DNA of 64,000 nt from Monosporascus cannonballus (taxonomy: Eukaryota > Ascomycota > Sordariomycetes > Xylariales): contig QJNS01000090.1 of assembly GCA_004154925.1 (NCBI GenBank), positions 214,167 through 278,166 of the forward strand. Direction: 5' to 3'. Position 1 is the stretch's first letter; each line of letters opens with the position of its first letter. Made by a program: the position numbers and the translations under genes. The notes under the pieces are model-generated. The model was not told the DNA's origin. It saw only the letters and a program-made list of their open reading frames with translations, and ran no database searches. Positions 1 through 64,000 of the stretch are shown one piece after another.

Positions 1-462
1 TACAAGAATGGCAAGCTCGTGCTGAAGTCGCGAGCAACGGCTGATGACCGCGCGCACGAGGAGACCGAGAGCACGTTCAGCGACCCGACTGAACTCTTCC
101 ACCGCGATATTGGGACCCAGACCTCCCCGCCGCTAAGTCCAGGCTTGTCGGTGGCGAGCTCATCCGCCGGGAACCTAGTCGACAAGCAAGCGAGCCGTTT
201 GTCGGCGTTGCGCGCTTCTCTACACGAACTGAACGATATGTATACGCGCCGCACTGAAGCCTCGGCGGACCTAAACGCGACGCTGCGCTCGCTCCGCGAC
301 GACATCGATAACTTGGCGCTGCCGCCCCCGACGGAATACGCGATGATGCATAATAGCGCGCAGAGGCAGAACGACGAGTTCAAGCGGACGAAAGACGCGA
401 TCCGTAGTGTCAAGGGCATGTTCCTGAGCACGAGGAGCTTTCCAACGGTGATGACGAGATAG
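1..462 (+). CDS. 3' end of a coiled-coil protein gene, cut by the window edge
   Basis: An open frame enters from the left edge in frame with base 1 and stops at the TAG at 460-462, so this is the C-terminal ~153 residues of a longer protein. The visible part has an acidic, Ser/Pro-rich stretch (motif IGTQTSPPLSPG) followed by a ~70-residue heptad-like helix (SRLSALRASLHELNDMY onward) and a closing RSVKGMFLSTRSFP segment. A conserved helix followed by an 'IRxVKGxxLSxRxFP' tail is vaguely reminiscent of C-termini of fungal peroxin-like membrane-anchor proteins, but I cannot confirm the family. Codon use is typical of the gene-rich half. The next 400 bases contain only an unconvincing ORF (479-868). 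Confidence 0.6.
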   Translation, partial: YKNGKLVLKSRATADDRAHEETESTFSDPTELFHRDIGTQTSPPLSPGLSVASSSAGNLVDKQASRLSALRASLHELNDMYTRRTEASADLNATLRSLRDDIDNLALPPPTEYAMMHNSAQRQNDEFKRTKDAIRSVKGMFLSTRSFPTVMTR

Positions 463-868
463 AAGCTCGCGTCGGAGGTTGACTCGTGGTACGCCAGAGA
501 CAGATACCGATTCGGGGAAAGTCATGGCCCACATCCTTACGACGGCTCGTTCTAACTTCAGCGCCTTGACGGAAACCAATCTGGCTGGGGGCGCAGTGGC
601 TGCTTTGATGGAGAAAGTAAAGGTTGGCGGTGAGATGCACGCGGCTGCTGGCTGCGCAGCTACAGAAGCTGTACGTGCCCAGGAGCTACGGATGGCAGGA
701 AAGAAATTCAACGGGATACCTAGGGTGATCGCCAACCTCCCAACTGAAATCATAGACGTCCTAATACTATATAACCCTTCTATCGCCAAAATACTCTCGA
801 CGAGCTCTTTCACTACGACAGCGTCACATGTCTCTAACGACAAGAGCCTCAGGCACTACGCAAGTTAG

Positions 869-2650
869 TGCACGTCAATGCACCGCGAAGCCGGCTCACC
901 TCTATTTCATTCCAAAAAAGGCCCGCCCGGAGATATCCGGACTACCGTTTACAAACCATCCCTAGACTATGATTGGAGCCAACCATTCTCCGGATGTCTC
1001 GTTCCTATATGAACGTGCTGGACCGTATCTATGCGATGGTAGCACCCTGGGATTGCAACTCGACGGTCACGTTCGTCCGGATAGGCCGCTTGTCACGCTG
1101 AAGAGCCTCGCATTGTCTCGCACAATGTGCCTCTGCTATCATTGAAGCGCGTAATAACAAGTCATTCTCGATCATGTTGCTCGATCAACAAATAGCACAC
1201 AAAACGCCTCTTGAAACTCGTCAGTCACCCTTTTCGGCAGTTTCTCTGCCCACCAAGTAGCGATATGTAAAATGGAAATCTGCTGGTCAATCTAGCGTGT
1301 TTCCCAAGACTCTTTGCCATATAATGGACCGAGATTTTTATATAACGCCCTAGGGGAATTCTGGTGAGATGAGGAGTGAGAGTAAGGAGGTCGCATTCTT
1401 ACTGTGTGCAATGGACGCGTTGCAGGAAATTTTGCAAGCAAAACGCTGCCAAAGGACTTGCTCGAGCGTGAAATAACGTTAGGAGCTTCATTTCTGGTTC
1501 GTGCGCCGACCAACCCATGTTATGCTAATACTTCGTCGTATCACAACACTCCTATTATAACGTAAGTCATGAGCTAGCAGATTCCCCCACCACGCTCGCA
1601 CCGTGTTCTCAAGAACGTCGTGAATGAGCTCATTGCCAGGCATCAATAAGGGTAGCAGATACAGGATCGCCTCGATCATCGTCGATCTCGAACAAGGTTC
1701 GGCTTGAGCTGCAACCTGAGGACTAGGAATTCCGTAGGCGAGTTCGCCGGTAGCGTTGGGCTCAGAGGAATTATTGATTGAGCAATGCACAGCCAACGTG
1801 CTCTGGGGAGTCGCATGTGCACCAGGTCATATCTTTCGCGGCGCCAAGCCTCCTCGCAAACCTCACAAGTCACGGACAGTGCGAAGTGCTTGTCAGCCAA
1901 ATTACATATTCCTAGAACACATCCAATAAGCGGGCAGTATCCAAGCGTGCGGAGCCTCAAGGGGTAGATTCCGGCGGGCAGAATCGTAATCTGCATACCC
2001 GCCGACCGGGTCTCTGTTGTGGCAGGTAGAGAATTAGACTGGCCAGTACCGCGAGTCTCTTTCCGAAGTGTCTTTGGCGTTTGAGCGCAGACAGGACATG
2101 TCAATCCACGTGTAGCGGTCGCGACAAGGCAATGCGACACGGGTACGGGCCATCCGTCTGACATGTCGACGCAGTCCTGTACCGACGCCTTGCCGGCCAA
2201 AGGATGCTGTACAAATAACTGAACACACATCTACTCAAGGCGTCAAGGCCGTTCCCATTCTGACTGTCGACAGAGTACTGGTAGAACCACTCTCTACCAG
2301 CTGACCGGCGTCCGTTCGTCATTCCAGCCCCGCAAGCATCGCTATGGGACAAAAGGTTTGAGCTGCGGCAACCGCAGTGCCTGCATCGTTCCTATATCGC
2401 ATCCTGGTTCTGACGAGGCTATTGCCAAAGGAGGGGAATACATGAGAAGTCTGTTTTGCCGAAGTGGCTATATTTGTGCAATAGATTGGAAACTATCCGT
2501 CACGCTTCGCGCCCAAGATGTCGCGTCAGACTGTGACGTCTACGAATCCTGGACCCCGTCTGGGACCTGTTCATTTCCCCTGCCCAAGACCCTCCTACCT
2601 CTCATGGATGTCGTTTCTCCTACTCAGCCTAGACAATCCACACTGCACGG
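869..2650. other. Intergenic stretch without recognisable genes
   Basis: Only short overlapping ORFs on both strands, without family motifs or coherent splice structure. Base composition is normal, so this is not part of the RIP-affected block. Nothing else was seen. Confidence 0.5.
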
Positions 2651-2651
2651 A

Positions 2652-2960
2652 AGACCACCTCATGTACACTTAAACGATAGCAACTGTGCGCCAGCACGCT
2701 CGGCTCGTCGGCTCCCAAAACCCATCGGAGGGCACACAAGCTGCAGCATGCGTTCTGCGCGCCACTGTCGATCTTCCAAGACGGCTCGTGATCATAGCTC
2801 GCCGCGGAGGAACTTTTCCTTTGCGAGCGTGGCGAACTCTTTCCCGCAGAGGCCGAGTCGCCTCATTACCCTGTATTCGGCAGCAATAGTCTTGACAGAG
2901 CTGTCGTCCAGCGTGATCCAGACGTTCGTACCGCCGTCGCCCCATCCACCTCCGGCTCAG
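2652..2960 (-). pseudogene. Possible relic exon of an unknown protein
   Basis: On the minus strand one frame reads like a real protein between two stops: it contains TNVWITLDDSSVKTIAAEYR followed by VMRRLGLCGKEFATLAKEKF, then a TGA near 2800, after which the same frame continues with SRAVLEDRQWRAERMLQL. The residue mix (amphipathic helices, balanced charge) differs from the Arg/Ser/Pro-rich shadow ORFs around it. The segment above 2957 in the same frame is open to 3415 but looks less protein-like. I do not recognise the family. It could be a decayed gene or an exon of a spliced one; the internal TGA favours decay. Confidence 0.3.
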
Positions 2961-3061
2961 CTGTGCTGAAGTGGAAAAATGCGCTCGGCACGATCGAGTT
3001 GATGTCGTTGATGAAATCCCTCCGGGGTGTAAGACGAGCCTAGTATACATGGGGGCTGCGG

Positions 3062-3930
3062 GGCGATATCGTCCGTGTGAAGCTCGCTGTGCTGTCGGGC
3101 GTGGTTGAACATGCACATCGGTAGGGAGTGAGCTTCCATGGGAAGAATGGTTGGCATGATCATTGGGAAAATGCTAGAGGTCGGGAGAACGGCGTGGATT
3201 CCGTGATAAGTAGCCCAAAGCCATGGAAGATTCGATTTCTTCACAAAGAGCGAAAGGCTACCCTCCTCGGACAATGGCCATTGAGACTGTCCTGGGGTGC
3301 ATCGTCCTGTTGGGGCTATGGCATGGATGCGACGACTGTCTGGCGAGTAGGGACAGAGTTGAAATTTGGAGCAGTGATCAAGTAGCTCGCTAAGGCTTAC
3401 GGAGGTTGCGCGCAATCAAGAGTTAGCCTCACTCTTTGTTTAGAGCCCGTTCGCGCTCGAACTCTTCGATCTAGAAGTCAGGCATTCACTGCTATGGGGC
3501 TTTAATACTCGCACTGTATCTGAGGCCTCAGCTGTTCGACTATCAAAGTCCGGCCAATGGCGTGGACGCTCACCACGTCGACATTGATTGGCGCTGCGGC
3601 CGCCCCCTCCTGGCACAACTCAGCCTTCTCGGGCAGATTGCGCAGTTTGGAGTAACATTCACAACTGTCCCCAGGCTTGAAATAGCGAAATGTTCTAGCA
3701 AGACTGCCGATAGATGCCTGTTCTAATAAGCGCAGACTCAGCGAATAATCCTCTGCTTCGGCGGCTGAAACCAGCCCCGAAAATCGACGCCCGATGCCGA
3801 CAGGCGCTCCCCAACACCCGAGCCCGGAGCCCAACATTCACAGCAACCTTACCACTCGATCCGACTTTCATGGACAGGGCATACATAACTCGGGTCGAGA
3901 TCTCACCGTCGGTAGGGACTTGATCATTGG
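3062..3930. other. Stretch without a supported gene
   Basis: Short ORFs on both strands only. Any N-terminal domain of the NACHT gene that starts just downstream should lie here, but I could not read a HeLo, Goodbye, patatin or similar domain in any frame. Confidence 0.4.
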
Positions 3931-4071
3931 TAGGTTCGTCCGCACCAACGGCGGTGCTGGCCACTGACGGGCGACAAAATAGTTGATGGCCGTTCCGACA
4001 AAGATGCCGACCCACCAACGACAACCACCCAGCCCGAGAACCGGGCTCCTGACCCAAGTTCCTCCCTCACA

Positions 4072-5327
4072 GTGGGGCAACGGCAACGGCTACGGGACTC
4101 GCTAAGGTTTGGCCAAATCGACGCACGCTATATAAACATCAGGAACGCCCATCCAAGGACTTGCGAGTGGCTGCAGAAGAATGGCAAATATCTCCGCTGG
4201 CTTAGCCCCAGCAAGTTTCCCGACCATCACGGGTTCCTCTGGATCAAGGGAAAGCCAGGGACTGGAAAGTCGACATTGATGAAATTTGCTCTGGCTCAAG
4301 CTCGGAGGTCGATGAAGGATTGGGTAATCATCTCATTCTTTTCAACACGCGTGGCGGCGAGCTGGAGAAATCCACCGCCGGAATGTATCGATCCCTCCTG
4401 CTGCAACTCCTGGAAAGCATACCCGGGCTCGATACCATATTCGACCAACTCCGTTTGACTGTGTGGCCGCGAGATGGCCAGATGCAGTGAAGTGTCGAGT
4501 CGCTCAAGGATCTCTTTGGGCTCGCCGTCCAATCCCTCGGCCCGATCACAAGTGGTTTGCTTCATCGATGCGCTGGATGAGTGCGACGAAGACCTGATTC
4601 GAGACATGTTGTCATTCTTCGAGCGTATGAGCGAGCTAGCCATTGCATCCAACATCCGGTTCCAAGTCTGCTTCTCCAGCCGACATTACCCTCACTTTAC
4701 TACCGCTCGCGGATTAGAGCTGGTCCTAGAAGACCAAGAGGGCCACTATCAGGACATTGCCAAATATGTTGACAGCAATCTCCACATCGGACACAGTACA
4801 GCCGAGGAAGATATTAAAGCCAAACTCCAGGCCAAAGCGTCGGGTGTCTTCTTATGGGTTGTCCTGGTTGTTGACATCCTTAATAGGGAATCCTCCCAGG
4901 GAAACATATTCGCTTTACGCCAAAAGTTCTGAAGATTCCAGACAACTTGCCTGATCTATTTCGGGCTATTCTCACTCGAGGTGCGCGGGATGGGGACAAG
5001 TTGATACTGTGCATTCAATGGGTCCTCTTCGCAAAGAGGCCCTTGAGGCCAGAAGAACTGTACTTTGTTATTCTTGCTGGGACTGACCCCCAATCTCTGG
5101 GACCCTAGGACCGGGGGCTTACCACGCTCGCCATAATTCAGAGGTTCATAACGGATTCCTCCAAGGGGTTAGCCGAAATAACGAAGTCTAAAACTCCAGG
5201 AGTCCGGTTCATCCACGAGTCGGTGCGGGATTTCTTCCTCAAGTACAACGGCCTTCGGGAGATCTGGCTGGATGTCGGTGATCGGTTCCATGGGAAGAGC
5301 CATGAGCAACTAAAAGAATGTTGCTGA
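4072..5327 (+). pseudogene. NACHT NTPase part of the broken NLR-like gene
   Basis: A NACHT-type P-loop NTPase that would bind nucleotide and drive oligomerisation. Walker A reads GKPGTGKST (4249-4275), preceded by the family's HHGFLWIK. After a frameshift at 4341 the family block TRGGELEKSTAGMYRSLLLQ is readable. Walker B reads VVCFIDALDECDED (about 4552-4593), followed by FQVCFSSRHYPHFT and KASGVFLWVVLVVDIL. After the shift at 4926 the winged-helix-like part with LCIQWVLFAKRPLRPEELYF and VRFIHESVRDFF is readable. Four frameshifts and two stops lie in these 1.25 kb, making it the most damaged part of the gene. The reading frame continues upstream to 3931 with a Thr/Pro-rich linker. Confidence 0.88.
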
Positions 5328-7060
5328 AATACATTTTCAACACCGCCGGGACTCTACATCTCCCTGAACCACTGCCGAAAGCGTCGAGCAAGGACGCAGC
5401 TGATCTTCAGAATCGGACCCGGCAGTCTTATCCCTTTCTCGAATACGCCGTTCGTAACGTTTTGTATCACGCAGATCAGGCTGAATCTGAAGGGATTAGC
5501 CAAAGTGGCTTTTTACGGAACTTTCCCTTGCAAAGCTGGATCAACATGGATAACCTCTTCGAGCAGATTGAAGTATGCCACCATAGTTCTGGGGAGAGCC
5601 TTCTTTACATTCTTGCCGAGAGAAACTTGGCCCGCCTGATTAAAGCCCATTTCACCACGTCTTCTCCCCTAGAAACGTCTCCGGAGCGATATGAAAATCC
5701 GTTCTTTGCAGCTCTTGCTACTGGAAGCACCGATGCGGTCCGGGCGTTCGCCGAGCTTGAGCTACAGAGCATGAAGCTATCAACTCCATTTCAGAGGCTT
5801 TGTCAGAGTTTCTTGGAGAACGCGGATCAAATCCCAAAGCCGGGTCCCCATTTCTGTCCTTCCAAAGATTTAAACTGGTTGAAGCTTGCAAAGCGGGGAG
5901 AAGTGGAAATCGCTCGACTATTACTTGCTATGGGCGAAATGGATCTAGTTGACGTCAAAGATACGGATGGCCGGACGCCACTGTGGTGGGCGGCAAAAAA
6001 CGGGCACGAAGCAGTCGCCAAGCTGTTGCTCGATACGGGCAAGGTCGACCCCGATGTTAAAGATAACCATGGACAGACGCCCCTGCTCTCCGCGACTGAA
6101 AGGGAGTACGAAGCAGTCGTCAAGCTGCTGCTGGATACGGGCAAGGTCCACCCCGATGTCAAAGATAAGGATGGATGGACGCCGTTATCTTTAGCGGTAA
6201 GGAATGGGTACGAAGTAGTTGTGAAGCTGCTTCTGGGCACGGGCAAGGTCGACCCTGACTCAAAGACTACCCTCCGATATTATATCGGTCGGACCCCGCT
6301 ATCGATTGCCGCTCAGAAGGGTCGCGAAGGTATAGTCAAGCTGCTGCTCGACACGGGCAACGTCAATGGCGGCTCCATGGGCACTGACGGCCGGACACCC
6401 CTGTCGTGGGCTGCCGAAAACGGGCAAGAGGCTATTGTGAAGCTACTACTTGACATAGGCAAAGTCGATATTGACCTGGAGGATGAGTACGGTCGGACAC
6501 CCCTGTGGTATGCGGCCGAGAAGGCGCGCGAACCAATAGTCAGACTCCTATCAATGCAAAGCCCCGCCAACCCTCAAATTCAGTTAGAAGATGTAGGCGC
6601 TACGAAAAAAGTTGAAGTCGAGAGGAAGCAAAGTCTTCGAACAGACGACGACCCACTCAACATTGAAGCCGTACAACCTGGCCTGCCTACGGATTCGGGA
6701 TACGCATCCGCAACACATGACAAGTATGGGCACACGCAAAGCACTGGAAACGTTCAATTCCAACCTCCTATAGATGAGGTACATGCGTCTACAATAAATA
6801 ATACGTTTGAAATCCCATACAATGAACGCGACCGGGAATCGGATGATGTCGGAACAGTTTACTTAGACGCATCGAGTCTTCCTGCTTTGGCAGCAGAAGA
6901 GAGCTACATATCCGAATCCGCTGATGGCCTATTCAAGAGAGTCTGCTCCGGACAGTCCGACGGACATATCATAGAAAAGATTTCTGGAATTCTCTCTAAA
7001 CTGCTCAAAAGCCTTCGCCCTCAAAATTGGCCACAACGCGCTATCGCAGATGCAGCGTGA
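5318..7060 (+). CDS. Intact ankyrin-repeat ORF (part of the broken NLR-like gene)
   Basis: An open frame of 580 residues. Residues 1-200 are the helical segment that follows NACHT in this family ([17 protein letters not shown]). Residues 215-412 hold six ankyrin repeats of ~33-34 residues, each with G(R/Q/W)TPL..AA..G.E..VKLLLD.GKV; the repeats are also visible in DNA as ~102-base units at 5955-6550. Residues 413-560 are an acidic, low-complexity linker. The ATG at 5318 is probably not the true start: without a one-base loss at 5324 the frame joins the NACHT part upstream. At the 3' end an extra A near 7009 produces the stop at 7060, while the other frame carries on with [20 protein letters not shown]. 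An annotation pipeline could list this as a free-standing ankyrin gene. Confidence 0.72.
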
Positions 7061-9684
7061 CGTTATGTTTTTTGTCCATAAACATCGGAAGTGAGTATAT
7101 CCCCCGAAGCTGCGAATATATTTCATATGCTTCTTTCTACAAGCTCGCTACTGGCTTCGGTCGTTTCTCAGTGAAATTGTCGAAGACTTCAAGGATTTGC
7201 ATTCTCATGAGGGTGGTGACTCTTCTCGAGGACCGGATCGGCGTTTCTGATAACATGACCTTGAATGAAGTTATGGGTCTTCGGGATAAAAATCTGGAAG
7301 ACCCGGAAGACGATGTCATTAATGAAAACAGGGCCTTTTCACGGATAGATGCCGTCCTTCCTAATGGCATTCACGACGCAAGCGTCGATGAATTGATGAA
7401 TCAGGACTTCAATGAAGGAGATGAAAAAGGCAACCAAGATGCCAGCACGCCTCAACTCTGTGCGTACAGGGACTTCATTTTCAACTCCCCAGCATACGAA
7501 TGGCTTCTTGCAAGTCTGTGCAAGAAGATCCTTCTGGCTCCAGCGGAGCCAAATTCTCTGGAGGCTATCAGGCGGGAGATCATTAAATCCCTACCGTCAT
7601 CTCACATAGTCAGCAGAAATAAACCTGCAGAGGCTTACAGAATGACCTTCTTTGTGGAATGGAATCCACTGGCATTTGTCGTTGAGCAAGGCTATGAAGA
7701 GGAACCAGACGAGGCGATTGGGATAGCCGTTACCCTCACCGGATCCGCTACGGATGCACAAGCACTGGCCTCTGCGCAATACCTGTGTCAAACATGGCCG
7801 ACAGTTGGAGAGCATATCATTCGGCTAGTTAGAGAAGTCGTCCGCAGTGGAACGGGCCATCGACATAAATGTATGTTCCCAGGCATGAAGTGACCCTGAT
7901 CCCGATCCTAATTGTGCATATCTAGGCGATTTACCCGACAACACTAACCTTATCGCATGGGTTCACGGATCAAAATTCGTTGTTGAGGTTTTTGGGACAA
8001 AAGATTCCGTCGCAGAGATTGGCGAACAGCTTGCATGGCTCGGTGCAGCCCTTCGCCCCCCTTCGTACGAATATGGAGTCGCTTACTCCACGCCATTCAT
8101 TAGCAATATCTATGTCAATAAAGGCTCCGCACCCAATGCCTGGAATGCCGTCTTTGGCCGACTTCATTTGCGAAATCGACTTCATCGTTAAAGGGAAAGA
8201 ACCCTTGGTACCTTCCAATGGTCAATGCTGGCACAATCTCTTCAGGAATCCCGTTGTCGTCACAGGCTATCCAATACCACGGAGGTCCGAGTCTGATACA
8301 GGCCTTGAGATACCGCTCAATATCATGGTAGGACTTACTAGAACCCGACGTGCAAATACCTTTAATGGTAAGCTCTTCATAAAAGGCTTTTCGACCATGC
8401 TTATTCCAGCAAAACGCAACGGAGACCTACTTGTCTGGCATTTGCTCTACAACCAGGATGGAAACCGCATATCGTATCTAGAAAGTACTGGCCCTCACGC
8501 GGAAAATGTCAGCATCTTCGATTTGGAAACAGCGCGACATATCCTTGGTTGGTGTTCCGATGTTACATTCTTCGCTGGTAGGCCACAATAGAGTAACAAC
8601 GGGGTTTTTATTTTACTGACGTATACTGTTCCACAGGGGCTACGGACGCTAATTACGCTATAGAGTCGTCCCGACTCTCACGGCCCCATGAGGGTTGCGC
8701 CCTTGAGAAAGTCCTCCTATACGGCGGACAAATCATCACAGGTGGCTTCCCATTCAGCATCAGCCAGAAAGACACCCCGGTTCGCATTTCACGGAGCGGT
8801 TACACACTGAAGCTCAAGTGGATCCACGAAAAGTTCGTAGTGCTGTGGACGAGGAAGACAAGCGAGGCTGGCTAGTCAATGGATCTAGTGCTTTGCTACA
8901 CCTCCTGCGCGCGTCTCTGGAGTACGACAGCATCGACGAATTTAATTATGAATTCCGCTTCAAGCGGGAGGAAATGCAGGAAACACCCGAAACACACAAA
9001 CCTAACTCCGTAGTAAAGGTGCTTCTGAATCGAGAAAACATGGAGCTCGAAATCTATCCGGAGAAGGAAGATTATGTTCGCGTCAGGAATCGAGTTGAAG
9101 ACCTCCTCGATACTTTGGAGAAGATCATAGACTATCAGTTCTTGGCCACCAGCCAAAGTGGCGTGAACTTGAAGTTTAGAGCACGGAAGTACCTCGAAGG
9201 TTGGGATTTTAACGATTTAGCCAAGCCTTCAGATCCCATCCATCCTCGTGTGGCTACGCTTCAAACGCCTGGCAAAAGCTGGGTCGATTTCACCAGAGCT
9301 ATACATGCTATTACCCTGTTTGGACGTGGATTTGGCGAATTAATCCAACCTGTTGATACTATGTCATGCGCCCACTGGGCCAAGTTACCCAAAGGGGAAT
9401 TCTATCTTGCAGCCTGTGTTGACGACCTTCAAAAAATCATGGACAGGAATGGCGACCGAGAGGCAAACCCGATCAAACTCAGTGACAACATAATTTGGCA
9501 TAATCCAGACAGAATTTTCGAACCATGCAAATGCACAGAGAAGCTACAGGAAGAGCATTCCGACTTGATCCAAGTCCTTCTACCTTCGGGTTTCCGCAGA
9601 ATTTTGCCGAAACAGGATCCAGTTCGATTGAAAGGTTACGGCGCTGTTATTTTCGGTCACAACATGAACTTCAATTGGTACTGA
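7010..9684 (+). pseudogene. Unassigned middle region of the broken NLR-like gene
   Basis: This carries on from the ankyrin part. Readable landmarks include YRDFIFNSPAYEWLLASLCK, TFFVEWNPLAFVVEQGYE, TGSATDAQALASAQYLCQTW (about 7460-7800), an exon from 7926, NGQCWHNLFRNPVVVTGYPI and FNGKLFIKGFSTMLIP (8200-8410), and ARKYLEGWDFNDLAK to FGHNMNFNWY (8818-9684). I do not recognise a named domain; the segment appears to sit between ankyrin repeats and a phosphorylase domain in this protein class. Three introns lie here, plus frameshifts near 7225, 8170 and 8844. The frame of 8818-9684 runs directly into the phosphorylase ORF; only the TGA at 9682-9684 separates them, so both belong to one gene. Confidence 0.7.
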
Positions 9685-9714
9685 AAAGATACAGGACATC
9701 CCGAAGAGGAAATA

Positions 9715-10908
9715 TTGCTGTCCCCGTCCAAACAGTCCGAGATCCAGCTTTACGACAGCGGAATCGGGTCGAGCCTGAGTTCATCAGCCGCGGAAGGCAG
9801 GGGAGATTTCGCCGATTCAAGCTCTCTGCCACCAAGTGAAAGATCCTCTAGCGAGACACTCACTCGCAAGCACTACGAAGTAGGAGTAGTATGTGCGTTG
9901 CCGAAAGAGCTCATGGCGGTGCGCGTATTGTTTGACAGCAAACATGAGGTTCCAAAGACTCCTCCTGAAGATGATAATTCCTACTCCCTGGGTCGTATTG
10001 GGGAACATAACGTCGTCGCTACTTGTCTGCTGGAATACGGCACAAATGCTGCGACCGCTGCTGTCGTACACATGATAAGGAGTTTTCCTGTAAGGTTCTG
10101 TCTTTTGGTCGGCATTGGAGGAAGGGTTCCGTCTAAGCAGCCTGACATACGACTCGGCGATGTCGTGGTTAGCAACACAGGAGTCATTCAGTACGATCTC
10201 GTCAAGCGTCGCCAAGGTGGTGTACCCGAACGAACGGGGTGTCTGCCGCCTCCGCCGCCTTTCCTGACGAAAACTATAAGCAGCTTAAGGTCGGACCCCA
10301 ATATCTCCACGGAACCTCTTCGAAAGTATGTTGAGGATATTGCAACACGCAAACAGGAATATAAAGATCCAGGACCGGAACACGACAAGCTCTTCGAAGC
10401 TGAGTATGTGCATGACCGAAACCATGAGTCATGTGAGCAGTGCCACGCTCATAAAATAAAGCGAAAATCTCGACCTGAGAATCATCCAACTGTTCACTAC
10501 GGTTCGATTGCTTCTGGAAATCAAGTCATGAAGGACGCGCAGATCAGGGATAAACTAGGCGCGCAGGATAGAGTTCTCTGCTTCGAAATGGAGGCGGCCG
10601 GAATCATGAAAATCGTTCCGTGCGTTGTTATCCGAGGAATTTGTGACTACGCGGACTCTCACAAGAACAAATTGTGGCAAGAGTACGCGGCCACAACCGC
10701 CGCTGCGTATGCTAAATTCTTTCTCTCTTTTGTGAGAAACTCGAATGATTTGGAGAGCATGCCCACCAACTCCGAGACGGTCAAGAGCAACCACTCGAGA
10801 AAACGGCCAGCGGAATCTTTGCAGCTTAGGGTGTCGTCCCAGCCAAAGAAGTCGCGACAAGGGCGAAGAGCATTATGCTGCTCCGAGACCCGCCATGCAG
10901 TAACTTAG
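9715..10908 (+). CDS. Nucleoside phosphorylase (PNP_UDP) domain ORF, C-terminal part of the broken NLR-like gene
   Basis: An open frame of 397 residues. Residues 1-50 are a Ser-rich linker. Residues 54-340 match the nucleoside phosphorylase (PNP_UDP_1) fold: VGVVCALPKELMAVRVLF, then the phosphate-binding LLVGIGG at 131-136, LGDVVVS, FEMEAAG at 290-296 and IRGICDYAD at 306-314. The family cleaves purine nucleosides or nucleotides; in fungal NLR-type proteins it is a common partner domain. A ~60-residue insert with a Cys/His pair pattern (HESCEQCHAH) lies before HYGSIASGNQVMKD. In GIGGRVPS the usual third Gly is Arg (GIGGGVPS in most relatives, from memory of the family). The C-terminal 50 residues are basic. 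It may be annotated alone, but the same frame continues upstream past one stop. Confidence 0.78.
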   Translation: MLSPSKQSEIQLYDSGIGSSLSSSAAEGRGDFADSSSLPPSERSSSETLTRKHYEVGVVCALPKELMAVRVLFDSKHEVPKTPPEDDNSYSLGRIGEHNVVATCLLEYGTNAATAAVVHMIRSFPVRFCLLVGIGGRVPSKQPDIRLGDVVVSNTGVIQYDLVKRRQGGVPERTGCLPPPPPFLTKTISSLRSDPNISTEPLRKYVEDIATRKQEYKDPGPEHDKLFEAEYVHDRNHESCEQCHAHKIKRKSRPENHPTVHYGSIASGNQVMKDAQIRDKLGAQDRVLCFEMEAAGIMKIVPCVVIRGICDYADSHKNKLWQEYAATTAAAYAKFFLSFVRNSNDLESMPTNSETVKSNHSRKRPAESLQLRVSSQPKKSRQGRRALCCSETRHAVT

Positions 10909-12467
10909 ATTTCCTCCTTCCCTGCTCCGGGGCTTGAAAGGTGAGGTCCCTAGGACGGATTGGCCAGCGTAGATCTCAGCCTGGTCTAGAGAACAGCTAG
11001 CAGGCGAAGGGTGGGAGGCCTGATTTTCGAATAAGATAGGTATTCCGCCGTGGAGCTTCTGCCACCAGAGGACGGAGGTACTTAGTAGTTTTCAGCCTCT
11101 GCCTTACAGATACAAGTCACCGGCATGGGTGACTGCTTCGGAACACCGCCTACAACATGACGACTCCATTCCGGAACAACTATCTCCAAGGCGACCGGTT
11201 CTGTACTGTAATCGAGACACGAGTTGCAGTGATTCCAATCTTTGTTATACTGCCAGATGAGCACGCTGTCGGCTCGCTTAGTCGGCACCAACACCCAGGC
11301 AGATTGTATTGCGCGACGAAGAATCCCCCATTCGAGCGTACTGAAGCGGGTGTTCTCGCCAGCGTGGCCATCAAGGACAAGTTAAGCCTCCAGCCCGGTG
11401 TCTGCGCCCTGTCTCAAGTAATAGAGGACTCCCTAGCGATGTCTGGCCTCCGGAGGTATCAGCGGTGATCCTTTGCCCCTTTTCCTTGTTTCGATAGAAG
11501 CTGCGGATCGAGAGCTGTTGGTTCGCCGACGACTGGGTACGTCGAAAAGCTTCCCTGACGCCCAGTGGCAGGCCCATGGCAGCGCTGGGCCATAACTCAG
11601 GCACCCCTGAAACTCAACGGCCGTTATCCTCGCGTGGCGAAAGTCTCGATGCCCTAAGTTTACTTCCCGAAAAGCCGTTATTACCCGCTCCACCTACCTC
11701 CAGGACTAGCAATTTCACGGAGTGTACTTACAATGGCAAGTCTCCATTGCGTCCGTGAGTCGGGAATTACTACATTGATGGTGCTCGGAAGTGGCATAGC
11801 TTAGGTAGCTAACCTCGGCACTCGAGTCACCAGTGCGCATTCTGCACGCCCATCCGAGACCGCGGAGTCACAACCTTGTAGGAACGCTGTATATGATGGA
11901 TATCTACTATCTACATCGCGGCATTACTATATAGATATATCTTTTGAGGTGGCCTGAGCCGGGGGAATCTCTCCTTGATGATGATGCTTCTCTGTATTGC
12001 TCCTTTCCATCCACCTATTGGTAGTATCCAACGCCGAACGCAACCGACTAACCCTTCTACGCCGCTGGCGCCATCCCTCTCGACACGCGATGGGTAAGGT
12101 ATACGTAATGGGGTTAGGAACAGAAGAAGCAATGAAAGGGTTCACAAAACCCAGAACAGATAAAGAAGAAAAATGTCAAAAATGCACTGAGCTGCTCTTC
12201 TAGACGCTGATCGCTGATTGATGCACGAAAAAGCCGTTTCCGATAACCATGCATGCCAAGCGGGGCAAGACAAAATGGAAGGGGACGGGAAATCCAAAAA
12301 TGGACACATGAGGGGACGAATGAAATCTCAGGCACGCCCGATGCTGGAGCCAGCCCAAAGCGCGGCCTGTATGTATGAAAGCATCATCAATCTATCTACC
12401 GTCCCCAGTATGCCTCCTCAGCCCACTTGCGGGGCGTGACTTTGTACCCTTGCGCCGTCCGGGGCAC
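10909..12467. other. Intergenic stretch without recognisable genes
   Basis: This lies between the convergent 3' ends of the NLR-like gene and PRM1. It holds only small ORFs without motifs, and the (GAT)n-like and TATA-like patches near 11.94 kb are unremarkable. Confidence 0.5.
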
Positions 12468-14858
12468 CTAGCCCTGGACTTCGCCGAAATAGCCGTGGCT
12501 GCTCTTCCGCGCGTGCGCGGGGTACTGTATAGTGCCGCGGCCCTTGGTCACGCTGCTGCGGTCGAGGCTGCCGTCGCGGGCGTAGTAGTCCGCCTTGTAG
12601 TGGTCGGAGAACGGGTCGTCGCCGCCCTGCAGCTGGGGCGAGCCTATGGTGCCCAGGTTCTTCGACCGGCGCGGGGTGCGCGGTGACCTGGGTGCCTCGC
12701 TCAGCGAGGTGGGCGGCGTCTCCCTGAGCTGCGTGTTGTCGTCGTCCGGCGTCATCGAGCGGACCAGCGCCCAGACGACGCCGATGAGCACGATGAGGAG
12801 GTAGACGAGGAAGAAGGCGAAGGATATCAGCGAGTCCTGGATGATCTTGTCGCGGAGCCAGCGCGTGACGCGCAGGACCGCGTCCGTGATATCGTCGGTG
12901 GCGACGCTCTTTGGTGATGCCAGGAAAGAGTCCCCCTCATCTGAGACGGAATCGGAGGCCCCCATGGAGTAGACGTCCTTGGGAAATAGGGGGAAGTCGA
13001 TGTGGGCGTGATCGTGGACCCACGTCAGACCCTTCTGTACAGTTTCGATCTTGAGCCCGATTACGCAGCGGATGACCCCGGCAGCGGCCTCCTTGAAAAC
13101 TGTATCGCCGAGGGCAGCCTGAAGACCCTGGTCCATCGCACGGGTGAACGTATTGATCGTGTCGTTGACAGCGGTGGTCGCCTTTGTGACGACTCCGAAG
13201 ACGTCCTCATTTATATCGTTGTTCATAGTGGTAATCACGCCGTTGGCATCGTCCGACCACTTCTCAGACGCGCTGCCTAGGGTCTCTACAACTTCCTGGG
13301 CAAAATCCCCTACTCGATCGGCGAGCTCCGGAACTTTCTTCTCAATCGCCCTCAGCAAGAAAATTTGGCAAAGGCAGGAGAACAGGCCAGCCAACGCGAG
13401 CGACAGAATAAAGAGGGCGGGGAGAGTTGTTGCGTACGCAACGCACCATCGAGCCAGGACTTGTTTCTTCTTAGAAAGGCGCCATCCTTTGAATGTAGTC
13501 GAGATGCTAAGGCCCGCACGCGCAGCCCTGGGACGCGAGTACATATATGCGACATCCATGGAATCATACTGGGGCTGAGAGAAGACTTCGGCCTGCTGCG
13601 CCTGTCTCTGCCAACGAAACATTTCCATGTATGCCATGGGGATACAAGCGAGTATCGCCAGGATGACGATCACAACAATAGCCGTGATCTTGGCCTTACG
13701 GGCGATCTCAAACAGCGCCAGAAAGAAATCGTTGATTGTCGAGTTCTCAGAGCAAAACGAAAGCGCCTCCTTTTGGGCGACTGGGAACGCATTTTGATCG
13801 AACGACCAATTCCCGTACGCCTTGTTCAAGGCGTCGCGCGCCATGTTGAAGGGGATTGACACAGCGTCATTGGTTATCTCCCTGACTTCGTCAAATGTCG
13901 GTATCTTATCGTTAAGCTTGTCTATGCCATCAACGAAACCGCTTGTGTCTATATTGACATCCTTGATCTTTTGAAGGAAATCGTTCAATGGAGCTCGGAT
14001 ATCCGGCTTCTTCGGGAGTAGGTCTCTTGGGAGCAAGGCTATCATGGCGTCAGGAGGAAGGTCCCTCGCGGAAAGCAGGGTCAAAGTCTGCGAATCCAAT
14101 GATTCTATGGAGGGGATATAATCGCGGAGCGAAAAGAGATCTGTGGCTTTGTCCTTCGCATCTCCAGCGCCATTCTTGATCCCTTCTCCGCGATCTCCAG
14201 CGCCCTCCTTGGTATCTCCTCCAATGTTTGACACCTTTTCCGCTACGCTCCATCCGGCGTCGATCACTGACTGTATCCCATCCGTCGCCTTCATGAGGGT
14301 ATCGGAAAACCCATCGATAGCCGAGTTCAAAGCCTCGGTGGTCTTCTCAACCGCGATAGCGGTGACGTTCAGTGCCGTGTGGACGGCCAGGGTGATCAGG
14401 CAGACGTAGGTATCTGTCATCATGTGAATGAAGAAGAGTATGAGCTGGTTGACGGCGGTGATGATCAGGCCTAGCATCGCCACCAAGGCCTGCACGGAGT
14501 TGGTGATGCCCGAAGCCGCGAGGCTATTGACGCCGCGTGACAGGTAGTGAGGCATGGAGGCCATGGCGCTCCCCATGTCCTCCACCTTCGTGCAAGCCGA
14601 GAGGGCCTTCTCCTTGGAGTCGTCGAGGTTGCTCCGAAGACTGTCGGCAGTCAGGAGGAAGTGGATGAGAACCAGCGCCAACAGGACTGTCCAGCGGTTG
14701 AACCAGATCTGCGAGTATCTCGCGCGCAGTCCCAGGTAGGGGGTGATCTCATCGTGAGATCGTCGTGAGGGGACATTGGGGTTACAGTGCTTTTCCCACG
14801 GGTTGACGTTCAACGAAGGCGGTACGGGTGGGACGTCTCTCTTTTCCGAGAACCACAT
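12468..14858 (-). CDS. PRM1: Plasma membrane fusion protein PRM1
   Basis: A single intact ORF of 796 residues. PRM1 is a multi-pass plasma-membrane protein that helps merge membranes during mating or hyphal fusion. The N-terminus has the family signature: Pro-rich VPPVPPSLN..PWE, then RRSHDEITPYLGLRARYSQI, followed directly by the first membrane segment. Hydrophobic segments are at about 55-73, 123-146, 150-170, 389-410, 474-502 and 676-699. Two long extracellular-type helical loops (about 171-388 and 503-675) contain conserved Cys and N-glycosylation sequons (NVT near 164, NWS 350, NST 372). The C-terminal ~95 residues form a cytosolic Ser/Pro/Arg-rich tail. The length is in the usual range for filamentous fungi. 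The ATG at 14858 gives the expected N-terminus. No intron and no damage were seen. Confidence 0.94.
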   Translation of the reverse strand: MWFSEKRDVPPVPPSLNVNPWEKHCNPNVPSRRSHDEITPYLGLRARYSQIWFNRWTVLLALVLIHFLLTADSLRSNLDDSKEKALSACTKVEDMGSAMASMPHYLSRGVNSLAASGITNSVQALVAMLGLIITAVNQLILFFIHMMTDTYVCLITLAVHTALNVTAIAVEKTTEALNSAIDGFSDTLMKATDGIQSVIDAGWSVAEKVSNIGGDTKEGAGDRGEGIKNGAGDAKDKATDLFSLRDYIPSIESLDSQTLTLLSARDLPPDAMIALLPRDLLPKKPDIRAPLNDFLQKIKDVNIDTSGFVDGIDKLNDKIPTFDEVREITNDAVSIPFNMARDALNKAYGNWSFDQNAFPVAQKEALSFCSENSTINDFFLALFEIARKAKITAIVVIVILAILACIPMAYMEMFRWQRQAQQAEVFSQPQYDSMDVAYMYSRPRAARAGLSISTTFKGWRLSKKKQVLARWCVAYATTLPALFILSLALAGLFSCLCQIFLLRAIEKKVPELADRVGDFAQEVVETLGSASEKWSDDANGVITTMNNDINEDVFGVVTKATTAVNDTINTFTRAMDQGLQAALGDTVFKEAAAGVIRCVIGLKIETVQKGLTWVHDHAHIDFPLFPKDVYSMGASDSVSDEGDSFLASPKSVATDDITDAVLRVTRWLRDKIIQDSLISFAFFLVYLLIVLIGVVWALVRSMTPDDDNTQLRETPPTSLSEAPRSPRTPRRSKNLGTIGSPQLQGGDDPFSDHYKADYYARDGSLDRSSVTKGRGTIQYPAHARKSSHGYFGEVQG

Positions 14859-16822
14859 TTTCGGAACCCCTCTCTCTCGTCGTTGCCGATGTATGTCGAT
14901 GCAGTAGGAATGTTGGTGTGGTGTATATTATTAAGTGCAGAATGTAGAATGCAGGGGAAGGCCACTCGTCCAGCGAAATGGGAAATGCTTGGTGTATTAT
15001 AGAAATAATATGCTTGTTGGAAGAAGAAGAAAATTCATGAAAGAAATATTGGAAGCGGAAGTTGGTTGAGAGTACTCATCAAGGTAAGTGTTATTCACAA
15101 ACAATGAAAGAAATAAAAGAGACTGTGAATCAATCAGTAGCCTATTGTGCCCCCGACTCCATTTGCGATAATGAGCAAGTGAGAAAACAATTGACGACGG
15201 ATAGAAGAGCTTCTAGTGAATCGACATTTTCAGCGCGAGTCACGAGGGAACTCGCCATGGGCGGGTAAGGTGAATAAAAGGGACACTCGAGAGCATCGTC
15301 AGATAGCCGCCTTGTCCCGCCCTACGACTATGATACCAAAATACACACCCACCGCAAATCAGATGACCAACATTGACTAGGCTTCACTGGCGGAATAAGG
15401 CTTCTTTGTTTCGACTTCCATAGGCGAGCAGGGTATCATTTGTCGTCTTTCGACGATGCGCGCGGGTTCTAAATTGGGGAACCGGATTGCTTAGCGCTGG
15501 CGGGTGATCATCAGCCAGTCGATTTTCTTTATCCTTGTTTTGCGCCAGACCCCTTCCTTGGCTTCGGCAAGAAATTAGCCGGAAGGTATAAATTTACAGA
15601 AACTCCGATGACATTTCGCAATCGCACCCGCGCTCGCTATTCGGGCTGCTACATCGTTCGACAATGACACGTCCGAGGCTTGAGCACCCGGGTTGGCGTT
15701 ATCCAAGGGGCCGCTTGTGCGGCTCTGCGAAGAGCCGACCAGGCGCCTCTAGGGTACGTCACTTGGGCGGTAATACGAACTGTGAATAACTAGACATACC
15801 CAAGTATGTATGCACATGAGTCTCTTCCCACTCTGGTTGTTCAAAATCGTGAGGCGAGTTGCTAGAGAAACGTAATTGGGACATTTACATCAATCAACTA
15901 AAGCGGATTTGCACTTTAGAAGGAACGAGGGGTGTTTTAACCTCTTCAGGACTCAACTATCTAGGAAGTCCAAGGCCGAATATGTATACTTTAATCGATA
16001 GAGCATCGTGGCGACGCTTTTTGTTATGCTAAAAGGCGGCCATTAAGGGCTGTTCAGTGTATGGACGTTGAGAATATAGGCAGGATGTCAAGGATGTGCA
16101 AGCGTGGAAGTTTTTTGTGCGATTAGATAAGCTGCTCGATGAAATGAATCCCCCCACGCACTGACGTGCAGTGGTCCATTCGTAAGGATACCGAATTCTT
16201 TAGCGGTTTGAGGCCAGTTCGGCAACCCGTCATGATTGGCAGCGGAACGCCTAGGCGGCTAAGTTGGAAGCGCGAGAGGGTTGCATCATAGGCCCGGCGG
16301 GGCTACATAATAGGTCCCACGGCGGCTCTTGCATTTACCGCCAACACCTCCCAGCCAGTCGAGTGGCCCATGATTAATTTATCGTGAACTGCACTTTCGT
16401 TCCACTTGTATTACCACGTCCCTGTGCCCAAATCAGGTGTTCCTGCCTACGTAGACAACTAACTGCTCGGCACTTTAACCCTCCGCTATGCGCGCCAGGG
16501 CAAGCCTTTCTGCTGATATTCTTAACCAGGCGGGAAATTATAAATTGTAGTTGTCAATACTTGCGTTCCTACCTCGACGTGCGATGAAATGACCTAGAAT
16601 TTACTAGAACGCAATAAGGTGTCAAATATGACCGTACAGCAAGTGCCAGACACTCCCTGTAGCGAGGTCTCTGACCCTGAATGCATCGCCGAAATTCAGG
16701 GGACTGCCTCAGATCCCCTATATTACCCTCCAAAGGATCCCGCCTTTCCCAAGACCCAGGAAGGTCATCAGCCTCCTGAGCACGCCCTTGAACAGCGCCT
16801 CGGCCGTAGTACGCCATCCCTG
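14859..16822. other. PRM1 upstream region and intergenic stretch
   Basis: Normal-composition non-coding DNA between the PRM1 start and the 3' end of the DUF7918-type gene. It should contain the PRM1 promoter, but I could not single out reliable sites. Small ORFs (such as 15062-15268) have no motifs. Confidence 0.5.
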
Positions 16823-18053
16823 TCAATCGTCATCCAGCAGGTCGACGACCTCCTTGCCCGCAACAGTCTTGGCGACCTTGTAAGGACGGAGCGGCGGATC
16901 TTTCTCCCCTGTGAGGTCGACCGTCTCGCCCTGGCCGCATTCCCGTTTGATCCCTCGCGGCTCCTGCTTGAACTCCTGCTTGACGCCGGGCCCGGGCTTC
17001 TGTACATAAATATCAGCCTCGTATTCTCGGGCCGGGTACTCGGGACCACTGACCACGGATCGTCTCTCCAGGGCCTCCGTAGCGAGCGCTCTGATCTGTT
17101 CTTCCGACAGGCCCACGAGGGTTATTGAACGAGCCCTCGGGGCCCGAGGGATGATGGCTTCGGCAATGAGACCTTCTGTGTAGGGTTTAGCACCGGTTGG
17201 CATCATGGGAAGGAGTGGCAAGAAGCGGCTATTACCTTTCGACCGGTAGAAGAAGCGGAATATGGCAATGGGTCCGTTGTCCGCCCGCAGGTTGTTGCAC
17301 TTGATGTAATGGGGCGCCGTCGTCGGCGTGGGAGGGGAGTAGCTGTTTTTGACACGTTTAGTTCCTGCCCGATCCCAACCATTGCACTAGCGTACCTCGT
17401 CATATGCGATGTTCCTCTCCCCTTGAGGGCCTTGGTGGCGAACTCCGTAGACTGTTCTCTGGATATCTGAGGCGCGACGTCGGCGCCGCCCGACTCGATA
17501 CAGCGGAGGAACTTGACCTCGATCATTCCGAGGTTCTTCGCCTTGCTGGCTTCTCTTGCGACGCGCTCGTCGGGGGCATCGTCGACTGTTTGTAGTACCG
17601 GTTAGCAAGAGCGTTCAGCGTCGCTACGGAACGTAACGTAGAATCAATTGGTATACCTTTCTTGATGCTAGAGAATTCGAATGCCTGGGCAACGTAACGG
17701 TCCTGCTGGCCGGGTTGATTTCCGCGTAGGCGGATGGTGCGATGGCTAACATCGCGTTCCCACGGCTGGAAGAGGGTGTCCCCTTCCCGGCAGAGTTCGC
17801 CTTTAGCGTATTCGCCATCTATGAAAATGCCGATATTGAGGCTGTGGTTACGGTGGCCCCAGGCGTAGTCTTTCGTAACCTTTAGGTGGACGGTGAACTT
17901 GGCCTTGTCCTTACATTCGATATACTGGCTGCTTGTCTTGCAGACACCTGCGTCACCAGCAGCAGCAGCGTCCGGATCTGCGTGCTCCGTCGCTGTCTGC
18001 CCGTCGACACGGATTGTCACGTCAACGCCGCGCAGACCGTCGATTATCGCCAT
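16823..18053 (-). CDS. DUF7918-type protein, four exons, with SUMO/SIM-like tail
   Basis: Assembled from four exons: 18053-17657, 17585-17396, 17342-17236 and 17175-16823. The introns are 71, 53 and 60 nt with borders GTATAC..CAG, GTACGC..CAG and GTAATA..CAG. Spliced length is 1047 nt, exactly 348 codons plus stop, which supports the model. The start MAIIDGLRGVDVTIRVDGQ matches how this fungal family begins; an upstream in-frame ATG (18143) gives an atypical extension. The N-terminal beta-rich domain holds CKTSSQYIECKDKAKFTVHL, WGHRNHSLNIGIFIDGEYAK, DVSHRTIRLRG and, in exon 3, NGPIAIFRFFYRSK. The C-terminal tail carries VKQE and IKRE (sumoylation consensus) plus VDLT and EVVDLLDDD (SIM-like). 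The function of the family is unknown to me; a nuclear, SUMO-linked role is inference. Confidence 0.85.
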
Positions 18054-19098
18054 TTTGGTAGGTTCTAAGAAGCGGCGATGGAATATTAGATTAGCAGGAC
18101 CGACGATCTGCAACAAGGGTGGGGAGGTTAGCAAGGTCGGCAATATAAAGGAGAGTACTATTAAGCTCGACGACGTAGAAAAAAAGGCTGCGACGAAATA
18201 TATGAAAAGTGAATACAGGCGACGTACACGGCCGCAATCTTAACTTGATTATGCGATCTAGGGCATAGAATCGACGACAGAATATAGGAATGTAATATAG
18301 GACTTACAGAATCGGCGAAGTGAGGGAGGGTTGGTAGCATTGATAAGACCAAAAAGGTCTACAGAGTCGACGACATAAGAATGGTTACGAGGGTTAACGA
18401 TAAGAAGCCAGGTACCAGAGGCCGAGAGCATGAAGGAAGGCGCGCAAACTCAGCTATGTTCAAGAGTGTCCGTAAGATTGGCGATATCATGCAAGGATAA
18501 TATAAGGGGTCGGCAATATCCGATAGGAGGCACCAAGGCGTCGGTACTGAGTAAAAATTGGCGGTGCCGACGCTTTGTGGCCATTAAGAAGATAGAGGAA
18601 CGTTATAGGGGTCCGGGATATAAAGGACTGTCTAGAGACTGCAATCACAGGAAGGCACGAGGAATCAAAGATATAAAAGACAGTTTCACAGGTCGACAGC
18701 ATAATATGGGATTATAGGGGCCGACGCCCTAGTACAGAATTCTTAGGGTACGGCTATGTCGTGTGCATATGGTTATTTATTAAATGGCGAGATTAGGCAC
18801 AAGTAATTGCCCCAATAAATGGATGGTTCAGAATGGATATCCCACATGCTAAGCTTTGAGGCTATTACGCAGGACCATCGGGAACAAAGCACGTAGTTAC
18901 CTCCGGCACGTTGCGAAGAGACGTGGTCTCGCCAGGCAGCGTGGTTCATCTAATCGTGGCAAGGATGCCAAGGTGGCAAGTTGCACAATTCGAAGAGTCC
19001 CCATGTGGCTAGAACTTCACACCTTGCGTCAGGCGAATACTCGCGACATGTTGATTGAAACCGCAACCCCGGTTGCCTATAGCTAATCTGTCACGATA
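18054..19098. repeat. Degenerate GTCGRCRAYATA-type repeat cluster upstream of the DUF7918-type gene
   Basis: At 18.10-18.73 kb a short purine/CG motif recurs about a dozen times at irregular 20-120 bp spacing, always in the same orientation. Examples are gtcggcaatataaag (18137), tcgacgacagaatatagg (18270), gtcgacgacataag (18367), gtcggcaatatccg (18509) and gtcgacagcataatatggg (18692). No coding potential is seen. It lies directly upstream of the gene starting at 18053, so it may be an old decayed minisatellite or a promoter array. The rest of the interval, to the HET gene's end at 19099, shows nothing. Confidence 0.35.
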
Positions 19099-21435
19099 TT
19101 AGACAATGGCAAGAACACCCGGCTCCTTACCCTCATCTACCATCTTCTGCGTAATTCTCGTTATGTCGAGGTCATGAAGGTAGCACTCGCCAACGAGGAG
19201 GAAGCGCGAGGCATGATCATCCTTCTCGTCGAGCGGGCGAACCACGAAGGGCGTTTTCCCACCAGCCAGCGATACCACGTAGTCGCCGGGGCGGGCTCCT
19301 CTGGGGCAAAATCCCATTCCCGCCCGGTCGGCCTCGAAGAAGCATCGCCCCTCGGCGTATTCGCACATCTCGGTAAACTGCTTCGGGTTCCCGTGTTTGA
19401 CGAGCGGCTTTAAACACTGGGCCCAGGGGCCGGGTATCCATTTCATATCCGGATCGACGCCCTTTCCCCAGTGCGCCGCGAAGTCCGCGAAGATCTTCAG
19501 GTCTGCTCGCATGTCGTCCGTAAGCTGGTCTTGGTGCTCCGGCTCCAAGCTCATAGGTACGTTGGGTGCGAAATAATTCCTACTGAGTCGCCGGCAGACG
19601 AGCGTCTCGATGAAAGCTTGGATGAGATATTTCCCGCTGGGGTAGGGAGTGATGTTGAGCTCCCCGTCGATATGGAAGGAGACCTGTTCGGTGGTGTTCT
19701 CCCCGACCCCTTTAATAGCCCCGATCAACGCACCCCAGGCCACCGAGACACCAGACTGGACAGAGACGGGAGGTTCCCGACTGTAGTCGAACTGTCTCAT
19801 ATCGTCGTCGGAGAAAGACCATCTCTTGAATGGCCATTGCACGGATTTGATGCGGTCCAGGACCAATCCGGGAAGTCTCAGTACTGCGGGATCCGACGGG
19901 CGGTCCAGTAGGTCAACATTAAGAGGAAGACTGCAGCGGGACAAATTATTCGCTCCTCGAAATAGCGCTGTCTGCGCGGCTTCCGGATGCTCCGCATGCC
20001 ACAGTGCCCAGCTCGGGTGCTCGGCGGGAGGCAGTTCGATGGTATTCGAGGGCTTCGATTCTGGGAGGGGTGGATCCTTCTCGGCCCTAGCGAATACGGT
20101 GGCGCTGGCGACCTGGTTATTTTTGTCGACCGTTTCGCGTTGGATGGCGAGGATGTCCAGCGACTCATGATCGATGATCCATTGCCGCGTCAGATCCCTC
20201 CACACGTCTGAGGAGCTCTTGCCGTAGTCCGGCTTCAACCTCGGCGGGAGCCCGGGCAGGTCGTGGGTCTCCTCGCCGAAGTTCAGCAGCGCGAACACCT
20301 TGTCTCTGGGATCGGTGGCGCCGAATGCCCGCCCCTTGGAGACCACATCCAACAGCGGCAGCCGCGCCGGTGCGTGGATCTCTCCACGCTTCGCCGCGTG
20401 GAGCCTCGTCCATAGGAACGGCGGCAACCTGTCGCGCAAATCGAGGCTCGCCGACCACGCGCCGGCGTACGATCGGCTTGTTTTGACGGCCCAACACAGC
20501 ATGACGAGGATGTCGAGCCAGTCCGCTCGCTTACTTCCGCAGTAGACCACCCCCTTCTTCGCATTCATCGCCTCCTGGATAACCCACACGCGCCTGAACC
20601 AAGGATACCTGAAGAACTCCTCAAAGATGAGGCTCATATGGACCCTGAATATGTGATCGTCCCCCTTATTTTCCTTGTTGCCTTTCGGGGTGATGTTGAT
20701 CTCGTCGAGCGCCTTGTCTATGTCTTCATGCTGCCACAGGGGCTTGACCTGGGCCCTCTGGAGACCCGCATCCAACATGGCCATGAGATCCCACATACCC
20801 CTGAAATGTTTGCTCTTTGACTCTTCCCCGAGGAAGATCACGACGAGGTCAGCGTGGCTGTACACGTCCACCATGAACGATATGGCATAGTTCCTCTCCT
20901 TGATGCTGCCCTGGTTGATGCACAGCGCATCAATCCAGATCACCCTTACTTTGTCTTCTAATCTCAGATATCTCAAAGCAAGATCTAAGCTTCTAGTAAC
21001 GTTGAACGACTGTTCAGTCTTCTTTGGTTGCCGGCATTCTGGATCCGGGTAACCTGTGTAGTCGTGGCACAACGTAATGCTCAGGGTGTCCTTGAGGTCG
21101 CCCCAGCAGTAAGAGAGTGCTTCAAATTCGATTTCTGGACATGGTAGGGGATGTGGTGTAAGTGTACAATGCAGTGGCTCATCGAACAATCCCGGCTTGA
21201 TGGTAACTAGCCGGATCTCCCTTTTGGAATGATCAAATGGTCGATAATTCGAGTAGTCGTTCTCTACCTTCCACTCAGGGATATCACTCGTATCCTCCTT
21301 GGCCTTGCTAGCACATGGTTCTGCAGACTGCTTCTCTTCGCCCACAGGGCCATGGTCTGCATTGCCGTCATTGACAGAGACTCCTTCTACATGAGTGCAG
21401 AGGTCCTCTTCATCGTCTCTACAAGAAGTACTCAT
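19099..21435 (-). CDS. HET-domain (heterokaryon incompatibility) protein
   Basis: An intact single-exon ORF of 778 residues. Residues 1-60 are acidic and low complexity. The HET domain (PF06985 type) covers about 72-290: REIRLVTIKPG, EFEALSYCWGD (103-113), LALRYLRLEDKVRVIWIDA (152-170) then LCINQ, and FRYPWFRRVWVIQEA (275-289). HET proteins trigger death of fused cells between incompatible individuals. The C-terminal part has the usual lipocalin-like closing segment CFFEADRAGMGFCPRGARPG ... GDYVV ... PFVVRP ... FLLVGECYLHD. Which ligand or partner it senses cannot be read from sequence. It is on the same strand as the DUF7918-type gene, about 1 kb upstream of that gene's start. No frameshift or stop, unlike the NLR-like gene 10 kb away. 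Confidence 0.93.
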   Translation of the reverse strand: MSTSCRDDEEDLCTHVEGVSVNDGNADHGPVGEEKQSAEPCASKAKEDTSDIPEWKVENDYSNYRPFDHSKREIRLVTIKPGLFDEPLHCTLTPHPLPCPEIEFEALSYCWGDLKDTLSITLCHDYTGYPDPECRQPKKTEQSFNVTRSLDLALRYLRLEDKVRVIWIDALCINQGSIKERNYAISFMVDVYSHADLVVIFLGEESKSKHFRGMWDLMAMLDAGLQRAQVKPLWQHEDIDKALDEINITPKGNKENKGDDHIFRVHMSLIFEEFFRYPWFRRVWVIQEAMNAKKGVVYCGSKRADWLDILVMLCWAVKTSRSYAGAWSASLDLRDRLPPFLWTRLHAAKRGEIHAPARLPLLDVVSKGRAFGATDPRDKVFALLNFGEETHDLPGLPPRLKPDYGKSSSDVWRDLTRQWIIDHESLDILAIQRETVDKNNQVASATVFARAEKDPPLPESKPSNTIELPPAEHPSWALWHAEHPEAAQTALFRGANNLSRCSLPLNVDLLDRPSDPAVLRLPGLVLDRIKSVQWPFKRWSFSDDDMRQFDYSREPPVSVQSGVSVAWGALIGAIKGVGENTTEQVSFHIDGELNITPYPSGKYLIQAFIETLVCRRLSRNYFAPNVPMSLEPEHQDQLTDDMRADLKIFADFAAHWGKGVDPDMKWIPGPWAQCLKPLVKHGNPKQFTEMCEYAEGRCFFEADRAGMGFCPRGARPGDYVVSLAGGKTPFVVRPLDEKDDHASRFLLVGECYLHDLDITRITQKMVDEGKEPGVLAIV

Positions 21436-22091
21436 GATGGTTGGGGGGAAACGATAGCCTTATGTAAGGTCTGAGCGTGCTACGTCTCTTGCGTAGATGC
21501 TAGCAGGGTTTCCCAGATATGTTCCAGATATCTGGTCCCTGACGTAGCTCTAAGCCTCTCATGCGGGGATAATACTTGCCCCACTATAGTCCAACTTTAT
21601 ACCTGTTTGCTATTGCTACCCAATGAGTTAGTGCTGACGGTTAGAAAGAATCATGTCACGCCAAGATTCAGGTAGTTGGCGTGAACTCGTGGAGGTGAGA
21701 TGGTAAAGTAGCAATGGAACCCGAGGTTTGTTTGAATTCCAGAAAAGCCAATGGTCGCCCGAACCTCGTTCCCCAGTCGAAGTGAACCCGTGGGGTTTCG
21801 CAGACATATCTATCTGGACATTACTTACTATCTTAGTCGCAGATTGGCATATACTATACGTGCCACAGGAGAATAATTACGGAACCTCGGCCCTAACGCT
21901 TGCCCACAGGTAACAGGAAATAGTACCAATATCCATCTTGCACAGGCCATCGCACCTCAAACTCCAACCAACGCACAGCAGACCAAACACAATATCCTCT
22001 CCCAGCTACACCCCAACTTCCAATGACCAGTTACCAAAGCCCCGAGCGCCACCTCGCACGATCCTTCTCCTCGTACGCCCACTCATTACCG
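21436..22091. other. Intergenic stretch upstream of the HET gene
   Basis: Non-coding; it should hold the HET gene promoter and the 3' region of the H3-mimic gene. No specific sites identified. Confidence 0.5.
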
Positions 22092-23183
22092 CTAGTAGTA
22101 GTAGCTGCCACCGTAGCCATCATCGTAGCCATAGCCGTCGTCGTAGCTGTAGTCATCGTCGCCATCATCCGGATACTCCGAATAAGGGGGCGGGGGTCCG
22201 TCGTAGTCGAAATCATCGCCGGGGCCGGGTGCCGGGGCCGGGATCCTATCTCTGGCCACGAAAGGACCACCGCCCCGACGGGCCGTCTGCTTGGTCCGGG
22301 GCTTGCCGGTGCCGCTGCTGGTGCCGCCGGATGTTGACGTGCCTCGGGGAGGTCCCTGCGAAATGCCACCGCCCCGGCGGGCTGTCTGCTTCTTTGCGGG
22401 CATGGCGGAGGTAGTGATGGTACGAGAAGATGATGACGAGGGAGCGCGGGATGATGCGGGTGCAGTTTTCGGCTTAGATGTGGATGCAGACGCAGATGCT
22501 CGCGGCTTCTGTTGCTTCGCGGCGCTGGCGGGCGTGGTTTTTGGTGTTGTTGTCCCTTTAGTAGTATGAGCCTTGGGTTTCGGCGTAGTCGCTTTAGCAG
22601 CCTTGGTAGCCGCAGGAGCAGAAGCGGCCGACTTGGTGGTGGTCGTCTTGGTCTTCTTGGAAGAATTGTTGCTGCTAGTCGACACCCTGATATCGACATC
22701 CCCGACGCTGACCGTGAGGTCAACGCCACTGCTCGAAGAAGAAATCTCGGCGGCCTTGCGCTTGGTGGTGGTGCTCTTCTTCGCAGTCGATACCGCCGCA
22801 GAGGAGGACGAGTCCTTGAGCGCCTTCTTCGCCTCGCGCTCGCGCTTGGCCCACTCCTTCCTCAGCTCGGCCTCGAGCTGCTGGATGTGCGCGGGCACGG
22901 CGAGCTTGCTGTTCTTCCCGTCCGCCTTGAGGGCGTCGAAGAGTCGCATGCGCGCGACGGCCTTGGTCTTCGACGGCGGCAGGCCGTAGTGAAGCAGCTG
23001 GGCCTCGAACCAGTGGGCCGGGTGGTCGCGAGAAGAGTCGGAGGAGCCGAGCTTCTCGAAGAAGAGCGCGCGCAGCTCGGCGGGCGTCGCGCGACGGTGC
23101 CGGTTGTGGCCGCTTGCCTCAACGAAGAGGTCGCCGCCCGCGAACGAGAAGCCGTCCCGCGTCACGGGCGGTGCTAGGGACAT
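22092..23183 (-). CDS. Disordered basic protein with two histone-H3-tail-like peptides
   Basis: An intact ORF; I prefer the second ATG (23183, MSLAPPVTRDGFSFAGGDLF, 363 residues) over the first (23231), because the 16-residue extension is Pro/Ser-rich and unlike a conserved start. Residues ~15-120 are folded and helical: HWFEAQLLHYGLPPSKTKAV resembles a SAP-like helix-loop-helix, followed by a charged helix KEWAKREREAKK. Residues ~125-260 are Lys/Ser/Thr/Ala-rich and disordered, with KKSTTTKRKAAE as a likely nuclear signal. Two peptides follow: KKQTARRGGG (264-273) and RTKQTARRGGG (296-306). RTKQTAR is identical to histone H3 residues 2-8. Next come PPPPY (330-334, WW-binding type) and a Tyr/Asp/Gly tail of repeated DDGYGYDDGYGG type. 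Probably nuclear and chromatin-linked (inference); the family is not recognised. Confidence 0.85.
   Translation of the reverse strand: MSLAPPVTRDGFSFAGGDLFVEASGHNRHRRATPAELRALFFEKLGSSDSSRDHPAHWFEAQLLHYGLPPSKTKAVARMRLFDALKADGKNSKLAVPAHIQQLEAELRKEWAKREREAKKALKDSSSSAAVSTAKKSTTTKRKAAEISSSSSGVDLTVSVGDVDIRVSTSSNNSSKKTKTTTTKSAASAPAATKAAKATTPKPKAHTTKGTTTPKTTPASAAKQQKPRASASASTSKPKTAPASSRAPSSSSSRTITTSAMPAKKQTARRGGGISQGPPRGTSTSGGTSSGTGKPRTKQTARRGGGPFVARDRIPAPAPGPGDDFDYDGPPPPYSEYPDDGDDDYSYDDGYGYDDGYGGSYYY
22266..22298 (-). other. H3-tail-like peptide RTKQTARRGGG
   Basis: Encodes seven residues identical to histone H3 2-8, continued by RGGG instead of KSTGG. A near copy lies at 22365-22394. The two DNA copies differ by synonymous changes in otherwise the same codons (aagcagacggcccgtcgg versus aagcagacagcccgccgg), pointing to a small internal duplication retained at protein level. 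Confidence 0.85.
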
Positions 23184-23360
23184 GGTGGATGATGGGCGGG
23201 TGGATGGAAGGGGAGAGATTTGAGGACACACTAGTGTGCAAAAGACTTCGCAGATGAGTGAGGGGTCGCTGGTTTATTTTACTACCTTAGCGAGTTGATT
23301 GGTCAGTCAGGTACTTATGAAGCATGTATTCAAACAGAAGAGACAGCTCGAGGCGAGGTT

Positions 23361-23405
23361 GGGGGGGGGGGGGGGGGNNNNNNNNNNCCCCCCCCCCCCC
23401 CCCCC
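23361..23405. other. Assembly gap flanked by G-run and C-run
   Basis: Seventeen G (23361-23377), ten N (23378-23387) and eighteen C (23388-23405). A G-run facing a C-run across an N block looks like two contigs whose ends both carry poly-G read artefacts, joined in opposite orientation. Linkage and true distance across it are therefore uncertain. It lies ~180 bp upstream of the H3-mimic gene start. Confidence 0.9.
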
Positions 23406-24022
23406 GTACGATTAAGTTTAATTGCAATATCCGAGACAATGGGAGCAGTCGAGCGGTCCAAGCTCCAGAGTTGCATTACCATGGGGAGTTTAATGAGCGC
23501 ATGGACTCCGGGATTTTAGTACATACGCAAACAAGGGTACCCGGGAGCAAAGGTTTGTGACTGCGGACGTGCGCCCCGTCCCCTCGGGTTAGGTAGGCAA
23601 GTTAGCCTGCGATGCTCACTGGGAAGGACATGAGAGAAATGAGAGAAACCCGAGCTGCAAATGACCGTTCGGCCAATGATTGCGTATAGATTGGGGGGGC
23701 CGATACTCATATATGGTATATACAGCGATTACATATTGGATCCTTACCGACCCTATGCCCATTCCTTTCTATACATGGTCCCCAAGCACAAAACCCAGGT
23801 AGATCCGGAGGGTTCGTCTGATCTCAGCCAACCGAATGCGCGCAACGTAAAACAGCGACCTTCGCCACCCTTTGTAACATCATGAGAGGAGCATCAGATT
23901 TCCCTTTTTATACATCGTCCCAACGCCAAACCCTGGAAGCCTCCTGCTTTTGTATACAAAGCATATGATAATCGTACAGATGATGATGTCGTGCTCTGCG
24001 TCTCGTCGTTATACCAATGCCT
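23406..24022. other. Intergenic stretch between the gap and mge1
   Basis: No supported gene. It holds the 3' region of the GrpE gene and, beyond the gap, unassigned DNA. Confidence 0.5.
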
Positions 24023-24835
24023 TTAGCTGCTCTTGACGACGCCGACCTTGGCGGCCCGCAGGATCCTGCCGTTGAGCTTGAAGCCCTTCTGCTGGACGTG
24101 GAAGACGGTGTTCTCCTCCTTGTCGGGCATGGGCGTCATGAACGTGGCCTCGTGCTCGTTGGGGTCGAACTTCTGGCCCTCGGGGTCGAACCGCTCGAGG
24201 CCGTGCTTCTGGAGCGTCTGGAGCATGTTCGACTCCGTCATCTTGACGCCCTCGTAGAAGTTTTTGAGGTCCTCGCTGGGCTCCTGTCCCTCGGCAGCCT
24301 TCAGCTTCTCCTGACCCATGATCAGGGCCCGGTCCAGGTTGTCTACGCTGTCCACCAGGTCCTTGGCGAACTTCTGGATGGCGAAGTCCCGGGCGGCCTT
24401 CATCTCCCTCTGCGTCCGGTCCTGGAGGTTGCGGAAGTCGGCGACCGAGCGGAGGAACTTGTCCTGTGCGTTGGGTCAGAAATATGTCAAGTGGTGCAAT
24501 GTTAAGGCGCAGAGTCCAACCTTCCATTCGACGGCCTCCTTCTCCTTGGCTTCCAGCTTCTTCTTGAGCTCAGCCTCGACATCGGAGGGCTTGTTAGCAG
24601 CCTCAGCGTCTGCTGAAGGCTTGGTGGCAGCCTCGCCGGACTGGGCCTCGACTTGGGACGTCTCGCCCTCGCCCTCCTTCTTTGCGGCCGTGTCCACTTG
24701 CTCGCTATACCATCTTGCTCTTGAGGCGAACGCTGGTGCGGGGGATATCGGCGTTCTTATTAACGGCCTCTGGGCAACTGCCCTCGAACTCGAGCGCAGG
24801 GCTCTGGAAGATGTGGCGATGGCTTGCCTTAACAT
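24023..24835 (-). CDS. mge1: Mitochondrial GrpE homologue (nucleotide exchange factor of mtHsp70), two exons
   Basis: Exons 24835-24521 and 24463-24023 with a 57-nt intron (GTTGGA..CAG); spliced 756 nt, 251 residues, phase 0 at the junction. GrpE/Mge1 releases ADP from mitochondrial Hsp70 during protein import and folding in the matrix. Residues 1-45 form a basic, Ser/Ala-rich presequence. A Lys/Glu/Ala-rich linker leads into a long coiled coil through the splice site (VEAELKKKLEAKEKEAVEWK then DKFLRSVADFRNLQDRTQRE). The core follows with FAKDLVDSVDNLDRAL and the C-terminal beta domain with the GrpE signature around FMTPMPDKEENTVFHVQQKG and LRAAKVGVV. Length and domain order are normal. GTTGGA is a slightly weak donor, but any other frame stops early. 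Confidence 0.96.
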
Positions 24836-25559
24836 GGTCGCTGTGCGTTGTGGACTGGTGGAAGCCGTAGCTGGGAGACCGGGCGTCGCGTGTAGGTGCG
24901 ATGATGGAAGACGAAGGTGGGAGCTTTCAAGACCACAATTATGATTGTGTCCCTATCTCTGCATTCAGCCACAATGCTTTTCGCCCCGCATAAATTTTTC
25001 GGCGCATGCTAAAGTGCACGTGCCGTACCGGGGATTCTGCCAGGCCAAGGCGACCTAATCAATAAGTAGCTGCCGAAAGGGGTTACCGCCCTCAACCACA
25101 CTGTCGTCATTCTCATCTCTCCAAGACACATCAATTGAGTCTTTTTACTAATTTGTAGCATTCTGTATGGAAAGCATTACCAAACCGCATGCGGGAATAC
25201 GACCCAACTTTTCAAACATGACTCTTGAATTCTATTAAAAGGAAATGTCTTATGGAAGGTCGAAGAAGCGACTGTGATCGTGGGGGGGGACTCGTCACCC
25301 TCACATCCTACCAGGATATGTCGACACGTGAGTTGAGGCGTAAGCACCCAACAATGGAAGAAGGCATATGCCACTTGTTGATTAATTATTAGACTGTGCC
25401 TCTTGAGCTTTATAGTATCTCTTCAGCATCTGCTACGAAATGGGAAGGTAGCATGAAGAGCAGCCATCATCCCCGCAAATCATATCTGCCCGGCTGCAAA
25501 TTTTGAGGCTCGTGAATAGCCTCGCGAAGTCCGGAACCTTCATTCCCACCACCATTTAC
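24836..25559. other. Intergenic stretch upstream of mge1
   Basis: The mge1 promoter side and the 3' flank of the 703-residue gene. No gene seen. Confidence 0.5.
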
Positions 25560-27671
25560 TCAATCTCCCTTTCCTTCCTCATCGTTACCCCTAGCGCCCT
25601 CATCTTCCGTAGGCGGCAGCACTGGTAAACCTTCATCGTTGAAGATATAGTCTCGTCCGAATTGAAGCCGCTGAGCCTTGGCGATACCCCTGAAACCCTT
25701 CTGGACTCTAGCTTTGACGACGTTGGCCTGAGCCGTCGACATCAGCACCCCGGCGATGGGGAAGTCCCGTGTAGCAATATAGTAGTCGCGGTCTTCCTTG
25801 GTGAGAGTGTCCAAGAAGTCGTCCTCGTCGCTCGTGTCGGACGACATTCGAGCCCGCTTCGCATCGTCCTCCTGTGGTTTCTTGCTAGCCTTGCGTTTCA
25901 AGGTGTCAGCCTTGTTTGCTTCACTCTCGGCAGTCTTCCTCTGAAGCTCATCGATATTCCTAGCCACATCTTTCAGCTTCTTCTCAAGCAGCGTCTTGCT
26001 GTTCTCCAACTCGTCCTTCGCACTCTCTCTCATGTCGGCTTCCCGCCTAAGTTTGTTCACTCTATCCCGGAATCGATCCGTCACTTGTACTTCGTTGTCT
26101 TCCCTTGCCTTGAGTATACTCTCAGCCGCCAGCGCAGATTCTAGAGCATCGACGAAAGCGAACTTCGAGATATTTGTCTCCTCCGTGATAGTGGAAAGCA
26201 TCCCTTCGAGGCGGAACCTCTCTAACTTGAGCTGTTCTAGGCTTGCAGTAGCAGGAGGAACAGAAGCGGGTCCACCTTCAAGACCGCTTTCGTCTTCGTG
26301 GTGCGTTCGTCGGAGGACAGTCATGTGGGTGCTGACAATATACCGTCCGCCGTCCTCGACGGGGCTGTGAAACATAAATCCTTTCTCGTGTTGCTCTTTG
26401 GTAAGCTCAGGGATGTCAAGATCACGGTCTGCGATCCACTTGATTGGCTTAGGCTCGTAGTGAGAATACGTATCCCGATGTCGTAAAACTCTGTGAAACC
26501 TGGCTGACGTAAATGCTGGGTCCAGAAAGCCGAATCCTCGTATATCTCCTATCGTCGATACTGTTGCTTGCAAAGCAGTCTTCCGATCCTCAGAAGTATT
26601 TTGTACACAGCCAAGTTCAGACTCAGAAAGGTCGACAAAGGCTGGGATTGTGGAGCCATGGATGTCAGACGGGAGGAGTTTTGCCACAGGTTTGGGTCCG
26701 AGCTCATCCATCAGCTTCATCAAGGCTGGTTCGTTGATAGCCTCCAAATTCACCTTCATCCGACCACCATATAGCTCTAAGTCACTGTCGTAGCAGTGTT
26801 TGGCAAAACGGAAGCTGTTAGGAAACGCTACTAGTTCGAGAAGTGTCGTCCGCCGGAGATTGACGCAAAAGTAAATTAAGAAGACACCTAGTGGCACGAG
26901 AGGTGGTCTGCCTAGCGATTTCATGACACTCGGCTCAAATTTCTCTTGCGGTAATTCCGGTAGCGACTTCAGGTAGTGGTAGTTGAACAGTGCAACAGTG
27001 AGCAATCCCATCGGAAGCCGATCCTTAGGATGCGCTGCACGGAAATGCTCGAGTTGGTCTCGGATAGCTGAAGGTGTCCCGTAATCCTTAAATGCAATAG
27101 GGAAGTCCCAGGGAGGCTGTTGGCTTGCATTCTTATATCCGGGAGTATGGACTGATGGTAGTGGCTTAAGCCATTGTTTCGAGAGGCCTAATGGTTTCCA
27201 CACTCGCGTGCCACCGTAACAAGCCATCATTTCCCGAACTTCCTTACTCATGTTGATTTCCCAACCAAGGTCAGGATCTTGGTTCAGCCATTGTTTGAAC
27301 ATGCTCAGGACTCCAGGGCAGCAGAAGACCCAATGCGGAATCAGCTGGCAGGCCATGTTACCCTGGAGGGATGTGAACTGGATTAGTAAACCGCGACCAA
27401 CCTCGTCATTGATCGGTATTGGCGGATCCGGGGCCTTGACGGATTTATCCTGGGCATATGTGCGCTTGAGTATCATCGGCCACGCTCCATTAGCAGACAT
27501 CCCCAGATAGACTGCCTCTCTAACGTCCTTCTCTGACGTATATGACTTGACGGGAAATGCTGGGTTTGGTCTGAGGTGCCTTCCTTGGCCATATCCCACA
27601 CCGCGAGGGAGTTCCTCTGTGATGTACCAGGTTTCCTCCGGCCCACTATTTCTGTCTACGGAACTGGCCAT
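25560..27671 (-). CDS. Unrecognised 703-residue protein with coiled coil and nuclear signal
   Basis: One uninterrupted ORF with strongly protein-like composition. I do not recognise the family. Residues ~1-430 look globular, with aromatic-rich blocks such as GNMACQLIPHWVFCCPGVL, QWLNQDPDLGWEINMSKEV, LPMGLLTVALFNYHYLKSL and PLGVFLIYFCVNLRRTTLLE; the last could be a buried hydrophobic helix rather than a membrane span. Residues ~477-591 form a long charged coiled coil (RFRLEGMLSTITEE to LEKKLKDVARNIDELQRKTA). A bipartite basic cluster KRKASKKPQEDDAKRAR (592-608) suggests nuclear import, followed by an acidic patch and a C-terminal helix. It is the only gene between mge1 and the small two-exon gene. 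No sign of decay. Accessory-type protein; function unknown. Confidence 0.82.
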   Translation of the reverse strand: MASSVDRNSGPEETWYITEELPRGVGYGQGRHLRPNPAFPVKSYTSEKDVREAVYLGMSANGAWPMILKRTYAQDKSVKAPDPPIPINDEVGRGLLIQFTSLQGNMACQLIPHWVFCCPGVLSMFKQWLNQDPDLGWEINMSKEVREMMACYGGTRVWKPLGLSKQWLKPLPSVHTPGYKNASQQPPWDFPIAFKDYGTPSAIRDQLEHFRAAHPKDRLPMGLLTVALFNYHYLKSLPELPQEKFEPSVMKSLGRPPLVPLGVFLIYFCVNLRRTTLLELVAFPNSFRFAKHCYDSDLELYGGRMKVNLEAINEPALMKLMDELGPKPVAKLLPSDIHGSTIPAFVDLSESELGCVQNTSEDRKTALQATVSTIGDIRGFGFLDPAFTSARFHRVLRHRDTYSHYEPKPIKWIADRDLDIPELTKEQHEKGFMFHSPVEDGGRYIVSTHMTVLRRTHHEDESGLEGGPASVPPATASLEQLKLERFRLEGMLSTITEETNISKFAFVDALESALAAESILKAREDNEVQVTDRFRDRVNKLRREADMRESAKDELENSKTLLEKKLKDVARNIDELQRKTAESEANKADTLKRKASKKPQEDDAKRARMSSDTSDEDDFLDTLTKEDRDYYIATRDFPIAGVLMSTAQANVVKARVQKGFRGIAKAQRLQFGRDYIFNDEGLPVLPPTEDEGARGNDEEGKGD

Positions 27672-28927
27672 GTTGGGAGATGTAAGGTAGTACGTTTCCG
27701 TGATGTGGTGGTAAGGACAGTATTAATCAAATAAAATGGGTGAGGGGGAGTTTCAGTCATTTAGATGCAATTGGACGGTCGAAAGAGAGTGAGATGATGA
27801 TCATGTAGTAGAAACAGAACAGCCGCGTCGAGTCATCGGGGGCTTGCTGCGGGAAGGGAACAAGAGTACACGCAGATAAAGATGTGGAGGAGGGTGCTGC
27901 AAGGGCATCTAACTTAAAAGATTGAGAAGGTCAGGAAATCCAGCTTGTTAGTGGACGTTTCAGAATTGTTGTAGTTTTGACGTGGCGTGGACAGAAATCC
28001 TTAGGGCAGGTGTTATGATTTTTCATGATTAGGAGATTTTTTTTGTCTCGTTGACGGGGTATGATACTATTGCTGCCTTAGGCATTTGCACAACATTTAA
28101 TAATGATTTTCTTGAAGATTATGCGTATTGCGGCACGTTAATATTGAAAATTCCATCACTTGTATTTCCAGGAAGCACGGGATATCCGCCCTATCCAGGC
28201 CTCCCTAGAGCTTTTGCTGCTTGCCTATAAAAGTTTATTACCTAGAATTCGCAATAGGAAATTTTTGTACGGGCTAAGGCGCTGTAATACTTGTTGATGT
28301 ATTATGTATTTCTCTTCTTTATAGTTGGTGAGAAAGAGGTGGGAGCAGCTATTTTGTATATAGGCTGCTGACCCCTTCCTTCCTGCCATCCTATGGCCAC
28401 CTACCAAGTTATTTCAAATATCACCGCTACAGGTCTTCTTAGATGTACCAAAGAATGAACGCCTTAACTCTTCGCAACGGGTTTGTACCCCAGTCTAATC
28501 TCACCATAAGCCATATTACGTATGATGGGTAACTCTAACATCCCCGGGCGGTATCGTTCCACATGCGTGATGCCCGGATTCCTTTCAGTTAGCCGGTCTA
28601 TTACGCTAGCTGATACCTGACGTGGGTGTTTCTATTTAACAGAATACTAACTACTCATCTAATTCACTGAGACTTTCAAATAACCATCTCGCTCTATAGT
28701 GTCGTTTGCTTCGCGGTAATCCCGCCATTCGCTGTAAAGTCGAGAGATGTAATCATAGGCACAAAGAACGTTACGGACAATTCAACACCATATACCCAAT
28801 CAGTTTTATAATCGCAAATCCTCTATTTATTAATATTCTAAAATAGGAGGGCCGAAAGGTACGAGGGAAGAAAAACCCAACACAAGTCAACGAAAGATCT
28901 CCGCTAGACGCAGAAAATATCTGCCGC
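27672..28927. other. Intergenic stretch, mildly AT-rich
   Basis: Upstream region of the 703-residue gene. Short ORFs without motifs (for example 28225-28407). No repeats recognised. Confidence 0.5.
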
Positions 28928-29525
28928 TCATCGCCACCAAACCAGCTGGTCTGTAGGTTCCAGACCCCAGTCTTCTGCCCTCCCAAATTCGCTGTGAAAC
29001 CATTCGCTAATCGCCCCTGGAACGAGTAGAGGGCTCCGCTGGTTGCCATGTTGCAAATACATGGAAACGGCCGCTAGATCAGACATTTGACCAAGGTATT
29101 GAGCATACCCTCGGCGGCCAAGCTGGACCATCATTGAGCTTTTATGTCTCTCTATCTCGGTTTCCAGGACGTCCATGATGTCCCCTGCTAAGTCCAGATA
29201 GGAGTTAAAGCCGTCGACGTAACGGTTGAGGACGTCTTGGCGGCCCTCAAGAGGCTGAGGACAATCCGCACATTCTACAATATCGATGCAGCAGTGAAGA
29301 GACAGTGCCTGTACGAGACAAAAAGCCGCCACCCCGATCCATTTGTTCCGGATTCCTGTGAACTGGAATTCAGTAACTGGTTACTGTGTGTTGTATGTCA
29401 TTGGACTTACTGGGCGTGACTAGGCGGCAACAACGGGACCGCAGCAAGTTTTCGTCGAGCAAGCATTCTTCGGGCAAGTATTCCTCAGCCAAGTATTCGT
29501 CGTATCCGTCACTCGTGGTTTCCAT
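28928..29525 (-). CDS. Small two-exon protein of unknown function (180 residues)
   Basis: Exon 1 29525-29411 and exon 2 29355-28928 around a 55-nt intron with a consensus donor GTAAGT (29410) and a TTCACAG acceptor. The spliced length is 543 nt, in frame from ATG to stop. Exon 1 encodes an acidic Tyr/Leu-rich start (TTSDGYDEYLAEEYLPEECL). Exon 2 begins with a hydrophobic Cys-containing stretch (WIGVAAFCLVQALSLHCC) that could be a membrane helix. It continues with a helical part (LNRYVDGFNSYLDLAGDIMD, RRGYAQYLGQMSDLAAVSMY) and ends in TDQLVWWR. I recognise no family. The precise intron is the main support. Further upstream exons cannot be excluded. Confidence 0.5.
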
Positions 29526-31008
29526 GACCCCCGGAGAGCAACCTCCTAAAAAGTGAAGCCCGCGGATATTGTTTGGAATAGCTTGATAGTGGAGGGGATC
29601 GTCGACCGGAGATTAGAAGTAGAGAAACTAAGCCAATATTTTTCGCTACAAGCGAGCTTTGGCTCACCTCGCTATGTACCTATTTAACCATAGGTAAGGT
29701 TGAATCGTGACTATGTCAGGCTTCCTCAACCTAGAAACTTCTTCTGAATTTCCTAGTGATCAAACTAGGATGAAGGGGGTAGCACCAAGGCGACTGGGAT
29801 AATTGGTATGGATCCTTTAAACACACCTTGTATGAGTTGCCGAAGATACTGTGGCAATGGCCATTTAATAAATGGACAGATGTACAGGTTTTGGAGGGAT
29901 AAAAGCATAGAAGGTGCTAAAGGGGGCGGGAGGGGAGGGTAAGAGCCCTCGGTAACCCCGTGAGAGCCAGCTAACTGCATGGCTAACAATATTTAATATA
30001 GGCCATATGTTTGTTTCTCCTACCCCTATTCCAGTATGGAGTCGAATATGGTGTAGACCATGGATGCCGTGATTACTACCCAACACTATGCTCGCAACAA
30101 AACGTGGTGAATATCTGCAGCCAAGGCAGCTATTACCAGCGTGCCGGATGGTACCTGTATTCTGGTTCACGTATCCTAACGTAAGACCTAGGATGACAGA
30201 CTTGTGAGATCTCATAACTCCACTGTCAAACTTAATATTCGGCCGCGACCGATCAAACCCGAATCAATAATTAGTAGGCATACTATCGGTAAAAATGGCT
30301 GGTGGGGGTTGACGGTTGTTGCAAAACTCGGTTTCCTTGGTTTCCAAGTTTGGTCGGGCCGGGTTTTGATAGACCTTGATTGGGGCCATATGTAGCTGTC
30401 TGGTTTGGACGTATCCGATCCAAAGCAAGCCTGGACGAATGAAAATTTTGCATGAAGATCTTGGCCGCATGGATGGAGCGTGCAGCCGAGCCGCTTGGAT
30501 TCGCGTGATGTCATCCCGTCATTACTAGGACGGCGCTTTGGAGCTGTTTGTATGTGTTCTCTTATGTCATATTGCACTCATGTGAATCACATGCTAGGGC
30601 GACGGCAGCACCGAGGCGGAATTAAGATTCTTGCATTAATTTTTATTCAGGCTATCCAGCTCAACCGAGTGCACGATTGCCACCACCGATCTAAGGCTGC
30701 CTTTACCTCAGCTAGCTCAGGCCTCCCTGGCTCGTTTTCTCAATTTCTTCAAAGTCACTCAAGTACCGCTCCACAACGCTAAATATTAACCAATCAAATC
30801 CCAAATCCCCGTAACGAGCCAGCGAGGCTTGAATTGTAATTGCGTGAAAACGGCTTCGTTTGGTACATTTATTTCTTCAAAAAAACAAAAATCCGTGATA
30901 ACTTAACAACAAGACGTTTTTCTATAGATATATATATACATACCGTTGTTTTTGTCATGGCTTATTATCAATACTATTCTGGTCCTGATCAGGACCCATT
31001 TGCCATTC
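29526..31008. other. Gene-poor stretch before the transposon cluster
   Basis: Small ORFs only. Composition is still normal up to about 31.5 kb, where AT content jumps inside the Copia element. Confidence 0.5.
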
Positions 31009-31319
31009 CTAGATCTTAACGCGTGCAACAGCTGCAGCCCGAACCCGTCGCGTTATTATCCCCCCTCTTAGAACACGATAAATCCGAATTCTCCTAGTTT
31101 TACCGGGCCACGCCCTTAAAACAGAATATACGTACGCGTACCTTGAATTTCTGGTATTAATATAGAGAACTAACATGACGTTTGAAAATTTCATTCGTGG
31201 TTGGGTTCTTTGCGACGATTTAGGCCGAGCTACCAGTTCGACCGCTCGGATTAACCGATTGTGTGCTTTGATTAGGACGGGGCGCGACTTGGGGCGGCCT
31301 TGCAATTCTTTCCGATATC
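31009..31319 (-). pseudogene. C-terminal part of a coding region split by the Copia insertion
   Basis: The minus frame ends at the stop at 31009 and encodes a very basic ~103-residue C-terminus (RKELQGRPKSRPVLIKAHNR, LIRAVELVARPKSS). It runs into the Copia LTR at 31320. If the Copia element plus one copy of the ATATC duplication is ignored, the frame carries on without a stop into 45609-45760. The original protein was therefore cut by the insertion. The family is not recognised; it could be a host gene or an older mobile element. The basic C-terminal part is unusually Arg-rich. Confidence 0.5.
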
Positions 31320-31481
31320 TGTCAGATATAAGGGACATCAGTTGTGTGTGATTGATGACTAGTTGCAGGTGCTCTAAAACGCGCACTGCACTTTAAGGTG
31401 ATCTAGTCCCGGAACATATATGTTCCGATCAGAGGGAATCTTCCGTATATGGGGTGCTAGAGCACCCCCTGCTAGCCGACA
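31320..31481 (-). repeat. Copia 3' LTR (less mutated copy)
   Basis: A 162-bp LTR. It contains a perfect 16-bp palindrome ggaacatatatgttcc (31411-31426) and an 8-bp-stem hairpin ggggtgct-ag-agcacccc (31451-31468). It keeps far more G+C than its partner at 45447-45608, so it is probably close to the pre-RIP state. Confidence 0.9.
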
Positions 31482-31489
31482 CACCCCCT
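31482..31489 (-). other. Copia polypurine tract
   Basis: In the element's sense AGGGGGTG directly precedes the 3' LTR start TGTCGG; this is the expected plus-strand primer site. The Pogo element landed only two bases upstream of it. Confidence 0.7.
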
Positions 31490-31491
31490 TA

Positions 31492-33349
31492 ACACCTTAA
31501 CCTCGGACCCCACATAATGAATGACCCTAACAATGAATACGACTTTTTTCCACAACAACCACCATTCCTTAAAGCTTCACTCCGCAATAACTCAATAACC
31601 CTTTCGTCAATTGATTTCGGGTAAAGATGGTTAATTTCGACCGAAAGCGCAGAATTCGAGATAGCAAGAATTTTATAGCGGAAGGTGGTTCCGAAACCCT
31701 TACGAGCTTGCGATTCGATATACCCCAGTCGACCCTATTACACCGCGTCTATGGTTCCAAATCGCGTTCCGAAGCCAAAGTTAAAGCGTATAAGCTGTCG
31801 GATTAGGAAAAGGATAAACTTGTTAACTGGATATTATACAAAAAAGCATACGGCCGCGCCCTTATAAAGATATAAGTCCGTCAAATAGCAGAAGCCTTAC
31901 TGGGCCCTAAAAGGATTTTCGGAAAGAATTAGGTTAATCGTTTTATCGTACGCCATAATAAAATACATACGAAAAAAGGAAAAGTTATGCCTTGGGACTG
32001 CCTAAAGATATACGATTGCAACGATATCCGCAAATTTTTCCCTTTTTTTGCCGCCGTCCGAACTAAATATAAGATTAAGCCTACGAACAAATATAATATG
32101 GATAAAACGGACGTTTAAAAAAAAGAACAAATTAATAAAACGGTCGTAGGATTTTCGGAAACGGCTTGCGCGAAACTTAGAAAATTAAAAATAACGTTAT
32201 AGGTATTTATTTTCGAGTATATCGGCTTTATATACGGAAAAAGTACGGCCGTATATATTTTTAATAATTTTACCGTTTAAAAGTAATAATTATTTAAAAA
32301 TATCGAAAAAGCCGAATATACGTTAATTCCAAAAGGGTAAATTAATAACGTTATCGCGTTAAAATAATTAAAATTTATTTTTTTCGAAAATTAAGCCCTG
32401 TTTTTATAATAAATAATGGTTATTTATCTTAAATAATTATATTACATACGTATTTTTTTGTTTTTATATAAAAATGCTTTGAAAATAAGGTCGCTTTTAT
32501 ATATTTTTTATTTTATTCGAATAATAACTTTTAGGCATTTGACGTTATCGTATTTTTCGTATTTAAAAAAAATATCGTATCGCTTTATAAAAGGCCGGCG
32601 GACTATTCGTAATAATTTCCGAATACAAACGCCGTATGTTAAAAACGTATCGCGAAATTACCGAAATCGCTTTTACTAACAAAAATATTAAAATTAGATA
32701 ACGTTATATCGGCTTATTTCTTTTTAAACCCGAAATAATATTAAAAAACTCTAAAATAGCATCCCAGCCGATCTTTAAGCCGAAAATACCCCGGGAATAA
32801 ATGATTAACAGCTAGAACGAAATCGTATATATTTTTTATAAGGCCTTAAAATTACGGAAAAATATGCGAACGGCCTTACGTAATTAGGCGGAGGCGTTTC
32901 GCAATGTACGAAATGTAATAATTAAAGCTGCTAAAGGGCTTAATAATCTTAATACCGAAAACGTTATTTTCCGCCATAATAATTAGCTTCTGCGAACGAA
33001 ATTCGAGAAATACGAAAGTCGCAAACGTTAAACTGTTATTAAGTAACCGAATAAAATTTTTGCGAATTTATTAAATATTAAATCGGTTAAAAATAAAGCT
33101 ATTAAGCGTTTAAAGCTTATAAAGGCTAACGATCAGGTCCTAATTAACAGTTATATTGAAAAGCAGCCTATTAAAAAAAGGTAGCGTAAAGCGAAATAGC
33201 CTAAATAGCTTTATTCTATTAAGAAATACGTTGTTACGTTATTAAAAAGCTTTGGAATATGTAAATTATTATGATTTTGAATATGTTTTCCCTATTCATT
33301 ATTAAGATTATTTATTATGTAGGGTCCGAGGTTAAAGCATTCACGGTGT
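31492..33349 (+). mobile_element. Fot1/Pogo-type (Tc1/mariner) DNA transposon, RIP-degraded
   Basis: About 1.86 kb flanked by TA on both sides (31490-31491, 33350-33351). Terminal inverted repeats: the right end, reversed, reads ACACCGTGAATGCTTTAACC then TCGGACCCTACATAAT; the left end has ACACC directly followed by TTAACCTCGGACCCCACATAAT, so nine bases of the left repeat are missing. A transposase relic fills the interior. Size and TA target fit the family. It sits inside the Copia element and therefore inserted later. Confidence 0.88.
31627..33240 (+). pseudogene. Pogo-type transposase relic
   Basis: From ATG 31627 the frame encodes an N-terminal helix-turn-helix DNA-binding region (FDIPQSTLLHRVYGSKSR, then KLSD-stop-EKDKLVNWIL), the CENP-B/Tc5-like second helix-turn-helix (VNRFIVRHNKIHTKKGK), and the start of the DDE domain (RTKYKIKPTNKYNMDKTDV, where the family has NMDETG). 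A C-terminal helical Lys-rich tail follows near 32.9-33.2 kb. Many TAA/TAG codons replace CAA/CAG/TGG, as expected from RIP. It was a nuclear cut-and-paste transposase and cannot be functional now. Confidence 0.85.
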
Positions 33350-33529
33350 TAATTGTTATAACTTTTAAAGCCATAACTGTTTATTTTACTTTTTTTCGGC
33401 GATTAAATTTTCTTTATTAGCTAATTTTTTTAAAAATTTTTCGTAGGGCATTTCTCCGTTAATTAAAGGCTTTCGTAATATTTATTAATTTTAGCTGTTT
33501 TTTTTTAAAAATATTTAAAGAATTTGCGT

Positions 33530-33943
33530 AATAAGATTTTTGTTAAACCGTCGGTTAGCATATCGCCCGTAAGTATATAATTTATTTTAATTAAATCTTT
33601 TTTTTATAATTTATCGTAATTAATAATTATATATATTTATATACCGCAATTTTGATATTAATAAGATAATATCGGTATTAATAAACCGCATAATTTGTTA
33701 ATTATCACATTATATATTTAACGGTTTTATATTTGATATAATTTCTAATTTTTTAATTAATCGAAAATTAAATAAGGTTTTTTTTATAATTTACGCAAAA
33801 AATAATAACTTCGTTTTTATTATAAAAATAAGTATTGTATTTTATTTATATGCCCGTTATTTTATTATTTTTCTTAATAATTTTATAACGTAAATTTAAA
33901 AGCCTTTTCAGTCGATCGTATTATTTACAAAAAAGGCGTTATT
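33530..33943 (-). pseudogene. Copia RNase H, C-terminal part (left of the nested Gypsy)
   Basis: Minus-strand relic with the Copia closing sequence: NAFFVNNTID, a region matching SRLIKELE-type helices, CDN.Q, NTDIILLISKLRYINIYN and INYILTGDMLTDGLTK (family: VPT..MLADGLTKPL). It stops being readable at about 33.5 kb. It joins in frame with 41060-40951 when the Gypsy element at 33948-40945 is skipped. Confidence 0.8.
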
Positions 33944-33947
33944 TTAA

Positions 33948-34417
33948 TGTAACGAGCTTGGGGTTTAACCAACTATTAAACCTTAGTCGTACAGGTTTAT
34001 GTTGTGACGAGTTATGCGGTTTAACCAATTATTAAACCTTAAGCCGACGGGTTTATGTTGGCAGGAGTATCGTGGGAATCTGAGCAATAAATACAATAAC
34101 GTATCACGTCTCGTAATACCAAGGGTGCCTTAGGTAACGATATTATATTACAAGCTAAAATTATTTAAACTATGGAATAATAAGCATATATATTTTCGTT
34201 CTAGCTTAAAGTACTTATTACGGCTTAACGACATTTTTTCGGTTAAATCCCCTTAAGCCCCTTTAAGCCCCTTTTGGTATTTATCCGGCTTAAGCCCTTT
34301 TGACCAATTAGGGCCCTTAAGCCCTTTAAACCAGTCACGTAACTTTTTAGCTAGGTCGGAGCCTAGTTCTTTAGGATTCCGACCGTTTTCAAAAACCAAA
34401 ACTGTTAGGTCACAATA
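33948..34417 (-). repeat. Gypsy-1 left LTR
   Basis: 470 bp. The first ~54 bp are repeated in tandem (TGTAACGAG.. at 33948 and TGTGACGAG.. at 34003). The core holds repeats of cttaagcccttt (34250-34340). The end (gttaggtcacaata) is conserved with the other LTRs of this family in the window. Confidence 0.8.
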
Positions 34418-37400
34418 CGATCTCCCCTTTTTCAGGATTTTTGTTCCTAAAAATCAAATTATTTATTTGTTAATTTTTGGTAAATAACCTTTTCTTTTCA
34501 TACTTATTATATCGGGTCGTATTAAAAAATCCAGGTTTCGTAAACGTATTAACGTTTTTATTTTTTTTTAAAACGGATTAACAGCTTTAATTTTATTATG
34601 TTTTCGAATATTTTTTATTCCCGTTGCAAATCTAAGAACAAAATTTATAAAATTTATCGCAATTTAGGAAAATATGTTTTTTGTACCGCTTACGAAAATC
34701 CTTATAATCTTTTTAATCCTTCCGAATTTAAATACCGAAAATTAATTATTAAAAAAAACCGTTTGGAATTAAAAAAACGTATTACTGAAATCTTTTTTTA
34801 AAAGCTTAATAATATCTTAACAAATTATTTAATCGCTTAAATCGTTTGCGAAAACAAAAAAAACTTTTTCGTTAGCGGAAAATCGAAATATTTCGTTATA
34901 ATATTCAAAGTACGGAAATAATAAAAAATTCGAACGTTTCGAAAAAAAAAATAAAAATAATTAAAGGCTGCCGTTATAACTACCACGTTAACGCATATCG
35001 CGGCCAAATAACCTGATATCCCGATTATTAATTAATCGACTATTAATTAAAACGCGTTTATTATTACTAGTAAAAATTCTTTAATAAGCGTTAAACGCCA
35101 ATAAGATTTTTAACGGGTTCCTAGGCATTTTCGGAATTTGGATATTTTTTCCACTTAATTAAATATTAGGTAAATCTATTTTATTTTCGTATATCAAATA
35201 TTTTTTTCATTTCGTATACTTATTCGTCTTTTATTTCCATATCGTCCTATACCGTATATATTTTAATTATATTTATTATTAACTTAAACAAAAAATATAA
35301 AAAATTAAATTAAATTTAATTTTTAATGGAAATTTTAATTAATAATTATTTTTTAAGATTTTCTTAACAATTTTATATGGACCAATATATTTAAAATCGA
35401 GTTTTTTACTAAATCGCTTTATTTAAATATTTTTGGTAATAAGAAAAATTATTTCCTCTTTTTCGAAAGTTAATTTTTTAACTTTTTTAATTATAATATT
35501 TATTTATCTAATTTCGTACAAATTCTAATTTTATTTTTATTTCTTAATATAGCTATTATAATTATTTTAATATAAAAATTACTTTAATATTAATTAGACT
35601 ATTATTGCGTACTTTTTTATAAATTTTTAGAATAAAACCAAAATTTGCATTTACAGATATTATTTTGATATTTTTATAATAACTGGTATTATAAGCTAAT
35701 TAAGTAATAGGTAATTTTTCACCCTAGTTATTTTATTCGTAATTAATGTAGTATCGTAAATAAATTTCTAAGGTTTAATTTATTTATTTCGTTTATTTAT
35801 TTATTTAAGGTTTAAATACGTTGGATAATTTGTAATTTAAGTTTATTTATATTATCAGACTTTGCCAAAATTTTAATACAAATATTAATCCTTTATTTGA
35901 AATAATTTTTATTAATAAGCCGTATATATTACAAATATGTTTAAAAAATATATGTTATTTGTTCGGCGTTTATATTTTCGTAATATAATAAAAAATAAGA
36001 AAATTTTATAAATTGATCAACGATAACGAAAATACTATCGTAATATATTTTTATTACTAGGTTTTTTATTATAAAAAGTTTAATAATAAAGTTAAATGTA
36101 ATTAAATACTATAGTTGCTTTGCGATTAATAATGGCTGTAATTTTTTATATGGCTTATATCGTCGAATCTTTGCTTTAGCGCAAATATCGTATTACCGTA
36201 TGATTTTTTATACCGTTAATTTTATTTTAAAAAAGGAATATGTACGTTAAAGCCGTTTTAAGGTTTTGTGAATTTCTAGATATCCGTATAATTGATATTC
36301 GTATATTTTTCATATTAAATCTTTTTAATATTTTTCTGGAATTTATATTTTATTCGTTTTTTAATTTTTTGAGAAATTATTATTATATTGCTAAAATTTA
36401 TGATATATATCGAAAGGTATTGCCCGAATTATCGCAATTTGTCGTAAGTATAAATATCCTTTTATAGTAATATCAAAAATTATATAACTAACTTTAACCA
36501 ATTTTTTTTCGAAATCTGGTTATTTGTTTAAGATATTTACTTTGTTATTTTCTAAAACCTTTCTATAAATAATAACGAAGTCGAAATTCGCCAAACCTTT
36601 CACATATTTTAATTATTATCTTATAAACTCCTTAATTATAGTAAATCGGGTAAGATTTTAATAATTCGTATAAACCTTAATCTGGTGTAAATTTCCTTTT
36701 AAAAAATACTTAAACTTTCGAAATATCATAATAATGGCTATAAATTCCTTATCTGGAATACTATAATTAAATTCGGCTTCTTTTAGTTTATATAAAAAAT
36801 ATAATAAGATGCAATTTGCCTTAATTATTTTGCTATCCGATTATTACGCCTAAGGCATAATCCGAAATATCGATTTTTAACTTAATAAGGCGGTTTGGGT
36901 CGCATATAATTAATATTAATTTGCTGGTAATCGTATCCTTAATATCTCGAAATATTTTTTCCGTATCTGGCGTCCATTTAAATTTTTTTATAAGCTTTAT
37001 TAAAAGTATAATTATTTTGTTAAAATTTAGAATACACTTTCTATAATAATTGGCGAATTTAAAAAATGCTTATACCTTTTTAATAGTCGTTAACATCTGC
37101 TATTTTGTAATTGCAGCAATTTTTTAAGATTTATTTTAATATATCCTAACGTAATAATATATCTTAAGTATTGCATTTTTTATATATAAAGTTAATTTTT
37201 TTCTGTATTAATAAATAGCTATACGTTTTATAAAACTTAAAGAACCTTATAAACGTATTTTGCGTATATTTTTTTATCTCGAAAAAAATAAAAATGTTGT
37301 CGAAATAACAAATAACAAAAATATCAAAGTATTTTTATAGCATATAATTTACTATCTATTAAAAGATTATTAATACGTTTATAAGCCATATTAGCGTAAT

Positions 37401-40400
37401 TAAATATTTAAATAATTCGTATTTTATTTTAAAAGTTATTTTTTATTCGTATTTTTTTAATCTTAATAAGGTTATATTTATTTTTAAGATCGAATATTAT
37501 AAATTATTTAGCTCCGTAAAATCGGCCCTTTATTGCCGTAATTAAGGGTAATAACGTTTAATCTTTAATAATAATATCGTTTAATTATCGATAATTAATT
37601 ACAAATCGTAATTTTTGGTTTTTTTGGGGTATAAAAAATATAAAGTATTTTGCTAGTAATTTCGAAAGTTAAATTTATCCTTTTTGTAACCGATTTTTCA
37701 GGTATTTTCTGAAAGTACGTAACTCGTTTTTGCTGAAATTATAAATAGGGTAAAACTTTGTCGAAAATCCTTTCTTAAAAATTATTTTATAATCCTATTT
37801 ATTATATTTTGGCAATTTCGTATCGAATTTCTTTTTAAAAAGCTATTCGTATTTATAGTACTATAATAACATATTAATTAGTTTTTTTGGATTTTTTTGG
37901 GCTCCTGTTCCTATTATTCTAGATCGTTATTTAATTGCTTTAGTTTCGTTTTAATAATAATAACGATGCGTTGTATTTTTTTCTGATATCCGTTTTTTTT
38001 ATATTTTATTCCTTTAGGTAGTAAAGTTTTTGTCGTATCCTTATACCTGCATTCGTCACCATTATCGATCGAATATTAAAATCTTAATTTTTTTTAATTT
38101 GCTAATAGGGTATAAGGTAAACCTTTCCTAGCTAATCCCGTTATTAATTAAGATTTCGTATTAGCGTATTTATAATAATTTTAAAATCATATCGTAATTC
38201 CTAAATAAATGATATCGAAATTAACAATTTGGTATCGTTTTTAGATAAAAATCTCAAAGTAATTAATTTTGCATATAAAATTTTCGTTATCGTAAGTAAA
38301 TTTCTGATTTTCAGCAATCGTCGTTATATAATATTTTAACTTATATCTCTATAGCAGTTTAAGCTTATTAACCATATTTGGTACAATATAATTCCCGCTT
38401 AAAGCTTCGTAATCCATTATTACGATATATTAATATGTTCCGATTTGTATTTCTAAAATAATAAAGTTATTAAGGTCTTTTATCGTTACGTTTAGAACCC
38501 TTTTCGGAAATTCCTTATAACTTTTTTAGGTTTTATTATTTTACGGTTTTTTATAGATAATTTTTTTCTTTTAATTCTTTTTCGAGTCTGTCGAATTTTG
38601 CTTATGTTTCTTCATTTAACGCGTTAAGTTGCTATATTTATCGTTATTGCTGGCGTATTATTTTTTCGAATTATATTAGCTGTTCCTAGTTTTGCTATAG
38701 TTCTTTTCCTTATTAAGTAAATTATTTTTTTATATTTGCAACTATATTCTATTATGCATCGTCTTAACCGTTATTTTAAAGATCTCCTATAAATTAACGT
38801 ATTTCTTTTTTAATAACTTTTCTTTTCTGGGGATCTGTAATAAATACTAACTAAAAATCAAAATCTATAATAATTTTCTGGTAATATTTTTTATCGTACG
38901 CTAAAATAATTTTTCTTTCGTTTAATAATTATACCATTTATAATAATAAAAAAGGTTTTTTTACAGATATTACTTTTTTTCGAACTAGCTTTTTATTTCG
39001 GCCGATTATTAAATATCTTCTAGAGCTATAGTTCGAAAATATCGATACTATTATTTATCGTCCTTATTATTTTCGGTACGGTTTAGAAAGTTAAATCCTT
39101 TATAATATATGCAAATAATTCGTACGTAAATATATTATTTCCATTTTTCGTAATCGGGATATTTTCGTTGTCGGCAGTATATGGCATATATTTTGCAATA
39201 TCGATCAGGGGTTTCGGGATAGATTTTTTCTGTCCAATTCTAATATTTGCGTAATCATCCTTATAATGATTTTTGCTATATTTGCAACCCTTATTAAGCC
39301 AGTTTTCTAACTTTTCGCATTTTTCGTCGAATTTCTTATCGTAATAACCTCTGCTATATTTTTTGCCATAAGGGACCTAATATATATTTAAGCTAAATTA
39401 TGTTAATGGGTTTACTTCCGTCCTTTTAATTCTTTCTGGATTATTCTTCAGGTACCGGTTTTTAATTATTTTAACGAGATTTCTTAAGTGCTTTATTTTA
39501 CGATACCTTATGTCCTATTTTGTTATAATTATAATATTTAATCTAGCTTTAATCCTTTTTATAAATAATTTCTAATTCTATAGGTTTTAATTCCGTACCG
39601 TAAAAAATGTTATTGTATTAAAAAACGTTAATATTGGCTATATATCGAGATTTGTTATTATTTTTTCCTTTAATATCTTTAGTACGCTATGCGTATTATT
39701 AATCGTTAATTTTAATTACTATAACGATATAATCCAATAGGTAATTAGGCCAATCGAACTTAAAAAGCTTTTTCTGCATTTTTTTAAGCCGTCGAAAAAC
39801 TTAGCTATTAATATTTTTTATTTTTAATTTAACTTAGCTGCTAATCAAACTCACGTATTGCCGTAACTGGATATTAATCTTTTTTAATATAGCCACTAAA
39901 TTTGCATTTCGGCTTTTATTTTTTCGTTTATTATTCCGAAAGCTTTCGTTAATACTTATTCGAAGTGTTTGTAATCGCTATAAACTTGCACTATTTCTGG
40001 GTTTCGTTTTTCGACTAGCAACATAATATATTTTTTTATAACGGGTTCGAACTAAATAATTGTATTTTCGGTAAATCGTTTAATTGCGAATTTAATTTAT
40101 ACAATAAGTATAATAAGTCGAATAAGAAAATACTTAAAATAAGCTCGATATTAAGTTAAGAACATTTATAACTTAATTAAGGTTCTATCGAAAAATTCTG
40201 GCTTAAAAAGCTTAAGGACTTTTCTTAATTCCTTAATAGAATTCAGCTAAATAACCTGGCTTACTCGAAAAGACTTCCCAGTTTCTCAAGCTTTTTCTTA
40301 TTTCTCAAGCTTTTTATAAGCTGCTTGAAAGGACGTCGTAAGATCATTATTATCTCTTTCCAGCTGGAGGATACGTTCGTTCATGGCATCCAGTCGTCGA

Positions 40401-40573
40401 AAAACTTCTTCGCAAAAGAAACGAGGCTTTTCCTTTTCCTTCTCAGATTCTATTCCAGTGTCCGAGTAATTAGGAACGTAATAAGTAGGCTGTTCGGGCT
40501 ATTTGCTAGTAAACATAACGTTAATCGATATTATTCAGAATTTAACGGTATTACTGAACAAAGGCTTATAACG

Positions 40574-40945
40574 TATAACGAACTTAAGGTTTAACAAATT
40601 ATTAAACCTTAATCGTACGGGTTTATATTAATAGGAATCTCGTAAAAATCTAAATAATAAATACAGTAATCGTATTATATCTCGTAATACCAAGGGTGCC
40701 TTGGGTAACGAATTATTATTGCAAGCTAAAACTATCTAAACTATGAAAATAATAAGCGTATATATCCCTTTTTAGATCCCGTTAAATTTCTTGGATTATT
40801 TCGGATCTATATTGGATAACTACATGGATCTCGTTAGATCCCTTGGATCACTTCGGATCCATGTCACGTAATTCCGACCTATTTGAGTCCTGTTTCGGTC
40901 AACAAGTAACCGTTTCCGAGACCCTTCATTGGCTAGGTTATAACA
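40574..40945 (-). repeat. Gypsy-1 right LTR
   Basis: 372 bp. The start tataacgaacttaaggttt is the G-to-A form of the left LTR's start. The core holds repeats of a ttggatc/ttcggatc unit (40780-40860) rather than the left LTR's aagccc unit. It ends taggttataaca. Confidence 0.8.
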
Positions 40946-40950
40946 TTTAG

Positions 40951-41060
40951 GTATCTAATAAATCTTTACTTTCGAACTATAACGTGAGCGCTTTATTTCC
41001 GATTAAGTATAATATAATTCGGTCGGCAATTTTATAATATACGTTATTAGAGTTTAGGTT
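40951..41060 (-). pseudogene. Copia RNase H, N-terminal part (right of the nested Gypsy)
   Basis: A short minus-strand relic reading ADRIILYLIGNKALTL then FESKDLL, like the Copia segment ADRVILYLxGTxxLAL before the RNase H domain. It joins the relic at 33943-33530. Confidence 0.65.
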
Positions 41061-43139
41061 AAATCGGACAAATTGGGATATCGTAAAGAATATATTGAAT
41101 TACGTATTAAATATTATAAAAAAATAAAACCGATTTTTTTCTAATATTTATTAATAAAATTTAAACGGATCAAATTAAAATCCGATAATAATTTAATGCT
41201 AATTATAAGTATTTTTTAAAAAATTATTTAAACTTTTTTTAAGTATTAAGTTAATTAATTTATTTATAAAGTCGGATTAAAATAAGTAGAATTTCTTATT
41301 AAATTTGTTTTTAATTATTTCGATGCCGAAAAATTATTATAATTCTTTTTATTTTTTATTAGGATATATTATTTTTACATTTGTTAAATTGATTAATTAA
41401 CGAAATTGTAATCTTTTTCGCGTTATAGTATAATAATATTGTTTATAAAAAATAAATATCTTTTAACGAATAAAATAATAAGGTTTGTAAGGAATAAGGT
41501 TAAGTTCTAACTTTTTAAATATTTTAATAAAGTTCTTTTATTATAATAAAAGTAATTCCCTTAATCCATATAAAATTTTTCTAATTAGAAAAAATTTGTT
41601 ACGTTACGGGTATTTTAAGGGCGTTTTTATATACATTTCTTAAGGTAAATTAATATTTATAAAGGCGTTTATAATATTATATTACTTAAGCTTTAAATCG
41701 AATCTAATCGTAATAACAATTAAAATTCGAAACGATTTTTTAGCAAAAGTAATTACGTATATATTGCTATAAATAGTTTTAAATTATTAATTGCTTTCTA
41801 CGACAAAATAGGTTTTATATTTTTGGAACCAGTTATATTTATTGAATTTATAAACGTATACTTATATATATTTTAAAATCTTGTTTTCTTATAATTTTAT
41901 AAATAAACCTCTTCGGCTTTACAGAACATTTTTTTAACGGATATATTATAGCTTTTTATGGCCTTACGGCGGTAACGGTAAATTACGCTTATGCACCCGG
42001 TCCTACAACTTAAGTACTTTTTTGTATACTAAGATATTATTACTTTTCCGATTAGGGTAATACGTATTTGGAGCAATTAATTTTCTTAAATTTTCGCAGT
42101 TTACCGGCCGGTTATCGTACGTACTTATAGAAAAAATTAAACGTCCTGTATTAAATACGGTTTCCCATATTTCATATTCGTTTCGAATAATATTTTCTTA
42201 ATACGAAATATACGGGGAGCCTATATTTATAATCCGTAAGGTATTTTCGTTTTTTATCGTTGCTTTGAGTTAAATAATATAAAAGGAATTTAAGATTACT
42301 TTTATTTTATCCGTCGGCGTAATAATCGTAATAATTATTAAAATAAGCGTTAATAACGATAATAATCTAAGGGACGGAAATAATTCGAATATAATAATTA
42401 TATAAAAATAAATAATTTTTTACAAATAAACTTATTTTTCCTTATTCCGTACGTATTTTACATTAATATCTTTTTAAAGTTATTTTTGTTACTTAGGCGG
42501 TAATTAAATTATTTTACTTAAGCTTTTATTTTTTATATATAAATTAAATAATTATCATTTTAATTAAATATTTTTATATATCGGAATAACCTTTATAACT
42601 TTTTTTCTATAATATGTAAAAAGTTATTATTTAAGTTTTTAATATTACCTTAAAAATGGCCTTTTTATTAAACTATGTATTTCGAATAGTAATAACCTTA
42701 TTAATTAATAAGTTCTAAATTTCGTAAATATTCCTAAATCGATAACTGACGAAATAACCAATTTACATTTTAAAATTTAATTTTTAAAACCTTTATTTTT
42801 ATGGCAGTAATTATTATAACATAAGCTATATAGCGGTATATTCGTAAATAAACTTATTAAAACTTTCGATTAAATATTATAATATTATTTTTATATGTTA
42901 AATAAGTATAATATATTTCGTATAAATTTTGCCAAGAAATATATATCTAGAAATACGGTTATATAAATATATTGCCGTTTTAAAGATATATATAATTAAG
43001 AACGAAAATAATTTAACGTTATTTCGTATCGTAATCGTTTTTTTCTTAATTATACTTCTTGAATGCTTTATATTCCCGTTTTAAACCAAAGTATATAATA
43101 TTAAAGGTTTAAATCTAATACTAAAAGCAAATAATTAAA

Positions 43140-43376
43140 ATATATTTCAAAATTAATAATTTTTCAAAATTTTGTTATCGTATTTGATTATCTATAAAAA
43201 ACTTTATTTTAATTTTTTAAAATTCTTAAAAAATATCGAAACATTATAATTAATATATCCTGTTTTCGATTCTTAAGATAAATATTTCAAATAAAACTTA
43301 AATATGTATCGGTAACAAATATAACGTATTTATATATTTCAAAGTTTTTTCCAAAGTTTAAAAAATCGATAGCAAT
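43140..43376 (-). pseudogene. Copia integrase core relic
   Basis: The minus frame, interrupted by stops, reads IAIDFLNFGKNFEIYKYVIF then VTDTYLSFI, NIYLKNRKQD and MFRYFLRILKN. This corresponds to the catalytic core (first Asp in IAIDF, second in VTD) of Copia-type integrases. It inserted cDNA into the genome; it is dead here. Gag-type sequence should lie between it and the 5' LTR at 45447, but is too eroded to identify. Confidence 0.65.
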
Positions 43377-45446
43377 TTTTTATTCTAATCGGGATTTTTT
43401 TAGCTTACAATATATTAGCCTTTTAATTTTCGTCTTATTATATGCTTAATATTTAATTATTATAAAACCGTTTAAATGGACTTCTTTTATATAAAATTAT
43501 AATTAAATAATTATTTCGGGCCCTAGGTATTTTAATCTTAGATACTATATAATACTATTACTAATTCGTAATAGTTTTGCTATTTACGAATTAACGTTCG
43601 TTTATAAGTTGCTAAAATTATATAAGTAATTATTACGTTAATAATTTCGATAATAAATGAATTAAATTTATTTATTAGCATAACAACTATTTAATTATAT
43701 TTATTTCGAATAAAATTATTAGTTTTTCAGTTATTTTATTAATAACTCTTTTTTTAGAACTGCTCGAAAAGTATTAAATTATATACGAAACTTTCGCAAT
43801 ATATTACGTTATATAAACGTAACGCTTTCGTACCATTAAGGCTTTGAAAAATTATATTAATTTTTTTGTATCCCTTAATCAGGACGAAATTATTACTTAC
43901 GTATATCCCGTTACTTTATACTGTAAATCTCAAGTTCAGAAATCTGCTAATTAAATTAAAAATATATATCGTAAACCTTAAATCCAAAATAGCTAAATTC
44001 TTTAAAGGATAAAACAAAGTGTTTATAACGTTACGTTAATTAATAATCAAAATATATGTTAATATTTATCGCACCCCTTTTAAAAATCAATTTATTTTTT
44101 ATACAATAAGTTTTTCCATAGTTTTCAATAAGCAATCGATTTTTTCTTTTAAAGATTAATCGACGGAAATTCGTCCTTAAATATATATTACCACCTTATC
44201 GTTAAAATAGGAATTCTTTAACATTTTTCTAAAAAATATATATTAATAATTAAATAATATATAACAACTAATTAAATATATTTTATAACGAGTACTTTAT
44301 ACATTTAATTTTTAATATTTTCGCTTATTACCGCTTCGGTCTATATAAGAACTTTTACAGTTATATCGTTTCGACTTACAGCTTAAAGTTCTTTTTTGCG
44401 GTTAAAGATTATTATTCTTAGGATTTTCTTAATTAAAATCGTCCTAATTAAAAAAGTTTACAGATATCTTGTAAAGCGTTAAAAACGTAATCTTAATATT
44501 TCGTAATATAAATATGGAATAAGCCATAGCCCAATAATTTAGAAAATTAATTGTCGCTTTTTAGAAATTAATCGTATTATTATCGATCTTAACCTTTTTT
44601 ATTATCTGAAAAATAGTAGTTTATATCTTAATTATAAGAGTTAATACTATGCATAAGTCGTTAATTTATATAATCGTCGTTTTCGTTTCTGAAATACTAT
44701 ATCGTTATCCTAAGATCATAATCTTTTATTATTTTACGATTTATTCGTTTAACTTTTTGTCAAATTTCGAAACTTACTTTAACGTTTCGCAATATTTTCG
44801 TTAAATATTAATTAGGAATCTGCTATCGTATACCTTGCCGGATTCGTCCAGGCTGGCATATTATTTTCGTAAGTTTTTTCTTAAAAAAAAGCTAATTTTT
44901 TTAATTGCTAGAAATACCGATTCTAAAACTTATTTCGTAAAATCGTTAATGTTTTTACGAAAGGTATCGTACTTTCGATTTTTATAAGTATACGCCGTAA
45001 AATTCTAATTATAAGCTTATTTATTTTCGGTCGTTATTTCAAAGATATTTATTAAGTAATTAATATAATCGATTCTTTCGATAGCTTTTTCAGAAAATAT
45101 AAATATAAACGAAAAACCGCTTAGAGTATTAGTTCGTATTATATAATGGATTTATCTTTTTAAATAAAAAACTATATTAGATTTTATGAGTCTAACAAGC
45201 TATTAAAGATTTTGATTAGGATTAATATAATTCCAAATATCGAATACGTATACCTTAAATTAAAATTCGCCTTTAAAGCAATTCTAGTTCTTAGGTTCCT
45301 TATAAATTACAAAGGCCGTTAACGGTACGGTTATTATTATTATTATTGGCGTATTTCGATAATTACAACTAATATACAGCTTATATCGTTTTAATAGCAG
45401 TTAATCAATTAATATATGCCTTAATTAAACGAATAAGACTTTTAAT

Positions 45447-45608
45447 TATTAAATATAAAGGATATCAGTTATATGTAATTAATAACTAGTTACAAGTGCT
45501 CTAAAACGCACACTACACTTTAAGATAATCTAATTCCGGAACATATATATTCCGATCAGAGGGAATCTTCTGTATATAGGGTGCTAGAGCACCCCCTGCT
45601 AGTCGACA
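45447..45608 (-). repeat. Copia 5' LTR (RIP-mutated copy)
   Basis: Same length as the left LTR. Aligning the ends (tgtcagatataaggg versus tattaaatataaagg) shows only transitions. The hairpin core gggtgctagagcaccc is preserved, while the 16-bp palindrome has lost its symmetry through one G-to-A change. Confidence 0.9.
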
Positions 45609-45800
45609 ATATCTGTCGAGCTTGTAACGCAGTAATAGTCCGTAATCTATATAGATCGATTTGTGGCATGAGGATATGGCGCCGTTATTTCCGATTAAGC
45701 GAATTTCGCCGTCTGTGGAAAATTGCTTATGCTTTTTGTGAAATCGAAAGTATAGCTTTTTCGTATATTATATATAGCGCAAAAAAAAGGCAGTTTTTCA
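45609..45800 (-). pseudogene. Upstream part of the coding region split by Copia
   Basis: The minus frame encodes STDGEIRLIGNNGAISSCHK then SIYIDYGLLLRYKLDRY. It is in frame with the 31319-31009 segment once the Copia element and one ATATC copy are disregarded. It is less AT-rich than its surroundings. No family recognised. Confidence 0.45.
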
Positions 45801-48320
45801 AAATGTCTCAATATTGCTATTTATCGAAACCGAGAACCGCTTAACCAATTCGATTATATTTTAAACTGAATATAGACCTTTAATTTCGTTTAACTTATTC
45901 GGAAATTTATTAAGTAAAGACCGTTGAAATTCGGTAAAAATAAATATTTACTTTGCCCCTTTACTGCCAAACGAAAACAATTATGCAAAAAGCAATTCGT
46001 TTACCCGTTATTTATACTAGAACTTTATTATTTTTTAAGCAACTCCCTTTATCGAACCGGCTTTTAATTATTTTTATACAAATGTTTTTAAATTTAAAAG
46101 CTCGAGTATATTAAGGAAATTAAGCGTACATATAATATAATAAAGTCCAGCCGAAATTAGATTATTACAGTTTTTTTCCAGCATAATAATTTCGTTTTTT
46201 TTAAATATGCCAAAATCGCTTTACGTATATATTTGCCGTTAAATAACGCGTATTATTAAGGCCGTATTTTTATCCAGTACCGTAGGTTAAAATTCCTTTA
46301 TTTTGGAGATTTAGTGGTAATATCTTAACTGGCCAAAATTTAAAATTAAAATTTAATAATTATTTCGTCCTAATTTGAATTATTTGTAATAAATTACGTA
46401 TCGTTTTTCTTATTATCTAAGTTTATTACGTTACTTTTTATTATAACCTTTATGTTTTTATAGATAGTATGATTTTCAATTTGTCGAACTTAAATCTTTT
46501 TTGCCATTTTTTTAAAAATAAACGATTCGGTTTTATATTTGTCGAACGCCTAATAAGATGTAAATAATATAACTTATTTATAGTTAATTATATTTAATCG
46601 TTTTTAATTACGAATGATTTAATTAAATCGCTATAATAAATCTTTAATTAAAAAGCTTTGCGGTATATCTTTTTGTATTATTCTATTAATATTCGGGATA
46701 TTTATATTTAATTTAAAAATAATAAGAAATATAATAATACGAATAAAGTTAGCCGATTGCTTTATATTATTATATATACGAATTTGATTTTCGTAAAGTA
46801 TTTCGGAATTATAGAATTTAATTCCTTTTTTTATAACTTTTAACGAATACTCTCGGTTTATTATAATCTTAATTAGGTAATTACAGATATCCATAATTTT
46901 CGCCTTATTAGTAATATAAATAGTTTTAATAATAAAATATAAATTATTAAGTTAAATTAAAGAGATATTATTTAATAGCCCGAATATATTAATTATTAAA
47001 AAATTTAAGTATTTTTAATTCGGATATTACCTTTTGGGTATAAAAAAAATAATAATATCAATTTCGAGATAATTAATATTAAAATGCCGGACTTCCGCTT
47101 TATAGCTATATTTAATTAAGTCTCCGATTTAATAAAAGCCGTTATATTTCGCGATTTTTTATGATATTATTTGTAAATATTATATATACAAATTAATATA
47201 TATAAATAAGGAAAATAAAACGTAATTTACGAATATTAATATATTTATATCGAAAATCTTTTTATTTTAATAATAAATATATTTCGTTAATAATAATTAA
47301 ATTATATTGCTATTTGAAAACAGGATTTAATATATTAATTTAAAATTAATTGTTCGATATTTATTTAAAACTAAAAATAATATGGTTATATTATTCGGTA
47401 ATTATGCGGTCGAATAATTTTAAATTAAGTTTTTTCGTATTTGTAAATATTAAAATAAAAGCAGAATATAAAATTACTAATATAAAAATTCGTTATTTTT
47501 TATTAATTTAATTAATAATATAATTTAAATAATACTTAAATTAATTATTAAAAAGAGTTTAGGTAATTAAGGATTTTTCGAAATTTATTTTAATAACAAA
47601 ATGAATATTAAGTTTTCCGAAAACCAGATTATATATTTTATCGACCTGTTTTTTCCGTAAAATACGGCCTTACCCATTAAGCATAACGCCTAATATAAGG
47701 CGAACAAACCGATGGCGCAGGGTTTTCGTAAGGTTATCGACCGTATATATAACGTTGACATATAGGTTAATTACGTTTATATCAGTAAAAAATCGGTGAA
47801 GGTATCAGATAAAAATAAAGGTTTTCGTTTTAAAAAATTAAATGTTTAAAAATTTAAAATATTCTTTTTAAATTTTTAAATATATTATCCGTATTTGGCT
47901 AATTAAGGAAAAAATATATTTTAGAGCTTATTACGGACGATTTTAAACTTTATATATTATTATTTTGATTTATAAGGTTATATTATTATTATGTTAACCT
48001 AAAAAGAATAAAACGTTGGAATATATATTAATCGAAATTTTAGGCCATTTTTTTATTATAATAATTTTTATTTTATATTAATTAAAATTGTTATTATATT
48101 AGCAAATAAAGATTTTAATTTTATATTAAATTATATAAATTAAAATAATAAAAATTTCGTAATTAATATATATTATTAAAGTTAAGAATAATAATTTCTG
48201 CGAATTTGTATAAGAATATATTAAACGAAACGAAAAGATCACAATTTATTATTACGTTTTATTTTGGAGGTTTTGTTATTTTTATGGGTATTATTCTTAA
48301 AGGAGTTTAACTAATATATT
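45801..48320. other. AT-rich relic DNA between the two transposon nests
   Basis: Strongly AT-rich, full of stop codons in all frames, with no LTR pair or signature motif that I can read. Patches near 46.2-46.35 and 47.65-47.8 kb keep more G+C. Probably older repeats mutated by RIP. Confidence 0.5.
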
Positions 48321-49110
48321 GGACCCCTGACAGATACTTCTTGATCAAAACCTATAGCTGTGGCTACGACTGCTGCGCCGCAGGCGCAGCCACAACCTCC
48401 AAAATGGGGTCCTGATCACGATGAGGCAAGGCTGCCTGTGTTCAGTAGGACTCAGCGGCGCAGCTTGTATCTTCGTCGCTTGGAAAATTATAGTTTGACG
48501 GACAGTTTGTATTGGTGGCTATTGCCGTAACGGCTGCGACGTTTGACGCAATGCATACACGCCGCCAAACCCCAAACAGTCAGCAAACCGCGGCAAATAC
48601 TGGAGCAGTTACCAAAGTCGTCTTCCGATGACGTTGCTGCTTTATCTATCACTACAGATTTCGATGACGGTTATGACATAATTAATCCATCAAATAACAT
48701 CAAGGCAGTCTCGGGACAACTTTTCATGCAGAATATATGCGCCTTCTTCGTACTTTACCCCTTTATCTGCCGCTGTAACGAACACAACCTAAGCTTACGA
48801 TTACTTGTGCGCTTTACTATTGTATGATAGGCAATACTGTTGAACTCGTCAAGGGTGTGTTCGATGAATCTCAGCGGCCGCGACACTTGTAGCTTTTCGC
48901 CACCCGCTCCCATATAAGCATGACGCCTTTCCCTATCAGGAAGCGACTATCATGAGACTTTATGAGGAGCGGCCGCGAAGATTTTTTTTGATGTACCCTT
49001 GGCAACTAGGCCTAGATGGGTTAGCCTGTCGCGGCCGCTGAAGAAGCGACCGCGACGGGAAGCTGCCGTCGCGGCCATTGAAGCAGCGGCCACTTACACT
49101 GATTTGGCCC
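48321..49110. other. GC-normal island inside the AT-rich block, with three GCGGCCGC sites
   Basis: About 0.8 kb of normal composition between eroded sequences. It contains a perfect 7-bp-stem hairpin ctgcgcc-gca-ggcgcag (48373-48389) and three 8-bp GCGGCCGC palindromes (48874, 48969, 49031). It also holds an inverted pair related to cgaacacaccct (about 48778 and 48850) and a 94-codon ORF (48543-48827) without recognised motif. The segment around 48755-48795 resembles 63031-63077. Confidence 0.55.
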
Positions 49111-49312
49111 TTTATGATCTCATAAATAGTTAATCTGATGAGAATTATTATCGTATATTATACCGGTAGAACTATTGCCAAATTTCATAAAACTATTATC
49201 GGATATTAACATTCGATAATTTTTATAGCCGTTCTGGAATATCGATATCGTAATTAAGATAATTTTATAAATTTTTAATTTTATTATTAATTAAGAAAAA
49301 GGCTTACGAAAT

Positions 49313-49500
49313 TGTAATAAGGCTATATGGAGCCCTATTATGGAGCACCGGACAAACGCCGATACCAAGCAGTACTAGCGCAGCGCCTTATATGCGAACA
49401 CGTATAACTGTATTTTTATCTTTCTTTTTTTTTCTTTTTAGCTAAAAAATAAATTCTTATTAGTAATCGATTACAAACCGTTCAAGTAAAGCCTTTTACA
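49313..49500 (+). repeat. Gypsy-3 left LTR
   Basis: 188 bp, TGTAATAAGG...CCTTTTACA. It keeps a fairly GC-normal core (ggagcaccggacaaacgccg), in contrast to the eroded interior. Confidence 0.9.
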
Positions 49501-51738
49501 TATTTTCTAGCTTATTATTTAGCAAAACAGAAAATGTTCGAAATTAGATATTAAATTTTTCGAACATTTTTTAAAAGGCTTAATAAGAGGCCTTTATCGA
49601 CCCAAAGTTATAAAAAGTATTTAGCGCTATGAAAGAAACTTTAATAAGCTCGATAGCGGCTATGGAATAACGCATAAATTACTAATTCGAAAAAAGCAAA
49701 AAAAAAATTAACCTAATTTTATAAATATATAAAAACGTAATATAAGACAAATAAAAAGCTAATATAAACGGCCGAATAGCTTAAAAACGGCGTAATTATT
49801 TAGTAAAAGCTTATTATTGAATTATACATTCGGAACGTAATAACCTTTACGAATATTAATTTTTTTTCGACTTAATAACGATCGGAAATATAATTAAATT
49901 ATTCTGTAAAAACGGTTCGAATAACCGAATTAATAATAAGAGCTAAACGGAAGCTGCTGCTTTAGTCGGAGAAATTCGACGGGACAAAAAAGAAATTTTT
50001 CGGATAATACGTATTTATAATTTATAAATTCGAAATAAACGTTATTTTCGTAAAAAAAGTTTATAAATAATTTTACGTTATATATAAAAAATTCAAAGTT
50101 AATATATAACGTACGGTAATTATTTATTATATTACTAGAAATTTAAATTATATTTATAACTTTATCGGTTTTTTTTAAATATTATACGAATAATATAATA
50201 ATTAGCATAAACAAATAACCGAACGTTTTCGAAATTTAAGATAAATTAATAACGCAAAATTTTGATTATTTTATTTTTTATTCGAAAAAATATTAATAAA
50301 TATAAAAAGCTTATTTGGCTAACGGAAATAAACTTTACGTTTTTAAAAGAAATATTAAATAAGAAACTTACTTAAGTTTTAATCTTAATAAACTTTTTGA
50401 GAATTATTATATATAAGTAAATAAAATAATAAAAATTGTCTTACGCCTTAAAGAAATAATACTGTAAAATTTTTTTTAATAACTTAATTAAGCGGTAATA
50501 ATTAAGCGGGAAATAACTTAAATAATTATATAAATATAATGGGTATTTCGGTAATAAAACAACAAAAATAAAAACTCCAAACTCTATTTTTAATGTCGAA
50601 ATAATACGCGTAATATATAATTTAAAAAAAATAAATCGCCCGTAAAACAAAAGGCCTTTACTTATGTTATAAACGACTTAATTATAAGGCGAACCGCTGC
50701 TCGTTTTTCTTAATAAAAAACCGTAAAAAAGGATTAATTTATTAAAAATATACGGAAACGAAAAGTCAGAATTTAAAAACAAAAAAAGAAAAACGTAATT
50801 CTTAAATATTAACGTGTTTAAAAACGAAAGGCGACCTAAGCCGAAATAAAAATTACGAAGCAAAATATAAACCGCATTTTATTTATTATTAATATATATA
50901 TTATTTTTAAAAAATTTAGGAAATTTTTTATTACTTAAAAATATAAATATTTTGCCATAATAAACGAAACGTTTGTAAAACGTTTACGGTTATTATATAT
51001 TTTAATAAAATTACGCGAATTAAAAAAGTTCAAAAAAAACCCGCGATATTAATAAGGAAATATTACGGAGATAATATATATAGAAATAGATATTAACAGT
51101 TTTAAGGTCAAAAAATTTATATATATTATTAATAGCTTTAATAATTTTTGAATTTTGGAAAAACTTTAAATAAAACGTTATAACGTAATATACGTAATGT
51201 AAAAATATTTTTAACGATAAGCGCAATAAATCGTATAAAGGTTTACGAAAAAAAATATAAGACCTAAGAAAATAACGTACAAATAATTTAGAGAACGAAA
51301 ATAATTTTAATTGTCGTTTTCGGAGCGGAATTTCGGAAGATAAAAAAGATTAAAAGGACTAAATAAGAAGTTTAATTATTTTCAATACTTTTAGCCGATA
51401 TTAATAAAGTGTTAACGTTTAAGAAAAAATAAAAATTAACAAAAAGTTTCTATTCAAATTAAAAACGTTTCGGAAATTATTTAATAAAAAATTAAGCAAT
51501 ATTTTATTTTTATTTTGTTTCGGAATAGATTATATAATTTTATTCCGTAAAAGTAAAATAAACAAAAATATTAATATTATGGAGGCCTCTATATATTATA
51601 ATTAATAATAAATTATTAACTTTAAAAAAACCTTAATAGAACTTTTAAATAAAAAGTATATTTATGTAAGTAATTTATTTATAAAAATTCCGGTTTTATT
51701 TATAAAAAAACCTAAAAAAAGTTACGTTTTTATTATAA

Positions 51739-52126
51739 TGTAATGGTTAGGCGGTTTAACTAACTATTAAATCTGAGTTGTACGAATTTATATTAGCAGG
51801 AGTATTGTAAAAATCTGAGCAATAAAATAACTTAATTATATTTCTTAATATTAAGGTGTAAAAACGTATTGCAAATAATTGGTATTAATAAATATTATAA
51901 GCTGAAGTTATCTAAACTATGGAAGTAATAAGCGTATATATCTTTTTTCTTCTTAGCTTGATTACTTATAATTATACGCCTAGTAATAATTATAATCGCT
52001 TATAATTTTCTTTGATCACTTTTAATTATTGGCTTGGCAGTAATTACCGTTACGTAACTTTATGGGGTAGCCCGTATAATACCTATTTATCCGTTTTTTA
52101 AGGCCGGAGTTCGTTAGGTCGTAATA
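51739..52126 (-). repeat. Gypsy-2 left LTR
   Basis: 388 bp. It starts TGTAATGGTTAGG and ends gtcgtaata (CA to TA). The core is built on aattataatcgcttataatt-type units. Confidence 0.88.
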
Positions 52127-55100
52127 TGATTTTCCCTCTCTAAAATCTTGTCTTTAAAATTTCTTTTTTTTTCTTCGTTTAGTAAATGTCCTTTTTTTTT
52201 ATTCTTAATTATATCGTTTTGTATTTCCAAAATTCGTTACGTTCCCCGTTCTTTTACCGTTTGTCGTATTAACTTTATAAAAGCTTTTAACGAATTTAGT
52301 TACGAAATTATTCCTTATTTTTATTGTTTTTCAAAAAGCATAAGGTGTAAAATAATGAAAAACATTTTGAAGTATAAGGAATATGTTAATCGGGGTTAAT
52401 CTTGTAATAGTATCGGTATACTTATTTCTTTCTTACAAAATATTCGTCGCGAATATTAACGCTTAGAACGCGAAAAAGCGCTTACTAAAAAGCGATTATT
52501 AGAATTTTAACGGTTTTACTTCGAAGCTTAACGTAAATATCAGGAAAAGATAAATAAAGTTTTTTTCGTTTTATTCGTTTGCGTAAACAAAAGGCGCTAG
52601 TTCGTTCGAAAGATATTATTATAATATAACGTAGGCTTTAATCGTTAAACGAATTAAAGAAATAAAAACGTCGGGAATAAAAATAGCTGGAAACCGCCGT
52701 TACGGCTACTACGTTAACATATATCGCGTCCGATTAGCCCGATATCCCGGTTACCGATTAGTCGGTTATTAATTAGGACGTATCCGTTATTATTAATAAA
52801 AATTTTTTAATAGGCGCTAAACGCTAATAAGGTTTTTGACAGGTTTCTAGATATTTTCGGAATCCGGATATTTTTTTCACTTAATTAAATATTGGGTAAA
52901 TTCGTTTTGTTTTCGTATGTCGAAAATTTTCTTTACTTCGTATATTTGTTCATCTTCCATTTTTATATCGTCTTATGCCGTATGCATTTTGATTATATTT
53001 GCTGCTAATTCGAATAAAAAAATATAAAAAATTAAATAAAATTTAACTTTTGGTAAAAGTTCTAATTAATAATTGTTTTCTGAGATTTTCTTAACGATTT
53101 TATACAGACCGATATATTTAAAACCGAGTTTTTTATTAGGTTTTTTTATTTAAATATTTTTTATAATAAGAAAAACTATTTCCCCCGTTTCGAAAATTAA
53201 TCCCTTTAACTTTTTCTAGTTATAATATTTACTTATTTAATTTAGTATAAATTCTAATTTTATTTTTATTTCTTAATACAGCTATCGTAATTATTTTGAC
53301 GTAAAAATTACTTTAATATTAATTAAACTGTTATTACGTATTTTTCTATAAATTTTTAAAATAAAACCAAAATTTACGTTTATAAATATTATCTTAATAC
53401 TTTCGTAATAATTAATATTATAAGTTAATTATGTATTTAGCAATTTCGTAACGTAATTATTTTGTTTATAATTAATATAATATCGTAAGTAAGTTTTTAA
53501 AGTTTAATTTATTTAATTTATTTATTTATCCGTTTAACGTTTAAATATATTAAATAATTTGTGATTTAAGCCGATCTATATTATAAAGCCTTGCTAAAAC
53601 TTAAATACGAATATCGATCTTTTATTTGATATAATTTCTATTAATAATCCGTATATGCTAAAAATATATCTAAAAAAATATATGCCAGTTATTCGGCGTT
53701 TATGGCCTTATAATATAATAAAAAATAAGAAAGTTTCGTAAATCGATTAATAATTACGAAAATACTATCGTAATATATTTCCGTAACTAGGTTTTTTAAT
53801 TTTAGAAATTTGGTAATAAAGTTAAATATAACTAAATATTATGGTCGCTTTATAATTAATAATAATTATAACTTTCTGTATAGCTTATGTCGTCGAATTT
53901 TTACTTTAGCGCAAATATCGCATTACCGTATAATTTTCTGTACCGTTAATTTCATTTTAAAAAAGAAATATATACGTTAAAGTTGCTTTAGAGTTTTATG
54001 GATCTCTAAATATTTATATAACTAATATTCGTATATTTTTTTACTAATTTTTTTATATTCCTTTAGAACTTATATTTTATCCGTTTTTTAGTTTTTTAAG
54101 AAATTGGTATTATATTATTAAATCCTTTAATACCTATCGAAAAGTATTATCCGAATTGTCGCAATTTGTCGTAAACGTAAATATCCTTCTGTAATAATAT
54201 CAAAAATTATATAACTAATTTTGTCCAATTTTTCTTTAAAGTTTGGTCGTTTACTTAAGGTATTTGTTTTGCCGTTTTCTAAACCTTTCTTATAGATAAT
54301 AACAAAGTCGAAATTCGCCAGTTTTTTTACGTATTTTAATTATCGTTTTATAAATTCCCTAGTCGTAATAAATCGGGTAAAATTTTAATAATTCGTATAA
54401 ACCTTAATTTAATATAAATTTCTTTTTAAAAAATATTTATATTCTCGAAATGCCATAATAATAACCATAGATTTTTTATTTGGAATGCCGTAATTAAATT
54501 CGGCTCCTTTTAATTTGTACGAAAAAAATGTAATAAAATACAATTTGCCTTAATTATTTCGTTATCCGATTATTATATTTAATACGTAATCCGAAATATT
54601 AGTTTTTAACTTAATAAGGCGGTTTAAATCATACATAATTAATACTAACTTGCTAATAATCATATTGTTAATATTTTGAAATATTTTTTCCGTATTTAGC
54701 ATTTATTTAAATTCTTTTTTTTATAAAATTTATTAAAGGTATAATTATTTTATTAAAATTTCGAATAAATTTCCTATAATAATTAACGAATCCATGGAAT
54801 ATCTGTACCTCCTTAACCGTTATTAACGTCTGTTATTTTGTAATTACAACAATATTTTTAAGGTTTATCCTAATATATTTTAAAATAATAATATATCCTA
54901 AATATTTTATTTTCTATTTGTAAAATTAATTTTTTTTGGCGTTGATAAATAATTTTCCGTTTTATAAAGTTTTAAAAACCTTATAAACGTATTTTATATA
55001 CACTTTTTCCGTTTTTAAGAAAATAAAAATATTATCGAAATAGCAAATAACGAAAATATCGAGATATTTTCGTAATACATATTTAACTATTTGCTAAAAA

Positions 55101-58100
55101 GTTATTAATACGTTCGTAAATTTTATTAATATAACCAAATACTTATATAATCCGTATTTCGTTTTAAAATTTATTATTCATTTATATCCTTTTTTAATTT
55201 TTATAAGGTTATATTTATCCTTAAAATCGAATATTATAAATTATATAACTTTATAAAATCAGTTTTTTATTTTTATAATTAAAAATAATAATGTTCGATT
55301 TTTAACAATAATATCGTTTAATTATTAATAATTAACTACAAATCGTAATTTTTCGTTTTTTTTAGTACGAAAAATATTAAGTAACTTGCTAGTAATTTCG
55401 AAGGTCGAATCCATTTTTTTTGTAGCTAATGTTTTAGGTATTTCTTAAAAGTACGTAATTCGTTTTCGCTAAAGTTATAGATAAGGTAAAATCTTGTCGA
55501 AAATCCTTCCTTAAGAATTATTTCATAATTCTATTTGCTATGTTCTAAAAATTTCGTATCGAATTTCTTCTTAAAAAGCTGCTTATATTTATAATATTAT
55601 GATAACATATTAATTAGATTTTTTGATTTTTAGGGCTATTATTTTTACTGTTTTAAATTATTATTTAATTATTTTAATTTCGCTTTCATAATAATAATAA
55701 TATATCGTATTTTTTAATACCTATTTTTCTTTTTATATTTTATTTCTTTAAGTAGTAAGGTTTTTGTTATATCTTTATGCCTATATTCGTTATTATCATT
55801 AATCAAATATTAAAATTTTAATTCTTTTTTCTTATTTATTAATAGGGAGTAAAATAAATTTTACCTAACCAGTTTTTCCATTAATTAAAATTTCGTATTA
55901 GCGTATCCATAGTAATCCTAAGATTATATCGTAATTTTTAAATGGAATAATATCGAAATTAATTATTTAATATTATTTTTTAATAAAAATCTCGAACTAA
56001 TTAATTTCGCGTATAATTTTTTCGTTATCGTAAACGAATTCCTAACTTTTGGCATTCGCTATTATATAGGATTTTAACTTATATTTTCATAACAGTTTAA
56101 ATTTATTAATTATATCTGGTATAATATAATTTTCGCCTAAAGTTTCGCAGTCCATCATTACGGTATATTACTACGTTCCAATTCGTATATTTAAAGTAAT
56201 AAGGTTGTTAACGTTTCCTATTATTACGTTTAAAGCCTTTTTTGGGAATTTCTTTTAACTTTTTTGGGTTTCGTTATTTTGCAGCTTTTTTACAAATAAT
56301 CTTTTTTTTAATTTTTGTTTAAATTTATCGAACCTTATATGTATTTTTTCGTTTAGCATATTAAGTTATTATATTTGTTATTATTACCGGCATACTGTTT
56401 TTTTAAGTTATATTAATTGCTTTTAAATTTTTTGCAATTTTTTTCCTTATTGAATAAATTATTTTTTTATGTTTATGATTACATCTTATTATGCGTTATC
56501 TTAATTATCATTTTAAAGACTTTTTGTAAATTAACGTATTTTTTTCTTAATAGTTTTTTTTAGGGATCCGCAGTAAATATCAGTTAAAAATAAAGATCTG
56601 TAATAGCTTTCTGGCAATATTTTTTTACCGTACGTTAAATTAACTTCTTTTCCGTTTAGTAATTACATTATTCATAATAACAGAAAAGGTTTTTTTGCGG
56701 GTATTATTTTCCTTTAAGCTAACTTTTTGCTTCGGCCAGCTGCTGGATATTTCTTAAGGTTATAGTTCAAAATTGTCGATATTATTACTTATCGTTCTTA
56801 TTATTTCCGATATGATTAGGAAAGTCAAATCCCTTATAGTATATACGGGTAATTCGTTCGTAAATATGCTGCTTTTATTTTTCGTAATCGAGACCTTTTC
56901 ATCGTCGGCAATATATGGTATGCATTTTACCATATCGATTAAAGATTTTAAAATAAATTTTTTTATCCAATTTTAATATTTGCGTAATTATCCTTATAAT
57001 GCTTTTTATTATATCCGCAATACTTATTAAGCTAGTTTTTTTAGCTTTTCGCATTTTTCGTCAAATCTTTTATCGAGATAATCCTTATTAGGCCTTTTGT
57101 TGTAAGCCTAATACGTATTTGGCTTGGATTATGTTAATAACTTTGTTATCGTTTCTTTAATTATTCCTGGATTATTTTTCCGCTATAAAGGTCCAGTTAT
57201 TTTATCGTGGCTTTTTAATCTTTTTGTATTTATAAACCTTATGTCCCATTTTGTCACAGTTAAAGCCTTTAATCTAGCTCCAGTTTTATCGGTGGGTAAC
57301 GCCGAATTCTATAAGTTCTGGCGCCGTTCCGTAAGAAATAAGGGGTACGTTTCGTTTTTTCCCCTGATTAAACTTATTATATCCCGAACGTAAAGCATAT
57401 TATCCTGTTTTTTCTTATTATTTTTTAAATTGTTAATTATTAATGTTAATTGCTTTTGTAATATACCAGTTTAAAGCAATTATTTGTTTAATCCGAATAA
57501 TCTTATTTTTTAAATTATTCTTTAACCTTTTATAAAATATATCGATAAGGGCGTCGGCTTTATTATTTTCTTATTCTGCCTTAATTGCAGAATTTGTAAA
57601 GGTTACGATATATTTGGAAGCGGATTTTTTCTGTCGAAATTATAAAAATTATTAAGCTGTAAATATTTTTTATCCGAATTACCGAAATTATTACGTACTT
57701 TATTTTCGAAATTAATATAAAATAAAAAATTTTATTAATAAAATCTTTTTTATCCGACTTTTTTATTTCTAGGAAATTTCTTATAATAAGCTTAAATTAA
57801 TTAATCGTATTTCTTATTAGGCATATTTTTATTATTAAAACTATATCCGCTAAATTATTAAGATTTAGGAAACGAAAATAAATTTATGTCTAAATTAAAA
57901 AAGTTTAAAAGTTATCTTTTTTATTGTAAGGCTCTGGTTTTTTCGGCTTTATGCGAGCGAAAAAGGTTTAGATAAGTGACATAACCTTAAATTGTCGGAT
58001 TTCTTTTTCCAGTTCTCGAATTCGAGCTTAAAACTGTTAAATAAGGGTTTCCTAAGCGCTGGCTAATATTTTAACAGTATTAAATATTGCTTAAAATTTG

Positions 58101-58129
58101 ATAGTATTATTAAATAAAAACTTGTAACG

Positions 58130-58517
58130 TATAACGGCTAAGTAGTTTAACCAATGATTAAACTTTGATCGTACGGGTTTATGTTAGCAAGAATATCGTA
58201 AAAATCTAAGTAATAAAATAACTTAATTACATTTTTTAATACCAAGGTGCGAAAACGTATTATAAATAATTAACATTAATAAGTATTACAAGTTAAAGCT
58301 ATTTAAATTATAGAAGTAATAAGCGTATATATCCTTCTTTTTCTTAGCTTGATTACTTATAATTATACGTCTGGTAATAATTATAATCGCTTGTAATTAT
58401 TTTTAATTATTTTTGATTACTGGCTTGGCAGTGATCACCGTTACGTAACTTTATAGAGTGGCCCGTATGATCCTTATTTGACCATTTCTTAAGGCCGGAA
58501 CTTGTTAGGTCGTAACA
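58130..58517 (-). repeat. Gypsy-2 right LTR
   Basis: 388 bp. It starts tataacggctaag (the G-to-A form of the left LTR start) and ends gtcgtaaca. Its core agrees with the left LTR apart from transitions. Confidence 0.88.
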
Positions 58518-58522
58518 TATAA

Positions 58523-59620
58523 TTATCGGGCGTTAAATATAATAATCGAAAAAGATTATTATTTTTTACCCTTTATTTCAAAAATTTTAAAGTTATTTTT
58601 TTATGTTAAGTAACTTACGAAAATAAATATCCGAATAACGTTTTATAAAATTAGGATTAAAAAAGAAAATAAATAGAAAATGGTATTTCGAATACGTTTC
58701 GGTTTATACAAATAACTAATAATACCGTTCGGCTTATACGGAGTTCCCGTGATTTTTTAACAATATGTTAACGGGGTTTTAAAGGAATATTTTAATATTT
58801 TTTACTTAACGTATATATATAATATCCTTATTCTTTTCCGGATCTAAAAAGAATTATATGCAAAAAATAAAAAAAGTTTTAAACCGTTTAAGAAAAATAA
58901 ATTTAAATCTAAATATTTCCAAGTACAAATTTGCCGCAAAAACGATAAAATATTTCGGATTTATTATAAACGCCGAGAAGAGAATACGAATAAACCCCAA
59001 GAAATTACGTACGATCAAAAAGTAAGAAGTTTTTAAAATGTTTAAAAAAATCCGAAATTTCTTAGGGTTCGCAAATTTTTACTGCGATTTTATAGCTTAT
59101 TACACAAATATATCGGTATCGTTAATAACTTTGATCCGAAAAAAACTTTATTCTGTTAAGGGAAAAAAAACGTTTAAACATTTTAAAAATGCTTTTATAA
59201 TAAAACCGATTTTAACATAATAAAATGTCGAAAAATTTATAATATTAAAAATAACTTATTTAAAAGTAATATACGAAAATTATTTATTTTAAGTTAATAA
59301 GTTAAATATATTATATTCGGTTATTTATTATTGTAAAAAATTAAATCCTATTAAAATCAGTTATAAAATATATAATAAAATTTTTTTAATAATAATAAAT
59401 TACTTAAAAACGTAAGATATAAAACTGCATAACATAATCGCTTTATTTAAAATTATTATCGACTATAAAAATTTAAAATATTTTATAATTATTAAAAAGT
59501 TAAACGAACGTTAAATAAAATAATTTAAGAAATTATTCCGTTTTAATTTTTATTTCGAATTTCGTACCGGCCGTTAAAATATTAAGGTCGATATATTTTT
59601 GCGTAAAAAATAAAATATAT
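58523..59620 (+). pseudogene. Gypsy-3 reverse transcriptase / RNase H relic (right half)
   Basis: A plus-strand relic in order: palm (YRALN, YKIRIKKEN, RFGLYK), the active-site region (TYIYNILIL for YIDDILIF), thumb FLGFANFYCDFI, then RNase H with CKKLNPIKISYKIYNKIFLI and EFRTGR. The longest surviving open piece is 59038-59220. The matching left half ends at 51738. Confidence 0.85.
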
Positions 59621-62600
59621 TTATAAACAAAAACGATAACCGAAAAACCGTACGAAAATTTTAATTAATAAAAAATAACTAATTATTTATATTATTTACA
59701 AAACGTTAAAAATGCGCCGAAAATACGATAATAATTAATAATATTAAAATTAAAAATCACGGATTATTTCCAAAAATATAAATATTTTAATATTATAAAC
59801 ATTTTGAAAAACTTTAAAAGGTAACGATAAAATATAATAAAAATTACGACCGTATTATTAAGATTATTATAAAAAAGGAACGTAATTTTTTTACGAAATT
59901 AAAATTATTAATATTAATTACGAAATATATTTTAAATATTAAGGGTTTTTCTTAATATTAGAAACGCCTTTATATTTTAAATTCAGAACTACTTAAAATA
60001 ATCTTAATATAAAATATTTACGATTTTCATATAGTAAATTACCTAAATAAAAAAATTATAATAATAATATTTTCGAAAAATCTATTTTAGCTAGTTATAT
60101 ATTATATAATAAGGTACTTTTGCAAGAATTACGATACATGCATTTATAAAAACGTATAAAAAAATAAAAAAAATTATTAAAATTATTTTGAATTTTTAAA
60201 TAATTTTATAACAAATTATTAATCGAATTTATAACCGATTTATTAACCGTTTTTAAATATAATTTATATTTTTTTAATAATTATAATAAATTAATTATTA
60301 TAAATAATAAAGAAATCAATTAAGTAAAAAGATCCTAAACTAGATTTTATAAATTTATAAAAATAAAATAACGCTTTTTTACGATATATTACTTAAAAAC
60401 TAATAATATTATAAAACAAATTAATTAAAAATATTAATTTACTTAAAAGCTTTTATAACGTATTTATAATAAAAATGAAATAAAAGTTTTCCAAGAATAT
60501 TATTTATAATTAATAACCTAAATACGACCTTAATAAAATTAATTTTTTTCTTATTTTAGGGGTATTAAGTAACAAATAATATGGCAATTAAGAAAAATTT
60601 ATATATAAAAATGGAAAATTTCGTTAAAAAATTGCAAAAAACATAAAATTTGCTTACGTTGCGATAATAATAACCTAATAAATCTAAAAGGAAATAATAA
60701 ATAAATATCGTTCTCTTATCGAAAAATAAAAAATTAATAATAAATTTTAATTATTTTTAAAAAATATAATTATTTGCTAACCGTCTAAAAAACTAACGTA
60801 ATTTTAAACTAAATATTAAATAATTAAAATAATTAATTTTTACGTTATTAAATTAAATATATTTAAAACAATTTAAAATCGTTTTTAAGTTAATTTATCA
60901 AGATATATAAACCGTAATTTTGTACCGTTCCAAATTAACGCAAATACGTAATCTTTTTTTATTATCCTTTAAAAAAATAATAAATCAAAATTTAAAATTA
61001 AAAACATTTTTTAAGCCTGGATTAAAAAAATAGGAAAAACTTTTATACGTTAAATTTAGATAAAATAATTAAATTATATAAAATTAATTTGGAAATTATT
61101 TAAGAAATTCATAAATATAGCGGTTTTATAGCAATTTAAAAAGAAATATAGCAATATAACTATTAATAACGGATTTTAAATTTAACATATTACTCAAAAG
61201 CGGACAAGTAAAAGTCTAGCCCAAAAATACCGGCCGGATAACGCGTAAACGATATAGGAAATTTAGGGAAACCGCTTAAAAATAATTTTATATTATTCGT
61301 AAATAAATATTAAAATAATATTTCCGTTATTTACGAATAAAATATATTAAAAAAATTAGAAATTATGAAAATAATATGCCGGCCATAAAATTATTTAATT
61401 ATTTTTAAAAATCTATAAATTTAATAATTTATTTTAAGAATTTATTACGTTAATATTACGTAAAATTACGTATTTAAGGCGTATAATTATTTAGCTTTAT
61501 TTATATTAAATTTTAGTAAAACCGGGATTTTTTCTTTAGCCGTTTAAATTATAATTATAAAATTTTCGAAAACGTTAATAATATAATTATTAGTAATTAT
61601 TAATTTAACCTATAACGTAAATTAACAAACGGCATAAAAAAGGTACGAAAATATCGTAAAAGAATTTATATAACAGAATTTATTATATTTATATTTAATC
61701 CGTTTTTTATTATGCGGGGCGGAAAAACCGGCTGAATCGGCAGCTTAATTTACGTATAAATAATATATAAATTAAGAATTAAAGGAATAAACTTACTTCG
61801 GAACGAATAACGTACGAAAATTTAAAATGTAAATATAAGATTTCGGTATCCGTTTTTCCTTAGGTACGGATAACTAGTAAAATAAGGTTAACGGCGAGGA
61901 AATAATATAGAAAATACGTAAGAAAAGCGAATTTATTAAGGTCTTGGTAATTGTAATTAAAAGTAATTTCGCAAAATATGTTAACCGTTTAACGAAATTC
62001 GAAAATATCTACAAATTATTCGGGAATTATATTAAAAAAACATATTAATAAAAATAAAGAAAATATTTATTTTAAAATATTTATAGTTATAATTAACGCA
62101 AACCTAATAACGGATTATTTCTTTGTCTATAATAATAAATATATTAAAAATAATAAATAAATAACATATAAATAAATTATATATTTTATTAATTTAAATA
62201 TAATACGATTAAATTTTCGATAAAATAAACTATATCAATAAAGCAGGGTATATCGCAAATATAAGCAAGATATTTGTTCAAGGTAACGCAAATACGTAAC
62301 GTACAAAAAGTTTTAGCGGATTCCGACTTATTAAAAAGGTTTAAAGCTATAAAAACGTTTTTTTGGCAAGGTATTTTCGCGGTATTATAACGTATTAATT
62401 AAATTTTAAGCCGTTATAACATAACGTATGAAAACGGTATTATAAATATTAATAAAAATTAATTTATCAAATTAAGTTATTATTATAAAAAACAAATTAA
62501 AATAAATAAAAATATAAACGCATTTATAAATGTAAATTTGTTTAATATATAATTAACTTATAATTAGCTATTTAAATTAGGCCTAATTCGGAAATTAATA

Positions 62601-62693
62601 AATTTCCGAATTTCGGATTAATTAAAAACTAAAAATTAATGTAATTATTAATTTTATAATAAGCTAATCCTTTTTGAGAAAAATAGAAGATAA

Positions 62694-62881
62694 TATGATA
62701 AGGCTGTATAAAACCCTATTATGGAGCACCGGACAAACGCCGGTACCAAGCAGCACTAGCGCAGCGCCTTATATGCGAACATATATAACTGTATTTTTAT
62801 CTTCTTCTTCTTTTCTCTTTAGCTAGAAAATAAACTTTTATTGGCAACTGATTACAGACCGCTTAGGTGAAACCTTTTACA
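62694..62881 (+). repeat. Gypsy-3 right LTR
   Basis: 188 bp, the same length as the left copy. The first base pair TG has become TA. Differences from the left copy are mostly C/T and G/A. Confidence 0.9.
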
Positions 62882-62886
62882 GAAAT

Positions 62887-63984
62887 TATCGGAATACTAA
62901 ACTTAACGGGTTATTAAAAAGTAATAAAGGTAAGTAACGGTAATAGCAGAAAAAGAGTTACTTTCGTAGTTCAAAAGCTAAGGGGTACATGGGGCGAAAA
63001 GCATAGATCCTTATCCTAAATATGTGGGGCAAAAATGTCACTTTTCCCTTCATCTGCCGCTGCACCGAACACACCCCAAGGCGAGGGGCTCGAACCGTCG
63101 TTGCTTCGAGCTCATCTAGCTATGTAGATCGTAACCTACAATACACTCGCTTTGCTTGCGAATAAGGGTACTATTTGAAACTTCCCTGGACGTTTTAGTA
63201 TCTTCAGTACCTATTCCAAGAGGCCGATCGAGCCATATATGTTGCTTAAATGACACACTAGTCAGACTCATCCTTCATACCCCAAGGGGGTTTTGGAACA
63301 GTTATAACGTTGAAGAAAGCTGCTGAGTTAATAGAATCTACTATCCCATAGAGGGGCGATAACGCATTGGCCACAACAAGTTCTAGGGGTTCCTGCTACC
63401 ACGTTGCCTGAATAAGTAAATGGGAGTGCTTTGCCACAATTTTACTGGCTCAATTTGCGACGATCAGCAAAAACTCGAATCCACGACGAGAAAATTGTTA
63501 TGGCTGACGCCTTCTCACCCTCTATTGGATTAAACTTCCACGCATCGGGTGTTAGGAGTCGATGGGTACATCTTTGACGACACACGCTCCTCGTTAAATG
63601 TCAACTTAACTTTTGCATTTGCTTCCCCCACATTGACTAGAACATCTCCGCGGCCGGGCATGGCTTCTCGCTTGCATTTATCTTTTCGGTTTGAAAATTG
63701 GGGCAAGCAGAATGCCAATATCGATATCTATCCGAGAGCACTAGCGGCCGACCCACTTCACCATCATCTCCTGTGCGGTTCCCCGCCGCTTTAACAGTCC
63801 GATTAATTATGGAGAAAGGCGGCTAAAAAGGAAGTAAAATGTCATTGACATAGGCGCAAGGTCCTAGCATCTCTCTGTGCTGCCCCCTGGATTTCATCAC
63901 CGGCCCAGAGCCTCAAGTTTAAGTAGAATATCCTAGGGTACGTCGATAACACTAGCATCCTTGTTTTGTGTGTGTGTGTGTTGT
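62887..63984. other. Return to normal composition; no gene recognised
   Basis: After the Gypsy-3 duplication the AT bias falls off within ~100 bp. Small ORFs (for example 63549-63794) are unconvincing. A ~45-bp segment at 63031-63077 (ctgccgctgcaccgaacacaccc) resembles 48755-48795. A (TG)n tract lies at 63967-63980. Confidence 0.5.
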
Positions 63985-64000
63985 GGGGGGGGGGGGGGGG
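63985..64000. other. Terminal G-run at the window end
   Basis: Sixteen consecutive G to the last base. Like the G-run before the N block at 23378, this looks like a contig-end read artefact, so a second assembly gap may follow. Confidence 0.6.

Follow-up and report, generated by a model that had tools for sequence, protein, structure and literature searches.

In the genome of Monosporascus cannonballus, one protein carries, twice within a putatively disordered chain, a peptide resembling the beginning of the histone H3 tail, which raises the question of whether this likeness is accidental or whether the protein presents an imitation of H3 to a partner. The gene lies in the window analyzed here, a stretch of 64,000 nucleotides from an assembly of 88.8 Mb and 618 contigs, and a whole-genome search gave one match for it. 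On one side it has a HET-domain gene at 19099-21435, on the other a GrpE gene at 24009-24835. Just upstream of it, a run of 17 G passes into ten N and then 18 C (23361-23405), which has the appearance of a gap in the assembly with opposite homopolymers on either side. The coding sequence and its features are as follows:

22092..23183, minus strand: whole coding sequence, 363 amino acids plus stop, for which an intron is unnecessary
22848..23183, minus strand: conserved N-terminal domain, residues 1 to 112, SAP-like fold predicted from models and structure comparison
22746..22763, minus strand: KRKAAE, a conserved basic cluster that we take to be NLS-like (KRK column rates of 0.07 to 0.10)
22680..22724, minus strand: VDLTVSVGDVDIRVS, a conserved short hydrophobic stretch, presumably SUMO-interaction-like (several columns with rates of 0.25 to 0.60)
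22365..22394, minus strand: repeat 1, KKQTARRGGG, residues 264 to 273
22266..22298, minus strand: repeat 2, RTKQTARRGGG, residues 296 to 306
22227..22265, minus strand: PFVARDRIPAPAP, downstream part of repeat 2, mostly RGR in relatives (second R column with a rate of 0.25 and R in 91%)
22173..22196, minus strand: PPPPYSEY, a PPxY-type motif and presumably a WW-domain ligand (PPPPY rates of 0.70 to 0.94)
22049..22087, minus strand: only suggestive of an out-of-frame leftover of the last part of the C-terminal barrel found in relatives (best E value of 4.6e-4; 20 shuffles reach 5.1e-4)

As a preliminary description of this DNA had reported, both peptides are present here with starts 32 residues apart (33 when registered on Q), and RTKQTAR is identical to residues 2 to 8, counted after the start Met, of the H3 encoded by the same genome (contig C110). 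The synonymous differences it had noticed are also there: silent changes occur in three of the nine codons of KQTARRGGG common to both repeats, which fits an old duplication. Its caveat that a free N-terminal alanine is missing stands, because both copies are internal (residues 264 to 306 of 363). They differ from the H3 tail furthermore in a preceding proline and in an arginine at the position of K9; the position 9 lysine of the chromodomain ligand QTARKS is absent from both. S10 of H3 is also common to the family consensus of repeat 2, but there is no likeness after residue 10, and the shared residues use different codons. The chain is rich in Lys, Ser, Thr, and Ala, in agreement with the disordered Lys/Ser/Thr-rich chain described earlier, and the repeat-bearing region of one modelled relative has a block-mean pLDDT of <60, as expected of predicted disorder.

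A copy of an H3 gene as the source of the repeats was unsupported, since the likeness ends at about residue 10 and the codons differ. The repeated H3-like sequences of the genome mostly match H3 from about residues 35 to 45 onward, the tail not being matched. A search with H3 gave 87 genome matches, most of them degenerate with stop codons (e.g., on contigs C90 and C118), and several copies are paired on opposite strands at a distance of about 5 kb. Two loci (L011, 1175-8104; L012, 1142-7786) are 73 to 81% identical over several kilobases, with two different H3-fold stretches apiece, of which one scores as Pfam histone; the pieces between these stretches matched no Pfam family. By analogy, the repeated loci resemble a case described for other fungi, in which a hAT transposon has captured H3, with RIP (PMC6710886).

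Within a single genome, the peptide is unremarkable. The codon pattern of RTKQTAR had two matches in the 88.8 Mb, namely histone H3 and the window gene, and three permuted peptide patterns had 0, 1, and 0; for KQTARR, there were seven matches (two in the window gene) versus 12 for a backward control. Since the permuted and backward controls gave similar counts, a match to RTKQTAR in one genome is near chance. Linker composition gave an expectation per 195-column linker of 3.5e-6 for RTKQTAR and of 4e-4 for any 7-mer of H3 residues 1 to 40.

Three homologue searches (best 120 each of 277, 226, and 322 matches) yielded 226 homologues. The closest, among the best 120 of 277 matches, are proteins of Monosporascus sp. 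mg162 and 5C6A with 97% and 95% identity over residues 1 to 120. A peptide with the core QTARR, usually RxxQTARR[S/G]G, is found in one to four copies in most members. In a shuffle test covering 219 of the 227 proteins (tail of at least 120 residues), QTAR was present in 172 tails versus a shuffled mean of 1.3, KQTAR in 137 versus 0.08, and RTKQTAR in 80 versus none in 200 shuffles. Absence of the peptide from orthologues, or its drift as low-complexity sequence, had been named beforehand as evidence against a histone mimic; for the QTAR-R core, the orthologues show the opposite.

Taxon counts were taken from hand-made lists of 143 named proteins. QTAR occurs in all five named Dothideomycetes, in both named Leotiomycetes, and in most named orders of Sordariomycetes, including 3/3 Calosphaeriales/Togniniales/Coniochaetales, 11/12 Sordariales, and 41/47 Hypocreales, as well as 32/35 Xylariaceae and kin, 6/7 Apiosporaceae, 3/3 Monosporascus, and 15/26 Hypoxylaceae. 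Only one of the 26 named Hypoxylaceae has the full RTKQTAR, and all three Monosporascus proteins, whose tails are 82 to 87% identical, keep RTKQTARRGGG. QTAR was found in none of the three proteins of a Diaporthales group that includes one Penicillium; this Penicillium hispanicum member (P0194) resembles the Diaporthales members, and horizontal transfer is possible. Two proteins filed under the chytrid Gaertneriomyces (P0024 and P0032) resemble Sordariomycete proteins and are likely contamination; they were kept in all family counts. Across 286 family sites, QTAR is followed by R 226 times, by C 25 times, and by K 17 times; ten of the K sites belong to named Apiospora proteins, and one of these proteins matches H3 residues 2 to 11. 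K precedes QTAR at 186 of these sites, and G follows QTARR at 150. Among the matches listed in the open-licence literature, a paper on the family was not found, which is weak evidence of absence.

Site rates were derived from an alignment of 208 proteins (at least 340 residues), using a tree for which only the two folded domains served as input. Median rates were 0.30 for the N-terminal domain, 0.93 for the C-terminal domain, and 1.53 for the linker, or 1.60 when the repeat columns are left out; since the motif itself attracts the alignment, the contrast may be exaggerated. In repeat 2 (plurality consensus PRTKQTARRSG in the 208 proteins), the rates by H3 numbering were 0.86 for R2, 1.68 for T3, 1.67 for K4, 0.51 for Q5, 0.56 for T6, 0.22 for A7, 0.31 for R8, and 0.33 for the next R. 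The linker thus evolves about 3 to 7 times as fast as Q5 to R8 and the R at the K9 position, the alanine being the slowest column of the repeat, while R2 is intermediate and T3 and K4 evolve at the linker rate. In repeat 1 (consensus PRKKQTARRGG), the corresponding values were 1.79, 1.68, 0.91, 0.84, 0.48, 0.49, 0.82, and 0.40; R2 and T3 are at the linker rate here, and position 4 is K in 70% of 200 proteins, so K4 is moderately kept and not wholly free.

The earlier proposal that the peptide is under selection therefore fits a slow, old, and repeated QTAR-R core, with Q5 to R8 and the following R below the linker rate, but not for T3 in either repeat or K4 in repeat 2. The emphasis placed on H3K4 and H3R2 fits less well: T3 and K4 are free in repeat 2 while the QTARR core is slow, so H3K4 is not the general theme; R2 of repeat 2 is intermediate, and K4 of repeat 1 is moderately kept. 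Since the core persists in relatives from several fungal classes and its sites are slow, family-wide recurrence argues that the H3-like peptide is probably not a product of chance.

For the N-terminus, structure prediction gives a fold similar to that of SAP DNA-binding domains. SAP-like structural neighbors, with modest scores, occupied eight of the nine best rows of the structure comparison; 3'hExo and DEK are among these neighbors, and we take both to carry SAP domains. The fungal models differ from the SAP-domain proteins Ku70, 3'hExo, Hcc-1, and DEK in that strands precede helices, and Foldseek E values were not significant. A Pfam search of the window protein gave nothing significant and, for SAP, no match at an E value of ≤1. 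Among 67 relatives, no Pfam family matched more than three members (best E value, 0.0043), SAP was absent from the families matched at an E value of ≤0.5, and a profile built from them found no solved structure with an E value of <0.1. Since there is no match to a SAP sequence profile, we term the domain SAP-like only. One family member (P0020) is named "GrpE, mitochondrial" although it matches no Pfam family, so this name is probably erroneous; a true GrpE gene adjoins the gene described here, and the name may have been carried over from such a neighbor.

We favor, with a probability of roughly 0.4, a reading in which a SAP-like nuclear protein presents its QTARR peptides to a partner, possibly one by which the H3 tail is recognized as well. 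Its SAP-like domain and its KRK cluster point to residence in the nucleus and association with DNA, and it would belong to a so far unnamed, most likely chromatin-associated fungal family. Its N-terminal domain may hold it on DNA or nucleosomes, from where a long arm, predicted to be disordered, would display one to four peptides copying H3 Q5 to R8 and often also R2-T3-K4. Such a peptide could dock onto a module for which the H3 tail is a ligand as well, and the protein would act as a multivalent scaffold or a local competitor of H3. That A, Q, and T are kept, none of which a merely basic tract should need, makes the repeats look like a peptide for recognition. Where R replaces K9, as in most copies, position 9 cannot be methyl-lysine; this excludes an ordinary methyl-lysine reader, and a competitor or scaffold for another H3-tail module is therefore our preferred guess. 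In H3 itself, residues Q5 to S10 are critical for chromodomain binding (PMC3532415). The genome has one chromo-shadow match and one Pre-SET match, which means that candidate H3K9 partners exist and nothing more. True histone mimicry by the repeats is unproven.

The main rival, which we regard as a real possibility without expecting it to be correct, is an arginine/glycine-type tract (RRGG, RGR) for nucleic-acid binding or arginine methylation, the likeness to H3 being convergence without a shared partner. Both arginines of QTARR are slow, glycine often follows, the arginine of the downstream RGR is among the slow columns, and a SAP-like domain is present in the protein anyway. What such a tract would hardly explain is that A, Q, and T, presumably unneeded there, are constrained at least as strongly as the arginines.

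We consider it improbable that SET1/COMPASS, the H3K4 methyltransferase complex, uses the repeats as substrates or is decoyed by them. A nine-residue substrate motif has been published for human MLL4 (PMC12551112), to which PRTKQTARR of repeat 2 is the only match in the window protein and which 80 of the 186 family KQTAR sites match; the frequent K before QTAR and the K4 rate in repeat 1 also favor such a role. Repeat 1 of the window protein fails this motif, however, and the best-kept residues, Q5-T6-A7, are positions that it leaves free, while K4 and T3 of repeat 2 drift at the linker rate. According to the same paper, the motif also failed to predict the twelve methylated lysines found there. 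The earlier suggestion of a K4 substrate or decoy can still be entertained for repeat 2, which fits the motif, but the conservation is not centred on K4, and such a role would be at most part of the story.

A nuclear import signal resembling that of H3 is more improbable still: the peptide is basic and the H3 tail (residues 1 to 28) does mediate import, but in the study concerned (PMC5677370) it is residues 12 to 17 and 21 to 26, with K14 and K23 as key positions, that become ordered, not residues 2 to 8, and the KRK cluster elsewhere in the arm is better conserved. We give hardly any credence to chance or low-complexity drift, for although the linker evolves fast and the exact 7-mer is near chance in a single genome, the excess of QTAR over shuffled tails, its slow core columns, and its presence in three classes speak against it.

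The favored reading of a peptide displayed to an H3-tail module can be set beside the automethylated H3-like motifs of G9a/GLP, which are likewise internal H3-tail-like peptides in a chromatin-type protein. Those motifs are methylatable sites recruiting HP1 (PMC9768651), whereas the fungal position 9 is mostly R and the fungal peptide is repeated and known here from sequence alone. A more specific version, which we consider doubtful as a whole, would be a widely conserved fungal multivalent decoy: a chromatin-bound SAP-like protein with several H3 tails carrying K9-to-R exchanges, which holds or inhibits an H3-tail enzyme or reader and stays unmodified at position 9. Methylation at K4 would remain optional in such a decoy, and the Apiospora form would have a methylatable lysine at position 9.

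The best-known histone mimics come from viruses or are single methylatable sites in animal chromatin proteins. If the favored reading is true, H3-tail repeats in a cellular protein conserved across fungal classes, blocked at position 9 for the most part, would represent a novel means of tuning histone enzymes or readers. The repeat-bearing protein might also be recognized by antibodies raised against the first residues of H3. The differences among lineages, with K4 kept or lost, R or K at position 9, and varying copy number, would serve as natural mutants and make the idea testable.
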